From positions 248,001 to 312,000 of the forward strand of contig NZ_CP077107.1 of assembly GCF_019263745.1 (NCBI RefSeq): DNA of 64,000 nt, in the 5' to 3' direction. The stretch's first letter is position 1, and each line of letters starts with the position of its first letter. This document shows, in pieces, positions 1-64,000 of the stretch. Both the position numbers and the translations under genes were made by a program. This stretch comes from Methanospirillum hungatei. Lineage in GTDB: Archaea > Halobacteriota > Methanomicrobia > Methanomicrobiales > Methanospirillaceae. The notes under the pieces were generated by a model. That model was not told where the DNA came from and searched no databases. It saw only the letters and a list, made by a program, of their open reading frames with translations.

Positions 1-456
1 AAAAAGAAATTCTGTATTTTCAAATATTACTGGTTCTACACCAAATGTGTCTTTCAGGAGTTCACGATGGAGGTTTACCTGGTTGCAAAATTCTTCCATC
101 GTCCAAAAAAGGCTTGAAATACTGTGAAAATAGGTCTGACCAATCATCTCAACGTTTTTATGCCGGGCAGCCTGGTTAAAAAGTTCAAGAACGTCAGGTG
201 CCCATTTTTCCATCTGCTCAATGAGAACTCCGGATAGGGAAAAAGCACAACAAAATCCGTCATCGAGTTGATCTAGTATTATTGAGGTTGCTGGTTCGTA
301 ACACTTATTGCAAACACGAAGAAGTATCTCCTTATTGGCATCATCAAAGTAGCGCTCCATCGGGTCTTCATAGTTTCCAGATAATTTAGGCTTAAAATTC
401 TTTTTCAAACGATATGGTTGATGAACTTCAAAACCTAAAAAAAAACGCTGATTCAT
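1..456 (-). CDS. GH57 family alpha-amylase / glucanotransferase, N-terminal part
   Basis: The gene begins with ATG at 456 and runs off the left edge, leaving 152 codons. The N-terminal motif GFEVHQPYRL (residues 8-17) and the later GQTYFHSISSLF and ENTEFLF segments are typical of the catalytic (beta/alpha)7 barrel of glycoside hydrolase family 57. GH57 enzymes of methanogens act on intracellular alpha-glucans (glycogen-like reserve), as alpha-amylase or 4-alpha-glucanotransferase. The catalytic Glu and Asp lie beyond the window, so substrate specificity cannot be judged. No signal peptide is seen, so it is probably cytoplasmic. The family call is secure; the exact activity is inferred. Confidence 0.85.
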   Translation of the reverse strand, partial: MNQRFFLGFEVHQPYRLKKNFKPKLSGNYEDPMERYFDDANKEILLRVCNKCYEPATSIILDQLDDGFCCAFSLSGVLIEQMEKWAPDVLELFNQAARHKNVEMIGQTYFHSISSLFWTMEEFCNQVNLHRELLKDTFGVEPVIFENTEFLF

Positions 457-540
457 ATATACTCCGGTTCACGTAAAATCAAGGATCGTATTTCGATACG
501 AGAGAGATTTGACTGAGCCATAGTTTTACTATTCAGGTAA

Positions 541-550
541 CCTATATAAA
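541..550 (+). promoter_or_regulatory. Candidate TATA box upstream of membrane protein gene
   Basis: The sequence cctatataaa at 541-550 fits an archaeal TATA box and lies about 85 bases before the start at 634. The 177-base gap between the two divergent genes also has a short hairpin (cgtat/atacg, 486-499). No transcription start is known. Confidence 0.4.
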
Positions 551-633
551 CCATGCGGGATACGGAATCCGAATAAAAAAAACAAAATGAACGATAGAAA
601 AAAATAAACCCGATGCCATGAGATGCTACAGGA

Positions 634-1068
634 ATGGATGGATCAATGCTTCAGGCACTCACAGATCCTATAATAATACTTTTCATTTTTTGTACAATTG
701 TCGCAATATTTGGCAGTTTTTTACGTTCCTGGATATTGTCTTGTTTGTTAATTTTATTAATTAGTCTTCTGGTAATTATTATTGCAATAACTGCTGGTCA
801 GGTGGCTGGACTTGAAGAACAGATACGATATTATATAACGGCTCATTATGTCTTTTTTTCGATAATAACACTTACCCTTCGGGACATTATTCTCACAATA
901 ATTATTATTCTGGCATTTCAGCTAGCCCTTGCATTTCATATTACCAAAGTAGATGATGAGTTTCAGAAAAAATTTTTCTGGCTACCAGAAAGGAAATGTT
1001 GTCATTATGAAATGGAACATACTTTCAAGGTTCTATCTGAAAAAATGAAAGGGAAAAAGAGAAAATAA
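634..1068 (+). CDS. Small membrane protein, unknown function
   Basis: I do not recognise a family. The 144-residue protein has three hydrophobic stretches (about residues 11-27, 33-55 and 72-101) and a basic, cytoplasm-like C-terminal tail of about 40 residues with a Cys-Cys-His patch and ending in KGKKRK. It is most likely an integral membrane protein. ATG at 634 follows a weak agga; a second ATG at 646 is also possible. It converges with the methyltransferase gene downstream (gap 9 bases) and diverges from the GH57 gene, so it is probably transcribed alone. Confidence 0.6.
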   Translation: MDGSMLQALTDPIIILFIFCTIVAIFGSFLRSWILSCLLILLISLLVIIIAITAGQVAGLEEQIRYYITAHYVFFSIITLTLRDIILTIIIILAFQLALAFHITKVDDEFQKKFFWLPERKCCHYEMEHTFKVLSEKMKGKKRK

Positions 1069-1077
1069 TCAATATTT

Positions 1078-1818
1078 TTATTTTTCCGGTTTTTTTCCTG
1101 CTGCAATCAGATTATATGCCAGATAGGGAATATTATCCTCAATAAAGGATTCAACCTTTTTTGCGATCATAAATAAAGGTCCAGCCAGGTTAAAGTGAGC
1201 AAATGAACATCTGAATATTTCTATCTCTTCAAATCCTGCTCTATCTAACAGATCATACATCTCTTTTGCACTGTAGTAGTGTTCTGCAAAAGAACCAACC
1301 CCTACCCGCCTTATCTTCATCTTTGCTCCAATGCTATATAGGGCGGGAAGACTTGATGTGAAGATATTTTTCCCAAGGGTACACACCGCAAGCCTACCTC
1401 CAGGAATTAATACTCTTAGACAATCGTGAAGGCTTTGTCCGGGATTTTGTAGGTAGGAAAATGCCAGTAAGCTTGAGATTGAATCAAACGTTTCCGATTC
1501 AAATGGGAGCATTTCTGCATTTCCTACAACATACGGCAGATAAGGATATCGCTCCTGGGCTTTCTTTATCATTCCTGGGCTTATGTCAATACCAGTGGCA
1601 GTCCGGTTTGTACCTTCTTTAAGATACCGATCCAGAAAAAGACCTGTCCCACATCCGATGTCTAGTAAATGTCCCTCATGATGAATTTTACTGAGGACGG
1701 CCCCTGCAATGTGGTCATAATATATTCTGCCTCGCTCCCGGTGATCATATCGCTGATCATACACATCGGCAATGTCATCATAATGTGACTGAACCCTGGC
1801 TTCAACCGATGGTTTCAT
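1078..1818 (-). CDS. Class I SAM-dependent methyltransferase
   Basis: The 246-residue protein has a UbiE/Methyltransf_11-type Rossmann core: motif I LLDIGCGTG (about residues 51-59), an acidic residue in TGIDIS after beta-2, and NAEMLPF as the post-motif segment. The methyl acceptor cannot be read from sequence; relatives methylate quinones, cofactors or small molecules. A good ribosome site (GGAGGTG) lies at the 3' end of the preceding RfcS-like gene, 5 bases of which separate the two, so this is the last gene of a long minus-strand run that starts at the mptD gene (8963). The family assignment is firm and the role unknown. Confidence 0.8.
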   Translation of the reverse strand: MKPSVEARVQSHYDDIADVYDQRYDHRERGRIYYDHIAGAVLSKIHHEGHLLDIGCGTGLFLDRYLKEGTNRTATGIDISPGMIKKAQERYPYLPYVVGNAEMLPFESETFDSISSLLAFSYLQNPGQSLHDCLRVLIPGGRLAVCTLGKNIFTSSLPALYSIGAKMKIRRVGVGSFAEHYYSAKEMYDLLDRAGFEEIEIFRCSFAHFNLAGPLFMIAKKVESFIEDNIPYLAYNLIAAGKKPEK

Positions 1819-1823
1819 TTCTG

Positions 1824-2819
1824 TTATGAAAACACCTCCGCAACTATTGTTGCAACCATGGCATTGATTTGAAGATACTCATTCCCTGCATGGGTAAGTT
1901 TTGCATCTACATCGGCCAGCCGGGTGACAATTGCAGGATCATTATATTCCCGCTCTGTGACCTGAAGAAGGGTTGTTATGATCTCTCTTCCTGACAGACC
2001 CTGAGTGATCATGAGATCCTGCAATCTCTTTTGTGCATTGGCAACATCTTTTGCTTTCATAGCATGGAGTGCAATACATACTTCTTCCTGAGTATCGGTT
2101 CTGCTGAGTGTATCTGGGTTAAAAGGGGTATTTGTTTCAATCCTCACCTGAAGATACATGATAGCTTTTCGGAGGTCTCCTGCAGATGCGGCAACGATAA
2201 GACCGATCTCATCTTCCGGTACAGGCTTTTCAGTTTGGATATCTTCCTGGATTCGGTTCAGACAATTTCGTATAATTTCACGTGATAGGGGAGTAAAAAA
2301 AAGTGGAAGGCACCGTGATTTTATGGGAGGGATGAGGGATGAAGCCTGGGTAGTACAAAAGACAAATCTGCAGGTTCCACTGTATCTTTCCATCGTTCTT
2401 CGAAGTGCATGCTGGATATCATGGGATAGTGCCTGGGCATCCTCAAAGAGCATGACTTTAAATTCTGCGTTAATAGGACGTATTGAAGCATATGAAGAGA
2501 TAATATGTTTGAAATTTGAAAGAAATGATTCGTCAGAACGATATAGATGTAAAAACCGTTCATCTGATTCAAGAGAAGATTTTCCTCGTTCCATGAGATC
2601 AGATGTCCGGAAGATTGTTACATTATCCTGCCAGGAATCACCGTATAGTTCCCGAAGCGTAGTCTCAATAGAGACTGATTTACCTGTTCCGGGCGGACCA
2701 GATACTACGAGATGTGGGAGGTTTTTTGTTGCGGCACATCTCCTGAGAACCTCACAAACCCGCTCTTGTCCCAGAATCTGATCAAAACTGACAGGACGAT
2801 ATTTTTCAATCCAGAACAT
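1824..2819 (-). CDS. Replication factor C small-subunit-like protein with altered Walker B
   Basis: Clamp-loader AAA+ ATPases load PCNA onto primed DNA. This 331-residue protein begins IEKYRP, the RFC small-subunit hallmark, and has Walker A GPPGTGKS (residues 41-48), the LRRTMERYS segment and the SRC motif that supplies the arginine finger. The Walker B/DEAD box is instead EDAQ (about 126-129), so the metal-binding Asp is Glu and the catalytic Glu is Asp. There is also a longer segment between residues 68 and 103 than in usual RfcS. I chose ATG 2819, which has a GAGAGG site and removes an unlikely 11-residue extension; it overlaps the end of the upstream gene by 14 bases. It is probably a second, specialised RFC subunit rather than the main RfcS. 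Confidence 0.8.
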   Translation of the reverse strand: MFWIEKYRPVSFDQILGQERVCEVLRRCAATKNLPHLVVSGPPGTGKSVSIETTLRELYGDSWQDNVTIFRTSDLMERGKSSLESDERFLHLYRSDESFLSNFKHIISSYASIRPINAEFKVMLFEDAQALSHDIQHALRRTMERYSGTCRFVFCTTQASSLIPPIKSRCLPLFFTPLSREIIRNCLNRIQEDIQTEKPVPEDEIGLIVAASAGDLRKAIMYLQVRIETNTPFNPDTLSRTDTQEEVCIALHAMKAKDVANAQKRLQDLMITQGLSGREIITTLLQVTEREYNDPAIVTRLADVDAKLTHAGNEYLQINAMVATIVAEVFS

Positions 2820-3537
2820 CCAAAAGCCTCTCCCGTATATATTCAAGGGCATCCCTGATAAATTCGGATCCGTTGATGGTTTGAGTAAGCTCCTGAATCT
2901 CTTCAGAACAAAGATCTTTGCAGAAATGGGTAATATTTGGGATCGCCCGAGTCACTTCATCAATTATCGGTACGGTTGCAACCTTCGAGGTCCGGGAGAG
3001 GGGATTTAGATCTATTGCTATTACCTTTTTTCCCATGGCAATAAGCGCCTGTGCCCGATCCCCATCTTCAAGAGGTACGAGAATGACATCTGCTGAGTAC
3101 ATCCCGTCAAAATGACATAATCCCCTGTCATGGTCGAGCGGGATATAACGGGATACATCTCCTTCAACCAAGGTGATTCCCTGATCTTTCAGGAGATTTG
3201 AAATTACCTTCACCCGTTTGTCAGTACGATGAAACAGGTTTACCTCTACCCGTGCTTTTGATATTACCTGGAGTTCTGCAATTTCTTTTGCTACAAGTGC
3301 TGCAGTATTTCCATTCACCGATATAACTGGATGTCTTGCTACGAGAAGAAGGGCTGCTGCAATTTTTTCTGCTCGTAAAGCAGATTCAGTAGTTTTTTCT
3401 CCAAGTAAGTAATCAAAGGCTTCTCCTCTTCCATGAGCTGTCAATCCTTCGAGCGAGACAACTCCTGTTTTTGTCGATGCTGCCAGTCGTTCACGAGTAA
3501 TAAGTGAACGATACCGGGGATGGCTTTCTGGGATCAT
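2806..3537 (-). CDS. 4-phosphopantoate--beta-alanine ligase (phosphopantothenate synthetase)
   Basis: This archaeal enzyme (COG1701 family) joins 4-phosphopantoate and beta-alanine using ATP to give 4'-phosphopantothenate, the second step of the archaeal CoA route. The 243 residues cover the usual family length and begin with the typical IPESHPRYRSL, followed by GLTAHGRGEAFDYLLGE and VNGNTAALV. ATG 3537 is preferred because it forms an ATGA overlap with the stop of the pantoate kinase gene and has GGAG about 10 bases upstream; a longer frame exists but lacks family similarity. Directly preceded by pantoate kinase and CoaBC, it completes three consecutive CoA-pathway genes. Confidence 0.92.
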   Translation of the reverse strand: MIPESHPRYRSLITRERLAASTKTGVVSLEGLTAHGRGEAFDYLLGEKTTESALRAEKIAAALLLVARHPVISVNGNTAALVAKEIAELQVISKARVEVNLFHRTDKRVKVISNLLKDQGITLVEGDVSRYIPLDHDRGLCHFDGMYSADVILVPLEDGDRAQALIAMGKKVIAIDLNPLSRTSKVATVPIIDEVTRAIPNITHFCKDLCSEEIQELTQTINGSEFIRDALEYIRERLLDVLD

Positions 3538-4403
3538 GAACATCGTTCTCCATGTAAAATTCTCGGCCCTCCTGGAGATAGTGAGAGTCGGTATACTTCT
3601 CCAAACATATTCAGAATTGCTTCTGCCGTTTTTCCGATTGCAAACACCCCGCATCCAAGCATGGTCATACTTGCCAAAACCCTGTTATTATCGCAGACCT
3701 TCAGCACTGTTCGGACCTCTTCAGAAATAAGTCCACTTTTCTCTGCAAATTCTCTTGACGCTAAAAACAACTCATCCACTGTTTCAGGAATATAATCTGG
3801 AAATGCTTTGGATATCTTATCCATCCAGGATGGGGAAGTTAAAATCGATGATGTTTTTATTGGACCAAGAGTTATTGCATAGATAGGTCGTAGATCCATT
3901 AGTCTTCTTATTTCTCCATCAGGGCCGGGAGTTTTTCGAATAACCGCACCTCCACCCTGGCAGGCAGAAACATCTCCAAGACCTGTCCGATGCATTACTT
4001 CTACCTGGTGTGCAATTTTTATGCAATCATGTGAGGAGAGTCCTAAATTATAGAGTGAGTTTACAGCATGAGCCGTCCCTAAAAGAGCGGCAGCAGACAT
4101 GCCATATCCACTTCCGATTGGAAGGTAACATGTCGTCTCAATAGCAGCATGGACTGCCATTTTTTTAAGGAGATCCATGATAACTGGTGAGGTATCTCCT
4201 ATTTGTTCTGGTAATCCGGTTTTATCACTTTTAAAAATTTTAACCGATGATATTGGATTTTGTCTGGCAACCACCCTGACTCCTTCTGAAAGAACAAGCC
4301 CTCCACCGATACTTCCGGATTTATCTGGATTTTCATGTATGACCGGAAGAAAATATCCAGATATATGGCCTGGACAAAATGCAGTGACGCTGGCTGATTC
4401 CAT
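3534..4403 (-). CDS. Pantoate kinase (GHMP superfamily)
   Basis: Pantoate kinase phosphorylates pantoate to 4-phosphopantoate, the archaeal replacement for bacterial-type PanK chemistry. The 289-residue protein has the GHMP ATP-binding loop PIGSGYGMSAAALLG (about residues 97-111) and the archaeal N-terminus ASVTAFCPGHISGYF. Two bases separate it from the CoaBC stop and its own stop overlaps the start of the phosphopantothenate synthetase gene by four bases, consistent with coupled translation. Confidence comes from both the motif and the unbroken pathway context. Confidence 0.92.
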   Translation of the reverse strand: MESASVTAFCPGHISGYFLPVIHENPDKSGSIGGGLVLSEGVRVVARQNPISSVKIFKSDKTGLPEQIGDTSPVIMDLLKKMAVHAAIETTCYLPIGSGYGMSAAALLGTAHAVNSLYNLGLSSHDCIKIAHQVEVMHRTGLGDVSACQGGGAVIRKTPGPDGEIRRLMDLRPIYAITLGPIKTSSILTSPSWMDKISKAFPDYIPETVDELFLASREFAEKSGLISEEVRTVLKVCDNNRVLASMTMLGCGVFAIGKTAEAILNMFGEVYRLSLSPGGPRILHGERCS

Positions 4404-4405
4404 GA

Positions 4406-5542
4406 TTAAAGGTGCCTGGTAATGATTCGCTCAAAGATTTTTTTTGCAATATCCTGTTTTTTTCCAGAAATCTCATGAGTTTCAAAAGAGTCCATAATAG
4501 TATATCTTCCCTCTTCTGATCCCAGATTGTCAGGAGTATTGGCAAGAACCATAGAGACTTTGTTCTGAAGGAGTCTTTTTCCTTCTTCATGGGCGTTTGT
4601 CCCTAGTTTGAATGCTACTGTTATTGGAACATTTTGGATTGCAAGATCGATTAACTTAGGAAGTGGGTGTAATGTCAGGTTTACGGATTTTCCACTTGGA
4701 ATCTTTCCTTGAAGACATTCCGGAGCAAAATCAGAGATTGCTGCAGCACTGATGTATATATCAGGCCTCTTTTCCTTCATTACCTTTTGTATAGCTTCTC
4801 CCATGGAGGTTGCAGTTGTGATCCGAATATTAGTTCCGATATTTATCTCGTCACGGTGAATAATAGTCACGTCTGCACCAAGTCGGAATGCTTCATAGGC
4901 AAGCTCTTGTCCCATTCTTCCTGAAGATCTTGTGGTCAGAACACGGACATCATCTACCGGTTCTTCACATCTTCCGCTCGTTATTAATATGTGTTTTCCG
5001 GATAAAGGACCGCCGGATAATAAGCGTTCACACCAAAGAATAATCTCATTGATGTCAGCAATCTTGGCCTTTCCCTCTTCTATCCTGGGACCCACTATAG
5101 TAATTCCGGATTGAGTGAGCAGGTCAAGATTTTTTATGACGATATCATGCCTGAACATTGCATGATGCATAGCAGGGACTATAATAATGGGCATTTTCCG
5201 ACCCAGTGCAGTCGTCGCACACGTTGTAACAGTCGTGTCATCTATCCCGCATGCAATTTTGGATATCGTGTTTGCCGTACATGGAGCGATCAAAAATAGA
5301 TCTGCTAGTCCGTCATCACCACAATAGGTAACATGCTCTACATGACCGGTTATCCGGGTAATCGTGTCTTGTCCACTTGCATAGGTCAGAGCATCAGGGT
5401 GAATTATGGAACAGGCTGCCTGGCTCATTACTGGTTTAACCTGAGCCCCTTTTCTTTTCAAAGCATGAATAAGGCGAACTGTTTCAACTGCTGCAATACT
5501 TCCGGTAACTCCGAGAAGGATCGTTTTACCATAAAGAGTCAT
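4406..5542 (-). CDS. coaBC: Bifunctional phosphopantothenoylcysteine decarboxylase / phosphopantothenate--cysteine ligase
   Basis: This 378-residue Dfp/CoaBC protein joins Cys to phosphopantothenate and decarboxylates the product to 4'-phosphopantetheine. The FMN-binding CoaC half (about 1-180) has GVTGSIAA near the N-terminus, a GHVEH segment carrying the likely catalytic His, and PAMHHAMF, the archaeal form of the PxMNxxMW loop. The CoaB half (about 185-378) has ITSGRCEEPVDDVR and AFKLGT, the latter with the conserved Lys. The start ATG overlaps the stop of the Taw2-like gene (ATGA). With the next two genes it covers the CoA path from pantoate to phosphopantetheine. Confidence 0.93.
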   Translation of the reverse strand: MTLYGKTILLGVTGSIAAVETVRLIHALKRKGAQVKPVMSQAACSIIHPDALTYASGQDTITRITGHVEHVTYCGDDGLADLFLIAPCTANTISKIACGIDDTTVTTCATTALGRKMPIIIVPAMHHAMFRHDIVIKNLDLLTQSGITIVGPRIEEGKAKIADINEIILWCERLLSGGPLSGKHILITSGRCEEPVDDVRVLTTRSSGRMGQELAYEAFRLGADVTIIHRDEINIGTNIRITTATSMGEAIQKVMKEKRPDIYISAAAISDFAPECLQGKIPSGKSVNLTLHPLPKLIDLAIQNVPITVAFKLGTNAHEEGKRLLQNKVSMVLANTPDNLGSEEGRYTIMDSFETHEISGKKQDIAKKIFERIITRHL

Positions 5543-6405
5543 GATATCCTCACATCTGTTACTGTATGTACTTTTCCAGGGCCAATCTTTTTAATGGCCA
5601 GATGTTGACAGGTAGCTTCATGTCCTGACTCCATGAGAATTCTTTCAATTTTTTCGGTAGTATTGCCTATACCATGAACATGAAGCATTGTCCCTGACTG
5701 CACATGATCCAGAGCAATGGAAAGAAATCTGACCGCCTCATAAAAACCCATATGAATCCGATCATATGGTCCGGCAAGATTATCTCTACAATCTCCTTGT
5801 GTGACCGTAATGCGTGATGTTAATTTGTTTTCAAGAATATTTTTCTTTAAATATGTGATTGAATCTGGATTAATTTCAATTGCATGGACATGTGCTCCTG
5901 CTTTAGCGAGCGGGAGAGTGAAGTATCCAATCCCGGCAAACATATCACAAACCTGTTCTCCGGGTTGTACTAGATTGGCGATCCGCTTTTTTTCTTCGCG
6001 GTTTCCTTGTGAAAACATAACCCTGGTCGGATCAAGGTGGTATTTTATTCCTGATTCTTTGTGAAGAATGTCACCAGTAACTCCGTAGAGAGTAGTGGTG
6101 TCAGGAATTCGCATGTCTCCTTTATGTCCCCGGTACCAGATAATTGCCTGCGGATTATGCAATCTGATAACCTCATTTATGTCTAAATCTAAAGGTTCAG
6201 ATCCATGGAATGCGATGATCGGTCCAATCTTTTGAAATCCTCTCCCGTTTCTTTTCCGTTCTGGAATTATACCAGAATATGGATATCCGTCTTTTACCGG
6301 GATATAAGCAGTTTCTCCATATACATATGGTTTTCTGGTTGTATCTACCCAGGATGCAGATGTATACTTTTTTATATCCCTAGAGGGGATTTCCCGGACA
6401 TTCAT
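5539..6405 (-). CDS. Taw2/Trm5-type tRNA modification enzyme (probable wyosine aminocarboxypropyltransferase)
   Basis: Class I SAM enzymes of the Trm5/TYW2 family modify G37 of tRNA-Phe in archaea. This 288-residue protein has the family segment FSQGNREEKKRIA, motif I DMFAGIGYFTLPLA and EINPDS. At the position where Trm5 methyltransferases have an NPP motif it has HMGFYEA, which is the TYW2/Taw2 pattern (transfer of the aminocarboxypropyl group to yield a wyosine precursor). The N-terminal domain fits the family. I chose ATG 6405, where the family similarity starts; it has no obvious Shine-Dalgarno site, and in-frame starts at 6444 and 6447 are alternatives overlapping the NMD3 gene. Confidence 0.8.
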   Translation of the reverse strand: MNVREIPSRDIKKYTSASWVDTTRKPYVYGETAYIPVKDGYPYSGIIPERKRNGRGFQKIGPIIAFHGSEPLDLDINEVIRLHNPQAIIWYRGHKGDMRIPDTTTLYGVTGDILHKESGIKYHLDPTRVMFSQGNREEKKRIANLVQPGEQVCDMFAGIGYFTLPLAKAGAHVHAIEINPDSITYLKKNILENKLTSRITVTQGDCRDNLAGPYDRIHMGFYEAVRFLSIALDHVQSGTMLHVHGIGNTTEKIERILMESGHEATCQHLAIKKIGPGKVHTVTDVRIS

Positions 6406-6421
6406 AGAGTAGGGGTATGAA

Positions 6422-7459
6422 TTATACGACCAAAACCCGATCATCATCTCTGATGATATGGACACATTCACCAGATGTTATATTTCTCCATGACTGAACT
6501 GGAACTTCTTCCGTTTTTCCGGTCACTTCGTCCATAAGTCCGAGTGTCTCTCCATCCTGATAGACAACGAGCATTGGAGTTCCATCTTTAACTGACCCTA
6601 TGTATCTGGATTCTGTGGATTCCGGAACTGTTCGTGGGATACCTGATGCCAGATCCAGGTAATTAATGGTTTTTCCTTCCGCTCCAAGGATTTCTCCATA
6701 TGTATTCCTGATATAAATGACATCTCCTTTCGTATATCTCGGAAGACGAACTGCATAGGTAATCCGGTATAATTTTTTTCCCTCTTTTTCCCCAATCAGT
6801 GTCGGGTGAAGTGAATACCTGCCTCCCATTTTTCTGGTGATATCACGGGAGATCTGTTCACCAAGGGTTTGTGTCCCGACAATGATGTCAAGACCCTCCC
6901 GACCTTCTTCCATCCGGGTTACAAATGAAAGGCGATCACCTTGTAATTGTAACTCTTCTTCTGCCTGATATGCTATTCTTTTGGCTCGTTCCTGCTCTTC
7001 AGGTGTAGCTTTTCTTCCTTCTGCACGAAGTTGTACAACACCCTGCCAGTAATTTCCGTGGTATCTGCTACACCGGTCACAGGAATCATATTGCCATAGT
7101 ATCTCTACCGTACAGGCTGCCTCAACTTTTTGACCATATAATGTTCCGGCTACTGAAACATGTGCAAAAGACCGGTTTTTACTATTTTCGTCAAGTTTTA
7201 TAGAGACTTCAGGCTTTCTAATATCCTGAAACAAATGAATGGCGGAGAGCGCAGCTTCATATTCAAGATCCTCTCGGTTTCTTTCACAATCATTCCACCC
7301 ACTCTTATCCCGCATAGAATTACAGCTCGGGCAACGGACCATTTTTACCCGGCCATCACAGGAAAACCAATCGATATCAGATGCACGACATTTTCCGCAG
7401 ATATCGCCTGTTTGAGACGGGCCACCACATTTTGGACAAATTGCCTCTTGTAAATCCAT
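6422..7459 (-). CDS. NMD3 family ribosome-associated protein
   Basis: The archaeal homolog of the eukaryotic 60S export adaptor NMD3 (COG1499), 345 residues. The N-terminus carries zinc-binding pairs CPKCGG, CGKC and CPSC, followed by CDRCSRYHGNYWQG, a strongly conserved NMD3 stretch, and the long beta-rich core. In archaea the role is inferred to be in large-subunit maturation or quality control, as there is no nucleus. It sits between DUF424 and the Taw2-like gene in a block of translation-related genes, with only 9 bases between it and the DUF424 stop. Confidence 0.88.
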   Translation of the reverse strand: MDLQEAICPKCGGPSQTGDICGKCRASDIDWFSCDGRVKMVRCPSCNSMRDKSGWNDCERNREDLEYEAALSAIHLFQDIRKPEVSIKLDENSKNRSFAHVSVAGTLYGQKVEAACTVEILWQYDSCDRCSRYHGNYWQGVVQLRAEGRKATPEEQERAKRIAYQAEEELQLQGDRLSFVTRMEEGREGLDIIVGTQTLGEQISRDITRKMGGRYSLHPTLIGEKEGKKLYRITYAVRLPRYTKGDVIYIRNTYGEILGAEGKTINYLDLASGIPRTVPESTESRYIGSVKDGTPMLVVYQDGETLGLMDEVTGKTEEVPVQSWRNITSGECVHIIRDDDRVLVV

Positions 7460-7468
7460 ATTTATCGC

Positions 7469-7762
7469 TTATATCCGTAAGATTGTTACGTAGGGTATTC
7501 CTTCGATAAGTCGACAAGAATCATTTTCTATAACTCCATATCGGGTCGCTAAATCAACGCACCGATGCCCGAATATGGTAATGTTATCAGAGGTCATGAG
7601 AACGCGGACCACCTCTTCTTCTAAGGCCGGTTCATTGCCAAAGAAAGATTCTGTAATAGATATTGAAATATCTCCTTCTGTGAAGGTCTTTCCGATTAGT
7701 TCCCGGTCGCAGAGTCCTATGACTTCTTTGTTGTCTGCAGATCGGTGAATACGAAGTAACAT
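7469..7762 (-). CDS. DUF424 family protein
   Basis: A 97-residue protein of the archaeal DUF424 family (COG2412), recognisable from the N-terminal pattern LLRIHRSADNKEVIGLCD and the central TEGDISISITESFF. The function is unknown. In many archaea the family is found next to translation genes (aIF2-beta, NMD3), and here it directly precedes NMD3, which supports a role linked to ribosomes or translation. ATG at 7762. A 45-base gap separates it from the TatD-like gene. Confidence 0.85.
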   Translation of the reverse strand: MLLRIHRSADNKEVIGLCDRELIGKTFTEGDISISITESFFGNEPALEEEVVRVLMTSDNITIFGHRCVDLATRYGVIENDSCRLIEGIPYVTILRI

Positions 7763-7807
7763 CCTGATATGATCGGGTACCAGAGGGAGAAAAACCTTTC
7801 AGGTAGA

Positions 7808-8638
7808 TCAAAGCGAGATGTCAATACCGTATACTTTATTCGGAGTGTGCATATGTATCCGGTAGAGGTCATTTTCAGTGATGGTCCCCTGCTCGAGATG
7901 TCTCATGGTAAAACGTGGAACCGATTTTGGTCCGATAACTGCTCCGGGTCTGCTGTTTTCATCCATGTAATCGCTCTCCATGGTAAATTCCCGTTGTTGT
8001 CTACATAACTCCGGAATAGCTTCATGTTTTGCAACCAATGAAGGAGTAAGGGGTGTGTCCGGGGTTCCAAAATGTTTTATTACCTTATTCGGATCTAGGC
8101 CTTCTGTTTTTGCCATCTCGACCATATCAGAGCATGGACCAGATTCTGCGTGAATTTGTATGGCACATCCGATATCTGCTGCTAGTCTGAATCCATGAGA
8201 TACAACCTGGTTTGAGAGGTTTGTTATCTCTTTAGTGGTGTCGTAATGAGGTCTGCCGCTTTTTATCGCTATAGCTTTTCCTTCAGCAACATAGTGTGCT
8301 GCGCAGGCGAGCCCTCCCATCATGATATCCGCAGCTTCTGAATAACTCATGCGTTCAGCCAGAACCGTTATCTCAGCCGGATGGACCCCCAGAATTGGAA
8401 AAACTATTAATCCTGTTTTATCATGAATCTGCTTTGCAATATCCAGAGTCTCATCAAATACCTGATTGAAATCTTCTCCGGTAGTGGGATGAACTCCAAG
8501 AGACCATGATGGTTTTGTCACAAGACAGATATGAGTGCCACCTGCCCGCTGGTACTCCTTTGCAGCTTCGATACCTTTCCCATTTCTGGGATCGATATGA
8601 ATATGATCATCAAGGATTGGATACTTCGGTGTCCTCAT
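7808..8638 (-). CDS. TatD-like metal-dependent hydrolase (archaeal COG1831 type)
   Basis: A 276-residue amidohydrolase-superfamily protein. The N-terminal DDHIHIDPRNGKG supplies the first metal-binding His pair, GVHPAE and IQIHAES provide further metal ligands, and HFGTPDTPLTP and SDYMDE lie where later ligands are expected. Bacterial TatD proteins are 3'-5' exonucleases or nucleases, but this archaeal branch is uncharacterised, so nuclease activity is inference only. It overlaps the end of the mptD gene by 29 bases, so the two are co-expressed. Confidence 0.8.
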   Translation of the reverse strand: MRTPKYPILDDHIHIDPRNGKGIEAAKEYQRAGGTHICLVTKPSWSLGVHPTTGEDFNQVFDETLDIAKQIHDKTGLIVFPILGVHPAEITVLAERMSYSEAADIMMGGLACAAHYVAEGKAIAIKSGRPHYDTTKEITNLSNQVVSHGFRLAADIGCAIQIHAESGPCSDMVEMAKTEGLDPNKVIKHFGTPDTPLTPSLVAKHEAIPELCRQQREFTMESDYMDENSRPGAVIGPKSVPRFTMRHLEQGTITENDLYRIHMHTPNKVYGIDISL

Positions 8639-8963
8639 CCATCCACTCGATTCTCATCATAGGGTAATCACCTTCTCTTGCTATACAGGCATGGCAGGAT
8701 GCTTCATTCACCCTGATGGTGAGTTCAACATCAAGCATCAGACCAGTTAGTTCACTATACCCAAAGCTGTTAGGGATCATGAGCTCACGATCAAGGCTGA
8801 CCGTTATGTCTGTCATATATGGTTGTTGAATGTGCGCATTTTCTATTGCTTTCTCAAGGGATGAAGCAGATTCGCGGGATACTGGCACTCCTACCCATTG
8901 ATGGTATAAAGCGCCCAGTTTTATACCAGCTTCAAAGGCTGCTCGTTCCCTGTCAGTAATCAT
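8610..8963 (-). CDS. mptD: Dihydroneopterin aldolase for methanopterin synthesis
   Basis: MptD (DUF381, COG2098) cleaves dihydroneopterin to 6-hydroxymethyl-dihydropterin and glycolaldehyde in tetrahydromethanopterin synthesis. The 117-residue length and FEAGIKLGALYHQWVG near the N-terminus match the family closely, as do TDITVSLD and NSFGYSELTG. It is the first gene of the minus-strand run down to 1078; a TATA-like box at 8986-8996 lies 25-30 bases upstream of its ATG, suggesting a very short or no leader. Its presence supports a methanogen. Confidence 0.9.
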   Translation of the reverse strand: MITDRERAAFEAGIKLGALYHQWVGVPVSRESASSLEKAIENAHIQQPYMTDITVSLDRELMIPNSFGYSELTGLMLDVELTIRVNEASCHACIAREGDYPMMRIEWMDEDTEVSNP

Positions 8964-8985
8964 ATCTTCACATGAGTGATTTCAG

Positions 8986-8996
8986 CCTATATAAGA
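8986..8996. promoter_or_regulatory. Shared TATA box between mptD and purB
   Basis: The stretch cctatataaga reads as a TATA box on both strands. On the minus strand it lies 25-30 bases from the mptD ATG; on the plus strand it is about 75 bases before the purB start at 9067. No other good box is visible in this divergent gap. Confidence 0.5.
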
Positions 8997-9066
8997 TCCC
9001 GCGTTTTTCCCGAACATGTCTTGAGAATTCATATGGTTAACTAGCATGGAGTCTAACAGGTATGTA

Positions 9067-10407
9067 ATGGCGATACACCCTATAGAATTCAGATATGGAA
9101 CCCCTGAGATGAAGCAGGTCTTTGGCGAAGAACACCGTTTTCATTGTATTATTGAGGCAGAGATAGCTCTTGCAAAGGCTGAAGGATCTCTTGGAATGAT
9201 ACCTGATGAAGATGCGGCTGTTATTGCAGAAAAAGCTCAGGGGGCATCACTTCAACGATCAAAAGAGATTGAAGAAGAGATTCATCATGACATGATGGCT
9301 GTTGTCCGGGCTGTATCAGAAGTTTGTGGACCGGCCGGGAGATGGATTCACTATGGAGCTACATCCAATGATATCCTTGATACCGCAACCGGACTTCAGA
9401 TTCGTGATGCGCTCGATATCATCGAGATTAAATTAAAAAATATTCTATCTGTGCTTCTTAAAAGAGCAGAAGAGACTAAACATCTGGTATGTATTGGCCG
9501 GACACATGGGCAGCATGGCGTTCCGACAACATATGGACTTCGGTTTGCGATCTGGGCGAGTGAAATTGGAAGGCATATTGAACGATTATCGCAGATCCGT
9601 CCACGAGTATGTGTCGGACAACTAACCGGTGCGGTTGGTACACAGGCAGCCCTTGGAGAGAAAGGTATCGAGATACAAGAACAGATGATGAAATTTTTAA
9701 ATCTTTCATCAGTTGATGTCTCAAACCAGATTATACAACGTGACCGATATGCTGAATATTTCTGTTTCCTGGCAAATCTTGCTACAACCCTTGACAAAAT
9801 CGGTGTAGAGATCAGATCTCTGCAGCGTACAGAAATAGGTGAAGTTGAGGAAGCATTTGGTTCAAAGCAGGTTGGATCTTCAACTATGCCTCATAAGAGA
9901 AACCCAATTAAAAGTGAACAGGTATGTGGTCTTGCCCGAATTATACGTTCGTCAGTTGAACCCGCTTTTCAGAACAATACTCTCTGGGATGAACGTGATC
10001 TGACCAATTCTTCACCAGAGCGAATTTTATTTCCCGAAGCCACTATTCTGACAGACCATATTCTGAAAACGATGGTGTCTGTTCTTGAAGACCTGAACCT
10101 GAGGGAGGACCGGATTAAACAGAATTTGTCAATGCTTCATGGAATAAATATGGCAGAATCAATCATGATTGAATTGACAAAAAAAGGGATGGGAAGGCAG
10201 GAGGCTCATGAAGTAATCAGAGAAAAGAGTATGGAAGCTCTTACCACAGGACAACCACTTTCTGTTCTCCTCTCTCAGACACCCGAAGTTACCCGGTTTA
10301 TTCAAGCAAGAGATATTGAAAAACTGCTTTCACCCGAGTCATATATCGGGACATCAGTCCGGCAGGTTGAGCGGGTAATTAAAAAATTAGAATCGTTATA
10401 TCTGTAA
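9067..10407 (+). CDS. purB: Adenylosuccinate lyase
   Basis: PurB removes fumarate from SAICAR and from adenylosuccinate in purine synthesis. The fumarase/aspartase signature SSTMPHKRNP is present at about residue 275, GRTHGQHGVPTTYG earlier, and HYGATSNDILDT near residue 100 contains conserved catalytic-site residues. I start at ATG 9067 because MAIHPIEFRYGTPEM is the normal family N-terminus and AGGT lies just upstream; the in-frame ATG at 9046 adds seven residues. At 446 residues it has the usual length. It is a single-gene unit with a convergent neighbour 4 bases downstream. Confidence 0.95.
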   Translation: MAIHPIEFRYGTPEMKQVFGEEHRFHCIIEAEIALAKAEGSLGMIPDEDAAVIAEKAQGASLQRSKEIEEEIHHDMMAVVRAVSEVCGPAGRWIHYGATSNDILDTATGLQIRDALDIIEIKLKNILSVLLKRAEETKHLVCIGRTHGQHGVPTTYGLRFAIWASEIGRHIERLSQIRPRVCVGQLTGAVGTQAALGEKGIEIQEQMMKFLNLSSVDVSNQIIQRDRYAEYFCFLANLATTLDKIGVEIRSLQRTEIGEVEEAFGSKQVGSSTMPHKRNPIKSEQVCGLARIIRSSVEPAFQNNTLWDERDLTNSSPERILFPEATILTDHILKTMVSVLEDLNLREDRIKQNLSMLHGINMAESIMIELTKKGMGRQEAHEVIREKSMEALTTGQPLSVLLSQTPEVTRFIQARDIEKLLSPESYIGTSVRQVERVIKKLESLYL

Positions 10408-10411
10408 AAAA

Positions 10412-10939
10412 TTAATCATAATACCCGGTAAAGATAGATCCATATCGTTCAAATTTAAAGTCTGAACAGTCAATGACATCTGTGGAAAATTTCCACGTCT
10501 TTTTTGGTTCCAGGTAATCTATCGTTGCATAGGCATTACCTATCTGATCTCCATCAGCATTAAAGAGATTAAATGTCAGTACAATGATGTCAATTGTTTT
10601 ATCATCCAGGTTTCTGATTTCACCTTTAATGTATGCTTTATCCCGGGAGATACGGTCAATATAGGTCTTTTTAATTGAGAGATTTACCATTGAATCTTCT
10701 GTACATTCAAGATACCCAAATGGACGTGAGACAAATATTTTTCTTCCGTTTGAATCTTCTTTTTCAATGGTACTCTGGACTTGATAATTTACTGAATCAT
10801 ATACCGGAACAGAATTTCCGTAATCTTCAATGGTTATCACCTGATCTGAAAAGACAGATACTGGTGATACAATTATGAGAAAAATCAATGTGAAAAGGAT
10901 CGAAAAAAAGGCAACCCCGGTTTTAATTTTTTTATTCAT
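10412..10939 (-). CDS. Exported FxLYD-domain-like protein
   Basis: The 175-residue protein starts with a basic N-terminus and a hydrophobic stretch (about 8-30) that ends near a possible signal cleavage site, so it is probably secreted or membrane-anchored. The C-terminal 90 residues (AYIKGEIRNLDDKT, FNLFNADGDQIG, LEPKKTWKFS) follow the pattern of FxLYD beta-sandwich domains found in extracytoplasmic archaeal and bacterial proteins. The ligand is unknown. It converges with purB. The domain call is by pattern only. Confidence 0.6.
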   Translation of the reverse strand: MNKKIKTGVAFFSILFTLIFLIIVSPVSVFSDQVITIEDYGNSVPVYDSVNYQVQSTIEKEDSNGRKIFVSRPFGYLECTEDSMVNLSIKKTYIDRISRDKAYIKGEIRNLDDKTIDIIVLTFNLFNADGDQIGNAYATIDYLEPKKTWKFSTDVIDCSDFKFERYGSIFTGYYD

Positions 10940-11198
10940 TCCCTATGTCATGCCCCCTGTATTCAAAAAATACATCATATAATTCTTACTTATTTTAACA
11001 ACTTCTGATTTGTTCACTGTACCTATAAGACTACCGATAAATAGGCAAAAATCAGAGTAATGATAGGATTCTGGTCAAGACTGTTCAAAACTAAAACAGT
11101 TAAAAAGGGGGGGCCAGAAAAATGATGAGTTATTGGATCAAATTTGGTAAAGAAATTTTTACCGTATGCAGTCAATTAGCGAGATTTTTTGAATAATC

Positions 11199-11984
11199 AT
11201 GAGACTTATTACCATCCCAATAGTTATTCTGATTCTTTTTGTAATTTTTTCGATATTCACACCGGTTCTTCTGCTCCAGGCGAGCGAACCGATTCTTCCA
11301 ACAGAAATGAGACAAACCTTTGCCCAAGTATGTGCAGATGGTTCATCAATTCTTGGAAGATATGAAACATGTGTTGAAGTATATGATTATCTTATCACCA
11401 AATATCCCGAAATTGGTCACTACTTTGAGAAAAAATCAGAATATCTTCAAAAATTAGGAAAGTTACAAGAGTCAGTTACTGCACTTGATGGGGCTATCGG
11501 GCGAGAACCAGAAAATATTGAATATCTGCTTAAAAAAGCCAGAATTACAAAATCATTAAATAAAATTCAGGAATCAGATGCAACATATTCCCGTATTGAT
11601 CAGATTAAACCAAAAACCGCATCTGGTTTTGATTATTCTGGAGACGCAGGCTTAGATCGGGGTATGTATCAACAAGCTTATAACCAATACACACAGTCAC
11701 TTGCATTAGATTCTACGAATGCTCAGGTTTGGGAAAAAAGGGGAGATGTCATCTTCGCCCTTCTTACTATTCCCACAGCAGGGCTGAATGCTGATGATGA
11801 ATTAAAGACACAGGATCTCTATACCGAAGGTATAAAAAGTTATGAAAATGCTATCCGGTTAAATCCTGGAAAAGCAGTTGAAATTCAGTTTAAATTGACA
11901 AAACGATCAATAGATGTAGTTCCAAAAACAATTGGAGACCTGGAATCCAGATATACGCAATATAAATACCTTGATAAAAACTAG
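11199..11984 (+). CDS. Exported TPR-repeat protein
   Basis: This 261-residue protein has a strongly hydrophobic N-terminus (residues 3-27, signal peptide or anchor) and then several 34-residue tetratricopeptide-like repeats, for example around LQESVTALDGAIGREPENIEY and YQQAYNQYTQSLALDSTNAQ read in part. TPR domains mediate protein contacts. The next gene starts 11 bases downstream with a gaggcaatga site, so the two extracytoplasmic proteins are probably made together and could form a surface complex. No specific partner can be named. Confidence 0.65.
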   Translation: MRLITIPIVILILFVIFSIFTPVLLLQASEPILPTEMRQTFAQVCADGSSILGRYETCVEVYDYLITKYPEIGHYFEKKSEYLQKLGKLQESVTALDGAIGREPENIEYLLKKARITKSLNKIQESDATYSRIDQIKPKTASGFDYSGDAGLDRGMYQQAYNQYTQSLALDSTNAQVWEKRGDVIFALLTIPTAGLNADDELKTQDLYTEGIKSYENAIRLNPGKAVEIQFKLTKRSIDVVPKTIGDLESRYTQYKYLDKN

Positions 11985-11995
11985 AGAGGCAATGA

Positions 11996-13552
11996 ATGAA
12001 TCTGAAGAAAAATCTGGGTTTTTCTATTTTAATTATTCTGGGATTGATATGGATTATATTCCCGGTTCTGGCTGAACCTTCTCTCTCTCATGAAGAATGG
12101 AAGAATATTCTTGCCATAGGTGATGAGATAGATTATCTGACTGGTGCAGATCTTACTCTATTCATCTCTCCGGATCATTATTATCAAATACCGGGTCAGC
12201 AAATTGTTCTATCAGGAACACTGAAAGGCATATTTGGACCACTTTCTAATGCTTCTGTTCTAATTGAGCGGTATAATGGTACAAATTTATCTTCTGTTTT
12301 AGAAACGGTCACTAATGCTAACGGAGTATATATTCTAACAGATTATGTAAATGAAACTGGACCTGTTGATTATCAGGCTCAATACGTTCCGAAAGATAAC
12401 AGTCGTGAATCCTTGAAAAGTGACAGATATCAGGTACTTGTGAATTGGCAAGGTGAACAAAATATCTTGAATGAGGAAATATCCTTTGTTAATTTGAATA
12501 GTACGAACGGTTCATTTCAAAATTATGGAGAAAATCTCTCATTGTCACTCAATGCGAATTCTTTAGAATTTGTTCCTGGTGAATCTATATCTCTATTCGG
12601 ATATCTTGTCTCTTACCATAAACCAATACCCTATGCACCGATAAAGATATATCCTGATATTTATTCTAATATTACCGATCCGATAAATCCTCTTGTTCCC
12701 GGACAAACAAAACAGGATGGGAGGGTAAATTTTTCCTACCATCTTTCCGGTCCGGATTCAGTTCATTTTTTCTTATCCTATCAAAAGAATCAGAATGAAC
12801 CAATCTATAGATCAAATACAATCTCCTTTATCCCTCTTGAATCCGGAATAAATCCCCCTGCTCGGATAGTTCACGAAAAAGAGACGATAATTGCATATCT
12901 TCAAAATGAAACGGTTGATCCTATTCAGAATATTACCGTGTTTGGTTGGTACAATGGAAATGGCGGTTCTGGTGTTCCACTCTCTTCCTTAGATCTTGTA
13001 TGGTATAATTTTGGTGAAAAGATCTGGGATAGATATCAGAACAGCAGCCAGGTTCTGACGAATGCAGATGGAAAATTTGAATGCACAGTAAAAGCTCCAC
13101 AGACACCAGGAATGTACCTTCTTGGGATGAGAAGAAGGCCGGGAAGTGTTACTTCAAATCAATTATACTCAAATGTTCTTGCATTGTCTGTAGTAATCCC
13201 TGAATTAAAAGAAGATTATAAAGAGGTTCAACCTACCGGGAATATTCTTTTGCAGGCACAGCAATCTCCAATCCGTTTATCTGATAAAATAGGTATTAAC
13301 ATATCCCAGAAGGGATTTGATGAGTTGGACACAACAGAACTTTCGCTTCTTCTATATTACTCTGATAATGGATATGAATGGAAAATTTTTCCGTATGAAG
13401 AGATAAAACGCTTTTCTGAAGAACAAAAAACAGTTTTTATCCAACCGGATAAACCAGGATACTGGTACTTCAGGGCATCCTATACCAATCTTTCACAGGA
13501 AATTGTAAGCTCTGATGTTCTGGTTGTTCCGGTTCTTCCTTCTGAAAAATAA
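11996..13552 (+). CDS. Large secreted beta-rich protein, unknown function
   Basis: A 518-residue protein with a signal peptide (hydrophobic residues about 7-24, ending PVLAEP). The remainder is rich in Ser, Asn, Tyr and Pro with repeated segments of the kind DGRVNFSYHL, NADGKFECTV and NANGVYILTD, which are typical of carboxypeptidase-regulatory-like or Ig-like beta-sandwich modules. There are many N-x-S/T sites, as expected for a glycosylated surface protein. I see no C-terminal membrane anchor. It is probably co-transcribed with the preceding TPR protein. No enzyme motif is recognised. Confidence 0.6.
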   Translation: MNLKKNLGFSILIILGLIWIIFPVLAEPSLSHEEWKNILAIGDEIDYLTGADLTLFISPDHYYQIPGQQIVLSGTLKGIFGPLSNASVLIERYNGTNLSSVLETVTNANGVYILTDYVNETGPVDYQAQYVPKDNSRESLKSDRYQVLVNWQGEQNILNEEISFVNLNSTNGSFQNYGENLSLSLNANSLEFVPGESISLFGYLVSYHKPIPYAPIKIYPDIYSNITDPINPLVPGQTKQDGRVNFSYHLSGPDSVHFFLSYQKNQNEPIYRSNTISFIPLESGINPPARIVHEKETIIAYLQNETVDPIQNITVFGWYNGNGGSGVPLSSLDLVWYNFGEKIWDRYQNSSQVLTNADGKFECTVKAPQTPGMYLLGMRRRPGSVTSNQLYSNVLALSVVIPELKEDYKEVQPTGNILLQAQQSPIRLSDKIGINISQKGFDELDTTELSLLLYYSDNGYEWKIFPYEEIKRFSEEQKTVFIQPDKPGYWYFRASYTNLSQEIVSSDVLVVPVLPSEK

Positions 13553-13565
13553 ATTTGTAATAATT

Positions 13566-13826
13566 TTATATTAATCCAAATATATGCAATATTAAAAGAA
13601 GTATTGCTCCAGGTATTCCTGCTATCGCACATACTATCACCGATAACCATCCTATTTGGATATCAGGAAAACCCAATAATGGGAAGATATTCAGCACTTT
13701 TACTATACCAAGTAATAAAAGACCCAGGATTGAGTTAATAATAATTTTGGCAATATTTTTTAAGAGGATCCAAAGGACTGCTAGTACAATCAGACAGAGT
13801 ACTAACAAAATCAGTGTACCTATCAT
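13566..13826 (-). CDS. BofA-like small membrane protein
   Basis: An 86-residue hydrophobic protein with three membrane segments. The central NSILGLLLLGIVKVL and C-terminal AIAGIPGAILLLILHI fit the pro-sigmaK processing inhibitor BofA family pattern (N-x-x-x-G and G-x-P-G). BofA restrains a membrane metalloprotease during sporulation in Bacillus; the archaeal members have no known role and there is no sporulation here, so a function as an inhibitor of a membrane protease is only an inference. Confidence 0.65.
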   Translation of the reverse strand: MIGTLILLVLCLIVLAVLWILLKNIAKIIINSILGLLLLGIVKVLNIFPLLGFPDIQIGWLSVIVCAIAGIPGAILLLILHIFGLI

Positions 13827-13970
13827 ACATTCTTTCTTCAGATATTAGCATATTAACCTTTCAGAACGCAGATGATATGGAAAGAATTTTTCATCATACC
13901 TGATGATGGTTATGATGTGAAAACAAAAACTATCTTTTCATACTGATAATCAGACAGGAGTATAAAAAAC

Positions 13971-15035
13971 ATGGACGCTATCCGGTTTTTTCGTATATAT
14001 GATATCGGAAGGGAAATTGATATTCAAAATTTGGAAATTGCTCTGGCACGAAGTTATTATACAGCCAGAACAAATTTTCAGAGAATAAAACCCAAATCTA
14101 TCAGGATAGAAGATCCTCCGCTATTATTACGGATGCATCCGACTGAAGTGATTATTTCCGGACTTCGGTATGATTTACAGGTTTCTGCCCGGATATTTGA
14201 TATTGGTGCTATTAGTATCTGTTTTGTATATGAGATCGATGAGAGTAAAAATGATATTTCATTTGAGGAAACGGGCTTATCATTTTTTAATGATGAAATA
14301 ATATCTGATCTTTTTTCTTCACATCTCACCACCCTGAAAGAAATACTAAGGCCCCATATCACCGACATTCAAATAGATGAAACCTTTTTTGAGGATTATT
14401 TTATTTTCTTTACTGATAATCCGGACAAACCAATAGATGAAGCAGTATTGCTACTCGGTGAGAGAACCCGTTTTTCACACCAGATGAGAGAAGAAATTCT
14501 CAAAAACAGTATGAGTTATACCGATGATGATGTCACTATTCTATCATGGGGGGCAGCTCTTTTAAAAAACCGCGAGGTTCCAACCGATCTTTTTGATCTT
14601 ATTGAATATGCAAATGTTCAGGTCTTGGAATTGAGGTATTATGACCAGGAACTTTCACGAAAAATGGAGAAAATGTATGATGATATTGAACTTGCTGACC
14701 GTTCTACCTGGCTGTCACGCATGAGATTGTATCATCAGATCATGGCTGACCTTATGGAACTTCATGCCGAAGTATCCGAAATAACCGAGAAAGTAAATAA
14801 TCTCATCAAGGTTACTGAAGATGTATACTATGCACGGGTATATGCCACCGCTTTAAAAGTACTTCGAAGCCAGCTCTGGAGCGATAGTGTCAACCGAAAA
14901 ATTGAGGTTATTCAGGAAAATTACGCTATGCTGTCTGATGAAGTCCGGATTCAACATTCGAATTTCCTTGAATGGGTCATTATTATTCTCATCACCATGG
15001 AGTTTGTGCTTGCTATGTGGGAATTTATCTGGTAG
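13971..15035 (+). CDS. DUF155 / RMD1-like protein
   Basis: A 354-residue protein whose C-terminal half is rich in coiled-coil-forming helices (around ELADRSTWLSRM and LHAEVSEITEKVNNLI) and ends in a single membrane segment within FLEWVIIILITMEFVLAMW. This layout and the terminal LEWxIIxLI pattern match the DUF155 family, related to yeast Rmd1 and mitochondrial RMND1, which are membrane-anchored proteins of unclear molecular function. The promoter is probably in 13900-13960. The next gene starts 8 bases downstream, suggesting co-transcription with 5-FCL and Cdc48. Confidence 0.65.
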   Translation: MDAIRFFRIYDIGREIDIQNLEIALARSYYTARTNFQRIKPKSIRIEDPPLLLRMHPTEVIISGLRYDLQVSARIFDIGAISICFVYEIDESKNDISFEETGLSFFNDEIISDLFSSHLTTLKEILRPHITDIQIDETFFEDYFIFFTDNPDKPIDEAVLLLGERTRFSHQMREEILKNSMSYTDDDVTILSWGAALLKNREVPTDLFDLIEYANVQVLELRYYDQELSRKMEKMYDDIELADRSTWLSRMRLYHQIMADLMELHAEVSEITEKVNNLIKVTEDVYYARVYATALKVLRSQLWSDSVNRKIEVIQENYAMLSDEVRIQHSNFLEWVIIILITMEFVLAMWEFIW

Positions 15036-15043
15036 GTTTTGGC

Positions 15044-15607
15044 ATGTTAGTTCATAAAGAAGCAATCAGATCCGAACTTCGGGAGAGACGATGGAGTTTG
15101 CCTGAAGATGAACGAATTTTGATGAGCAAAAAAATTTGCATGACCCTTTCACAGGTAGTTCATCCATGTGATACGGTTCTTGTATATTGTGCAAAAGATC
15201 CTGAAGTTGAAACCTGCTGGTTCATTGATCATCTCCTTCAGAATGATCGGAAAGTAATAGTCCCGATTATTGAAGAAGAAACAGTAGGTCTTCGGTTATC
15301 TTATATACAAACCCGTGAAGTGCTCACCCCAAGTACTTTCCATGTTCCAGAACCTGTCGGGTACGAAATCCCTGCAGATCCAGAGCATATATCCTGTGCG
15401 ATTATCCCTATGTTGGGATTTGATCAGACCGGAGGAAGAATAGGGTATGGTGCGGGTTATTATGATCGGTTTTTATCTGAGCATTCACATATAAGGAAGA
15501 TAGGCATTGCCTATTCAGTTCAGGAGGTTCCCACCATCCCGGTTCAAGAACATGATATCCGGATGGATGTTATCATAACAGAGTCAACTACGTTTCATTG
15601 CTCATAG
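15044..15607 (+). CDS. 5-formyltetrahydrofolate cyclo-ligase family protein
   Basis: The 187-residue protein matches the 5-FTHF cyclo-ligase family (ATP-dependent conversion of 5-formyl- to 5,10-methenyl-folate). It has a basic N-terminal KEAIRSELRERRWSL, the central IIPMLGFDQTGGRIGYGAGYYDRFL, which is the family signature, and a VPTIPVQEHDIRMD ending. In a methanogen using methanopterin, the real substrate could be a formyl-pterin derivative. I chose ATG 15044 because the family starts there; the longer frame overlaps the DUF155 gene. Confidence 0.85.
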   Translation: MLVHKEAIRSELRERRWSLPEDERILMSKKICMTLSQVVHPCDTVLVYCAKDPEVETCWFIDHLLQNDRKVIVPIIEEETVGLRLSYIQTREVLTPSTFHVPEPVGYEIPADPEHISCAIIPMLGFDQTGGRIGYGAGYYDRFLSEHSHIRKIGIAYSVQEVPTIPVQEHDIRMDVIITESTTFHCS

Positions 15608-15615
15608 GAATTAAT

Positions 15616-18030
15616 ATGACCGTAAAATCAGGAATCAGACTTGAAGTTCGCCGTGCTGCAGAAGAAGACGCAGGAAAGGGGCTTGCTCGGATTCATCCGG
15701 CAGTGATGCGGGCTCTCGGGATAGTAAATGGTGAGTTTATTGAGATTCTTGGAGGAAAGCGGGCCGTAGCAGCTGCATGGAGTTCCCAGAGTGTGTCACA
15801 AGGCAGGAATGACATTGCAATAGATGGCGAGATTCGAAGTAATGCCGGATGTGGGATTGATGACCGGGTAATTGTTCGAAGAGTAATTGTGCATGATGTC
15901 AGAAAAGTTGTCCTGCAACCAGTCACGAATATTTCTCTTAATAATCCTGAACTACTACTGGCTAAAAAACTCAGGGGCAGACCGATCATAGAAGGACAAA
16001 CCGTCAGAATTGATCTGATTGGAAATACAGTTACATTTGTTGTTGCTTCTATCGAGCCCAGGGGTACCGGGGTTGTAACATTTACAACGGAGGTTATCCT
16101 TCATGATACACCATACCGGACAGAAGAGAAAAAGTCAGAAGAACTCTCAATCCATTATGAAGATATAGGTGGATTATCCCGGGAGATTAGTCTTATCAGG
16201 GAAATGATTGAGATACCTCTTCGGTATCCGCAAATATTTGAACGTCTTGGTATTGATTCACCAAAAGGGGTCTTACTATATGGTCCTCCAGGAACAGGTA
16301 AAACTCTGCTTGCACGGGCAGTAGCAAGTGAAGTGGATGCTCATTTCATTCCGTTATCAGGTCCTGAGGTGATGAGCAGATATTATGGAGATTCTGAAAA
16401 GAAAATCCGGGAAATTTTCGAAGAAGCCAGACAAAAAGCTCCTTCAATAATTTTTATCGATGAAATTGATTCTATAGCTACCAAACGGCAGGATACAACC
16501 GGAGAAGTTGAGCGGAGAGTAACTGCTCAGATTCTTACGATGATGGATGGTCTTGCCAGTCGTGGTCAGGTCGTTGTCATTGCTGCAACGAATATGCCTG
16601 ACTCTATCGATCCCGCACTTCGTCGCGGAGGACGGTTTGACCGGGAGATAGAAATTGGCATACCAGACCGTATTGGCAGACTTGAAATTTACCATGTTCA
16701 TACCCGTACCATGCCTCTTGCTGATGATGTAGACCTCGAATATTATGCTGAAACTAGTTATGGATTTGTCGGGGCAGATATCGCGCTGCATTGCAAAGAA
16801 GCAGCTATGCATGCTTTACGAGGAATTATGGGTCGGATGAAAGAGGATCAGGAAGTTCCAGCTGAAGTTATTGATTCTCTCATGATCACAAATTTGGATT
16901 TTCAAGAGGCCAGAAAAGGAATAGAACCTTCTGCCATGCGTGAACTGTACATAGAAATACCAGAAGTACCTTGGGAGATGGTAGAAGGACTAGATGCTGA
17001 AAAACATGAGATAGAAAAAATTATTGAATGGCCGGTTCACAGGCGGGATGCTTTTGAAAAATTAAAAATAAAACCCCCAAAGGGAATTCTGCTATTTGGT
17101 CCGCCCGGAACTGGTAAAACTCTGATTGCAAAAGCAGTTGCTGCCAAATCCAGAATGAATTTTATCTCCGTAAAAGGGCCTGAACTTCTTTCTAAGTGGG
17201 TTGGTGAGTCTGAAAAACAGGTTAGAGAAGCTTTCAGAAAAGCCAGACAGTCAGCTCCTTCAATTATCTTTTTTGATGAGATTGATGCACTGGTTCAGAA
17301 GCGTGGTCAGGAACATGGTGGAAGTTCTCGAGTCGGAGAAAGTGTCTTATCTCAAATCCTTACCGAGATGGATGGTGTGGAAGACTTATCTGGTGTAGTA
17401 ATTATAGCAGCAACGAACCGGCCCGATCTTCTTGACCCCGCCCTTCTTCGGCCAGGAAGGCTTGAAAAACATATTTACATCAAACCTCCGGATCAAAAAG
17501 GAAGGAAATCAATTTTACAATTATACCTAAAAGATCTCTCATCTCTTCTGGATGAGGATATTGACTATGATGAAATGGCACAGGAAATGAAATATTTTGT
17601 AGGAGCAGATATCAGTGCTTTTGTCAGGGAAGTAAAGATGAATCTTCTCGATGATATATTCACGAAACCGAAAAAACCTGATGATGTTCCAAAAATTTCA
17701 TCCGATTATCTGAAAGACATTTTATCACGTCAACAAGGGACACTTGATAATCAAAACCTTGAGATATTTGAATCTGGTGCATGGGCATTACTATATCCCA
17801 GAAGTAAGCAACAGATCCTCCTCCGCTCTGCTTATATTCTCAAACAGGTAGAACGAGCCGGATTAATTACAGAACTCTCACCAGATCTAAATGAACGTGC
17901 CACCGCACTTCGGGATATGACATTCTGGCAGGATAAGGATTTTTCTAAAATTGAGGAACATACAAATCAGGTCGAAGAAGCTTTGCATAAACAAATCAAT
18001 AAAAACAAACCGTTTATTAATTCATCATAA
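15616..18030 (+). CDS. Cdc48/VAT-type AAA+ unfoldase
   Basis: An 804-residue double-AAA protein of the Cdc48/VCP family that unfolds proteins, probably feeding the proteasome. The N-domain (about 1-180) is present, followed by D1 with Walker A GPPGTGKT (about 223), pore-region RYYGDSEKK and Walker [10 protein letters not shown], and D2 with GPPGTGKT (about 494), KWVGESEKQ and IIFFDEIDA. The C-terminus after D2 is longer than usual (about 120 residues) and ends without the HbYX proteasome-docking motif. ATG 15616 follows aggaa and gives the normal N-terminus. Position next to an Hsp20-like gene fits a protein quality-control role. Confidence 0.93.
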
Positions 18031-18333
18031 TTTTACCCTTTCTCTGTTCAGCAAATTTAATCAAAAAATCGATGATTTATTTTTTTTATTAAACATTATT
18101 TATTAATCTTAACTCACTAAATTCGCTTTGGTAACATTTTAACGCTGTTTTCTGATTTTGGAAAAACCTGTTATGGTTTTATCAACATAAGTGGAGTATT
18201 ATAGAATGACTCAAAAACCTGAGCGAAAGTGGTCAGGTGTCTACGATTATGTTCAGAAAATTTCCTTCATATAATATATGACTGAGGAACTTGATAAGAA
18301 AGAAGACCCTATGATACAGGGAGAATAAACCAC
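18031..18333 (+). promoter_or_regulatory. Intergenic region with promoter of the Hsp20-like gene and a mini-ORF
   Basis: This 303-base gap is AT-rich. A TATA-like stretch (catataatatat, about 18268-18279) precedes the Hsp20-like gene. An ATG at 18278 opens a 16-codon reading frame that ends at 18328, 5 bases before the Hsp20 start, and its last codons contain the gggag ribosome site. An imperfect short inverted repeat (ttatg/cataa, around 18172-18191) is also present. No RNA gene is seen. Confidence 0.35.
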
Positions 18334-18840
18334 ATGAATGATAGTCCACCAGAAGATTTCAGAAATATGGAAGATATATTACGAAAAATACTCTCACAAG
18401 CCTTTGGCCAGGGACAAATTCGTCCGGGTGTCATTGGGGTAAATATCATAATGGCCGGAAATCTCCCCCCCGGTTTTCCTTTTCCTGGAGGGTCAGGTCC
18501 AGGCCATGATATCGAACACCCGCCAATAGAAGTAATTGAATGGGATGATCGGGTTATTGCTACCTGCGAATTAAAAGGGCTGTTTGATGAGCAAATTAAC
18601 GTAGCAATATCTGAAAATACTCTCCATATAATTGGCTTTGATGGAAAAACACGATACCGGAGTTCTGCACCATTACCTCCTGTTGTTGAATCATCCTGTG
18701 TTCGCACTTTCCGAAACGGGATATTAGAATTAGTATACCTTATGCGTTCTCCTGAAGAGAGTCAGACTGTTGCACAAACTGAAATAATGAGTGAGGAAAT
18801 AGGTTCTATTCAAGAACCTGAACATGAAAAAACAGGTTAA
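18334..18840 (+). CDS. Hsp20/alpha-crystallin-like small chaperone
   Basis: A 168-residue protein. The central part (about residues 66-135: EVIEWDDRVIATCELKG, DEQINVAISENTLHIIG, RTFRNGILELVYL in pieces) has the strand pattern of the alpha-crystallin domain, close to the archaeal Hsp20/GvpH-like branch. The N-terminal 60 residues are Gly/Pro rich and unlike the core family; the terminal IxI motif is not obvious. The ribosome site gggag lies 12-16 bases upstream of the ATG. Its position after the Cdc48-type unfoldase suggests a role in proteostasis. Confidence 0.7.
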   Translation: MNDSPPEDFRNMEDILRKILSQAFGQGQIRPGVIGVNIIMAGNLPPGFPFPGGSGPGHDIEHPPIEVIEWDDRVIATCELKGLFDEQINVAISENTLHIIGFDGKTRYRSSAPLPPVVESSCVRTFRNGILELVYLMRSPEESQTVAQTEIMSEEIGSIQEPEHEKTG

Positions 18841-18841
18841 A

Positions 18842-19234
18842 TTATCCATAACCGGTAATTTCATATTTCCATTCAGTTGAAGAGAGACGACATGCTTCCC
18901 CTTGTGTTACCATTTCTTCTACCATTTTTTTAAGCATAACTGGGAAAATTGCCCCAACTCGTGTCTGAACCGGTTTACCTCCACAGAAGAAGATAAAAGT
19001 CGGTGTTGCCATAACCCCATATCGCTCTCCGATATAATCAAATCTGAGAAGATTGAGTTTCACGAACGAAACCTCTGTTCCAAAATCCTTTGCCAAATCT
19101 TCAACCGATGGCATAATTCTAATACAATGAGTACAGGAAGGACTGTAAAACATCACAAAAACAGGTTTTTCATTTCTCTCTACCAGTTTTTCCCATTCTA
19201 TATCATTGATTTCCTGGACATTTTCTTCAGTCAT
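18842..19234 (-). CDS. Thioredoxin-like protein
   Basis: A 130-residue thioredoxin-fold protein. The active-site motif is SCTHC (CTHC, unlike the classical CGPC), preceded by FVMFYSP, and the cis-Pro loop appears as ATPTFIFF. It could act as a disulfide reductase or in redox control. I start at ATG 19234 because AGGAGAGG lies upstream at the right distance; the longer frame to 19291 adds 19 unlikely residues. It converges with the Hsp20-like gene (1 base apart) and diverges from the TMEM175-like gene. Confidence 0.85.
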   Translation of the reverse strand: MTEENVQEINDIEWEKLVERNEKPVFVMFYSPSCTHCIRIMPSVEDLAKDFGTEVSFVKLNLLRFDYIGERYGVMATPTFIFFCGGKPVQTRVGAIFPVMLKKMVEEMVTQGEACRLSSTEWKYEITGYG

Positions 19235-19297
19235 ATACAGACCTCTCCTGTCATGATATATATAGATTGATTCGGGATTACATCTCACCAATTATTT

Positions 19298-20158
19298 ATG
19301 AGAAAAATTTATCCTTATCACCTGCTCGTTTCTACATATACTGAGCAAAATCCTCATCGTTTAGAAGCATTTTTTGATGCAGTATTTGCTATTGTTATGA
19401 CAATCCTGGTATTAGGTTTGAATCTGCCAGATAATTCCCAATTCTTATCACCTGGAGAAATACTTGAAGAGATGTTACCTCAGTTTATTCATTTTGCATT
19501 AGCTTTCTTTATTCTCGCTGCATTCTGGAGTGCTCATCACCGACTGTTTGTATTGGTTAAAAAAGTTGATAGTATTCTCATCAGACTGACATTTATTCTA
19601 TTATTTATCACCTGTCTGTTGCCATTTACGTCCAGTCTTGCCGGAGATAATTATTCTCAGGAATCCGCATTGCTGTTATTTCATCTAAATATGTTTTTTT
19701 TAGGTCTGTTATTCCTGAGTCAATGGATATATATCAATAAAGCTAGATTATCTGTTCCAGTTACTCAAACATTATACCGGTTTATCTTTTTTAAATCCTG
19801 TATTGTTCCTTTGGTATCTTTGATTGCAATCGGAATACTCTTTTTTAGTCCATCCTGGAGTTCAGCAAGTTATCTTTTCATCTTTGCATTTGAAGCACTC
19901 ATACTGCTATTCAAACCTACCGATCTTCAAACTGATGCAAATGGTTTACCATCAAAGATTAATTCTATCTCTCTTATGATAGGTATACACCCAGATATTG
20001 ATGCAGTTCTTCATCAGGTCTCTGAAGAAATGGAGATAAGTAAAGATAAACTTGTAGAAAAAATTTTGCTCAGATGGAGTTCTGAAAATCGTGTTAACAC
20101 CGGAAAAGAGACTCAGCTTTGTAATCTTAAAGTTCAAGAATTAAACAAAATTGGTTGA
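19298..20158 (+). CDS. TMEM175-like (DUF1211) potassium channel family protein
   Basis: A 286-residue membrane protein. The first helix has RLEAFFDAVFAIVMTILVL, the prokaryotic TMEM175 signature (RxxxFSDxxxAI) with Ser replaced by Phe and Gly by Ala, followed by AAFWSAHHRLF, another family landmark. About six membrane segments follow to residue 205. Prokaryotic TMEM175 proteins form tetrameric potassium-conducting channels. A hydrophilic tail of about 75 residues follows the last helix. The changes in the FSD motif make channel activity an inference. Confidence 0.75.
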   Translation: MRKIYPYHLLVSTYTEQNPHRLEAFFDAVFAIVMTILVLGLNLPDNSQFLSPGEILEEMLPQFIHFALAFFILAAFWSAHHRLFVLVKKVDSILIRLTFILLFITCLLPFTSSLAGDNYSQESALLLFHLNMFFLGLLFLSQWIYINKARLSVPVTQTLYRFIFFKSCIVPLVSLIAIGILFFSPSWSSASYLFIFAFEALILLFKPTDLQTDANGLPSKINSISLMIGIHPDIDAVLHQVSEEMEISKDKLVEKILLRWSSENRVNTGKETQLCNLKVQELNKIG

Positions 20159-20206
20159 ATCTATGAAATTTAACCCACTTACATCCATTCATTTCTGACA
20201 TTTCGA

Positions 20207-20233
20207 ATCGTTCATTTGGATTCATCGAACGAT
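20207..20233. promoter_or_regulatory. Inverted repeat upstream of nifB
   Basis: ATCGTTC (20207-20213) and GAACGAT (20227-20233) form a perfect 7-base inverted repeat with a 13-base spacer, and gaatc/gattc overlaps it. It lies about 35-60 bases before the preferred nifB start and could be an operator or leader hairpin. It does not match the GGAA-N6-TTCC or GGTA-N6-TACC forms I know for NrpR. Confidence 0.35.
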
Positions 20234-20267
20234 GAACTATAATAGGACTAAAGATAACGTGTATTCC

Positions 20268-21167
20268 ATGGCTGAGGAATCGTACCGGGAGACCGAAATA
20301 GATGGTCAAATAGTAAAATGGGATCCCGACCAGATACGTAAGATCCAAGAGCATCCGTGTTATAGTGAAAAGGCTAGTCACACATTCGGACGGGCCCATT
20401 TACCTGTAGCACCGAAATGTAATATTCAATGTAACTATTGTGTCCGCAAATTTGATTGTGTCAATGAAAGCCGCCCTGGTGTTACCAGTGAAGTTCTTGA
20501 CCCTCAGAAAGCATTTGAAAAAGTCCGCGACATTATCAATGAATATCCATATATTAAAGTAATTGGAATTGCCGGACCTGGTGATCCACTGGATAACGAA
20601 GAAACATTTGAAACATTCAGGCTGGTACATGAAGAATACCCTCACCTTATTCTCTGTGTCAGTACAAACGGCCTTCTTCTTCCGGATAAAATCGATCTTC
20701 TGGAAAAATACGGCGTCACAAACATTACTGTGACAATGAATGCCATTGATCCCGATATTGCAGCAAAAGTTTACCAGTATATAGATTTCAATGGTCGGCG
20801 ATATTATTCAAGCCATGAAATGGGAGAAATTCTGGTGTCAAGGCAATTGGAGGGAATAAAGATGGCAGTTGAACGAAAAATGTTGATAAAAGTGAATACT
20901 GTGTATATTCCGGGTATCAACGATCATCATATTCCTGATATTGCTAAAAAGATTAGCGAAATGGGAGTGTTCATTCATAACATTATTCCATTAATATCCC
21001 AGGCAAAATTTGCTCATATTACTCCTCCAACCATGGAAGAAAAACTTGCAATGCAGGAAAAATGTAAACCATATGTCAGGCAGATGTCTCATTGTCAACG
21101 ATGCAGATCAGATGCAGTTGGCTGCCTTGGCAAAGATGTTAATTCATGCATCGGCAGAAAAACATAA
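20268..21167 (+). CDS. nifB: NifB-type radical SAM protein
   Basis: NifB builds NifB-co, the 8Fe-9S-C precursor of the nitrogenase cofactor. The core motif CNIQCNYCVRKFDC supplies the radical SAM CxxxCxxC cysteines plus the additional NifB Cys, preceded by GRAHLPVAPK and followed by NESRPGVTSEVL; IAGPGDPLDN is another hallmark. The C-terminal CQRCRSDAVGCLG holds further cluster ligands. It is the short, NifX-less form usual in methanogens. The frame extends to an ATG at 20232, but that codon sits inside an inverted repeat, so I prefer 20268. No nifHDK operon is adjacent, although a NifH-family gene lies at 36116. Confidence 0.88.
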   Translation: MAEESYRETEIDGQIVKWDPDQIRKIQEHPCYSEKASHTFGRAHLPVAPKCNIQCNYCVRKFDCVNESRPGVTSEVLDPQKAFEKVRDIINEYPYIKVIGIAGPGDPLDNEETFETFRLVHEEYPHLILCVSTNGLLLPDKIDLLEKYGVTNITVTMNAIDPDIAAKVYQYIDFNGRRYYSSHEMGEILVSRQLEGIKMAVERKMLIKVNTVYIPGINDHHIPDIAKKISEMGVFIHNIIPLISQAKFAHITPPTMEEKLAMQEKCKPYVRQMSHCQRCRSDAVGCLGKDVNSCIGRKT

Positions 21168-21248
21168 ACCTCATCTTTCATCATATTCTTTTTTAACCAC
21201 GACTTCCAATATTGCGTACCCCCCACTGAGTTGGCGGGAGGAAATCCT

Positions 21249-22607
21249 ATGAAATTTATCCTCCCTTTCCTTGTGTTGCTTATAATCATATGTGTTGTTA
21301 GTGGAGCGGAGGATAACACTTCGGTCGAGAATATCACTCTGGAAGATCTGATTAATGAAAATGATTATGTGTTATCTCATGACTCTCAAAACCTGACAGC
21401 CCTCCAATTTCGTGCTTTAATTTTTTTTAATGAAAAACAATATCCTGAAGCCATCAAAGCAGCAGAACAATGTCTTGTTGTTGATAAAACCTGCAGTTTT
21501 GCATGGCATATCATAGGAAGTTCATGGGGTTTTTTAAATCAGCCTGAAAAAGCGGTTGAAGCATTTCAGAACGTAGTATCATTAAATCCTGATGATCCGG
21601 TTCAGTTTAATGTGCAGGGTGTGGCTCTTTCCAGGACGGAAAAATTTAATGAAGCTATTCAGGCATTTCAAAAAGCAACGGCCCTTAATCCATCTTATGC
21701 TGCAGCATGGAACAATATGGGTGTCACTTTTTATGGAATGAAAGAATATGATAAAGCCCTTTCAGCTTTTGATAAAGCGATCTCATTCAAACCGGATGAA
21801 CCAGAATTTTATTCCAACAAAGGGTATGTGCTGCTTCAGAAAGGTGATTATTATGGAGCACTCTCAAGTGCAAAAACAGCCCGAAACATGGATCTTACCT
21901 GTGTTCCTGCCTGGTTTGTTTCTGGTGAGGCACAATTTCATAACCGTAACTGGAAGGATGCATTTTTTTCATTTGATGGTGGATTTAATGCCCTGGCTAA
22001 GAACGAACTCTGGTATTATCAGGGAGCGAAAAATACCCAGATAACAAAGGATATGCAACCAATGGATGCATATTATGTGGCTATTGCAAGTAATGTCAAG
22101 TTTACAGGTATGTGGGAGCGAACCACAATAATCAATTATAAGATTAAGCGATACCAGGATACCATTGATGTATATGACCAAATTCTTGCCATTACTCCTG
22201 ATTATGCCGAAGGATGGAAAAAGAAAGGGTATTGTGCAATAAAAACCGAGCGTATGGAAAGTGCTCGTGATGCTTATAAACGGGCCATGGAATTTTATCC
22301 AAATGATCCTGAGGTTCTTTCCTCATATGGGTATGCAACCGGAATGCTCGGTGATTATCTAGATGCCATGAAAAATATTGACAAGGCTATTGAGGTCGAA
22401 CCAGGATATTCAAGATCGTATCTCTTTAAAGGTCTCATCAATTCTTTTTATGGACAGCGTGATGACGCTATTGCAGCACTTCAAAAAGGGCTGGAATTTG
22501 GAGGAGATAAAAGTGAAATGTTTGATGCTCTGTCAAATGTTCAGTTTAAAAATGGGGATGTGATTGGTGGTTCAATCAGCTCATTTAGAAGCATTCTCGG
22601 TTTCTGA
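21249..22607 (+). CDS. Exported TPR-repeat protein
   Basis: A 452-residue protein with a signal peptide (residues 3-20, ending VVSGAE) and at least eight TPR repeats with the canonical Trp/Gly/Ala/Pro spacing, such as AAWNNMGVTFYGMKEYDKA and EGWKKKGYCAIKTERMES. It is probably extracytoplasmic and a scaffold for other surface proteins. ATG 21249 is preceded by gggagga, so the five to six residues before it in the frame are not used. Similar exported TPR proteins are frequent in Methanospirillum-like genomes; a specific function cannot be given. Confidence 0.7.
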   Translation: MKFILPFLVLLIIICVVSGAEDNTSVENITLEDLINENDYVLSHDSQNLTALQFRALIFFNEKQYPEAIKAAEQCLVVDKTCSFAWHIIGSSWGFLNQPEKAVEAFQNVVSLNPDDPVQFNVQGVALSRTEKFNEAIQAFQKATALNPSYAAAWNNMGVTFYGMKEYDKALSAFDKAISFKPDEPEFYSNKGYVLLQKGDYYGALSSAKTARNMDLTCVPAWFVSGEAQFHNRNWKDAFFSFDGGFNALAKNELWYYQGAKNTQITKDMQPMDAYYVAIASNVKFTGMWERTTIINYKIKRYQDTIDVYDQILAITPDYAEGWKKKGYCAIKTERMESARDAYKRAMEFYPNDPEVLSSYGYATGMLGDYLDAMKNIDKAIEVEPGYSRSYLFKGLINSFYGQRDDAIAALQKGLEFGGDKSEMFDALSNVQFKNGDVIGGSISSFRSILGF

Positions 22608-22609
22608 TA

Positions 22610-22939
22610 TTACGCATGATATTGACCAATATCGGGATTTTCTATTCCAAGCTCTTTATCAATAGCAACAATAATCCTGTTTAGTAACCGTTTTACATCT
22701 GTATACATCTCTTTGTCAACAGGTCCGCCAGCCTGATGCCATACAACTTTTTGCCTGAGTAAATCTGTTAGTGTTTCCACTTCAGTCCCTTTGAACTGTG
22801 TTGGAAGAATAAGTTCGGTCAGATAATCCTGAATCCCGGGCCAAGCTTGTTCAGGAGGAAGAGAAAATTTTACTTTTAAATGAGTGATATTTACAATAAA
22901 TCCTCTTCCATATTTACTGGTGGGCATATGACTTACCAT
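22610..22939 (-). CDS. Conserved small hypothetical protein
   Basis: A 109-residue soluble protein that I cannot assign. It contains YGRGFIVNITHLKVKFSLP near the N-terminus and a helical C-terminal half (VDKEMYTDVKRLLNRIIVAI). It has no Cys or membrane segment. ATG 22939 and ATG 22927 are both possible starts. It converges with the TPR gene (2 bases apart) and follows the geranylgeranyl reductase gene by 37 bases in the same direction, so it may share its transcript. Confidence 0.6.
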   Translation of the reverse strand: MVSHMPTSKYGRGFIVNITHLKVKFSLPPEQAWPGIQDYLTELILPTQFKGTEVETLTDLLRQKVVWHQAGGPVDKEMYTDVKRLLNRIIVAIDKELGIENPDIGQYHA

Positions 22940-22976
22940 ACCTGTAGTATTGAATAGTAAATGTATGAAGTTTTCA

Positions 22977-24152
22977 TTAGATCAAGCTTTTCAACAAGGA
23001 TTTTCCCATTAAATACCAGGCTGGAATCATCAGGGGATTTTGCATGAGTGATGTGATTAGGTGGGATGGCCGGTCAATATCTCCTTTTTTTGAAATGATT
23101 TCCCTGATTTTAGGATCTGCCAGGATCTCAATAATTCGCTCCATATCCTGGATTGACACCTGTTGTCGGATAGTATACATATAAAATCCTTTTCTGATTT
23201 CATGACCAAAATCTGCTTTCCAGGAATGTTCGTATGTCTTCATTTTTTGTATCGAATAATCACTCTGCTCAATCGCTTCTGTTGCAACACGTGCTGCGTG
23301 TCTGGCTGCACGTATTCCGGTGTAAACACCACCACCTGAAGTTGGTTTAGCCATTGCTGCTGCATCACCTGCTATCAGAATTCTGTCGTCATATGTTCTG
23401 GTTAATGTTCCAAGTGGTATGGTTCCACTTACAAAATGTGTACAGGCTTTCTTATATGGTTGGATAAATTTCTGGAACAATTCCTGTACCTGATGAATTC
23501 CACAAAGTCCTATCCGTGTTCTTTCAGGATGAATAGGAATCATCCACCCAAAAAAATCTGGTGCAGCATTAGGGAAAATACGAACATGTTCTGTTGGAGT
23601 TGAACAGGCCACATCACATTGTAGTCCGGAAAGGTATACTGGAGCCCGTGGTATACCAATCATTCTGCTTATTGAACTTCTGGGTCCGTCAGCTGCAATT
23701 AGCATTGAATATTCTATTTGTTCTTTTCCATACAAACCTTTTAGATAAAGAGATCTTGATGTGCGCGAAACAGCTGATGCAATTGTTTTGAGCCTGATGT
23801 CTGCACCAGCATCTGCTGAAGCTGTAATCATTTCATGATCCAAAGCCCCCCGGTCCACGACGTACGCCATATCTCTTCCTGCATCAAATGAACACATGGC
23901 TTTCCCAGCCAGAACATCTGCGCCGGAGACTATATTGAGGACAGAGGAATCTGATACTTCACACTCTGTAAAAGCACTATTAGATAATAAACCAGCACAC
24001 TGAACCGGGTATCCAATGTGAGCCTGTTCTTCGACAAGTAAGGTGGATAGACCGGATTTAGCGCAAATTCGAGCCGCTGTAGATCCTGTTGGCCCTCCTC
24101 CCACAACAATAACATCATATTTCCGGTTCATAGTCTGGTATATACTCTTCAT
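22977..24152 (-). CDS. Geranylgeranyl reductase family FAD-dependent oxidoreductase
   Basis: Members of this family (COG0644) saturate the prenyl chains of archaeal ether lipids or related isoprenoids. The 391-residue protein has the N-terminal FAD motif VVGGGPTGSTAA and VEEQ, the substrate-region GYPVQCAGLL that is typical of the GGR family, and ILIAGDAAAMAKPTSGGG near residue 280. The conserved PxxCxG form is VQCAGL here. Membrane-lipid reduction is the likely job; other GGR paralogs act on quinones. ATG 24152 has a weak aggcag; 24131 is an alternative. Confidence 0.85.
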   Translation of the reverse strand: MKSIYQTMNRKYDVIVVGGGPTGSTAARICAKSGLSTLLVEEQAHIGYPVQCAGLLSNSAFTECEVSDSSVLNIVSGADVLAGKAMCSFDAGRDMAYVVDRGALDHEMITASADAGADIRLKTIASAVSRTSRSLYLKGLYGKEQIEYSMLIAADGPRSSISRMIGIPRAPVYLSGLQCDVACSTPTEHVRIFPNAAPDFFGWMIPIHPERTRIGLCGIHQVQELFQKFIQPYKKACTHFVSGTIPLGTLTRTYDDRILIAGDAAAMAKPTSGGGVYTGIRAARHAARVATEAIEQSDYSIQKMKTYEHSWKADFGHEIRKGFYMYTIRQQVSIQDMERIIEILADPKIREIISKKGDIDRPSHLITSLMQNPLMIPAWYLMGKSLLKSLI

Positions 24153-24215
24153 GACTGCCTATGAACTCACCGGAGGGCATACCTTTGTGCTTGGGAATCC
24201 TATTGCTAGAGGAAG

Positions 24216-24578
24216 ATGGTACCAGAACCTGAATTTAAGTATAAGCAATGTATCATAATCCGCAATGATGTAAAGATGAGTTGTGGAAAAAAATGTGCAC
24301 AGGCAGGACATGCTGCCATCGTCGCTTATGAAAAAAGCTCATTGACAATGAAAAAAGCATGGATGAATGAAGGGCAGAAAAAAGTTGTCCTAAAAGTATC
24401 GGATCAGAAGACCTTGTTTGAATTAAAAACTCTGGCAGAGTCAGCAGGAATTGCTGCGGCCCTAATTCAGGATGCTGGAATGACTGAAATTCCTCCGGGT
24501 ACGATCACTGCTCTGGGACTAGGTCCGGCGAAATGTGAAGATCTTGATAAAATTACCGGTTCACTTTCATTATTATGA
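24216..24578 (+). CDS. pth2: Peptidyl-tRNA hydrolase, archaeal/eukaryotic type
   Basis: Pth2 releases tRNA from peptidyl-tRNA that drops off ribosomes. The 120-residue length is normal, and the family residues are visible: MSCGKKCAQAGHAA near residue 21, VVLKVSD, IQDAGMTEIPPGT and TALGLGP. A gagga site lies just before ATG 24216. Its stop overlaps the truD start by four bases (ATGA), so the two tRNA-related genes are translationally coupled. Confidence 0.93.
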   Translation: MVPEPEFKYKQCIIIRNDVKMSCGKKCAQAGHAAIVAYEKSSLTMKKAWMNEGQKKVVLKVSDQKTLFELKTLAESAGIAAALIQDAGMTEIPPGTITALGLGPAKCEDLDKITGSLSLL

Positions 24579-25843
24579 TTCGAAGTCCCTGGGAGATTGA
24601 TCAGGAACTTGGGCTTTCATGGTATCGGACTGATTTTGCCGGAACCGGAGGAACTCTCCGGAATACACCAGATGACTTTGAAGTCTCTGAGATTGCCAAT
24701 CATACAATGAGTACCGGCCCTTATCTCATCTGCGTATTAAAAAAGAAAAACTGGGACCAACACCGGGCAATAAAAGCAATTGCTTCAGGTCTTGGAATAA
24801 GTCAGCAACGAATTAGTTTTGCCGGAACTAAAGATAAACGAGCTATAACGACTCAGTATATTTCTTTATATAATTGTTCAGAAAATGATATTTCCCGTCT
24901 TTCAATTCCTGATATGTCTCTTACTCCGGTTGGAACATCTCAACATCCTATTGGACTTGGAAATCTGGAGGGAAATGAATTTAAAATTCGAATTCGAGGG
25001 CTTTCAGATTCATCATTAGTAGTATCTCCTGAATCATTCATTCAGACCATCGCTGAGGGTGTTCCAAATTATGTTGGGTACCAACGGTTTGGTGTGATAC
25101 GTCCGGTAACCCATCACATCGGATTAGAGATTTTAAAAGGAAATTATCAGGAAGCAATCAGGGTGATGATTGGAAAACCCGGAATTCGTATGGAAGAGCG
25201 GGAGCAGGAAGGAAGGGCCTGCTATCTTGATACAGAAGATCCAGCTCAGTGTCTTCATCTTCTACCAAACCGTCTGTCTTTGGAACGATCTGTTCTCCAT
25301 TACCTGGTTAGCAGTCCACATGACTACCTTGGTGCTATTCGTTCACTACCCCGGACACTTCGATCGATGTATGTGAGCGCTGTGCAGTCCTGGATCTTTA
25401 ATGTTACCTTAAGTTTACGTATAGAAGAAGGACGGTCTTTGTATGAACCTGATGTTGGTGATCGGTTGATCTGGCCGGATGGCAGAACAGATCAGACAAC
25501 ATCTGCAACTGTTCGTGCAGCCACAGTTCAGACAAAACGAGGGAAATGCGGATTGGCACTTCTTCTACCAGGAGGAACCTTTGTTCCTGGACCTGGAGAT
25601 GATGATAAAAATATCTCACATATTCTGGAGCAACAGGGAATAACTTCGGATATGTTTGGAACTATTACAAAAACTCTTGACACAACTTTTGCTGGATCAT
25701 TTCGTCCGATTCTGATGAAAACAGATCTGTCAATAAGTCATATAGAAGAGGATACTATTGTCAGATTTTCTCTTCCTCCTGGACAATATGCAACCACTAT
25801 CCTGCGTGAGTTAATGAAATCGGATCCGATCAGTATGATATGA
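24575..25843 (+). CDS. truD: tRNA pseudouridine synthase D
   Basis: TruD makes pseudouridine at position 13 of tRNAs. The catalytic motif FAGTKDKRAITTQ (Asp in TKDKR) is seen at about residue 83, NYVGYQRFG at about 165, and the TRUD insertion domain follows. At 422 residues it has the usual archaeal length. The start overlaps the pth2 stop, giving a two-gene unit. The neighbour on the other strand converges with a short gap. Confidence 0.93.
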   Translation: MIRSPWEIDQELGLSWYRTDFAGTGGTLRNTPDDFEVSEIANHTMSTGPYLICVLKKKNWDQHRAIKAIASGLGISQQRISFAGTKDKRAITTQYISLYNCSENDISRLSIPDMSLTPVGTSQHPIGLGNLEGNEFKIRIRGLSDSSLVVSPESFIQTIAEGVPNYVGYQRFGVIRPVTHHIGLEILKGNYQEAIRVMIGKPGIRMEEREQEGRACYLDTEDPAQCLHLLPNRLSLERSVLHYLVSSPHDYLGAIRSLPRTLRSMYVSAVQSWIFNVTLSLRIEEGRSLYEPDVGDRLIWPDGRTDQTTSATVRAATVQTKRGKCGLALLLPGGTFVPGPGDDDKNISHILEQQGITSDMFGTITKTLDTTFAGSFRPILMKTDLSISHIEEDTIVRFSLPPGQYATTILRELMKSDPISMI

Positions 25844-25851
25844 TCTCCTGA

Positions 25852-26532
25852 TTAGGATCTGATAACCCGCCATTTTGTTATGAGATTATCTCCTGCCATA
25901 TATTGGGTAATAAGATCCAATTTTAAAAGATCCGCAACATCACGAGGATACAGACCTGTAACCAATGAAGGGGTGTCTTCTCCACCGGCTATGAAGGGAA
26001 GATGGATTAGAGTCAGTTCATCGATTAGATCATTCTGAAACATCTGTCCGTTCAGGGTGGATCCCCCTTCAATCATGAGATTATGCACTCCGTGTTTATT
26101 ATAAAGAATCTTCATTAAATAAGGTAAATCTACTGATTTTTCTCCACAAACTTCTATTATTGCACCTTTTTGCGCAAGTTCATTACATGTTTCATGGGAT
26201 GCTGATTTTGAAACCGCAATAATTGTAGGGGCGTCGGGCGATAGAACATTCGCATCAGGAGAAATATCTCCTTTTGATGTTGGGATAACCCGGATAGGAC
26301 TTTTTCCTGGAACATGACGAACGGTCAGAAATGAATTATCGATTCTGATAGTGTTTGCACCGACCATAATAGCATCAGAATCAGCTCGTATCTGGTGAAG
26401 AAGAACTTCAGCTTCGTGAGACATGAACTGCATAAGAAGTTTGGATGAAGCGCCCCTGGTAACGGTAAGTTTACCATCAATGGTGACTTCTGATACGAGC
26501 ATGACATGAGGGCGGGTGTGCTGGTCGGACAT
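25852..26532 (-). CDS. 2,5-diamino-6-ribosylamino-pyrimidinone 5'-phosphate reductase (RibD C-terminal type)
   Basis: The archaeal enzyme reduces the ribose ring of the early riboflavin (and F420 deazaflavin) intermediate with NAD(P)H. The protein of 226 residues has RPHVMLVSEVTIDGKL at the N-terminus, RADSDAIMVGANTIRIDN in the middle and MIEGGSTLNGQMFQ in the last third, all standard for the RibD C-terminal/DHFR-like fold. No deaminase domain is present. ATG 26532 is preferred over the TTG at 26559; no Shine-Dalgarno site is visible, so it may be leaderless. It diverges from the CDP-alcohol phosphotransferase gene. Confidence 0.88.
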   Translation of the reverse strand: MSDQHTRPHVMLVSEVTIDGKLTVTRGASSKLLMQFMSHEAEVLLHQIRADSDAIMVGANTIRIDNSFLTVRHVPGKSPIRVIPTSKGDISPDANVLSPDAPTIIAVSKSASHETCNELAQKGAIIEVCGEKSVDLPYLMKILYNKHGVHNLMIEGGSTLNGQMFQNDLIDELTLIHLPFIAGGEDTPSLVTGLYPRDVADLLKLDLITQYMAGDNLITKWRVIRS

Positions 26533-26688
26533 ATGTAGCGGTACTATTGGATGGAACAAGACTAATAGATAATGTGAGATACCAGATAATCTTCAGTTCT
26601 GACCAGAAGAAAGTTCATTACCCAGTATTCAGGGATACGATTTCTATCGGTAGAAATATCACTCATGGCTCTCAACGGTACGTGAAGA

Positions 26689-27321
26689 ATGAATATAACT
26701 GCATTTCGGTATAGGTTTATTAAGCATCTTGAACCGATAGCAGAAATATGTAAAAAGGCTGGTTTTACCCCAAATACCATTACAATTTTATCTATAGTTG
26801 CAGGTTGTCTCTGCTCAATATCGTATTTTTTTCACTCATTTTTTATTGGAAGCCTTTTACTTTTCTGCTCGGCGATTCTTGATCTTGTTGATGGCTCAGT
26901 TGCGAGAATGACCGGACGTGAGACTCCGTTTGGTGCTGTTTTTGACTGGATAGCAGACAAGTATGTAGACACGATAGTTCTCCTTGGCGTTGGTCTTTCC
27001 GGAATTCCGATCATATCAGGGATAGCAAATGTCCCCCATATATGGGATTTTGGAATTGTAGCAATTGCAATTATTGGTTCAATGATGAACACGTTTATCA
27101 AACCGGTAACTTATGCTGAGATAGGATTTACTGAAAGAAAGGAAGGGAAAATTGACGATCCCCTCGAAGGTATCGGCTTTTTTGGAAGACCTGAAACAGT
27201 TCTTGTCCTCGTCCTTGGCGGGTTTACCGGATTTATCTGGGTGTCAGTGTTGATTATTGCAGTCTGCACGAATATGTCTGCAATTCAGAGAATTACCTAT
27301 CTTTATAAACGATACTCTTAA
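26689..27321 (+). CDS. CDP-alcohol phosphatidyltransferase, probable archaetidylinositol phosphate synthase
   Basis: The family signature D-G-x2-A-R-x8-G-x3-D-x3-D is complete: DGSVAR, then G, D and D in FGAVFDWIAD (about residues 66-90). The 210-residue protein has about six membrane segments. Members transfer a phosphoalcohol to CDP-archaeol to make polar head groups; archaetidylinositol phosphate synthase is the common archaeal type, but archaetidylserine or glycerol transfer cannot be ruled out. Its 3' end overlaps the archaeosortase gene by 29 bases in convergent orientation. Confidence 0.85.
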   Translation: MNITAFRYRFIKHLEPIAEICKKAGFTPNTITILSIVAGCLCSISYFFHSFFIGSLLLFCSAILDLVDGSVARMTGRETPFGAVFDWIADKYVDTIVLLGVGLSGIPIISGIANVPHIWDFGIVAIAIIGSMMNTFIKPVTYAEIGFTERKEGKIDDPLEGIGFFGRPETVLVLVLGGFTGFIWVSVLIIAVCTNMSAIQRITYLYKRYS

Positions 27322-28108
27322 TCTCTTTTTCATATGTTCCTACAAGATTACCTGCAAAATCTCCAAGAGTTGGAATAAGTCTGAAAAGACTGTAAGCTAA
27401 AGCAATTAAGAATATGAGAGCCACACCTTCTGCAAGAATATTATGTGCCCAGAAAAAACTTGCATATCCAATCTCTGGATTTCCTGAAATATCGGGAAGG
27501 AAAGAAAAAAACTGGCTTGAATATGCCATTATAACTCCAGCATTTCGAAATAGATTAAGTATGTAAATGACGGGAGCGATAAGAAGAAAGGCTAACACCT
27601 TCTGTTTTATCGTAGTAGGAACAGCAGATGCTACACCCAGCATAATTGCGATCGCCTGTATTCCAGTACATGCGAGAATAATTTCAACTCTGAATATCCC
27701 ACTTTGAAATGTATTCCATAATACAATGTCCACCTGGTATCCGATAAGATCCAACACATACCTGGTATGAGAAACGACAAGAGATATGAGAGCGTTTCCT
27801 ACCTCTTCAATGAACGCAAACGGCGCATAAATAATAAATGCCACCCCGGCAGCACGAGTAAGACTTAATACAGCAATATTTTTCCTGAGAAGAAGCCGAA
27901 TCGTAATGAGTAAGAATGGTATTGAGAGAACTGCCATGACCGGATACAAGATATTGCTTTCTTCTATCCAGGATGGAAGACCTCCGATAAAGACGATGAT
28001 TATCGTTGTCCATGCTAAGATCCCTGCATACTCCCGATGTATACCCGGAAAAAGAGCGAGTAAGAAAAATAGACAAGAAACAGGAATTAGGAATTCAAAC
28101 ATCCTCAT
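27293..28108 (-). CDS. artA: Archaeosortase A
   Basis: Archaeosortases are multi-pass membrane Cys proteases that cut C-terminal sorting signals and attach surface proteins to lipid. The 271-residue protein has eight or so membrane segments and the three conserved residues: Cys in ILACTGIQAIAIMLG, Arg in LNLFRNAGVIMA, and His in SFFWAHNILAEG. The latter pattern and the length match ArtA, which processes PGF-CTERM proteins. It lies convergent with a CDP-alcohol phosphotransferase; in other archaea phosphatidyl-transfer enzymes are needed to make the lipid used for anchoring. Confidence 0.92.
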   Translation of the reverse strand: MRMFEFLIPVSCLFFLLALFPGIHREYAGILAWTTIIIVFIGGLPSWIEESNILYPVMAVLSIPFLLITIRLLLRKNIAVLSLTRAAGVAFIIYAPFAFIEEVGNALISLVVSHTRYVLDLIGYQVDIVLWNTFQSGIFRVEIILACTGIQAIAIMLGVASAVPTTIKQKVLAFLLIAPVIYILNLFRNAGVIMAYSSQFFSFLPDISGNPEIGYASFFWAHNILAEGVALIFLIALAYSLFRLIPTLGDFAGNLVGTYEKEIKSIVYKDR

Positions 28109-28210
28109 ATTGTCTGAATGAGAATGTGATAATTATTCTCTATGGAAGAGGTTATTCACACGAGTAAGGAAGTACTGCTGTATATTTTAAATGTATCTTT
28201 GTCAGACTTT

Positions 28211-28534
28211 ATGAGTATGTTTTGTGAGAAGTGCGGAAAATTACTAAAAAATCAAGGTGGCTCATTTGTCTGCACCTCTTGTGGCTGGGAAAAAGAGGGT
28301 CATGGCGAGACTAAAATGAAGATCACCGATAAGAGAAAAGAAAAAGAAATCGTCATTGTAGAAGACACCGAATCACTCCGCACACTTCCAACCATCGCTG
28401 TAAAGTGCCCGAATTGTGGGAATGGAGAAGCGTTCTGGTGGCTGCGGCAGCTTCGTTCAGCTGATGAAAGTGAGGTCCGGTTTTTTAGATGTACGAATAG
28501 TAAGTGTAATCATACCTGGCGTGAATACGACTAA
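28211..28534 (+). CDS. Transcription factor S (TFIIS/RpoM-like)
   Basis: TFS stimulates transcript cleavage by archaeal RNA polymerase. The 107-residue protein has an N-terminal zinc ribbon (CEKCGKLL, CTSCGW) and a C-terminal one (CPNCGNGEAFWW, CTNSKCNHTW), joined by a charged linker. The acidic hairpin RSADESE in the C-terminal ribbon carries the Asp-Glu pair needed for cleavage, so it is a true TFS rather than the RpoM-like subunit. The frame is open further upstream, but family similarity begins at MSMFCEKCG (ATG 28211) or MFCEKCG (28217). Confidence 0.9.
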   Translation: MSMFCEKCGKLLKNQGGSFVCTSCGWEKEGHGETKMKITDKRKEKEIVIVEDTESLRTLPTIAVKCPNCGNGEAFWWLRQLRSADESEVRFFRCTNSKCNHTWREYD

Positions 28535-28721
28535 TTTTTCCTATCATTTTTAACATCCTTTAAAAAATTATTTTTAAATTTTTTTGTGAATATTTCTAAA
28601 AAATTTAGGGATGTTCATTTAAATTATGCAATTTCCTTTATGGAAATTCTTAAACGTAAGAGTTATATTAATTCACCATATACTCTCTTCTCTGCCATGG
28701 AAAATAGTAAGATGAATAAAT

Positions 28722-29045
28722 TTAGTATTTTCGATTTCCCTTTCTTCGATTCGTTGAAATGGATCGCCGGGTCTGAACTGAGGTTCTGAATCTGAGCGAT
28801 TCATTAACCAGACTTTTTACCCAGGAATCTACAGAGACTTCAATCTCCTCAGGGGTCAGGTTATACATACATGGCCAATGAATAAAGTCGGAAATTTCTG
28901 ATAATTCCCATCTCCTTTCATCAGATCCGGGTTTTTCATCTTTCCCAAGATTACATCTCCCTTCACCAGTATCTGAAGTAAATACAAAGAAAGCACAGGC
29001 TGAACAAGGTCGTATTTGTCTTTTTTCAGGGGGGGTAACGGTCAT
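28722..29045 (-). CDS. Small cysteine-containing hypothetical protein
   Basis: The 107-residue protein has four Cys (CSACAFF, RCNLG and WPCMYN), spaced as for a metal or iron-sulfur site, in the first 65 residues, and a basic C-terminal tail. I do not recognise the family. It starts 36 bases after the stop of the second YeeE/YedE gene in the same direction and is probably the third gene of that unit, which suggests a link to sulfur handling. No membrane segment is seen. Confidence 0.6.
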   Translation of the reverse strand: MTVTPPEKRQIRPCSACAFFVFTSDTGEGRCNLGKDEKPGSDERRWELSEISDFIHWPCMYNLTPEEIEVSVDSWVKSLVNESLRFRTSVQTRRSISTNRRKGNRKY

Positions 29046-29081
29046 ATATGTGCTCTAAAAAATTATTGATTGCTTCATTCT

Positions 29082-29639
29082 TTATAATCCGAATACCGGA
29101 AGATACTGTAAAACTGCTATCATGAGAAGAATCATAATTATTACTACGATCCATCGAGGAATTTGAATCAGTTCAGGAATAGTTTCTACAGGAAACGTTC
29201 CAATAGTTAATACTTTAGAATTTATTATGGGATAAAAATGTGCAAAAATTCCAGTACCTATTAGTATTCCAACCGCTCCTCCTATAAGAGCATCCATCTG
29301 TCCCTGTCCTATTGCACCTGCAACAGTTCCCGGACAATATCCAAGAAGAGCAAATCCAATTCCAAATAATAGTCCCCCAATAACATTTGAACCTATTGAA
29401 CCAGGAAAGGTGTGAAATTCAATCCAGCCTAGAGTTTTCATCAGATGTATTCCAATCATCCCAACGACAACTGCAGAGATCATAACTTTTACTACCGTAA
29501 AATCGGTAAGGAGAAGTTGTCCGATTATAATGTCATAACTCGTTACTCCTCCTTTCTGAAGACAAAACCCAAACCCGATACCGATGAATAATCCGAAAAA
29601 TTTTTGAAGTAGGCTATTTGTATGGTATTGTTCGAACAT
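29082..29639 (-). CDS. YeeE/YedE-type sulfur transporter, second half
   Basis: A 185-residue membrane protein of the YeeE/YedE (DUF395) family. The segments GFGFCLQKGGVTSYD and GYCPGTVAGAIGQGQMDA are typical; conserved Cys residues in such motifs relay thiosulfate or similar sulfur species through the membrane in the characterised members. It follows a second, matching half-protein 9 bases upstream, so the two probably assemble as one transporter or selenium/sulfur uptake unit. Confidence 0.82.
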   Translation of the reverse strand: MFEQYHTNSLLQKFFGLFIGIGFGFCLQKGGVTSYDIIIGQLLLTDFTVVKVMISAVVVGMIGIHLMKTLGWIEFHTFPGSIGSNVIGGLLFGIGFALLGYCPGTVAGAIGQGQMDALIGGAVGILIGTGIFAHFYPIINSKVLTIGTFPVETIPELIQIPRWIVVIIMILLMIAVLQYLPVFGL

Positions 29640-29648
29640 CCTGTCACC

Positions 29649-30176
29649 TTATAGAGAATATAGCAGTATTGCTGTCACAATTCCTGCAATAAAAAATCCA
29701 ATAACTGAAACCATGCTAGCAAGAGATAATTGAGCTAGACCGGAAATCCCATGTCCGCTGGTACATCCCCATGCCCATCTTGCTCCAAGCCCCATTAAAA
29801 TGCCACCTATGAGAGCAGTCAGAAATCGGAAAAGGAGATTATCTCCAAAAAATGTGTAAAAAGTGTGTGGAATAAATATAATCTGAAATGTTCCTGATAT
29901 GTATGATGATAAGAAAGAACCAATAATGATGCCTACAACCATCATCCATTGCCATTCAATTACGGGAGGAAAAATAGTATAATATTCCAAATTTTTTACT
30001 TTTTCCGGATTAAATGCACTTTCAATCATTCCGGATGTCCGTGAAAAAGCGGTACTACATCCCAATGGTTTATTTGAAAATAAAAAGGAACACCAGAGAA
30101 GCAATCCGATACCTGCACCAGCCAGATATGGTGACCACCTCGGTTCCAGCAACAATTCAAGCATACCAATATTCAT
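29649..30176 (-). CDS. YeeE/YedE-type sulfur transporter, first half
   Basis: A 175-residue membrane protein of the same family. It shows KPLGCSTAFSRTSGM and WAWGCTSGHGISGLAQL, the two Cys-centred half motifs (GCS/GCTSGHG) of DUF395 proteins. Bacterial full-length TsuA-like proteins carry both halves in one chain; here they are separate genes in one unit. The substrate, thiosulfate or another sulfur compound, is inferred. The ATG at 30176 is followed by an N-terminal amphipathic stretch before the first helix. Confidence 0.83.
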   Translation of the reverse strand: MNIGMLELLLEPRWSPYLAGAGIGLLLWCSFLFSNKPLGCSTAFSRTSGMIESAFNPEKVKNLEYYTIFPPVIEWQWMMVVGIIIGSFLSSYISGTFQIIFIPHTFYTFFGDNLLFRFLTALIGGILMGLGARWAWGCTSGHGISGLAQLSLASMVSVIGFFIAGIVTAILLYSL

Positions 30177-30243
30177 TCTTCTAATGATTTGAATGGTTCG
30201 ATGAAACCATAAAATAGTGAAATAATTATTAATTTTTAAAATG

Positions 30244-30996
30244 TTACAAAAGAGAGATTTTTGAAGATGATAAAAGAAAAATCAGGAGTTTTTCTAAAAA
30301 TTCAATACCTTGTTGATATAAAAATATTCTATCAAGAATGTCCATTTTTGGATATTCATCTTCTGTTATTCCTGTATCTTTTTCTACCAACATTAGAAAA
30401 TTTAAAATATCGTTCTCATATAATTCCGGATGAAATTGTAGTCCAATAACAAAATCTGCATATATAAATGCCTGATTTGTACAAGTTTGCGAAGAATAGA
30501 GATGGACTGCTTTTTCTGGTATTGAAAAGGTATCCTGATGCCATTGAAATATTTCAAGAGTATTCGGAAACAGGTGATCTATTTCTGAATGAATCTTGTG
30601 TTCATTATTTCGACAAATATGAGTCCATCCAAATTCAGGTACTGGGAGTCTGGTTACTACGCCACCTAATACGTCTGCAATAAGTTGAGCACCAAGACAT
30701 ATCCCCAAGACAGGTATTGAAAGATCAATAATCTCTTTGATATACTTTTTTTCTGAAATAAGCCATGGAAATATATCATGTTCATATATGTTCATCGGTC
30801 CGCCCATAATAATGAGAAGAAGGACTTCATTATGGTCCGGAAATGGTTCTCTTTCCCAGACCTTTATCTCTTTTACCGGGATGGATTGACTGGCTAACCA
30901 CGAAGTAATATAACAAGGTGTCTCATATGGTGCGTGTTCAAGCGCGACAACATATTTTCCTTTTGATAGTGTTTCGATTTTTAAAATTTCAGACAT
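30244..30996 (-). CDS. Class I glutamine amidotransferase-like protein
   Basis: The 250-residue protein has the triad elements of class I GATases: the nucleophile Cys in GICLGAQLIAD (about residue 98) and the His-x-Glu pair in GLQFHPELYE (about 190), with IIMGGPMNIYE earlier as the oxyanion-region motif. It resembles stand-alone GMP-synthase-like amidotransferases, some of which degrade gamma-glutamyl compounds. No synthetase partner is next to it, so the acceptor is unknown. It is separated from the YedE genes by 67 bases. Confidence 0.8.
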   Translation of the reverse strand: MSEILKIETLSKGKYVVALEHAPYETPCYITSWLASQSIPVKEIKVWEREPFPDHNEVLLLIIMGGPMNIYEHDIFPWLISEKKYIKEIIDLSIPVLGICLGAQLIADVLGGVVTRLPVPEFGWTHICRNNEHKIHSEIDHLFPNTLEIFQWHQDTFSIPEKAVHLYSSQTCTNQAFIYADFVIGLQFHPELYENDILNFLMLVEKDTGITEDEYPKMDILDRIFLYQQGIEFLEKLLIFLLSSSKISLL

Positions 30997-31041
30997 GTTT
31001 TATGTACTTGATTTATTCTTTTTTAGCATCTAAATAGTATC

Positions 31042-31638
31042 ATGAACTGGTATTCAGCTATTGGAATTGTGTGTCTTTTATTCTGTATTATATCTCCGAT
31101 TTATGCAGATATTTCTGTCCTGCCGGTTTATTCCGTAGGAGATGAGATTATCATCGGTGGAAATACAAATTACAATACTGACAATAAAGTTCTCATTGAA
31201 ATCTGGCCTGCATCTTTTGGTCCTAAAGGTAAATATGAATCATCAATGACTGGTGGCGGTTCAGGAGTTGTTCCTGTAGTATCAACAAATGGCACCTATT
31301 CCTGGAGTTTATCATTCAATTCTGCAGAATGGATGCCTGATTCATATATGGTACGGACTGAGGTAATAGGGAAAGGATATGTAGAGACCGTAATGTTTGA
31401 TTTGACTGAAGAAAAAATGGAGACTGGTAATACACCTGTCCCGACAATAATCCAATCTGGTTCCGAAACGGTAGAAGAGAATAATACTCTTGTTCCGACA
31501 TTAACCACTATTCCGGAAACAAATATAACAACTCCTTCACCTGTTGAGACTCAGAAAAGTCCTATATCTGGCTTTTGTGTTCTTCTATCACTGGTTCTCG
31601 GTGCAACCATGGTTTTCATTATGAAGAATCGCCAATAA
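31042..31638 (+). CDS. Surface protein with signal peptide and C-terminal sorting-like segment
   Basis: The 198-residue protein has a signal peptide (about residues 5-23, ending PIYAD), a beta-rich central domain (VGDEIIIGGNTNYNT) and a Thr/Pro/Glu-rich linker (about 135-172). It ends with SPISGF, a membrane segment and a short basic tail KNRQ. The linker-motif-helix-basic-tail layout is that of archaeosortase substrates, although the motif is not the canonical PGF. The 3' end overlaps the convergent 79-residue gene by 20 bases. Function unknown. Confidence 0.65.
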   Translation: MNWYSAIGIVCLLFCIISPIYADISVLPVYSVGDEIIIGGNTNYNTDNKVLIEIWPASFGPKGKYESSMTGGGSGVVPVVSTNGTYSWSLSFNSAEWMPDSYMVRTEVIGKGYVETVMFDLTEEKMETGNTPVPTIIQSGSETVEENNTLVPTLTTIPETNITTPSPVETQKSPISGFCVLLSLVLGATMVFIMKNRQ

Positions 31639-31858
31639 ATTCCTGTAACTGAGCTCTGAAAAATTTTTCAACTTCAATCATCGTTTCTTTTTTTCCCCGA
31701 GCAGCAATGAGATTTCGCACATCACCTTCCATGTTCGCAAATGATATGGGCTCTCCTCTATCTACAAGTTCAACGTCAAATTTATTTATTATTTCACGAA
31801 TGATGGTCCGGGGGGTCCCAGGAGGAAAAACAAGGTCATATAACTGCTCATCTTCCAT
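31619..31858 (-). CDS. Small hypothetical protein downstream of methanogenesis marker 14
   Basis: A 79-residue acidic protein starting MEDEQLYDLVFPPGTPR, with no membrane segment or Cys. I do not recognise a named family. It follows the methanogenesis marker 14 gene by 59 bases in the same direction, so it may share its transcript and function. The fact that it reads through a convergent gene end is ordinary for this genome. Confidence 0.6.
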   Translation of the reverse strand: MEDEQLYDLVFPPGTPRTIIREIINKFDVELVDRGEPISFANMEGDVRNLIAARGKKETMIEVEKFFRAQLQEFIGDSS

Positions 31859-31917
31859 GCTTCAATCGTTTGCCATTATACATGGATGAGCATTTCCTTT
31901 TGAATCGGAAAAAGAGT

Positions 31918-33426
31918 TTATTTTCCTATTGCAATCCGCCTGGACATAATACATTTCCCCCCTCTGACGCCACCAATAGGCTTGTCAGGCTTTCCTAAGG
32001 AATTCATACATCTGCCCATTAGGGCTGCTCCTCTGGCAAGCCCATCATCAACAAAGACAACATGATCAACAGGTTTTTGAAATAGTTTCCTGTCCATTAT
32101 TCCCTGGAGAATATATTCTGGTTTTTTCCCGGAAATTGCTGCCCGTCCTGTAAATCCTATTGAGGTATCCGGATATATCAAATTCTGCTGGTCAACAACA
32201 TCAATCATGCGTAATGCCATATCTGCACAAACTCGGTCAATAACCTCGTTTAGAATTGGCATTGAGTGTTTTGTTACTATCTCCTTACCGATCTCACCAA
32301 GTGCATGGAGGTTGGAACCATTTACTCCTGCATCAACACCAATCAAAGCCACTCCTGATTGTATGGCCACTTCAGCGTAGACTGGTACCATCCCATATCT
32401 GGTTCTATCTTTTGGAACAATTTCTACAGATATGAGTTCATGACAGCGGGAAACATATGAACTGACGGTATCTGATATCTTTTTTGATCCAATAGATCCG
32501 GAAAGTCTGCTTTTTTCACCAAAAATATCAAGCGCGGTTCCGTTTTTCTCATTAACAAGACCAGTCCCTTTTACAATAGCATCCGGGATAGCCCCTGCCA
32601 GCCCACAAAAGTTACCAATTGTTTTAGAAAAGGGATTTGTTGATTTTAGATCCACCGGAGAGGTTATGCGACCATCAAGAGTTGTTCCAAAATCGATGGA
32701 AATACAGGGATTTCTAAAATCAACAGGGGTCCATTTTGCGCCTTCTTTAATCCCTGCCATAGCAAGTTCACCTTCCATCTCATTTGCTACCATCTCAACT
32801 CCGGTAGTTCCCTGGGGAGGAACAACGCCTGCAACTGCCCCTGTAAAATTAACACGATCTGCAAATGAGAAGGGCTGGAGTTTTTGTGCCTGGTTCATTT
32901 TAGACATCGGGGGTGTCATCTTTTTTGGAGGAACCCCTGCTTCAAGACAGCCATTTGCAAGAGCAATAATAAAATCCCCTACTTGATCAGGCGAGTCCAT
33001 GGCTGCCACAACTCCGGTACTCCGGACAACAAAATCAAGATCCTTTTTTATATCCAGTTTGGCATCTTTATGACACTTAATTAGTGTGTCACGCACCAGT
33101 TCAGTAACTGATTCACGTGTCAGCTCGGTCCCATCCAATGTCCTGCCAAATACTTCTTCTCCAGGTAGGGGACGCCGCACATCCCGGCTCATACTGACTG
33201 TTTTATTAATTACATAGCACATCCCGGTCTCAAGATTAACACCTGTCAGAATACATTTTGTCGTGGTGTTCCCCATCTCTACTGATGCCACGATAAAATA
33301 GGGTTTTTCGTCGTATTCCCGGTGTTCCATTCCGGGCCCCCTCACAATAAGGGGTGGCGGAGGACTTTCGACAATGTAAGGTTTCGGAAGTGGCTTAAAA
33401 AATTTGTCGAAGATTCCCGGATTCAT
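31918..33426 (-). CDS. Methanogenesis marker protein 14 (ASKHA-fold, RACo-like)
   Basis: The protein belongs to the methanogen-specific marker 14 family, whose members have an actin/Hsp70-like (ASKHA) fold related to ATP-driven reductive activators of corrinoid proteins. ASKHA-like phosphate loops are visible in ASVEMGNTTTK and SIDFGTTLDGR, and GVDAGVNGSN, FVDDGLARGAAL lie in the C-terminal half. The frame opens at 33573, but I use ATG 33426 (502 residues): it has AGGT upstream, is about 40 bases from a predicted start site set by the TATA box at 33490-33500, and family similarity starts there. The biochemical role is unknown. Confidence 0.88.
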   Translation of the reverse strand: MNPGIFDKFFKPLPKPYIVESPPPPLIVRGPGMEHREYDEKPYFIVASVEMGNTTTKCILTGVNLETGMCYVINKTVSMSRDVRRPLPGEEVFGRTLDGTELTRESVTELVRDTLIKCHKDAKLDIKKDLDFVVRSTGVVAAMDSPDQVGDFIIALANGCLEAGVPPKKMTPPMSKMNQAQKLQPFSFADRVNFTGAVAGVVPPQGTTGVEMVANEMEGELAMAGIKEGAKWTPVDFRNPCISIDFGTTLDGRITSPVDLKSTNPFSKTIGNFCGLAGAIPDAIVKGTGLVNEKNGTALDIFGEKSRLSGSIGSKKISDTVSSYVSRCHELISVEIVPKDRTRYGMVPVYAEVAIQSGVALIGVDAGVNGSNLHALGEIGKEIVTKHSMPILNEVIDRVCADMALRMIDVVDQQNLIYPDTSIGFTGRAAISGKKPEYILQGIMDRKLFQKPVDHVVFVDDGLARGAALMGRCMNSLGKPDKPIGGVRGGKCIMSRRIAIGK

Positions 33427-33485
33427 AAAAACCTGTGACTCAGGGTTTGCGATATATGTTTCGATTTGAGTGTCAGATAAGTCAA

Positions 33486-33500
33486 ATGTATATCTATAAA
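33486..33500. promoter_or_regulatory. Shared TATA region between marker 14 and Cys-rich small gene
   Basis: The stretch tatatctataaatgt contains TATA-like boxes on both strands. On the plus strand it lies 22-30 bases before ATG 33522, implying a leaderless transcript; on the minus strand it predicts a start about 40 bases before ATG 33426. Confidence 0.45.
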
Positions 33501-33521
33501 TGTGACATCTTTCAGAATCTG

Positions 33522-33746
33522 ATGAGTATGTCAGATCCGCATTTTTGTCAAAATTGTCAGTTCTGTGTTCCAATCCTTGGTAAAAGCAAAGAGATATTGC
33601 GGCTTGAGTGTTGGAAAAATCCCCCAGTTCCGGTTTATGTTGGATCAGATAGCGACGGTAAATATAAAATCATACATATGCGATCAAAAGTTGAGCCTGC
33701 ATGGAAATGTGCTGAATGGAAAGAGAAAAAGATGGGATTCTGGTGA
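33522..33746 (+). CDS. Small cysteine-rich protein
   Basis: This 74-residue protein begins MSMSDPHFCQNCQFCVP and has further single Cys in LECWKNPP and AWKCAEW, so five Cys, the first three closely spaced as in a zinc or iron-sulfur site. It has no membrane segment. The frame is open further upstream into the marker 14 gene, but the compact Cys-bearing part and the promoter position favour ATG 33522 (or 33528). It diverges from methanogenesis marker 14. I do not know the family. Confidence 0.55.
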   Translation: MSMSDPHFCQNCQFCVPILGKSKEILRLECWKNPPVPVYVGSDSDGKYKIIHMRSKVEPAWKCAEWKEKKMGFW

Positions 33747-33873
33747 TTTTTTCAATCCTTTTACTCATATAGATTCTTTCCCTCTATCTCTTTTTCATCA
33801 TCAAAAAAAAAGAAACGGGCTCTTTATGTTCTTTCCTGTCCATAATATTCAACAGAATATTTGAGGGATTGAA

Positions 33874-35061
33874 ATGGTCGTGAGAAAAATTACTGATAAG
33901 ATATTATCTGTTGGAACTATCGACTGGGATAGAAGGATTTTTGATAATCTTATTCCACTTCCAGAAGGCACTTCATATAATTCTTTTCTGATCAGAGGGA
34001 AAGAAAAGACAGCTTTAATTGATACTGTAGATCCTGTCCATGAGGAAGAATTTATCACAAATCTTGTGAAGGCGGGATGTGATCGGATTGATGCAATCAT
34101 TATCAATCATGCAGAGCAGGATCACTCAGGAAGTTTGCCGGTAATTCTTGAATTATTCCCTGGTGCAAAGGTATATTGTACAGAGAAATGCAAAGACCTT
34201 TTATCCTCTTTACTGGATGTTCCTCCCTCTCGTATTGAGATTGTAAAAACCGGAGACAGTCTTAATCTTGGAGGAATTTCTCTTCAATTTATTGAATATC
34301 CATGGGTTCATTGGCCAGAAACGATGGTTACCTATTGTCCTGAAGAGAAAATCTTATTTTCCTGTGATCTATTTGGTTCACATCTTGCAACCTCTTCTCT
34401 ATATATGGATGATCCATGCCGGACAGAAATTCTGGCAAAACGGTATTATGCAGAGATTATGATGCCATTTCGGAACAGCATCAAACAATACCTGGCAAAA
34501 ATTCAAGAGATGGACATTGCAATCATTGCTCCAAGCCACGGTCCTCTTCTAAATAATCCTCAGTGGATTTTAGAAAAATATGTAGATTGGACGAGCGATT
34601 CAGTCCGGAATACCGTTCTCATTCCTTATGTCTCTATGCATGGCAGCACCGAAAGAATGGTTCGGATGTTTACCGATTTTCTTATGGAACGGAGAATTGG
34701 TGTCAGACCTTTTAATCTGACCGGAGGAGATTCAGGTCTGTTAGCGCTTGAATTGGTTGATGCTGCTACGGTTGTGTTTGCAACTCCTACCGTTTTATTT
34801 GGGCCCCACCCGGAAATGGTAACTGCTGCATATCTGGCAAATCTTGTAAAACCAAAAACCAGGTTTGCCTCAATAATTGGGTCATTTGGATGGGGTGGAA
34901 AAACTGTTGAAACACTAAAATCAATGATTCCCCATATTAAAGCCGAATTGTTAAGCCCGGTTTACATCCAGGGAGCACCTGATGAAAAATCCAGAGCAGA
35001 CCTTCTTGCCCTTGCAGAAGCAATTGCAGAAAAGCACACATCTGATCCCCTCATATCTTGA
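33874..35061 (+). CDS. FprA/flavodiiron protein (probable F420H2 oxidase)
   Basis: A-type flavoproteins reduce O2 to water; in methanogens FprA takes electrons from F420H2. The N-terminal metallo-beta-lactamase domain holds the diiron ligands HAEQDHSG (His-x-Glu-x-Asp-His) at about residue 80 and SHGPLL at about 225. The C-terminal flavodoxin domain starts near residue 252 with VSMHGSTERM, the FMN phosphate loop. The 395-residue length is normal. It probably protects this anaerobe against oxygen. Confidence 0.92.
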   Translation: MVVRKITDKILSVGTIDWDRRIFDNLIPLPEGTSYNSFLIRGKEKTALIDTVDPVHEEEFITNLVKAGCDRIDAIIINHAEQDHSGSLPVILELFPGAKVYCTEKCKDLLSSLLDVPPSRIEIVKTGDSLNLGGISLQFIEYPWVHWPETMVTYCPEEKILFSCDLFGSHLATSSLYMDDPCRTEILAKRYYAEIMMPFRNSIKQYLAKIQEMDIAIIAPSHGPLLNNPQWILEKYVDWTSDSVRNTVLIPYVSMHGSTERMVRMFTDFLMERRIGVRPFNLTGGDSGLLALELVDAATVVFATPTVLFGPHPEMVTAAYLANLVKPKTRFASIIGSFGWGGKTVETLKSMIPHIKAELLSPVYIQGAPDEKSRADLLALAEAIAEKHTSDPLIS

Positions 35062-35091
35062 GACTGTGACAGATCTCGGTTTACAAAGAAA

Positions 35092-36093
35092 ATGCATATA
35101 GATATGACTCATCCGGAAAATTTCAGGGAAGTTATTCGACAGTCTCCAATAGTATACCTTATCGGAGTGGCTGGCGATTCAGGTTCAGGTAAGACCACAT
35201 TTACCCGAGCAATATCCGATATATTTGGAGATGAACTTGTTTCTTCTATAACGGTGGATGATTATCATCTGTATGATCGTAATGACCGTGCAAAAATGGG
35301 TATTACCCCACTTCTTCATTCTGCAAATAATCTGACATTACTAACTCAGAATCTCAGGGATATTAAAGCAGGAAAATCAATTTTAAAACCAGTTTACTCT
35401 CATGAACACGGAACTTTTGCTCGGAATGTGCAATTTGAGCCTACAAAATTTGTCATAGTCGAGGGACTCCATCCATATGCAACTGATGAACTTCGTGCGC
35501 TCTATGATTACACGATATTTGTGGATCCAGATAAGGATGTTAAATATGACTGGAAGATCCGGCGTGATATGGGAAAACGAAATTACAATCGGACCGATGT
35601 TGAATCAGAGATAAAAAAAAGAGAACCTGATTATCATCAATATGTCGAACCACAACGATTGATTGCTGATGCGGTTATTCAGATAAAATACTCCGCTTAT
35701 GGAAAAGAAGAAGGGGAGAAGAGGAATGTATACCAGGTAATTCTTTCGATGCCTGCACAGGAGTATTGTTTTGAAGATATTGAACTTAATATCGATCTTT
35801 GCGATTTATTTAAAAAATCTTCACATAATTTTTCATTATCATGCATATCACAAAACCCGGATAATCGGAAGATGAGAGCACTTGTTGTCGATGGGGAACT
35901 AATGCCTGACACCATTCATAAAATTGAACGGCAGATAGAATACCAAACCGGAGTATCTCCTATCAATATTTTCCGAAACCAGGAACACATAACCGGCACG
36001 GATCTTGTCCGTCTCATGCTTTCATGGCAGATTATTAATGGAAGGATTTCTTTGTCTCTACCTAACCATTCACAAACCGCATCCCTGATATAA
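35092..36093 (+). CDS. prk: Archaeal phosphoribulokinase
   Basis: The 333-residue kinase of the PRK/uridine kinase superfamily has the P-loop VAGDSGSGKTTF (about residues 24-35), TVDDYHLYDR with the catalytic Asp, and VEGLHPY. A phosphoribulokinase of this type is known from Methanospirillum hungatei, where with archaeal Rubisco it runs the reductive hexulose-phosphate pathway. The N-terminal part is strong, while the C-terminal 130 residues are lineage-specific. It starts 31 bases after the FprA stop and is followed closely by a NifH-family gene. Confidence 0.85.
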   Translation: MHIDMTHPENFREVIRQSPIVYLIGVAGDSGSGKTTFTRAISDIFGDELVSSITVDDYHLYDRNDRAKMGITPLLHSANNLTLLTQNLRDIKAGKSILKPVYSHEHGTFARNVQFEPTKFVIVEGLHPYATDELRALYDYTIFVDPDKDVKYDWKIRRDMGKRNYNRTDVESEIKKREPDYHQYVEPQRLIADAVIQIKYSAYGKEEGEKRNVYQVILSMPAQEYCFEDIELNIDLCDLFKKSSHNFSLSCISQNPDNRKMRALVVDGELMPDTIHKIERQIEYQTGVSPINIFRNQEHITGTDLVRLMLSWQIINGRISLSLPNHSQTASLI

Positions 36094-36115
36094 TTAGCGT
36101 CAGTATTGAATAGGG

Positions 36116-36967
36116 ATGAAACAGATCGCCCTCTATGGTAAGGGAGGTATCGGGAAATCAACTACATCAGCAAATCTTTCTGCAGCCCTTGTTAACAAGG
36201 ATCTTTCTGTAATGCAGATTGGATGTGATCCGAAACGTGATAGCACCCGGATGCTGATGGCAGGAACCTTAATACCAACAGTACTGGATTTAATCCGGGA
36301 GAGAGGCGAAGAAAACCTTACTCTTGAAGATGTTGTTTTTACCGGATACAAAGGAGTCAGATGTGTAGAAGCAGGTGGTCCGGAACCTGGAGTTGGCTGC
36401 GCAGGCAGAGGTATTATTGCAACATTTCAACTTCTTGAGCGATTGTCTGCATTTGACGAAGATGTCATAGTGTATGACGTACTTGGAGATGTCGTGTGTG
36501 GCGGATTTGCGATGCCAATGAGAAAGGGATATGCTCAGGAGATTTATTTGGTAACATCCGGCGAGCTTATGTCATTGTATGCAGCGAATAATATTTGTAA
36601 AGCGATTGTCAGAATTTCTCAGAATGTCAGACAGGTTTGTAGACTAGGAGGAGTAATCTGTAATAGTAGAAATCTCCCAGATGAAGAAAACCTTGTATCA
36701 GCATTTGCGACAGCAGTCGGTTCACGAATCATAGCATATATTCCACGAAGTGAGATTGTTCAACATGCAGAATTACATAATCAGACAGTTGTTGAATATG
36801 CTCCTGAATCATCTCTCACCCACAGTTATGAATTATTGGCAGATGCAATATTAACAAATTCAGAATTTGTTATACCCTCTCCGTTAGAGATAGAAGAACT
36901 GGAAAAATTAGCTAGATCATACCTTCCTAAATTCCATCCAGATCTTAATTCTCACAAAAAAATATAG
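36116..36967 (+). CDS. NifH-family iron protein (nitrogenase reductase-like)
   Basis: A 283-residue P-loop ATPase with a [4Fe-4S] cluster bridging two subunits. The Walker [11 protein letters not shown] (residues 8-17), the two cluster Cys in GCAGRG and [10 protein letters not shown], and the switch motifs YDVLGD are present. The C-terminal [16 protein letters not shown] and [13 protein letters not shown] are closer to NifH than to CfbC or BchL. It could reduce nitrogenase or a related enzyme, but no nifDK-like partner is adjacent. It has a start ATG 22 bases after prk. Assignment to NifH versus a CfbC-type reductase is not certain. Confidence 0.75.
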
Positions 36968-37091
36968 GTTTTGCGAAAGTAATCTATTTTTTTTTCAAGA
37001 ACAAATTCTCATTTTTTTTAATTTAAATCTTCAATTTGAATTTTATTATATTATATGTATAAATTTATTTTCACTTTCACCCTGCTTTTTA

Positions 37092-37106
37092 AAGATTTAA
37101 ATAGGG
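37092..37106 (+). promoter_or_regulatory. TATA box for the 37143 gene
   Basis: The stretch aagatttaaataggg (37092-37106) contains a TTTAAATA box. A start would lie near 37128-37131, and the AGGGTGA ribosome site follows at 37131-37137, 5 bases before ATG 37143. The rest of the 36968-37130 gap is AT-rich with nothing else to support. Confidence 0.5.
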
Positions 37107-37142
37107 TACTGTAGACGTTCTAGTATTAACAGGGTGACAATA

Positions 37143-37553
37143 ATGCTGGAAAAAGCAGGCTATATGCAAAAAGCGAAAACGATAACAATTGATGAAGAAG
37201 GATTCCCTACTGAGATCATTGAACTTGTCCTTGACGGAAAAAGGTTTGGCATTGGAATGGATGATTTGAAACGGGCCATCAGAGGAAAAATTTCTGCAAG
37301 AACATTTCAGTTACGAATGAACTGGAAACAATATGTAAGTTCTACAGTTGGTCTTGCATATTTGTCATATTCAGGCAAAGCAATGAATATTGAATTGATT
37401 GATGGAAACAGATATACTGTGTCGCTCGATTCATTGAAATCATTATTATGCAAACGTTCTACCTATGCACCTGTTGCTCGTCTTCCCATGAGTAGCGCAA
37501 TAAAATTTCCTTCTCTTGCTGGTGACTCACAGCGGATGCTTGTCACCTGTTAA
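37143..37553 (+). CDS. Conserved hypothetical protein
   Basis: A 136-residue protein that I do not recognise. It begins MLEKAGYMQKAKTITID and has a compact beta-rich middle (RFGIGMDDLKRAIRG, VGLAYLSYSGKAMNIEL, RYTVSLDSLKSLL). No membrane segment is seen. I use ATG 37143 rather than the GTG at 37134 because the AGGGTGA ribosome site fits. It seems to be a single-gene unit with its own promoter. Confidence 0.6.
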   Translation: MLEKAGYMQKAKTITIDEEGFPTEIIELVLDGKRFGIGMDDLKRAIRGKISARTFQLRMNWKQYVSSTVGLAYLSYSGKAMNIELIDGNRYTVSLDSLKSLLCKRSTYAPVARLPMSSAIKFPSLAGDSQRMLVTC

Positions 37554-37632
37554 TCTCTCTTGATCATCATTTACGCGTTCCAGGTATATTCTCTGTTAAT
37601 CCGGAAAGTTTTCCTGATAATCAATATTTTTA

Positions 37633-37664
37633 TTACCATAACCTTTAATTGATTAAACCGGTAA
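37633..37664. repeat. Nested inverted repeat between 37143 gene and NusA-like gene
   Basis: TTACC (37633) and GGTAA (37660) enclose TTTAAT tg ATTAAA (37644-37657), so two inverted repeats share one centre. It may be an operator for the NusA-like gene or a structure at the end of the upstream transcript. The surrounding 240-base gap has no other supported feature. Confidence 0.35.
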
Positions 37665-37812
37665 TATTTCCACGGTTTTCTAACAAAGAGATGGCACACA
37701 GATTTTATCACAATAAATTCTTAAGCAGATTAGTTTTCTCTCGTAATACTCACCTCTATGCTGGATTACCCTCGGATATCAATACATTGCGAATATGGAG
37801 TTTGAATCATCT

Positions 37813-38256
37813 ATGGAACGAAATCTTGGATTTAAAGAACGAAGATATATTGAAGAACTCAGGATCCTTACCAAATCTACCGCTCTTGATTGTTTAATTG
37901 ATGACAAATTTGATAGAATTATTTATGTCATAAAAGCCGGGGACATGGGATATGCCATCGGAAAAAAAGGTGATAATATCCGTCGTCTTCAGGGAGTTAC
38001 TGGTCGAAAAGTTGAGATGGTTGAATTTGCCGAAGAACTCCAGGAATTTCTTGCAAATATATTTAAACCCGCTCAGATTCTTCGATTCTCATGCGATGAT
38101 CAATCTAAAAAGATGAACATCGTGGTTTCTGATAAAAATGATGTAGGGATCGCAATTGGAAAAGGGGGATGCACCATAGAAAAGGCCCGTCTTCTCATTC
38201 GCCGGTTCTACGGGTATGAAATTGGTGAAGTATTTCCAGAAGAGGGAACAGTTTGA
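37813..38256 (+). CDS. NusA-like KH-domain protein
   Basis: Archaeal NusA homologs consist of two KH RNA-binding domains. Here the first GxxG is in GYAIGKKGDNIRRLQG (about residue 55) and the second in GIAIGKGGCTIEKARLL (about residue 115). The role is presumed to be in transcription elongation or rRNA processing. The start ATG 37813 gives MERNLGFKERRYIEEL, while an in-frame ATG at 37795 adds six residues. It is usually near RNA polymerase or rpsL genes, but here it precedes hisE. Confidence 0.88.
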   Translation: MERNLGFKERRYIEELRILTKSTALDCLIDDKFDRIIYVIKAGDMGYAIGKKGDNIRRLQGVTGRKVEMVEFAEELQEFLANIFKPAQILRFSCDDQSKKMNIVVSDKNDVGIAIGKGGCTIEKARLLIRRFYGYEIGEVFPEEGTV

Positions 38257-38546
38257 AAAAAGCAGAAATCCTGGACGAAATCTGGGAAGTCATTGAAGAC
38301 AGAGCAATCAATCCATCAGAGGATTCATACACGACCAGAATTCTAACTCATCGAAAAGGAATTGATAAATCTCTGGAAAAAGTCGGAGAAGAATGTTCTG
38401 AGTTTATTATAGCTGTCAAGAATGGTGAAAAGTCAAGAATTACTGAGGAAGCTGCAGATGTTATTTTTCATTTGATGCTTGCATTAAAACGTGCAGATAT
38501 ACATGTTCAGGCGGTCTGGGACGAACTTAATTCAAGACGCCATTAA
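38253..38546 (+). CDS. hisE: Phosphoribosyl-ATP pyrophosphatase
   Basis: HisE removes pyrophosphate from phosphoribosyl-ATP in histidine synthesis. The 97-residue all-helical protein has KSLEKVGEECSEFIIAVKN and EEAADVIFHLMLAL, which carry the metal-binding Glu and Asp of the MazG-like fold. It starts with TTG at 38253 in a TTGA overlap with the NusA-like stop, with GAGGGAA upstream, so translation is coupled to that gene. No other his genes are nearby. Confidence 0.9.
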   Translation: MKKAEILDEIWEVIEDRAINPSEDSYTTRILTHRKGIDKSLEKVGEECSEFIIAVKNGEKSRITEEAADVIFHLMLALKRADIHVQAVWDELNSRRH

Positions 38547-39118
38547 CATTCTGTTGTAAAAAGGTCTGGTCGTTGTATCACATGTAACAGGCCAGATCTG
38601 ACAGCAGTATCCAGCCATCCGTATCCGTAGCATAGATAACCTAAGGCTGGGATATTAGAATCCTGTTTGTATAAAAATTCACCTTTTTCTAGATTCAATT
38701 TTGCTATGTAAAGGCAATGATCTGATGCTTTCGAAAGTGGTGATCCTATCATCAGACAATTGGATACTGATGGAATAGCACACGAAAGCATTGAAATATA
38801 TCGTTCAGTTTTTTCATTTAAGTGTGTTTTATCATATTCTTTGGGAAATTCTATATTCCGCCATGAAATTGGAAAAAATGGAATAGAATAAAGACCCAGA
38901 TAAGATCCGGCACATATCCAGCCATGAGCGTATGCTAAAGAAGCATAATAATTTACGATGTCTTTATTCTTATAAAAAAAAACAGAATCATCAAGATATG
39001 ATTCTATCATCTGGATTATTTCAGTTGTTAAATGATAATATGGAGTGTTTTTCACACAACATATGGATATCTGATGAACTAATGATTTCAGAATATCTGA
39101 ATAAGTCTCAAGGTTCAT
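38543..39118 (-). CDS. DUF357-like protein, apparent internal duplication
   Basis: The 191-residue protein contains the DUF357 pattern (a Tyr/Ala-rich helix ending in YAHGW and a Gly-Leu) twice: [19 protein letters not shown] about residue 60 and [21 protein letters not shown] about residue 165. Normal DUF357 proteins are about half this size, so this looks like a tandem duplication. The function is unknown. The start ATG 39118 lies inside the end of the diphthine synthase gene (11-base overlap), so it is the second gene of that unit. Confidence 0.65.
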
Positions 39119-39863
39119 ATCCGGCAAAAATTTTCAGATATTCTTCTTCAATCTCATGAAGTGTTCCTGGTATAACCAGAATATGAAGAGGTGGGCCAAA
39201 ATCTATGTGTTTTAGTTGGGTTGATGATCCTGCTGCAACGATTGGATTATCTGAACCTGCCCGTGCTATTCCAACATAGAGAGGAATTGTGTCTGATGAT
39301 CCCTCCATCAGTTTTTCAAGTAGATCAATTCCTTCATGTACGGTCATAAATCGGTTTTCTTGAATATCTAGATATACAGTCGTGTGAAGGTTTTGTTGGA
39401 TGTTTGAAAGAATTGTATCAAGAGGAGTTTTTGGAAACCAATTTTTTGCAGGATAAGGAATGGAACAGGATTTCCCAAACCGGTAATTCTGCAGACCTGA
39501 CAATCCACAAACAGCACTTACAATAGATGAACCATGGATAATTTTTGTTTGAATATCCTGCTCTTTTGCTCTTATCCGAAGGTCAGCATGGGTTGTTGAG
39601 ACCATAGGATCTCCTCCCGTAAGAAAGACAGCATTACCGCTTTTTGCTGCGGTAAGGATTGGTTCAGGGTATTGTTCTACATCCTGACGTTTGAGGATAG
39701 TTATTGGTTTTTTGTATAATTCGCGCATAAGATCCGGATTTGCACCCATTAAAATTGAAGTATATGATTCAAGAAAAATCGTGTCTGCCTGCTCTATTGC
39801 CCGCAATCCTTTAATCGAAATATCATCCAGGTCATAAAGACCCAGCCCTACGAAGATTAACAT
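39108..39863 (-). CDS. dphB: Diphthine synthase
   Basis: DphB (Dph5) methylates the aminocarboxypropyl-histidine of elongation factor 2 in diphthamide synthesis. The 251-residue protein has the CbiF/Dph5 methyltransferase fold: [16 protein letters not shown] at the N-terminus, [15 protein letters not shown], which is the family motif, and [20 protein letters not shown]. It directly precedes a DUF357 gene and follows a RecA-like protein gene by six bases, so three genes form one unit. Confidence 0.93.
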
Positions 39864-39869
39864 GAAAAA

Positions 39870-40574
39870 TCAGGAAGAAAATTCCAATGTTCCGTTATCA
39901 AAAGAGAATTGTCTCCAGTTCATAGACAGACCCATCGATCCTTGTAGTCTCATCCTCTTACCTTCATCCGTAATTTGTATTTCGACAACGATATTCATAA
40001 GTTGTTTGACAATAGCCATTGTTTTTTGATCAAATGATTCACTATTTAAAAGAAAGACGCCAATAGAGCCCATTTTTCGAAGCTTGGATGTAACAACATG
40101 TAAAAACTGATAAATGATATCAATTTTCCGAAACATGAGCATTGAGGTTAACGAGAAAATACAATATCGTATTGGGGTTGGAAATAATTGATCAGGATCA
40201 TCCGTAAAATCCCCTTTCATAATTTCTTCAGTTAATTGTGAGAATTTTATATCCATTCCAGTAAGATCACTCGGGCTACCGACATATTTTATCTTCTGGG
40301 TATCTTCAATTGAGGTAAATGATGTTCTGGATATTGCATCAATAATTCCGATATAATTCGTATCAAATCCATTTCCACTAAAAAAATCCAGAAGTTCCTG
40401 TGACTGGTTTTCTGTAGCCAGCACAATCATGTACTCTTTAATCCTGGGTTTAGCAAGAAATGATGCAACCAGTTCCCCATCGCTAAAAGCCGGAGCTAGT
40501 ACTAACATATTAGTACCGGGATTTACACCCCCTTTCTGATCTATCACATCAATGCCAGTCAGGTATTTGTACAT
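39870..40574 (-). CDS. RAD55/KaiC-like protein lacking a Walker A motif
   Basis: A 234-residue protein with the general RecA/KaiC-like strand order (N-terminal TGIDVIDQKGGVNPGTNMLVL). At the P-loop position it reads PGTNMLVLAPAFSDGE instead of GxxxxGKT, so it should not hydrolyse ATP. LYI-type strands, FSLTSMLMF and GVFLLNSESF follow. It may be a pseudo-ATPase partner or a scaffold. It is the first gene of a three-gene unit with dphB. The family call rests on overall pattern only. Confidence 0.5.
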   Translation of the reverse strand: MYKYLTGIDVIDQKGGVNPGTNMLVLAPAFSDGELVASFLAKPRIKEYMIVLATENQSQELLDFFSGNGFDTNYIGIIDAISRTSFTSIEDTQKIKYVGSPSDLTGMDIKFSQLTEEIMKGDFTDDPDQLFPTPIRYCIFSLTSMLMFRKIDIIYQFLHVVTSKLRKMGSIGVFLLNSESFDQKTMAIVKQLMNIVVEIQITDEGKRMRLQGSMGLSMNWRQFSFDNGTLEFSS

Positions 40575-40817
40575 ACGTGTTTAAAAAATTGATTTGCTAT
40601 CATATTAACCCAATGATATTAGTCTGAGAACAACTGCCTATAACTTTCTCCTATATCGAATCCTTTTATACTTATCATAAAGAAGTTATAAGGTCAGTTA
40701 TTCTGAAACTGGGTATCCTTGGTAAGGGTAACGTATATCTTCAGAAAGAGATATGCACTTTTCAGGATATTTTTACTGTACATTCACAAAGACTCCTGCG
40801 TTACTCTTGAGGATACT
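40575..40817. other. Divergent intergenic region
   Basis: This 243-base AT-rich gap separates the KaiC-like and the cis-prenyltransferase-like genes. It contains an 8-base inverted repeat (TATAACTT near 40639 and AAGTTATA near 40685). A longer reading frame upstream of 40818 lacks similarity and is not used. No RNA gene is seen. Confidence 0.4.
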
Positions 40818-41444
40818 ATGATTTACCAGATATATGAATGGCACCTTCTTCGCGATATTGATAGTATTCCTCAGGTTATATGTTTCATGATATCCGGAAT
40901 AGAAATGGAGAATAATCCTAGTAAGATGAGACGGGTTATCGAATGGTGTCTTGAGATATCTGATAATATTCAGAAGAAGAATCAGGAATGCCCCGGAATC
41001 AAAGAGATAATTATTCACATTAATACAGGTTCACCTGAAAAAAATCCTCCATATATGTCAGAAATTAGGAACCTTTCAACAATTGCTACCGTTCATCTTC
41101 ATTATGGAGATCATTCGGAAGTATTTGGAAATGGTGTTCCAGTAATAATTGCAATCGGAAAATCCGGGCGGGAAGAAATAGCAGATGCAATACAAGCAAT
41201 GGCTTCGGACAATATTCTTCCTGAACATGTTACGAATGAAGTTTTGGAAAAATATCTTACCTTTTCTCATACACCTGATTGTGTGATTAAGACAGGGGGA
41301 GCGCATCTTGTTGATTTTCTTATATGGCAATCAGTATATTCAGAATTATTTTTCCTTGATTTAAACTGGGAAAAAATTCGGAAAATAGATCTTTTACGTG
41401 CCTTTAGAGATTTTCAGGCGAGAAACAGAAGATTTGGAGCTTAA
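40818..41444 (+). CDS. Cis-prenyltransferase paralog lacking catalytic residues (candidate NgBR-like subunit)
   Basis: The 208-residue protein is related to undecaprenyl/dehydrodolichyl diphosphate synthases. The C-terminal DFLIWQSVYSELFFLDLNW and RAFRDFQARNRRFGA keep the family pattern, including the terminal RxG. The N-terminal P-loop is gone: where the enzyme next door has IIQDGNRR this has FMISGIEM, so the catalytic Asp is Ser. The IPP-binding RTGGExRxS is KTGGAHLVD. It is therefore probably inactive alone. ATG 40818 follows gagga. It meets the UppS gene tail to tail, sharing four bases (stop codons overlap in TTAA). Confidence 0.75.
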   Translation: MIYQIYEWHLLRDIDSIPQVICFMISGIEMENNPSKMRRVIEWCLEISDNIQKKNQECPGIKEIIIHINTGSPEKNPPYMSEIRNLSTIATVHLHYGDHSEVFGNGVPVIIAIGKSGREEIADAIQAMASDNILPEHVTNEVLEKYLTFSHTPDCVIKTGGAHLVDFLIWQSVYSELFFLDLNWEKIRKIDLLRAFRDFQARNRRFGA

Positions 41445-42223
41445 GTCCTACAATTTCGTTTCTTTTTCATGTCCTGACGTTCAGAATAAACTCTAATGGC
41501 ACGAAGCATATCCAGTTTTCGAAACATCGGCCAATAAGGTGCACAGAAATAGACCGCTGATTCATGTCCGTTTGCAAGCCAGGGTAAGAAATTTGATGTC
41601 CGGCATTCATTACCCGTCCTTATGATCAGATCAACAGGCGGAAGAGTGACATTTTTTCCATACAGGTTTTCTTCAAAAAGATCCGGGGTGATATCTTCCT
41701 TTTTTATTTTGTTATTCTTGATATCGTTGAGAATTTTTGAAGTTGCCCGAAGCATTTCATTTCTCCCTCCATAAGCCAAAGCCATATTGAGATAAAAATT
41801 ATCGTAATGGGCAGTTGCTGCTTCGGCCTGTTCCACTGCACCTCGTAGATCTTCAGGAAGCATATCCCGATCACCGATCATCTGGATACGAATTCCATAT
41901 TTATGAACACGTTCATCAATACTGATGCGACTGAGTTTTTCTTTAAATAATGTAAAGAGGTTCTGGACTTCCTCATCTGATCGGCTAAAATTTTCAGTTG
42001 AAAATGTGTAGAGTGTTATATGTCTGATGCCTAGTTCCTGTGCCCACTCTAATACTTCTTCGGTCCGATCAGCCCCTGCGCGATGTCCTGAGGCAGTGGC
42101 AAGACCTTTCTTTTTTGCGTACCGGCGATTTCCATCCTGAATAATCGCAATATGTTGTGGAATATGCGTAACTTGTTTTGATATCAGATATTCGTAAACA
42201 TGTTCTATTAATCCCCGTATCAT
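41441..42223 (-). CDS. uppS: Cis-prenyltransferase (UppS/DHDDS-like), catalytic subunit
   Basis: It condenses isopentenyl diphosphate units to long polyprenyl or dolichyl-type diphosphates for glycan carriers. The 260-residue protein has IPQHIAIIQDGNRRYAKK with the catalytic Asp, TLYTFSTENF, and RTGNECRTSNFLPW with both IPP-binding Arg and Ser. The C-terminus YSERQDMKKKRNCRT lacks the RxG motif that homodimeric enzymes need. Its start overlaps the stop of the radical SAM gene by four bases. The lack of RxG here and its presence in the paralog at 40818 fits a heteromeric enzyme. Confidence 0.9.
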   Translation of the reverse strand: MIRGLIEHVYEYLISKQVTHIPQHIAIIQDGNRRYAKKKGLATASGHRAGADRTEEVLEWAQELGIRHITLYTFSTENFSRSDEEVQNLFTLFKEKLSRISIDERVHKYGIRIQMIGDRDMLPEDLRGAVEQAEAATAHYDNFYLNMALAYGGRNEMLRATSKILNDIKNNKIKKEDITPDLFEENLYGKNVTLPPVDLIIRTGNECRTSNFLPWLANGHESAVYFCAPYWPMFRKLDMLRAIRVYSERQDMKKKRNCRT

Positions 42224-43233
42224 AGTGGGGTCACCTCAAGTATGATTCCACCATCAGGATATCGTTCGATAAAGTAAGCTGGCCCGGAGATAAAATCAGA
42301 GATCTCATCAAGAATCCACCATCCGGTTTCAATCCGGTCATCAAATCGTTCGAACAAGGATTCATCAGAATCTCCTGGAATGGTTTCATTTTTACCGTCA
42401 CATTCCCAGACTCCGTAAATTATCGTCCCGTCATCTGTTATTTCATCAAATTCTCGAGCAGTATTTACAGCGATACGTCGTAGTCGCATTCGAAGCTGAA
42501 CTCTGTCTTTAAAGTCAGATGAACACCAGTGAACCTTTGGAAGAGATACAATATGACTGGCATTTTCCCAACCGCCCTGAACGGCATTTGATACATCACC
42601 CCTGAGGAGATATCCCCTGTTTCTCATTTCATCTGCATTATAGTCACCCCATTCTAGTTCATTGATATTTAGAAAATCAATATTCGGTAGATAATGCTCA
42701 AGATCATTCAGGTTAGGTAGTGAGGGAACTTCAATGCCTACATCCAGTCCTGCTTTTTTAGCAATTAGAATACTTTGGTGAAATGCAGTGTCTTCAAGAT
42801 GGCTCCATTGATCTGATGGAGGATGAAATCGTATTTCATCAACCAAGTTTTTAATAGAATGTATTGTTTTTTCATTCGGAGCCATTGCAGTATAAAGATG
42901 AATTTGATGAGTAGATCCAAATTCCTTTTTAAGTGCACTGGTATATTCAATAAGCCGATCAAAGTTGTAAAAAGGTTCTCCTCCGGTAATACCTGTCCCA
43001 AGAGCTGACATTCGCTTAGCTACCTGGATCATTTCTTCAGGAGAGGATATCTTATGCTCATTCGCATAAATGACATCTTTATTTTTACGTTCCTGCGAAA
43101 GCGGACAATACCAACAATCACGATGACATTGCCCGGTAAGGAAAAGAACTAATTTAGCTCCTTCATAACAGAGTTTGCACCCGGCAGACAGCCTACTATG
43201 AGGAGGAAGGTCTTCAGAAGTATTATCATCCAT
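42220..43233 (-). CDS. Radical SAM protein (COG2108-like)
   Basis: The 337-residue protein has the radical SAM cluster motif GQCHRDCWYCPLS (CxxxCxxC, about residues 34-45), TGITGGEPF, and a Cys-bearing start LCYEGAKLVLFLTG. It resembles the archaeal COG2108 group related to pyruvate formate-lyase activating enzymes. The substrate is unknown. It directly precedes uppS with a four-base overlap, which could hint at an isoprenoid or lipid link. Confidence 0.8.
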   Translation of the reverse strand: MDDNTSEDLPPHSRLSAGCKLCYEGAKLVLFLTGQCHRDCWYCPLSQERKNKDVIYANEHKISSPEEMIQVAKRMSALGTGITGGEPFYNFDRLIEYTSALKKEFGSTHQIHLYTAMAPNEKTIHSIKNLVDEIRFHPPSDQWSHLEDTAFHQSILIAKKAGLDVGIEVPSLPNLNDLEHYLPNIDFLNINELEWGDYNADEMRNRGYLLRGDVSNAVQGGWENASHIVSLPKVHWCSSDFKDRVQLRMRLRRIAVNTAREFDEITDDGTIIYGVWECDGKNETIPGDSDESLFERFDDRIETGWWILDEISDFISGPAYFIERYPDGGIILEVTPL

Positions 43234-43299
43234 TGCAAATCAGATAATTTCCATCTATATTCTCTATAGAGAGATAAATAGTATCCGGAAAAAAGTAAG

Positions 43300-44313
43300 T
43301 TATTTAGAAATTTTTTTCTGTGCCAGATTAGTCATCGCCTGAAGATCAGTTTCTGCTGATAACTCTAATGCATTTGATTTCACAGCATTTTGGACAAACC
43401 GTTCTCCTTCATCAGACCTGATAAGAAGGGTTGTCCATCCTTCAGGTGTCCCAACACTTCCTGCTGAAATATCTGCCTGTAATGCAGAGAAATCATTACA
43501 GCTCGAGCACCCTTTTCTGATTGCTGATTCTATTTCTTTTAAAGGAATTGTAGTGACTGTTCCATCATCAAGGGTCAATTCAAGTTTCCCTTTCACATCC
43601 ATTTTCACTATTCGGTATGCAGGAATGGAATGCTTTTGTCTGATGATATCTTCCATTAAAGGATAGTAATTAAAACTCTCTGTGCAGAATAGTCCAAATA
43701 TCAATCGAATGGCAGTCCCAAAAGGATGGACAAGATCATGAGATGATTCTTTCATTAATCGTGCAGCTTGAACAACACATGGAGTTCCAACAATAGCGAG
43801 ACGTTTTAATTTTTTTGTTATTACTGCAGTTTTTAATGCCTTTAAAACAGGTACGCTCCAATTATATCTGCTCCCAGCATGTTCCAACATTTCTCCAGAA
43901 CTGGTAATCAGAATAGAGATTGGTTTATGTGTCCACCGATCCTCTGTAACAGTAATGACACCATCAATGAGTCCGGATTGAAATGCATTGACAAGAATAG
44001 CGGTTACAGCACCACCACTCTGTTTGTGAGAAATTTCAGAAACTGCCCGTGCCCCAGTAATTGTTTTGTAAGATCCAAGGGGATTTGCGAGGTCTGGTTT
44101 TGTTCTTGGGCATACCTCATAGCATGCCCCACAAGGTACCTGATCTGTTTCTTGTTTGCAATACCCTGATGAAACGGGTCTCATAATTCCAGGATCATCT
44201 GGGAAAAACAGTGCATCTGCTGGACATACTGCAACGCATGCCCCACATCCGGAACATATACCATTGTCCCATACTTCTTCCTGTAAAGCAGTGTATGTTT
44301 TCTTTTTTGTCAT
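43300..44313 (-). CDS. FrhB-like subunit of glutamate synthase (F420-binding electron input)
   Basis: The 337-residue protein has two ferredoxin-type Cys sets near the N-terminus (CSGCGACVAVCP and CGACYEVCP), then the FrhB/FdhB N- and C-terminal domains (KQSGGAVTAIL, IVGTPCVVQAA, CSSCNDFSALQADIS). FrhB-like proteins pass electrons between F420 and FeS centres through FAD. In this operon it lies where GltD would be, so F420H2 probably replaces NADPH as donor. I use ATG 44313, which has GGGAG seven bases upstream; the frame's earlier ATG lies inside the preceding gene. Confidence 0.87.
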   Translation of the reverse strand: MTKKKTYTALQEEVWDNGICSGCGACVAVCPADALFFPDDPGIMRPVSSGYCKQETDQVPCGACYEVCPRTKPDLANPLGSYKTITGARAVSEISHKQSGGAVTAILVNAFQSGLIDGVITVTEDRWTHKPISILITSSGEMLEHAGSRYNWSVPVLKALKTAVITKKLKRLAIVGTPCVVQAARLMKESSHDLVHPFGTAIRLIFGLFCTESFNYYPLMEDIIRQKHSIPAYRIVKMDVKGKLELTLDDGTVTTIPLKEIESAIRKGCSSCNDFSALQADISAGSVGTPEGWTTLLIRSDEGERFVQNAVKSNALELSAETDLQAMTNLAQKKISK

Positions 44314-44317
44314 TTTT

Positions 44318-45058
44318 TCACTCCCAGGTATATTTTCCGGCAAATGGTCTGGCGCTGACAGGAGCAATTCGTGTGAATGAATTATTCAATAGGGAAGTTG
44401 GATCAATGTTGTAATAGGACGAAAATTCTAAAATATACGGTTTGATTCTCTCTAGATCTTCTGATGTTGCAGGTTGCGCATTGCTTCCGATACCTAAGGT
44501 CCAGTCTTCAACCGTACCTCTGATAAATATTTCACCACCGTGAATGCCTGATGCAAGTCCCATTTCCGCATATGGTTCATCATCTGAAAGTCTGAACATT
44601 ATAACCAGACCTCCTGCCATGTATTCTCCAAGGAATGCTTTCGCAGATCCACCTATGACAAGAACCGGACGTTTATCCATATATTGTTTCATATGGATTC
44701 CTCCACGATAACCGATATCATCACGAATAAAGACTTTTCCACCTCTCATACTATGTCCGGTGGCATCACCGCTTGCACCGTGAATAATAATTGTACCCTC
44801 ATCCATAGTATTTCCTGGAGCGTGATCAGCATTCCCAAATACTTCAATGGTCGGGCCCTTCATGAACATTCCCAGATCTCCACCTGGTACACCGTTGACG
44901 GTGATTTTTACATTTCCAGTCAACCCGTCTCCGATAAATCTCTGGCCCATAATATTATTCAGGATAATTTCTGATGCACCGTCACGGACTGCCTGCCTGA
45001 TCTGCTTATTAAGGGGTGTGTAATGGATCCCTGCTGCATCAATGGTTATCTGTGTCAT
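44318..45058 (-). CDS. Glutamate synthase GXGXG-domain subunit
   Basis: The 246-residue protein is the stand-alone third domain of the archaeal glutamate synthase large subunit. Its repeated Gly-rich turns (GDGLTGNV, NTMDEGTIIIHG, GHSMRGGKVFI, GGLVIMF) build the right-handed beta-helix, which has a structural role and bears the tunnel end for ammonia. It lies 1 base from the FMN-subunit stop, and the next gene starts 4 bases after its own stop. Part of a four-gene operon. Confidence 0.92.
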   Translation of the reverse strand: MTQITIDAAGIHYTPLNKQIRQAVRDGASEIILNNIMGQRFIGDGLTGNVKITVNGVPGGDLGMFMKGPTIEVFGNADHAPGNTMDEGTIIIHGASGDATGHSMRGGKVFIRDDIGYRGGIHMKQYMDKRPVLVIGGSAKAFLGEYMAGGLVIMFRLSDDEPYAEMGLASGIHGGEIFIRGTVEDWTLGIGSNAQPATSEDLERIKPYILEFSSYYNIDPTSLLNNSFTRIAPVSARPFAGKYTWE

Positions 45059-45059
45059 G

Positions 45060-46571
45060 TCAGGCTCCTATCGCATTCACATCTAAAACATCGAGCATCG
45101 ATTGATCAAGCATATACCCACGTAACCGATCCCGGTTCCCTCGAAGAGATTCTATACTGTTAATACCAGCTGCTCCCATGAGTTCTGCTAGTTCTAATGT
45201 CCAGGCATCAATGAGATTTTTCACATTGTTTGCTGCCTCATCAGGATTCAATCGGGTAACCAGATCTGGCCGCTGGGTTGCGATACCCCATGAACATAGT
45301 CCACGATAACAGGTTCCACATACTCTGCATCCCATTGCAACAAGAGCTGCAGTACCGATATATACAGCATCAGCACCCAGACAAATGGCCTTCGCAACAT
45401 CGGCACTTTGCCTTATTCCTCCGGAAGCGATGATTGACACCTCATTTCTGATCCCTTGTTTTCGTAATTTCGCATCTACAGCGGCTACTGCAGCTTCGAT
45501 TGGAATACCTACATGGTCTCTGAAAACGGATGGTGCTGCTCCAGTGCCTCCCCTGAATCCATCAATGACTACAGCATCTGCTCCAGACCGGGCAATACCA
45601 GCAGCAATTGCAGCAACATTATGAACGGCAGCGATTTTTACAAAAACTGGTTTTTTCCATTCAGTTGCTTCTTTTAAACTAAGAACTAACTGCTTGAGAT
45701 CCTCTATTGAATATATATCATGATGAGGAGCCGGACTAATAGCATCACTTCCTTCTGGAATCATTCGGGTACAAGAGACATCGGCACAAACTTTTTCACC
45801 TGGAAGATGTCCGCCTATTCCTGGTTTTGCTCCTTGACCTATTTTAATTTCAATAGCCGCTCCACGTTCAAGGTAATTTACATCAACTCCGAATCGTCCT
45901 GATGCTACCTGAACGATCATATTATTTTGGTACGGATACAGAGCTTCGTGAAGTCCACCCTCACCAGTTCCCATAAATGTTCCAATCTCTGAAACAGCTT
46001 TTGCCATTGCTTTATGGGCATTCAGGGATATCGCACCATAACTCATATGACCAATCATTATGGGAGTTTCAAGTTTGAGATTTGGAACAAGTTCTGTAAC
46101 AAGGCTTGTATCTTCCTCCGGAGTCTGAATGAATTCTAATTGTTTTGGCTTTTTTCCGATGTATGTACGAAGTTCCATCGGCTCTCGGAGGGGATCAATG
46201 GAAGGATTTGTAACCTGACAGGCATCAAGAACCAGGTGATCGAAAAGAATGGGATATTGTCCTGCATTCCCCATACCTCCCAGGAGAATTTTGCCACTTT
46301 CAGCTTGTTTAAAGATATTTTCTTTTATTTGTGCAGTCCAGACTGGATGAGACCGGTAATCACAGGGACGTTCCTTTATGGATATTGCATCACGGGGACA
46401 TTGCGAAATACATCGATGACATGCAACACAATTCCGGGTATTGGTAATAATCCCTTCAGGTTCCATCCTGAAGACATTGTATGAACAATTTTCCACGCAC
46501 CGTCCACAGAGCATACACTGATTTTTATCCACAACAACCTGGAACTTTGTCGGGCGTGAACCAATTATCAT
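45060..46571 (-). CDS. Glutamate synthase FMN-binding catalytic subunit
   Basis: This 503-residue protein makes glutamate from 2-oxoglutarate and ammonia delivered from glutamine. It has two N-terminal 4Fe-4S motifs (CMLCGRCVENCSYNVF and CVACHRCISQCP), then the TIM-barrel with the FMN and 2-oxoglutarate sites (GEGGLHEALYPY, KIGQGAKPGIGGHLPG, IASGGIRQSADVAK) and the 3Fe-4S Cys set CRVCGTCYRGLC. The ferredoxin-like domain fits an FeS electron path from the FrhB-like subunit. It overlaps the GATase gene by 4 bases. Confidence 0.94.
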   Translation of the reverse strand: MIIGSRPTKFQVVVDKNQCMLCGRCVENCSYNVFRMEPEGIITNTRNCVACHRCISQCPRDAISIKERPCDYRSHPVWTAQIKENIFKQAESGKILLGGMGNAGQYPILFDHLVLDACQVTNPSIDPLREPMELRTYIGKKPKQLEFIQTPEEDTSLVTELVPNLKLETPIMIGHMSYGAISLNAHKAMAKAVSEIGTFMGTGEGGLHEALYPYQNNMIVQVASGRFGVDVNYLERGAAIEIKIGQGAKPGIGGHLPGEKVCADVSCTRMIPEGSDAISPAPHHDIYSIEDLKQLVLSLKEATEWKKPVFVKIAAVHNVAAIAAGIARSGADAVVIDGFRGGTGAAPSVFRDHVGIPIEAAVAAVDAKLRKQGIRNEVSIIASGGIRQSADVAKAICLGADAVYIGTAALVAMGCRVCGTCYRGLCSWGIATQRPDLVTRLNPDEAANNVKNLIDAWTLELAELMGAAGINSIESLRGNRDRLRGYMLDQSMLDVLDVNAIGA

Positions 46572-47620
46572 GTTACAGTCCTCCCAACAATTGGATGACC
46601 CGCTTTCGGCATGTATATTCGGCTGATTGCTGAATCAATTGTTCTGATAGCCGCTTCTTCACTGGATATGAATATCCGGTTATCATGTTCGCCAATAACT
46701 AAAGGTCTGAGTTTGATCCGGTCAGAAAATCCAACAATTGAATCTGGAGAAGCCACAGCGATTGCAAATGGTCCATTCATCATTGCTGACCCATAAGTCA
46801 GTCTAAGTGCTGTTGTAAATTTTTGCTCATTTTCAGGCATTCTTTCTATTTCTTCCCAGAAAGGAGGAGCAAGAGCCCGAACAGCAAGCTCCTGGGTAAG
46901 GCCATGTCTTCGTACAAGGAGGTCCATCAAATATGCAACAACTTCAGTATCGGTGTACATCGTACAGTCATAACCGAAACTTTCAATATAACGCCTGTTA
47001 GTTCCGTATGAAGTTATTTCACCATTATGGACCACACTCCAGTTCAGAAGGTTAAATGGATGTGCTCCTCCCCACCACCCGGGAGTATTTGTCGGATATC
47101 GATTATGTGCAAGCCAAAGATAGCCTTCATATTTTTCAACACGATAAAAATCAGCAACCTCTTCAGGCCAACCTGATGCCTTAAAAACTCCAATATTTTT
47201 TCCTGATGAGAAAACAAGCGCACCTTTGATAGATTTGTTCACTTCCATCACGATATGTTTTACAATCTCATCATCCGGAGTTTTACTACGTTGCATGAGC
47301 CGCGTTTTAGGACGGAAAAAGTATCTCCAGGGAGTATGGATTTTAGTGATACCATTCTGTTCCCATGTTGGGATTTCTTCGTCATGTTCAATCATTCCCC
47401 ATGTTTCCAGGAGATCTTCTACCTGGGTTTTTGGCTCAACCAGGTTGTCATAAAAAACATGGATAGCATATAGATCTGCATAATCCGGGTATACTCCGTA
47501 TGCTGCATATCCGGCGCCTTCACCACTTCCGCGCTCGTCCATTATCGAGAGTGCGTCTCTTATGGAAGAACCATCCATGAGCTCACGCTGTTTATCTATT
47601 ACACCAATAATTCCACACAT
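46568..47620 (-). CDS. Glutamate synthase class II glutamine amidotransferase subunit
   Basis: The protein of 350 residues hydrolyses glutamine and passes ammonia to the FMN subunit. It begins MCGIIGV, so after Met removal the catalytic Cys is N-terminal as required for Ntn-hydrolases; LWLAHNRYPTNTPG and VVHNGEITSYGTNR are the glutamine-site motifs. I therefore use ATG 47620 and discard the 22-residue extension in the frame. It is the first gene of the glutamate synthase operon; a TATA box at 47711-47719 and a palindrome at 47670-47683 lie upstream. Confidence 0.93.
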   Translation of the reverse strand: MCGIIGVIDKQRELMDGSSIRDALSIMDERGSGEGAGYAAYGVYPDYADLYAIHVFYDNLVEPKTQVEDLLETWGMIEHDEEIPTWEQNGITKIHTPWRYFFRPKTRLMQRSKTPDDEIVKHIVMEVNKSIKGALVFSSGKNIGVFKASGWPEEVADFYRVEKYEGYLWLAHNRYPTNTPGWWGGAHPFNLLNWSVVHNGEITSYGTNRRYIESFGYDCTMYTDTEVVAYLMDLLVRRHGLTQELAVRALAPPFWEEIERMPENEQKFTTALRLTYGSAMMNGPFAIAVASPDSIVGFSDRIKLRPLVIGEHDNRIFISSEEAAIRTIDSAISRIYMPKAGHPIVGRTVT

Positions 47621-47669
47621 ATCATCACATAAGCCATATTGGCAGGTATTATCAGGCAACGAACATGAT

Positions 47670-47683
47670 CCGGATAAATCCGG
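47670..47683. promoter_or_regulatory. Palindrome in the leader of the glutamate synthase operon
   Basis: CCGGAT aa ATCCGG is a 6-base inverted repeat with a 2-base spacer, 50 bases before the GATase start and about 30 bases downstream of the TATA box, just after the predicted start site. This is a good position for a repressor. It does not match the NrpR operators I know. Confidence 0.45.
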
Positions 47684-47710
47684 CATGGAAGCTTACTGCT
47701 TGTACGATTC

Positions 47711-47719
47711 ATATAAGCT
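47711..47719 (-). promoter_or_regulatory. TATA box of the glutamate synthase operon
   Basis: On the minus strand the sequence AAGCTTATATGAATC holds a TATA box that would start transcription near 47690. An AGAAG cgc CTTCT hairpin lies further upstream at 47750-47762. Confidence 0.5.
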
Positions 47720-47887
47720 TTTCATCTTTATTAACCTGACCGCAATAGGAGAAGCGCCTTCTGACTAATAATTCTAAATTATTAAAAAAATCAAAAAATA
47801 TCTTTTTATTTACAATATTGAGAAATAATTTATGATGATCATCAATGAATAGCAAAAGAAAAAATTTTTTATTAGCTTTCTCTGAAA

Positions 47888-47902
47888 GAGCTATATTTAA
47901 AT
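47888..47902 (+). promoter_or_regulatory. TATA box of glnA
   Basis: The stretch gagctatatttaaat lies about 25-39 bases upstream of ATG 47927, so glnA probably has a very short leader. A small CTTTC/GAAAG hairpin (about 47876-47888) sits directly upstream of the box. Confidence 0.5.
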
Positions 47903-47926
47903 TCAAATAGGTAGAAGTATGTTTCA

Positions 47927-49258
47927 ATGTCTGATGCAAAGGTCAGCGAAATGCTCGCACGGATAAAGGCGGATAATGTAAAATTTGTTCGCCTGCAGTT
48001 CAATGATATCCTCGGCATCCCCAAGAATGTGGCAATCCCGGTCATCCAGGTTGAGAAGGCCCTTACTGAAGGCATCTGGATTGATGGTTCCTCAATCGAA
48101 GGTTTTGCTCGAATTGATGAATCTGATATGATTCTGAAACCGGATATGGATACATACCAGATTCTTCCATGGAGACCGGCAGATAAACGTGTAGCCCGGT
48201 TTATATGTGATGTATACACGTATGGTAACAAACCATTTGAAGGTGATCCGCGATCAGTATTAAAGAAAAATCTTGATGAGGCAGCAAAATTAGGATATAC
48301 CTTTAATTGTGGTCCAGAACTCGAATTTTTTGTATTTAAGAGAGATGCTAATGGTCAGGCCACTACGGAATTTGTCGACCATGGTGGGTATTTTGACCTT
48401 GCACCAAGTGATGCTGCAGAGGACCTCAGAAGAGAAATTGTTCTTGCTCTTACCGAAATGGGCTTTGAAATTGAGGCTTCTCACCATGAAGTTGCAGATT
48501 CTCAACATGAGATAGACTTTAAATATGGAGAAGCACTTTCTGTTGCAGATAAAGTAATTACTTTTAAATTTGCAGCAAAAACTCTTGCTCTCATGAACGG
48601 GATGCATGCAACCTTTATGGCAAAACCAATCGGAAGAATCAATGGTACTGGTATGCATACCCACGGATCATTGAGTAAAGACGGTAAGAACGTGTTCTTT
48701 GATCCGAATGCAGAGAATCAGCTATCCGATGTCATGCTCTATTATATTGGCGGTCTGATGAAGCATGCAAAAGCACTTGCTCGTCTTGGAAATCCAACCA
48801 TCAATTCATACAAACGTTTAGTTCCCGGCTATGAAGCTCCGGTATATATTACCTGGAGTGCTGCAAACCGATCTGCCATGATTCGTGTTCCTGCTGCTCG
48901 TGGAAATAGTACTCGTGCAGAACTGAGAAGTCCTGATCCAACCTGTAATCCGTATCTTCTCTTTGCTGGAATGATCGCGGCAGGACTTGACGGTATTAAA
49001 AATAAGATCCTCCCTCCACCAGCAACTGATGTAAATATTTACCATTTAAGCGATGAAGAGAGAAAGAAACGTGGTATTGAGATGCTTCCAGGCTCCCTTA
49101 TTGAAGCAAATGATGAACTCTTGAAAGATAAGGTAATTTGTGATGCGTTAGGTCCACATATTGTTGAGAATTTAACAAAGATTGCCATTGCTGAAAATGA
49201 TGAGTTCCGTCTGACCGTTCATCCCTGGGAAGTTGAACGGTACATCAATAATTTCTAA
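47927..49258 (+). CDS. glnA: Glutamine synthetase type I
   Basis: GlnA makes glutamine from glutamate, ammonia and ATP. The 443-residue protein has IWIDGSSIEGFARIDESDM, the metal-binding GPELEFFVF and EASHHEVADSQHEIDF, NGMHATFMAKP, and the ATP-site AANRSAMIRVP motif. The C-terminal region lacks the usual adenylylation Tyr loop, as in the GSI-alpha group. It diverges from the glutamate synthase operon, so the shared 306-base gap probably co-regulates both ammonia-assimilation steps. Confidence 0.95.
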   Translation: MSDAKVSEMLARIKADNVKFVRLQFNDILGIPKNVAIPVIQVEKALTEGIWIDGSSIEGFARIDESDMILKPDMDTYQILPWRPADKRVARFICDVYTYGNKPFEGDPRSVLKKNLDEAAKLGYTFNCGPELEFFVFKRDANGQATTEFVDHGGYFDLAPSDAAEDLRREIVLALTEMGFEIEASHHEVADSQHEIDFKYGEALSVADKVITFKFAAKTLALMNGMHATFMAKPIGRINGTGMHTHGSLSKDGKNVFFDPNAENQLSDVMLYYIGGLMKHAKALARLGNPTINSYKRLVPGYEAPVYITWSAANRSAMIRVPAARGNSTRAELRSPDPTCNPYLLFAGMIAAGLDGIKNKILPPPATDVNIYHLSDEERKKRGIEMLPGSLIEANDELLKDKVICDALGPHIVENLTKIAIAENDEFRLTVHPWEVERYINNF

Positions 49259-49318
49259 TTTTCCCTCTTTTTTCCAAATATATTGATAACTCCTTATAGT
49301 TTCTGATTTAATGAATAT

Positions 49319-50236
49319 ATGATGAAAATTCCAAGAGAACAGGTATGCGTTCTGATTCCTACTCTTAATGAAGAACCTACTATTGGCATAATCATCCTTA
49401 AATTTCTTGAAATCGGATATTCAGATATTCTGGTAATTGATGGGAATAGTATAGATAAAACCAGAGAGATAGCCTCTGCATCTGGTGCCACAGTAATCGT
49501 GCAAGAAGGAAAAGGGAAAGGATCTGCTTTTATTCAAGCAATAAAGCATATCAAAAAACCGTATATTATCTTAATAGACGGAGACAATACCTATGATCCT
49601 GAACAGGCAGATGCATTAATCAGTCCTCTATTATCCGGATATGATCAGACAATTGGGAACCGTCTATGTGGTACCAATACTTCCGCTTTTCATCGGTTAA
49701 ACCTATTAGGAAACCGAATATTAAACTGGCTATTTAAGGTAAGTCATGGGCGGTACTTGTACGATATATTAACTGGATATCGTGCTTTTACTCTTGAGTC
49801 GTTACAGAGAATGCGCCTTTATGAAGAAGGTTTTGGTATTGAAACTGAAATTTCTGCTGAAGCGGTTCGGAACGATGATCGCGTTGCCATAATTCCGGTG
49901 ACATACGGAGAGCGGGTAGGAAGCGATACTAAACTTGATCCCATTCATGATGGTTTGAAAATTGGACGAACAATTTACCGGTTAGCAAAACTAAACAACC
50001 CTCTCTTTTATTTTGGAATTATTGGATTGTCATTTCTCATCGCTGGTGGAGTTATTGGAATATATATAATCATTGACTGGCTCAAAAACATAGATCATAT
50101 ACCTTTGACAATATTGGCTGTTACGCTCATTATTGTTGGAGTTCAAATTATAATGTTTGGTATTCAATCAGACATTCAACTTGCAAATCAGCGTGAATTT
50201 CTTCATGAAGTGAGAAAACTTCGCAAAGAACGATAA
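49319..50236 (+). CDS. Family 2 glycosyltransferase, AglJ/dolichyl-phosphate type
   Basis: The 305-residue protein has a GT2 catalytic domain (CVLIPTLNEEPTIG, VIDGNSIDKT, ILIDGDNTYDPEQ, GIETEISAEA) and two C-terminal membrane helices (about residues 218-240 and 250-273). It closely resembles AglJ-type transferases that place the first sugar on dolichol phosphate in archaeal N-glycosylation. It fits with the cis-prenyltransferase genes that could make that lipid. No Shine-Dalgarno site is seen before the ATG; leaderless initiation is likely. Confidence 0.85.
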   Translation: MMKIPREQVCVLIPTLNEEPTIGIIILKFLEIGYSDILVIDGNSIDKTREIASASGATVIVQEGKGKGSAFIQAIKHIKKPYIILIDGDNTYDPEQADALISPLLSGYDQTIGNRLCGTNTSAFHRLNLLGNRILNWLFKVSHGRYLYDILTGYRAFTLESLQRMRLYEEGFGIETEISAEAVRNDDRVAIIPVTYGERVGSDTKLDPIHDGLKIGRTIYRLAKLNNPLFYFGIIGLSFLIAGGVIGIYIIIDWLKNIDHIPLTILAVTLIIVGVQIIMFGIQSDIQLANQREFLHEVRKLRKER

Positions 50237-50295
50237 ATAGATAATATATATTGTAACCTTTATCTAATATAATAAATAATATTTATAATGCAGCT

Positions 50296-50366
50296 GCGGT
50301 AATAGTCTAGCGGCAGGACAGGGGCTTCCCAAGCCCTTAGCCCGGGTTCGATCCCCGGTTACCGCA
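50296..50366 (+). tRNA. tRNA-Gly (CCC)
   Basis: The acceptor stem GCGGTAA (50296-50302) pairs with TTACCGC (50359-50365), with A as discriminator. The anticodon loop TTCCCAA gives CCC, and the T arm is CCGGG TTCGATC CCCGG. CCA is not encoded. A TATA-like stretch (atatttataat) lies upstream. The 71-base gene has no intron. Confidence 0.95.
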
Positions 50367-50574
50367 TAGAATCAATTGTATAATCTAATAAAATTCTTCT
50401 CAGAGGTTTTTCTTTTATGATATCAAAGAATATTTGATATCCTTTATCATTTTTTTATTATATTCTAAATTACAGAGATTCATTGCATTAAATCAGCTAG
50501 GGATGAAAGACTTCTGTTACGTTGTACCTATTTCTGGATAGAAAATATAGTATTTGGGAGGAACGGATTTTGTC

Positions 50575-51054
50575 ATGAATAAAAAATGGTTCACGATTTT
50601 CGGTATCGGACTTATCTTCGGAGCTATGATTATCGCCGGATTACTCCTATTAAATTCGGCGAAACATGAAACACCTCCAACAGAAAAAGATGTGAGAAAT
50701 ATTTCAATTGGCATCAGAAATATATCACAATCAAAAGATAGTACTGGTTTGTCTATTATTACGTATTCTCTTATTACCTCTCCATTTCAGTATGATGATC
50801 TTATACTTGTAAAAATAAACGTTAAAAATGAAGATAATAATGAGTTATATCATTCTTTTTCTGAAAAAGAAATAGGTGATCACATATTACTTGCTAATGA
50901 TAAAGATGAAACAGAAATTTCATTGTCATTTTCTTTAGAAAAACCCTTTCCCAAAACAAGTTTTATTCACCAACTATCATTTATATCAAATGGAAGAGCA
51001 ATACTTCCATTTACAATTGAAGGAGGAGAAATTTCTACTGAAAATTTAACATGA
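50575..51054 (+). CDS. Membrane-anchored hypothetical protein
   Basis: The 159-residue protein begins with a basic residue pair and one hydrophobic helix (about residues 5-26), then an extracytoplasmic-like beta-rich domain with many Ser/Thr/Asn. It may be a lipoprotein-like or type II anchored protein. I do not recognise a domain. I use ATG 50575, though the gggagg motif lies about 13 bases upstream. It converges with a small HTH regulator gene. Confidence 0.6.
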   Translation: MNKKWFTIFGIGLIFGAMIIAGLLLLNSAKHETPPTEKDVRNISIGIRNISQSKDSTGLSIITYSLITSPFQYDDLILVKINVKNEDNNELYHSFSEKEIGDHILLANDKDETEISLSFSLEKPFPKTSFIHQLSFISNGRAILPFTIEGGEISTENLT

Positions 51055-51056
51055 AA

Positions 51057-51449
51057 TCAATAGGGTTTATTTTCTTTAATAATTTTTTTTACTCGTTCGA
51101 TTTCTTTCATTTTTCTGTTATAGTCATCTGAAACTTCCTGTATTATTTCTTGAAAAATCTCTTCAGGGTCTTTACATATTTGAAATATTTTTACTGGTCT
51201 TCCTTTCTTCTCCATGAGATGACGGACAACATCAATCCATCCTTTCTTCATAAGGTCAGTAAGAGCAAGACTCACTTCTGGTTGACGCAGGCTAGTAAAC
51301 TTTTCAATATCTCGAGAAGTTAGTTCTGCATTCATGAGCATAAATACGAGAACACGAGCACAATTCTTTTTGAGTCCAATATCCCAAAATAATTTTGCTA
51401 ATATTTCATCGTCATTTGTTAACTGCTGAATGGATTCTGTTATTACCAT
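51057..51449 (-). CDS. Winged-helix transcriptional regulator
   Basis: The 130-residue protein has an N-terminal winged helix-turn-helix: CARVLVFMLMNAELTSRDIE, the recognition-like TSLRQPEVSLALTDLMKKGW, then a wing with KKGRPVKIF. A charged C-terminal helix (SDDYNRKMKEIERVKKII) could mediate dimers. It is of the MarR/TrmB-like archaeal type that lacks a ligand domain. The target is unknown; it borders the accessory region to the right and may control a gene there or itself. Confidence 0.75.
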   Translation of the reverse strand: MVITESIQQLTNDDEILAKLFWDIGLKKNCARVLVFMLMNAELTSRDIEKFTSLRQPEVSLALTDLMKKGWIDVVRHLMEKKGRPVKIFQICKDPEEIFQEIIQEVSDDYNRKMKEIERVKKIIKENKPY

Positions 51450-52141
51450 AAATGTCTTACATAATATATCCTGAATAATATATGAGAAAGATCATGAAAC
51501 TAGGTGAAATACAAAATGCTTTAAAAAGGATTACGTATGAATTTATCTTATTCTATAAATTTCGCAGAGAAGAAGATCTTATTTAAAAAAATCTTATACT
51601 TTATTATTTTTATTTAAAGCCTTTCATAATTAAGTGGAATAAATCTTTTTTGTAAATTTTGTATTTAATCATATTGGTTAATGGATTATTATATCTACGC
51701 TATTTTATGAAATTCATATCGTTGAAATTTTAGAAAATCGTTCTCTCGAGTATAATTTTTTAAATATAGAGAAATTCATTGTCTGATGCATTCTATTATT
51801 TGAATTATTTGATGGGAAATATCCATACAGACATGAAGGGAAATATCATGGAAAATTATTGTTTATATTGGTGATAATATAGAGAAAGATTATATCCATT
51901 GACCCAAAACTCATATAAATCTCACATTATATTGTAATCACCATATGTCCTTTTTGTGTAATTTCAATAGATATAAGCGATTATTATCAGTGTCTGACAT
52001 TTTAGGAATAATTTTCATTCATATTATGGATTTATGAATCATTTGCTTTTATATTTGAAATGTCAGAAAAATGAAAGAATCAAATATTTGGTTAACAATA
52101 ATAAAAAACGGATAATTTTTCTAAGTTATTTTAATATATTT
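51450..52141. other. AT-rich non-coding stretch left of the insertion sequence
   Basis: About 690 bases without an open frame of useful length. It is very AT-rich and contains a repeated gggaaatatc (around 51831 and 51839-51849) and a 9-base inverted repeat near its right end (51994-52066). The IS-like element starts at 52142. It may be a decayed region; I see no tRNA-like or other RNA gene. Confidence 0.5.
51994..52066. repeat. 9-base inverted repeat in AT-rich gap
   Basis: CTGACATTT (51994-52002) and AAATGTCAG (52058-52066) are perfectly complementary with 55 bases between. They could be ends of a small decayed element or a structured RNA. There is no encoded protein inside. Confidence 0.35.
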
Positions 52142-52161
52142 TTTTGTAACTATTCAGCCGG
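52142..52161 (+). repeat. Left terminal inverted repeat of IS66-type element
   Basis: The 20-base terminus matches the right end at 53759-53778 in inverted orientation except for one position (C here, T on the other end). Confidence 0.8.
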
Positions 52162-52278
52162 TCTCAGCGCCCTTATCCCGTCCATCTGAAAACCTACTCT
52201 AATATTAGTCCTCTTCTTCTAAAAATTCATTTTTACCGAAAGATCTTTTTATAATGACTATTAACGTTAAATTATCAA

Positions 52279-53757
52279 ATGGACTTTCCAGAAGAACTCA
52301 AAGCCAAAATACTTGAATGTCCTCCTGAAGTAATTGCATATATTGTTCACCTACATGAAAGAATTGATCAATTAGAATCCAGAGTCAAAGAACTCGAATC
52401 CAGGCTAAACCTCAATAGTCGAAATAGCGGAAAACCACCATCTTCTGATGGGTATGCTAAAAAGAATCGAAATAAATCAGATTCTCGAAAGAAATATCCG
52501 GGAGGTCAACCCGGCCATAAAGGGACAACCTTAAGGCAGAGTCCTCATCCAGATCATATCGAATATCATAAACCTCATGAATGCTCCAAATGTGGACATA
52601 GCCTTGTTTCTGGAAAAATACTCGGCATTGAAAAAAGACAGGTTTTTGATCTTCCCCCTCCTCCCACAATCGAGATAACAGAACATCAGTCTTTCACTAT
52701 CTGCTGTCCTCATTGTGGTTTAAAAACATCAGGGGATTTTCCCGAAGATGTTACACATCCAGTTCAATATGGATCCAGAGTCAAATCTTATCTGACCTAT
52801 TTTTCTCATCATCAATTAATCCCTTATGAACGAGTAACTGAAATCTGCTCAGTTCTTTTCGGTTTTTCTGTTAGTCCTGGAACAATCGTAAATTTAACTC
52901 ACAATCTAGCGAAGAAATTACAATCATTTAAGGATGATATTGTAAACGTTCTTCAAAATGAGCCCGTAATCCATAATGATGAAACTGGAGTCAGAGTAGA
53001 AGGAAAACTTCATTGGCTTCATGTGACCTGTACTCCTAACCTAACTCATTATTCCCTTCAGAGAAAAAGAGGTAAAGAAGGAATGGATAATATTGGAATC
53101 CTTCCTGAATTTCATGGGATTAGTGTTCATGATTTCTGGGGTCCTTATCTTTCCTATTCCTGCGAACACAGTTTTTGTTGTGCTCATATTATCCGAGAAC
53201 TCATCCGGGTTGAAGAAGAAACCTCTCAAAAATGGCCTTATGATCTTATTGAGTTATTATTAGGGGCAAAAGAAAACAAAGAGATATTTCATGGAGTTGG
53301 GGTTCCTATTCCTCCAATCATTCGTACCAGTCTGATGGAGTCATACGATGAATTGATACAGATAGGACTGGATGAAAATCCTCCACCGGTTGTAGATGAA
53401 GTAAAAAGGGGCAGGAAGAAAAAGGGATTTGTACGAAACTTACTCGAAAGGCTAAAAGAGTGGAGAGAGAGTGTGTTGAGATTTATAAATGATCCTCTCG
53501 TTCCATTCGACAATAATCAGGCCGAGAGAGATATTCGTATGATGAAGGTAAAAATGAAAATATCAGGTGGATTTAGAAGCTTCGATACAGCCAGTGCGAT
53601 TGCTCTGATCAGAAGTTACATCTCAACTATAAGAAAAAATGGAATTAATGTTATTGAAGGAATTGTTTCAGCATTTCATAATTTTCCATGGTCACCAAAT
53701 AGAACCAAAGATATTAGTGGAGAGTCGTTACTCTCTCAAAATCTTGCATTAGCCTAA
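52279..53757 (+). CDS. IS66 family transposase (TnpC-like)
   Basis: The 492-residue protein has an N-terminal coiled coil (LHERIDQLESRVKELESRL), the RNSGKPPSSDG segment that is typical of IS66 transposases, two zinc-binding pairs (CSKCG and CCPHCG), and a DDE domain with Asp in VIHNDETGVRV (about 233), Asp in VHDFWGPY (about 284) and Glu in NNQAERDIRMMK (about 415). It is complete and may be active. Upstream, a TATA-like tttttataat lies about 30 bases before the ATG. Confidence 0.93.
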   Translation: MDFPEELKAKILECPPEVIAYIVHLHERIDQLESRVKELESRLNLNSRNSGKPPSSDGYAKKNRNKSDSRKKYPGGQPGHKGTTLRQSPHPDHIEYHKPHECSKCGHSLVSGKILGIEKRQVFDLPPPPTIEITEHQSFTICCPHCGLKTSGDFPEDVTHPVQYGSRVKSYLTYFSHHQLIPYERVTEICSVLFGFSVSPGTIVNLTHNLAKKLQSFKDDIVNVLQNEPVIHNDETGVRVEGKLHWLHVTCTPNLTHYSLQRKRGKEGMDNIGILPEFHGISVHDFWGPYLSYSCEHSFCCAHIIRELIRVEEETSQKWPYDLIELLLGAKENKEIFHGVGVPIPPIIRTSLMESYDELIQIGLDENPPPVVDEVKRGRKKKGFVRNLLERLKEWRESVLRFINDPLVPFDNNQAERDIRMMKVKMKISGGFRSFDTASAIALIRSYISTIRKNGINVIEGIVSAFHNFPWSPNRTKDISGESLLSQNLALA

Positions 53758-53758
53758 G

Positions 53759-53778
53759 CCGACTGAATAGTTACAAAA
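53759..53778 (-). repeat. Right terminal inverted repeat of IS66-type element
   Basis: The reverse complement of the left end at 52142-52161 with one mismatch. It overlaps the last bases after the transposase stop. Confidence 0.8.
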
Positions 53779-53796
53779 TTTATTAGAAAATAACAA

Positions 53797-54150
53797 TTGA
53801 ACAAACATCTAGTTGCTATAGAAAGTATTCGAAGAGAACTAGAGAGAAAATGCTCGAGTAATAATGAATTAAAAAAAATGGTTGATATTAGGAATTATAT
53901 CGCACACAGAAATTTTATACTGCATGATATTATTAAATTAGATGATATGGCATATCCCTATGATCCTAATAATACTCCAATCCAAAATCCAGAATATCAC
54001 ATGAATGTCGATGAATTTTTTAATTTAACAATAAAAGCCATGAGAAGTATTCGAAATATTATATTCTCTCTTTCATTTTATATTCAGTACAAAGAGAATA
54101 CGAAAATAGAGGGTACTAATGAGTACATACCAACAATGAAATGGGCATAG
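53797..54150 (+). pseudogene. HEPN-like fragment, 5' end lost at the IS junction
   Basis: The frame of 117 residues opens with TTG 18 bases after the IS end and has an in-frame stop at 53791. It contains MVDIRNYIAHRNFI, an R-x4-H motif as in HEPN nucleases, in a helical context. HEPN and Cthe_2314-like proteins are usually longer at the N-terminus, so the start is probably missing. I cannot find the lost part left of the insertion sequence. If intact it would be a HEPN protein with an unusual start. Confidence 0.5.
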
Positions 54151-54223
54151 TAATATGATAATTGTTTGATTGGACTGAAATAGTTGTGATTTTTTTCAAA
54201 AGTTGAATTTTTTATATCGATTT

Positions 54224-54790
54224 CTATTTTTTCCTTTCTATTGCCTTGACAATTTCCTCTAGATTTTTATTTATTTTTACTAACGGGTTTTCCGAAGGAT
54301 GAAGTAAATCAAATTCCGCAGCAGTATCTATAATAAAAGACTCAAATTTCTCCTTTTGAGATGAATTATAATATTTTACATCTACATTAAAGAGTGGGAT
54401 CGAAGGAGTATCATTTTTTACAGGACGCCATACTAACCGAAAAACTATTTTCTGGTTCGGACCAAGATATGAAATTCCCTTATTAAATAGAGGCAATTCT
54501 GAAATTTTTTTCTCACTATGATACACAAAATCAGGATTAAATGCGAATTTAATATCATACGCTGCACCCAGACCATAATTAATTATCACGAGGTTTTTTA
54601 AAGAATAGTGAATATCATCGGGAGCAAGATACATAGAGACAGAAGGGTCTGTTTGCAACTCCCTCATTTTTGCAGTTTCATCTACAAGTCGATTTGTTAT
54701 TATTGTATAAACAATGAGAACGACTAATGAAAGGGCAGAAATTACTAATGTTATTATTCCAATTAAGAGTGAATAGTCATCTGATGTCAT
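54224..54790 (-). CDS. Membrane-anchored protein, unknown function, in defence region
   Basis: The 188-residue protein has one N-terminal membrane helix (about residues 7-30: LLIGIITLVISALSLVVLIV), then a charged coiled segment (NRLVDETAKMRELQ) and a beta-rich domain with SVSMYLAPDDIHYSLKNLVI. I do not recognise a family; such helix-plus-beta proteins are common next to restriction systems. The frame extends to a TTG at 54850, but ATG 54790 precedes the helix more closely. It diverges from the mod gene. Confidence 0.55.
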   Translation of the reverse strand: MTSDDYSLLIGIITLVISALSLVVLIVYTIITNRLVDETAKMRELQTDPSVSMYLAPDDIHYSLKNLVIINYGLGAAYDIKFAFNPDFVYHSEKKISELPLFNKGISYLGPNQKIVFRLVWRPVKNDTPSIPLFNVDVKYYNSSQKEKFESFIIDTAAEFDLLHPSENPLVKINKNLEEIVKAIERKK

Positions 54791-54932
54791 GTACTGATGA
54801 AATTGGAAATTATTGCTATTTGATGATGTGGGTTTAGATAATAGTGCCAATATTCATCTATACATTGTATCTATCAATCTCATTTCAACATCTTTTTCCT
54901 ATCCCCCTTCCAAAACTTCATAAGATACCCCT

Positions 54933-56969
54933 ATGAAACTCACCGACAACGAAATTCGAGACATCAACCGCTACCTCGAATCTGGTAAACCCCTCCCCGA
55001 TTCCTACCGGTTCATCCTTTTTGATGAGAAACGAGAAGTAGAACTCGTCTGGAATGGAAAAACCAACGAAGTCTCAACCGCAGTCCTTCCCTTCCAAATC
55101 ATCGAACAAATTGACGAACCCAGAAAAGAAAAAGACACCAAAATTCAACAAACCCTCTTTGACCTGGACGACCGGGGCAGACAGATCAAAGGATGGACTA
55201 ACAAACTGATCTGGGGAGACAACAAACTCATCCTATCCAGCCTGAAGAATGGACCTCTTCGGGAAGAGATAGAGAAACAGGGTGGAATCAAACTCATCTA
55301 TATCGATCCACCCTTCGATGTCGGGGCCGACTTCTCAATGAGTATCGAGATAGGGGATGAGAGTTTCATAAAACAACCGGGAATCCTTGAAGAAATTGCC
55401 TACCGGGATACATGGGGTCGGGGAGCGGATAGTTTCATTTCAATGATCTATGAGCGGTTAGTGCTAATGAGGGACTTGCTTGCAGAAGATGGAAGTATCT
55501 ATGTTCATTGCGATTGGAGAGTAAATAGTCTTATCAGATTGGTTTTAGACGAGGTATTCGGGAAAAATAATTTTAAAAATCAGATTGTATGGCAACGATT
55601 CAATTTTCATGCAGATTCTAAACGATATGGTATTGTTGTTGATGAAATTTTATTTTATTCTTTTTCTGATAAATTCATTTGGAACCCATTATCTGCACCA
55701 ATTAAAGAATCTTACATTTCAAGTCATTTTAGAAACCAAGATCCCGATGGGCGAAAATATAAAATGGCTGACATTTTAGCAAAAGGGCAGGGCCCAGCTA
55801 GGAAATTCGGAGATAGAATCCTAGAACCTCCTGCAGGTACTCACTGGAGATTTAGTCAAGAGAAAATTGATGAATTAATAGCTGTAGGGAAAATAACATT
55901 TAGCAAAACAGGCCGCCCAGCTGTGAAGTTGTATTTAGATGAAAAAGAGGGAAGTGCGATACATTGTCTATGGACTGACATTCCCCCAGTTAATCCTATG
56001 GCTGCCGAAAGAATTGATTACCCTACCCAAAAACCAGAAGCCCTCCTTGAACGAATCATCAAAGCCTCATCAAACGAAGGCGATCTCGTTGCAGACTTCT
56101 TCTGTGGTTCTGGTACTACTCTTGCAGTCGCCGAAAAACTCGGTCGAAAATGGATCGGGTCAGACCTCGGAAAGTTCGCCATTCATACTACCCGGAAACG
56201 AATGATCGGAGTCCAGCGGGAGATCAAAAACTCCGGAAAAGACTTCCGGGCATTCGAAATCCTCAACCTAGGAAAATATGAACGCCAGCATTATATCGGA
56301 ATTAACGAAAACCTCCGGGACGAAGAAAAACGAAAACAACTCGAACAGAAAGAGAAAGACTTCGTCGATCTCATCCTCCACGCCTACAAAGCAGAACCAG
56401 TCGCCAACTTCTCTACCTTCCACGGAAAGAAACAAAACCGACTTGTCACTGTCGGTCCGGTCAACCTCCCCGTTACCCGGCTCTTTGTCGAAGAAATCAT
56501 CTCTGAATGTAGACAGAAAAGGATCACCAAAGTCGATATCCTCGGATTCGAGTTTGAAATGGGACTCTTCCCCAGTGTCCAGGAGGAGGCCAAAGGAAAA
56601 GGAATAGACCTTGCTCTGAAATACATCCCCCGTGAAGTCTTTGATAAACGGGCAATAGAAAAGAACCAGGTCGTATTCCACGATGTCTCGTACATCGAAG
56701 TCACTCCCCATATCAAAGGCAACTCAATCTCTGTGGAGCTCTCGGACTTTTCGGTTCACTATAATCAGGATACCATAGCGAATGTGGAAGAAAACCTCAA
56801 ACCCGGTGGAAATAAAATTGTTGTCGATAACGGCCAGATAGTCAAGATCTCCAAGGATAAGAAAGGCATCACCACCCGGGAGCCGCTCACACAGGCCTGG
56901 ACTGACTGGATAGATTACTGGTCGGTTGATTTTGACTTTGAAAGCAAGAAAGAGATCATCACCGTCTAG
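54933..56969 (+). CDS. mod: Type III restriction-modification methyltransferase (Mod), ended by in-frame TAG
   Basis: Mod methylates N6-adenine and recognises DNA for the type III complex. The 678-residue frame has motif IV DPPF (about residue 126) in [11 protein letters not shown] and motif I FFCGSGTT (about 387), the beta-class order, with the target-recognition domain between. The 5' and 3' parts have mostly C-ending codons; the middle (about 55500-56010) is far more AT-rich. The frame ends at a TAG at 56967-56969, but coding continues in the same frame for 70 more codons (to 57182). The protein is therefore probably a truncated form of a 749-residue Mod. Confidence 0.88.
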
Positions 56970-57182
56970 AACACCGATGGGGAGATAGAAGAGATCTGGT
57001 CCGGAGACTACATCTTTGAGAATGAATGGCAATCATTCAGGACAAGAAAAGATCGGAGCCTTGAACTAAAGAGCATCTATAAAGAAGTCCTCCCAGGCAG
57101 ACGGAAAATAGCCGTGAAAGTGGTCGATATTTTCGGGAATGACACCATGAAAATTATCGACGTATATATCGGAGACAAGTAA
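56970..57182 (+). pseudogene. C-terminal part of Mod after an in-frame TAG
   Basis: After the TAG the same frame encodes 70 residues with FENEWQSFRTRKDRSLELKS and VVDIFGNDT, which look like the normal end of type III Mod proteins, and it stops with TAA at 57180-57182, two bases before the KilA-N gene. It has no own ribosome site. A nonsense mutation, readthrough or sequencing error would each explain this. Confidence 0.75.
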
Positions 57183-57183
57183 C

Positions 57184-57999
57184 ATGGCAAAAATCACCGT
57201 CCTTGATAAAGAGATCACTCTCTATATCCAGAATGAAGAGGATTACATCTGCATCACTGATATTGCCAAGTACAAGGATCCAGAACGAAGCGATGACATC
57301 ATCCGTAATTGGATTCGAAACCGGAATACAATAGAATTTCTTGGAATATGGGAACAACTGAACAACCCAAATTTTAATCCCGTCGAATTCGACGGGTTTA
57401 GAAAACAGGCAGGACTCAACAGTTTCACATTAACATCGAAACAATGGATTGAAAGAACGGGAGCAATAGGACTCATTTCCAAAGCGGGAAGATATGGGGG
57501 AACCTATGCTCACAAAGATATCGCCTTTGAATTTGCCTCCTGGATATCAGTAGAATTCAAACTCTATCTCATCAAAGAGTTCCAACGGCTCAAAGAAGAG
57601 GAACAAAAACAACTTGGATGGGATATCCGGAGAAACCTTGCCAAGATTAATTACCGGATTCATACCGATGCAATCAAGGAAAATCTTATCCCGATTGAAC
57701 TCTCGAAAAAGCAGATAAACCAAGTATATGCTTCAGAAGAAGACCTCCTCAACATGGCACTCTTCGGGATAACCGCAAAGGACTGGCGGGAGGCGAACCC
57801 GGATAAGAAGGGAAACATACGGGATTATGCTGACATCTCTCAACTCGTCTGTCTCTCAAACCTAGAAAACCTCAATGCTCATTTTATTAGCGATAACCTC
57901 CCCCAGAGCGAACGACTCTTAAAACTCAACAAAATTGCCATACATCAGATGAAACTCCTCACCGAAGAATCTGGCGTGAAACAAATCGGAGGTAAATAA
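57184..57999 (+). CDS. KilA-N domain protein in the type III R-M operon
   Basis: The 271-residue protein has a KilA-N domain (about residues 18-135: YICITDIAKYKDPERSDD, IRNWIRNRNTIEFLGIW, SWISVEFKLYLIKEFQRL in pieces), a DNA-binding fold known from phage repressors and other viral proteins. The C-terminal half is helical and of unknown type. It lies between mod and res, two bases after the mod frame and directly before res, so all three are co-expressed. A role in control or DNA binding of the R-M system is inferred. Confidence 0.85.
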   Translation: MAKITVLDKEITLYIQNEEDYICITDIAKYKDPERSDDIIRNWIRNRNTIEFLGIWEQLNNPNFNPVEFDGFRKQAGLNSFTLTSKQWIERTGAIGLISKAGRYGGTYAHKDIAFEFASWISVEFKLYLIKEFQRLKEEEQKQLGWDIRRNLAKINYRIHTDAIKENLIPIELSKKQINQVYASEEDLLNMALFGITAKDWREANPDKKGNIRDYADISQLVCLSNLENLNAHFISDNLPQSERLLKLNKIAIHQMKLLTEESGVKQIGGK

Positions 58000-60675
58000 A
58001 TGGCACTTCATCCGGACTTTCCCAGTGATCCCTACGCAATATTAAACCCGGACATCCGGTGGTTCCCAGCTGATGAACTCCTGAGAACACAAGGATATGA
58101 AAAACTCCTCCCCCCGCTGGTTGCCACATTACGAAAAAAGGTTAATGCCTGGCGGGAAAGCGGATATGAAGGAGCAAGTGCAACCAGCCGGGCACTAATC
58201 AGGTGGTGGTTTGAAGAACCGCATCCGATCCCAAAATCAGATGGAACCCTTTTTAATTTTAGATACTATTTTGCACAACGGGAAGCCGTCGAAACCATCA
58301 TCTACCTATACGAAATTGCCCAGATAAAAGACAAATACGATCTACTCCGGTATGATAGTTCACAAGCCATTTCTGCCGGAATGTTCCCTGAAACATGGAA
58401 CAGGTATGTCATTAAAATGGCAACCGGGAGCGGGAAGACAAAAGTATTGAGTCTCCTCCTAGCCTGGAGTTATTACCATAAAATCTACGAAGAAGACTCT
58501 ACGCTCTCACGGAACTTTCTTGTCATTGCTCCGAACATCATTGTCCTTGATAGAATACGGGCAGATTTTGATGGACTTAAAATATTCTTCTCTGATCCTA
58601 TCATTCCGGATAACGGGTATGAAGGCCAGAACTGGCGTGATGATTTCCAGCTTACCCTGCATATCCAGGACAATGTCCATATCACCAGAAAAACCGGGAA
58701 CATCTTCCTGACTAACATTCACCGGGTCTATGACAGTAATAACCGGGAACCATCATTCGAAGATGAAGATATGATGGATTACTTCCTTGGAAAAAAGCCA
58801 GTCGGAGCAACAACCGACTCAAAATTAGACCTGGGAGATATTGTTCGTGACATCGATGAACTCATGATACTCAACGATGAGGCCCATCACGTCCACGATG
58901 AAAAACTCGCCTGGTTTAAATCAATTCAGGATATCCATAACCGGTTGTTACAAAAAGATGGGAAACTCTCCATGCAGATAGATGTGACCGCTACCCCTCG
59001 GCACAATAATGGAGCCATTTTTGTACAAACGATATCAGACTACCCCCTCGTTGAGGCGATTCATCAGAATATCGTGAAGCATCCAGTCCTTCCGGATTCA
59101 GCAAGTAGGGCAAAACTCATCGAGAAGAAGAGTTCCAAATACTCAGAAAAATACGAGGATTATATACATCTCGGATATCTGGAATGGGAGAAAGTCTTTG
59201 ACGTCCATGAAAAACTAGGAAAAAAAGCCGTCCTTTTCGTAATGACTGATGATACAAAAAACTGTGATGAAGTATCAGAATATTTGCAGTCAAAATACCC
59301 CAAATTAAAAGATGGAGTTCTTGTTATCCACACAAAAAATAACGGAGAAATCTCTGAATCCAGCACTGGAAAGTCATTAGAAGAGTTGGAACGGTTACGA
59401 AAAGCCGCCAATGAAGTTGACTTGACAGAAAATAATTACAAGGCGATTGTTTCGGTTCTGATGCTAAAAGAAGGATGGGATGTAAAAAATGTCACCACTA
59501 TCGTAGGGCTCCGGGCATACAGTTCAAAGAGCAATATCCTTCCAGAACAGACTCTTGGGAGGGGCCTTCGGAGAATGTACCGGGGGGATGATGATATCAT
59601 TGAAACGGTGAGTGTTATCGGAACCGACGCATTCATGGATTTTGTTGAAACTATCCGAAATGAAGGTGTTGAAATTGACCGGAGAAAGATGGGTCAAGGT
59701 ACAGAACCAAAAGCCCCCCTGGTTATCGAAGTTGATAATGAGAACAATAAGAAGGATATCGAAGCATTGGACATTGAAATACCAGTCCTATCACCGAGAA
59801 TATATCGTGAGTATAAAAACCTCTCACTCCTTAATGTATCCACTTTCACCAACAGAAAATATCCTGTCATTCAATTTTCAGAAGAGGAACAACGGGAAAT
59901 AATCTTTCGTGATATTGCAACAGAAGTCGTAGACCATATTACAAAACTCGACACCAGTATCGCCCCAAATTATCAGAGTGTCATAGGATTTTTTACCCAG
60001 GTAATTATGAAAGACCTCCGATTGGTGAGTGGTTATGATATCTTGTATGGAAAAGTAAAAGAATTTGTAATTAATGGACTATTTGAAGAGAAAATCGACA
60101 TCAATTCCCTCAACATTTTAAGAAATCTTTCAGAAGTTGATGTTTCAAAAACACTGGTCGAGACATTTAAGAAGGCCATTAATGAATTGACCGTCCTTAA
60201 TAAAGGAGAAGCGGAGATTAGGGATAGTATCAAAATCAGCAAGTGTCGGCCTTTTGTTGCAAAAGAACAGGGATATTTAATTCCGAAGAAAAGTATTTTC
60301 AATAAAATCATAGGGGATAGTGAATTGGAACTTGAGTTTGCAAACTTTCTCGAAAGTTGCGATGATATCATTTCCTATGTTAAGAACTATTTCGCTGTCA
60401 ATTTTAAGATCGATTACCAAAATCACAAAGGAGAGATCTCTAATTATTATCCGGATTTCATTGTGAAAAGGAATGAATCAGAGATCTATATCATTGAAAC
60501 TAAAGGCCTAGAAGATCTGGATGTCCCATTGAAAACCGAACGTCTTGATCAATGGTGTAAAGATGTCAATTCAAAAAATACAGATGTCACGTATCATTGG
60601 TTATTCGTGAAAGACGATGAGTTCCGGCAAAAGATCCCCAGAAGTTTCCAAGAATTGATAAAACGATTTTCATAA
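58000..60675 (+). CDS. res: Type III restriction endonuclease subunit (Res)
   Basis: Res is the ATP-driven translocase and nuclease of the type III complex. The 891-residue protein has Walker A MATGSGKTK (about 140-148), DEAH box ILNDEAHHVHDEK (about 292), DVTATPR, and motif VI EQTLGRGLRRM (about 515-525). Near the C-terminus NYYPDFIVK and YIIETKG form the PD-(D/E)xK nuclease (about residues 812-835). It starts 8 bases after a GGAGG site at the end of the KilA-N gene. It seems intact. Confidence 0.93.
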   Translation: MALHPDFPSDPYAILNPDIRWFPADELLRTQGYEKLLPPLVATLRKKVNAWRESGYEGASATSRALIRWWFEEPHPIPKSDGTLFNFRYYFAQREAVETIIYLYEIAQIKDKYDLLRYDSSQAISAGMFPETWNRYVIKMATGSGKTKVLSLLLAWSYYHKIYEEDSTLSRNFLVIAPNIIVLDRIRADFDGLKIFFSDPIIPDNGYEGQNWRDDFQLTLHIQDNVHITRKTGNIFLTNIHRVYDSNNREPSFEDEDMMDYFLGKKPVGATTDSKLDLGDIVRDIDELMILNDEAHHVHDEKLAWFKSIQDIHNRLLQKDGKLSMQIDVTATPRHNNGAIFVQTISDYPLVEAIHQNIVKHPVLPDSASRAKLIEKKSSKYSEKYEDYIHLGYLEWEKVFDVHEKLGKKAVLFVMTDDTKNCDEVSEYLQSKYPKLKDGVLVIHTKNNGEISESSTGKSLEELERLRKAANEVDLTENNYKAIVSVLMLKEGWDVKNVTTIVGLRAYSSKSNILPEQTLGRGLRRMYRGDDDIIETVSVIGTDAFMDFVETIRNEGVEIDRRKMGQGTEPKAPLVIEVDNENNKKDIEALDIEIPVLSPRIYREYKNLSLLNVSTFTNRKYPVIQFSEEEQREIIFRDIATEVVDHITKLDTSIAPNYQSVIGFFTQVIMKDLRLVSGYDILYGKVKEFVINGLFEEKIDINSLNILRNLSEVDVSKTLVETFKKAINELTVLNKGEAEIRDSIKISKCRPFVAKEQGYLIPKKSIFNKIIGDSELELEFANFLESCDDIISYVKNYFAVNFKIDYQNHKGEISNYYPDFIVKRNESEIYIIETKGLEDLDVPLKTERLDQWCKDVNSKNTDVTYHWLFVKDDEFRQKIPRSFQELIKRFS

Positions 60676-61280
60676 ATTTTATTCCCTATTATTGAGGAAC
60701 ATGGCATTCTAAATATTTTAATTAGTACCCGGGCATCAGTTGACCTACCGGGCGACTACAGCGAGCCGGAGAGTTAACTCATATCCGAACAATTCTCAAT
60801 ACTTATAGAGGACTGGGATTGAGGATATTCAGATTATAATTCACATTACGCGCCCTTGGCTAAAAAAGCCTAAATTATTTCTTCAATAGGAATTTTAAAG
60901 ATACAGTGAGGTCACACAAAAAGGACGAACTCAAAAATTCATTGAGATTTACCCAAGGGAGCGGAACGTGAGCAATATGTGATATAGAGAACATATAACC
61001 GAACTTCCTAAATATCCTCTACGGTATTAGGCTAGGAGCATACCTACGTAGCCGATTTGTTCTCAATGAATATGGCCGTTATCTAAAAAAGATTGGAAGT
61101 TGGCAACGATGGAAATCTCCCCCGGACTAATGTACCATCAGTCAGTCCGGCCGGGGTAAATGAATTACTCAGGACAGAGTGATTCAGACCGAACTTTCTA
61201 ATGATACCTCTAACCGAAGAGTTCGGAGTAAACAGGATTTCAGGGTGACAAATTTAGTTTGTGAGTGATATTTTTATTAT
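60676..61280. other. Non-coding region with repeated motifs and strong hairpins
   Basis: No open frame of use is present in about 600 bases. CCGAAC occurs at 60785, 60999 and 61189, each followed by a hairpin. Two GC-rich hairpins have a 15-base loop containing CATCAGT: stem CCCGG/CCGGG (60728-60752) and stem CCGGACT/AGTCCGG (61122-61150, extended by CCC/GGG). A further hairpin pairs AATTACTC with GAGTGATT (61163-61184), and CCGAACT (61189) pairs with AGTTCGG (61220). The region could hold one or more structured RNAs. Confidence 0.4.
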
Positions 61281-61892
61281 TTAACCATTAACACTATCCA
61301 AAACTCCACTATTCGCCGTAAACAAAGTAACATCCCCGACTGAAGAGAAATCAGCATCATCACTAATGATCTGGAGAGGAATCCCTTCAGCATGTAGCGA
61401 CTCTACCATACAAGCATCATATGCATCCAGTTTATGACTCCCCATTCGTTCAATGACTTTATGGGTAAAATCTGAAGTTAAATGAACCGGAATCGAAACC
61501 GACATAGCCTCAACCTGACTCCAGGCTAGTTCAATCTCTTCAATAACACCCGGACGTCGATGAGCATACTCATGACGATAGGCTTTCGGAGAGATATCAA
61601 TTCCCGTTTCCCTCTTAAAGATATCATACTCAGTTCGTTCAATCAGGTTGCTCAGTTCAGAAAACGATAATTCAGAACGATAGAGTGTCCCCTTCACATT
61701 CAGAACCTTCTTAATAAAATCGGGATAGTTTTTGATCTGTTTTCCCCTGTACCTGGGAAGCCCCTGACCGGCAATCTGGGATGCTACCCAGAACCAGACA
61801 TTCGTATCGACAAAAAAAGAGTCCTCCGGGTGAGGATCATACCGGTTGATGTCAACAATCTGTGACACAACAATATATTTTCGAGAACTCAC
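61281..61892 (-). CDS. PIN-domain protein (cassette gene 3)
   Basis: The 203-residue protein has the acidic residues of a PIN nuclease: Asp in FFVDTNVWFWV (about 29), Glu in SELSFSELSNLIE (about 79), Asp in HKLDAYDACMVE, and Asp in IISDDADF. It is longer than VapC toxins and no VapB antitoxin gene adjoins. It starts with GTG at 61892, overlapping the STAS-like stop by four bases (GTGA), so it depends on translation of the genes before it. It probably cuts RNA; the target is unknown. Confidence 0.82.
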   Translation of the reverse strand: MSSRKYIVVSQIVDINRYDPHPEDSFFVDTNVWFWVASQIAGQGLPRYRGKQIKNYPDFIKKVLNVKGTLYRSELSFSELSNLIERTEYDIFKRETGIDISPKAYRHEYAHRRPGVIEEIELAWSQVEAMSVSIPVHLTSDFTHKVIERMGSHKLDAYDACMVESLHAEGIPLQIISDDADFSSVGDVTLFTANSGVLDSVNG

Positions 61893-62236
61893 GCACTCTC
61901 CGCAATCCCTAGAAGAGTGTCATCAATTGCCTTTTGCAGACTTGGATTCGAATAATACTCCTTAGCATTCGAAATAACTTTCTTTGCCACCTGGTTCCCA
62001 TACGGTGAAAGATTGACAAATTTCAAATGGCCCTGTAACTGCTCAATTGGAATATCTTTGAGCAACTGTCCTATTGCGGTATTAAAGAAAGGTGATGCAC
62101 AGATATGAATATCTGTGAAGTCAAGCGTAACGTCTTCTCCCTTTTCAAGGACCGGATGGACTAGATCAAATATTTTTTGCCCATCATCCACCGAAATACA
62201 GTGTTCACCGGTAAGGGTAATAACTTTAATATTCAT
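61889..62236 (-). CDS. STAS-like DUF4325 protein (cassette gene 2)
   Basis: The 115-residue protein has the DUF4325 pattern: ISVDDGQKIFDLVHPVL, VTLDFTDIHICASPFFNTAIGQLL, LKFVNLSPYGNQVAKKVI and YYSNPSLQKAID. STAS-like domains act as anti-anti-sigma or docking modules. I use ATG 62236, which has GAGGTGAG six bases upstream; the upstream in-frame starts overlap the GHKL gene. It lies between the GHKL ATPase gene (10-base gap) and the PIN gene (4-base overlap). Confidence 0.82.
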   Translation of the reverse strand: MNIKVITLTGEHCISVDDGQKIFDLVHPVLEKGEDVTLDFTDIHICASPFFNTAIGQLLKDIPIEQLQGHLKFVNLSPYGNQVAKKVISNAKEYYSNPSLQKAIDDTLLGIAESA

Positions 62237-62246
62237 AATTCTCACC

Positions 62247-63164
62247 TCATGCCCAGATATCATCAATTGTTTCATCTGAAAAATGATAGTATTTCTCATC
62301 ACACCGGAGCATCAGGTTGATAACTGTACCTTCAAACTCCGGTAATCCTGATTCATAGATCTCTTTGTCATTTCCTATAAAGACATAGCCATCATTACTG
62401 TAAAACTCAAGAGTTCCTTTGTTTAACCGGATGAACTCTTTCAGGAGATCAAGACCGACTCCGGCATTTCTCTTCCCTTTCTTCGTAGAACTCCCTTTCG
62501 TAAATGCCCATTGTAATGCCTTATCGGAAGTGATACTATCAATATCACGTCCCTTTTGGATAGCGTATCTTCGAACATTGACCGGAATACCAACACCAAA
62601 ATCAACCAGGGTAAGATTGAGTTCATTCAGAATTGGATACTTTTGGCCACAGGTAAATATCCCATGCTGGGTTTCACTATGCTCAAAAGCATTCGTGAAT
62701 ATTTCCCATACTGCCCCAACAATCTCGTCCAGTAAGCGGGGACTAATGGAGAGCCAGGATCGCAAAAGCCACTCTTCGTGTAAATAATAGATAATTGCAT
62801 CCTGATCAGTTTTTTCAAAATTTTGAATGGAAACAGCATTTCCTTGCCATTTCGGTTCATCATATCCACAGAACGATAAAAATCCATTTTGGGCCAGGTT
62901 TGTATGAACATTTCTCTTCATTGATGGAATGTTAAGCTCAACCCGACCACCATTTCTTTTAATATGAGTAACCAATCCTCCCAAAACCGCTACAGCATTA
63001 TGACGGATAAATAAACAACGATCAAATGTGAAAAGTATGTGACCTGAAAAATCCCGATATTTTTTTGAGAGAGAGAATAGGTAATCAAAGTCCGGATGAT
63101 GATCGTTTAATGTGGGTATCGAGATTTTTTCCGGGGGACTGAAAGAAAATAATGATACTGTCAT
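62247..63164 (-). CDS. STAS-like/GHKL ATPase fusion (cassette gene 1)
   Basis: The 305-residue protein has an N-terminal STAS-like region (about 1-110, FTFDRCLFIRHNAVAVLGGL) and a C-terminal GHKL/HATPase domain with N box VWEIFTNAFEHSE (about 168), G1 box LVDFGVGIP and G2 box KGKRNAGVGLDLLKEFI. It has no dimerisation or phospho-acceptor His domain, so it resembles anti-sigma-like kinases such as SpoIIAB more than sensor kinases. It is the first gene of the three-gene cassette; a TATA-like stretch lies just upstream of ATG 63164. Confidence 0.82.
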   Translation of the reverse strand: MTVSLFSFSPPEKISIPTLNDHHPDFDYLFSLSKKYRDFSGHILFTFDRCLFIRHNAVAVLGGLVTHIKRNGGRVELNIPSMKRNVHTNLAQNGFLSFCGYDEPKWQGNAVSIQNFEKTDQDAIIYYLHEEWLLRSWLSISPRLLDEIVGAVWEIFTNAFEHSETQHGIFTCGQKYPILNELNLTLVDFGVGIPVNVRRYAIQKGRDIDSITSDKALQWAFTKGSSTKKGKRNAGVGLDLLKEFIRLNKGTLEFYSNDGYVFIGNDKEIYESGLPEFEGTVINLMLRCDEKYYHFSDETIDDIWA

Positions 63165-63817
63165 GCGATAAAACGAATTTTTACTGGTCCTTATTAAGTT
63201 ACCAATGAATGAATATCACAATTTCCAACACTTTTTCAGATGTGGCTCTTGAACCCGTTTTAATCAAGGCTACATCTTATAACAGTTCATATGACTCACT
63301 CACTGCGAATCTCAAGTGTCATGACCTAAAAGATGACTTGTTCAACGTCAATTACTCCTCTAACACTTTTCCTTCCCTCCCCGGTTCATCACAATCACCC
63401 TCATCTCCCCTCACTCTCCATCAACCCTCTTCGTATGCGTCCCCACATTCTCCCCCTCACAATCCTCCCGAACATATAATCCACCCTTGCGGCACGTATG
63501 GCGCAGGAAAATCCGAAATCTCGTAATATAACTCACAGCGCAAAAAATTCTCATATAACTTTCCAGGTATTTAAGGAGAAATCCACAAGTTCGAATCATC
63601 CTAATGAGGTGATCCATGCATACCGTTTCCTCCCCATATAAATCCATATATCACGCATAAAACCTTAAATCAGCCCTATGAATCCGGAAATTGCGCATCT
63701 TTAACGTCTGACAAGTCCGGATCTCCTTACTCAGTTTAAAGGATTTCGGTCATCAGACTACATAGGAAAGGTGGGAATTATTACTGATATTTTCAGACAT
63801 TTGAAGGCTCGGCATGA
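63165..63817. other. Non-coding right-hand stretch
   Basis: About 650 bases between the cassette and the end fragment. Open frames here (for example 63209-63526 on the plus strand) are low-complexity in Ser/Pro and show no protein-like motif, so I do not call them. I see no RNA gene. A few motifs resemble those at 60.7-61.3 kb (TTACTCAG at 63727, CATCAG at 63752), too short to call copies. Confidence 0.4.
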
Positions 63818-64000
63818 GTACGCCGGGCAGGTGAAACCATAACAGTCTTAGGAACCATCTATGAGTTATACGAAAGATTAACCGAAAAAGAAAGAAACCC
63901 CCGCAGAATCTACCTGTCTGGAAAACTGTGGATCGCAGCGGGGTTAAACAGGTTATTAGATCCTGTTCTTTCATCTACTTTCTCATACCAAAACACCAAA
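63818..64000 (+). pseudogene. Open fragment without a start, running off the right edge
   Basis: The plus-strand frame from 63818 is open to the window end (61 codons) and reads as plausible protein: TITVLGTIYELYERLTEK, then RNPRRIYLSGKLWIAAGLNRLL. No ATG, GTG or TTG begins it; a neighbouring frame upstream (GIITDIFRHLKARHEYAG) ends just after it starts. A frameshifted gene is possible. I do not recognise the family. Confidence 0.3.

Follow-up and report, generated by a model that had tools for sequence, protein, structure and literature searches.

A probable archaeal VapKSC operon in Methanospirillum hungatei and the joint absence of kinase and phosphosite among related VapS proteins

The described system and the Methanospirillum locus

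VapKSC is an anti-phage system of Escherichia sp. E4736 (Chambers et al., EMBO J 2026, June 2026; PMC13373217; PDB 9Z7O). VapC from this organism is toxic and is neutralised by VapS, for which the VapS C-terminus is required, and in the crystal structure of VapS2VapC2 residue Ser48 of VapS is buried in the interface, the exchange S48E abolishing the binding (PMC13373217). Protection against phage Bas42 amounts to approximately 2 log and is lost with VapC D28A, VapS S48A or VapK F54A (PMC13373217). In the model presented in the paper VapS holds VapC until VapK, which probably senses single-stranded DNA (ssDNA), phosphorylates VapS at Ser48 and frees VapC; both the phosphorylation of VapS by VapK, a protein found to be insoluble, and the ssDNA trigger were deduced there by analogy with CapK/CapS (PMC13373217). 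The main text counts 289 instances in "diverse bacterial groups" and mentions neither vapKSC in archaea nor VapS without VapK (PMC13373217). Besides this paper, the literature searched contains none using the name VapKSC.

The cassette considered here lies in a window of 64,000 nucleotides from the methanogenic archaeon Methanospirillum hungatei (contig NZ_CP077107.1, positions 248,001 to 312,000). A check of the open reading frames in the window confirmed three minus-strand genes in the order vapK-vapS-vapC. The features are:

62247..63164, minus strand: vapK, STAS plus GHKL kinase-like protein, 305 aa (PF02518; AlphaFold2 model; SpoIIAB fold match)
62862..63143, minus strand: VapK N-terminal STAS-like domain, residues 8-101 (RsbS profile match; 1vc1)
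62295..62846, minus strand: VapK GHKL kinase-like domain, residues 107-290 (conserved motifs; SpoIIAB/RsbW fold match)
61889..62236, minus strand: vapS, STAS-like DUF4325 antitoxin, 115 aa (PF14213; profile match to 9z7o_A)
62093..62095, minus strand: codon of VapS Ser48, the predicted phospho-acceptor (alignment; PMC13373217)
61892..61957, minus strand: VapS C-terminal tail, residues 94-115 (alignment to 9Z7O VapS; PMC13373217)
61281..61892, minus strand: vapC, PIN-domain nuclease toxin, 203 aa (PF01850; profile match to 9z7o_C)
54933..60675, plus strand: type III restriction-modification (R-M) system, context outside the VapKSC system (PADLOC models)

A 10-base gap (62237-62246) separates the vapK stop codon from the ATG of vapS at 62236, and the vapS stop codon (61889-61891) overlaps with the GTG start of vapC at 61892 in the sequence GTGA (61889-61892), exactly as given in the initial annotation. 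Each of the three Pfam matches, HATPase_c PF02518 (E 5.1e-7), DUF4325 PF14213 (E 3.2e-17) and PIN PF01850 (E 3.7e-5), exceeds the gathering cut-off. Neither PADLOC nor NCBIfam has a model naming the three-gene system, and the initial annotation had stated that no described system of this make-up was known. This statement has to be withdrawn: the profile of the STAS family matches chain A of 9Z7O, Escherichia VapS, with E 1.9e-30, and that of the PIN family matches chain C, Escherichia VapC, with E 9.6e-32. We consider it very probable that the Methanospirillum cassette is an archaeal VapKSC operon, in which VapK would free VapC via Ser48 of VapS. The system has been known in its mechanism since VapKSC was described; what is new is its archaeal membership, by which a kinase-gated anti-phage toxin system described for bacteria is extended to the Archaea. 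Of the earlier proposals, that of a kinase-STAS pair gating the PIN nuclease is supported by the homology with VapKSC, from which the function of the archaeal copy is read, and that of an anti-phage or stress-induced RNA-cutting module is strengthened by the homologue, whose protective effect in E. coli (about 2 log) needs both the phosphosite and the kinase residue.

The AlphaFold2 model of VapK (pLDDT 86.5) contains only a STAS and a GHKL domain, with no helix-turn-helix (HTH) at the N-terminus. Residues 107-290 have the anti-sigma kinase SpoIIAB as best fold match (Z 14.6), RsbW giving Z 11.0. For residues 8-101 VIA-align gave Z 9.4 with the STAS protein TM1442 (1vc1), and the family profile matched RsbS with E 0.0023, which bears out the STAS-like N-terminal part already suspected in the GHKL protein. 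The N-box residues E154, N158 and H162, as well as D188 and G235/G237, are invariant or nearly so across 19 VapK, and Phe52 (codon 63009-63011) lies in a column that is aromatic in 18 of the 19 aligned sequences. We infer that this column is probably the equivalent of VapK F54 and CapK W68, at the probable ssDNA site. A weak match of VapK to DrmA (E 3e-8) covers residues 111-290, hence the GHKL domain only, and was read as generic. A comparison of VapS with the VapK profile by hhalign gave no usable match that would point to a copy of VapS as the source of VapK's own STAS domain.

VapS consists of the STAS domain and a short tail, and there is no winged HTH (wHTH). Its Ser48, which has the same residue number as S48 of Escherichia VapS, aligns with S58 of SpoIIAA and S56 of RsbV, and in the family profile alignment the tail 94-115 is the counterpart of the VapC-inhibiting region 94-116 of Escherichia VapS. 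The catalytic acids of VapC are D29, E79, D156/D159 and D179/D181 in the window protein; the active-site acids are kept in 52-54 of the 54 family members. Its partner is a DUF4325/STAS protein and not a VapB antitoxin of the AbrB, RHH or Phd type.

Escherichia VapKSC and the cassette agree in gene order, in domains (STAS+GHKL, STAS with short C-terminus, PIN), in Ser48, in the PIN catalytic acids and in having other defence genes close by. They differ in host and by sequence divergence. CapK/CapS, a DNA-damage switch, likewise has a GHKL+STAS kinase that acts on a conserved STAS serine (PMC13373217), but CapS represses transcription with its wHTH and CapK has an N-terminal HTH, whereas the cassette has neither of these and comes with a PIN gene. 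With SpoIIAB/SpoIIAA and RsbW/RsbV the cassette shares the kinase fold and the position of the phospho-serine on the STAS protein; its target, however, is a nuclease toxin rather than a sigma factor, and its kinase has a STAS domain of its own. The PIN ribonuclease toxin is shared with VapBC type II toxin-antitoxin (TA) systems, in which the antitoxin is not a STAS domain and there is no third, kinase gene; moreover, unlike in VapBC, VapS in 9Z7O leaves the active-site Mg in place (PMC13373217).

Occurrence and genomic context

The PIN protein was found in three of 101 related genomes, namely in the window's own, in that of Methanospirillum stamsii and in one from a different family within this order. 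A search for DUF4325 matched 33 of 393 genomes of the phylum and 36 of 112 genomes of one family. The order GHKL-STAS-PIN occurs at archaeal loci (L001, L004, L009, L010, L011, L109), other methanogens included, on plasmid P5 of Deinococcus gobiensis, in Streptococcus phage Javan172, where it adjoins the integrase gene, and in one gut phage fragment and many viral contigs. Since the same order is seen again at approximately two dozen loci of archaea, a plasmid and prophages, it is not due to chance, and the neighbourhood survey suggested in the initial annotation finds the three families widely together. Few relatives turned up in the phage and plasmid collections searched, and a single scan of genome contigs gave only M. 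stamsii, so that the survey covers archaeal genomes, plasmids and phage or viral sequences.

In M. stamsii vapK is split (L117, approximately 9240-9470) by a MITE-like insertion of about 120 bp with 19-bp terminal inverted repeats (CTAGGAGGCTGTCCGAGAA), and vapS (with Ser48) and vapC are intact. The insertion may mark the beginning of the loss of the kinase.

The type III R-M system next to the cassette, with which the operon is convergent, was confirmed by PADLOC (mod 54933-56969, PDC-S22 57184-57999, res 58000-60675), as the initial annotation had it. The gene at 57184-57999 between mod and res matches the PADLOC candidate PDC-S22 with E 3.7e-136. In the relative from the other family (L115) the operon is followed by an HKD+Snf2 gene, matching PADLOC C3a139, and by type III R-M genes, at another archaeal locus (L112) vapC has a type I methyltransferase fragment as neighbour, and a lone VapS with Ala48 (L105) adjoins an HsdM gene. 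For CapK it has been remarked that cleavage by R-M enzymes may feed the DNA-damage sensor (PMC13373217), and the position of these vapKSC and VapS genes beside R-M genes agrees with this remark. A CHAT-NACHT-TPR protein (L112:14020-18054), possibly encoded by a STAND-type defence gene, was also seen near one archaeal vapKSC.

At one locus (L077:1087-3629) a GHKL gene is followed by a RES-domain-like gene (found with tblastn) and then by a VapS with Thr48. Here the PIN effector has apparently been swapped for a RES toxin, a single example. On four plasmids inspected, no GHKL or STAS annotation stands beside RES relatives of this effector, so effector swapping rests on this one locus.

Residue 48 of VapS and the linked kinase

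The most informative results are the co-loss pattern and the VapS genes of phages. Among 68 VapS sequences, 27 have VapK nearby and 41 do not. All 27 VapK-linked VapS, two of which are without a linked PIN gene (one at a contig end, one at the locus with the RES-like gene), carry Ser or Thr at site 48; three of them (L069, L075, L077) came from a search whose DNA pattern itself required Ser/Thr, and with these left out the count is 24 of 24. Ser/Thr48 is absent in 38 of the 41 VapS without VapK. Twenty-eight of the 41 belong to VapS-VapC pairs from methanogens of one family and all have Pro48; because they form one clade (support 100/98), they count as one event. The remaining 13 are lone VapS with Pro (4), Ala (2), Val, Met, Gly and Glu (1 each) or Ser (3) at the site.

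In a column scan for residue classes that distinguish lone from VapK-linked VapS, in which related sequences were treated as independent, site 48 gave p 3.4e-7. No other column sets the two groups clearly apart, and as the next-best one reaches only p 0.03, the loss at site 48 looks specific rather than part of a general decay. The tree shows 7 changes at site 48 and 9 in VapK linkage; well-supported branches offer only 4 independent pairs, of which on average 3.2 agree and none is contrary, the p value not being below 0.05.

A genome-wide search for VapK in 17 genomes with a VapSC pair yielded only weak matches to the GHKL profile (best E approximately 1e-4), compared with E 1e-110 or better in genomes with an intact operon. 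Because the matches are this weak across whole genomes, the kinase is absent in trans, too. Next to most of the VapSC pairs there is a gene for a LigD 3'-phosphoesterase, and often one of the rubrerythrin/EncFtn-like type; purifying selection acts on both genes of the VapK-less pairs, with a median dN/dS of 0.14 for vapS and 0.12 for vapC. The co-loss fits a VapK that acts on VapS via residue 48 and a VapS that would suffice alone as antitoxin. It provides evolutionary evidence for the phospho-switch, the kinase step of VapKSC having been only inferred in the original description (PMC13373217).

The persistence of VapK-less VapSC pairs under purifying selection in Methanosarcina-type genomes, together with the interrupted vapK of M. 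stamsii, could also be taken to indicate an ordinary two-gene TA pair, in which a STAS antitoxin and a PIN toxin stabilise a mobile region and the GHKL gene is a passenger. We regard this as unlikely, since in archaea, on a plasmid and in prophages alike VapS-VapC is found together with a VapK whose motifs are intact, since no VapK-linked VapS has lost Ser/Thr48, and since VapK F54A abolishes protection in Escherichia (PMC13373217). Another reading takes the cassette for a transcriptional switch of the CapK/CapS type, whose STAS protein would repress the operon or the R-M neighbours, the PIN protein being a bystander. Such a role is suggested by the adjoining type III R-M system and by CapK/CapS itself, which is related and can be flanked by R-M and by immune operons (PMC13373217). 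It is very unlikely in view of the missing HTH domains, of the match of the VapC-family profile to the nuclease crystallised with VapS, and of the 28 methanogen loci at which VapS and VapC have been kept without a linked kinase. The SpoIIAB/RsbW and STAS folds would, finally, be in keeping with a sigma/anti-sigma style regulator of general transcription or of the stress response, but it is a PIN nuclease that constantly goes with them, the neighbouring genes include none for a sigma factor, and archaea are not known to have sigma factors, which leaves this explanation with hardly any probability.

For the preferred reading, an archaeal VapKSC operon, each step in Methanospirillum is drawn from homology and conserved residues. 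In the resting state VapS would be bound to VapC, its C-terminal tail blocking the access of RNA. Upon phage infection or DNA damage VapK, probably activated by ssDNA, would phosphorylate VapS at Ser48, and the phosphorylated VapS would release VapC. The freed VapC would then cut RNA, probably rRNA or tRNA, and growth would stop.

VapS of large phages without a kinase

Nine viral contigs encode a VapS with no GHKL gene anywhere in the contig and no PIN neighbour; these contigs may be fragments. In seven of the nine Ser/Thr48 is absent (Pro, Met, Gly or Glu instead), and the C-terminal tail is short or divergent in L043, L047, L048, L053 and L055 and in the Ser-bearing L051. A tyrosine integrase is detectable in only one of the nine, whereas 15 of the 20 VapK-bearing contigs or phage records have one (p 0.003), and the median contig size is 83 kb versus 40 kb for the VapK-bearing ones (p 0.02). 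The neighbours of lone VapS include genes for a phage RNR, a primase, an RNase H and a Cas4-like exonuclease; in a search for the phrog_2 terminase only one lone-VapS contig gave a clear match.

These lone and mostly unphosphorylatable VapS of large phages are testable candidates for counter-defence. We tentatively suggest, as a possibility with the odds rather against it, that they are decoys which jam VapK (or hold VapC) and so silence VapKSC, and that the kinase-less VapSC of methanogens are TA pairs freed from gating by phosphorylation. Since the VapC-inhibiting tail is often lost, the target of a decoy would more likely be VapK than VapC.

A protein encoded on one phage contig (L044:3634-5268) combines BCS1_N and AAA domains in a single chain with a VapS-like domain whose residue at site 48 is Met. 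Other pairs of GHKL and DUF4325-like genes (L033, L036, L037, L110, L118; motif ...SFAH/SFAD), found in archaea and in a Clostridioides phage, have no PIN gene and probably constitute a separate subfamily.
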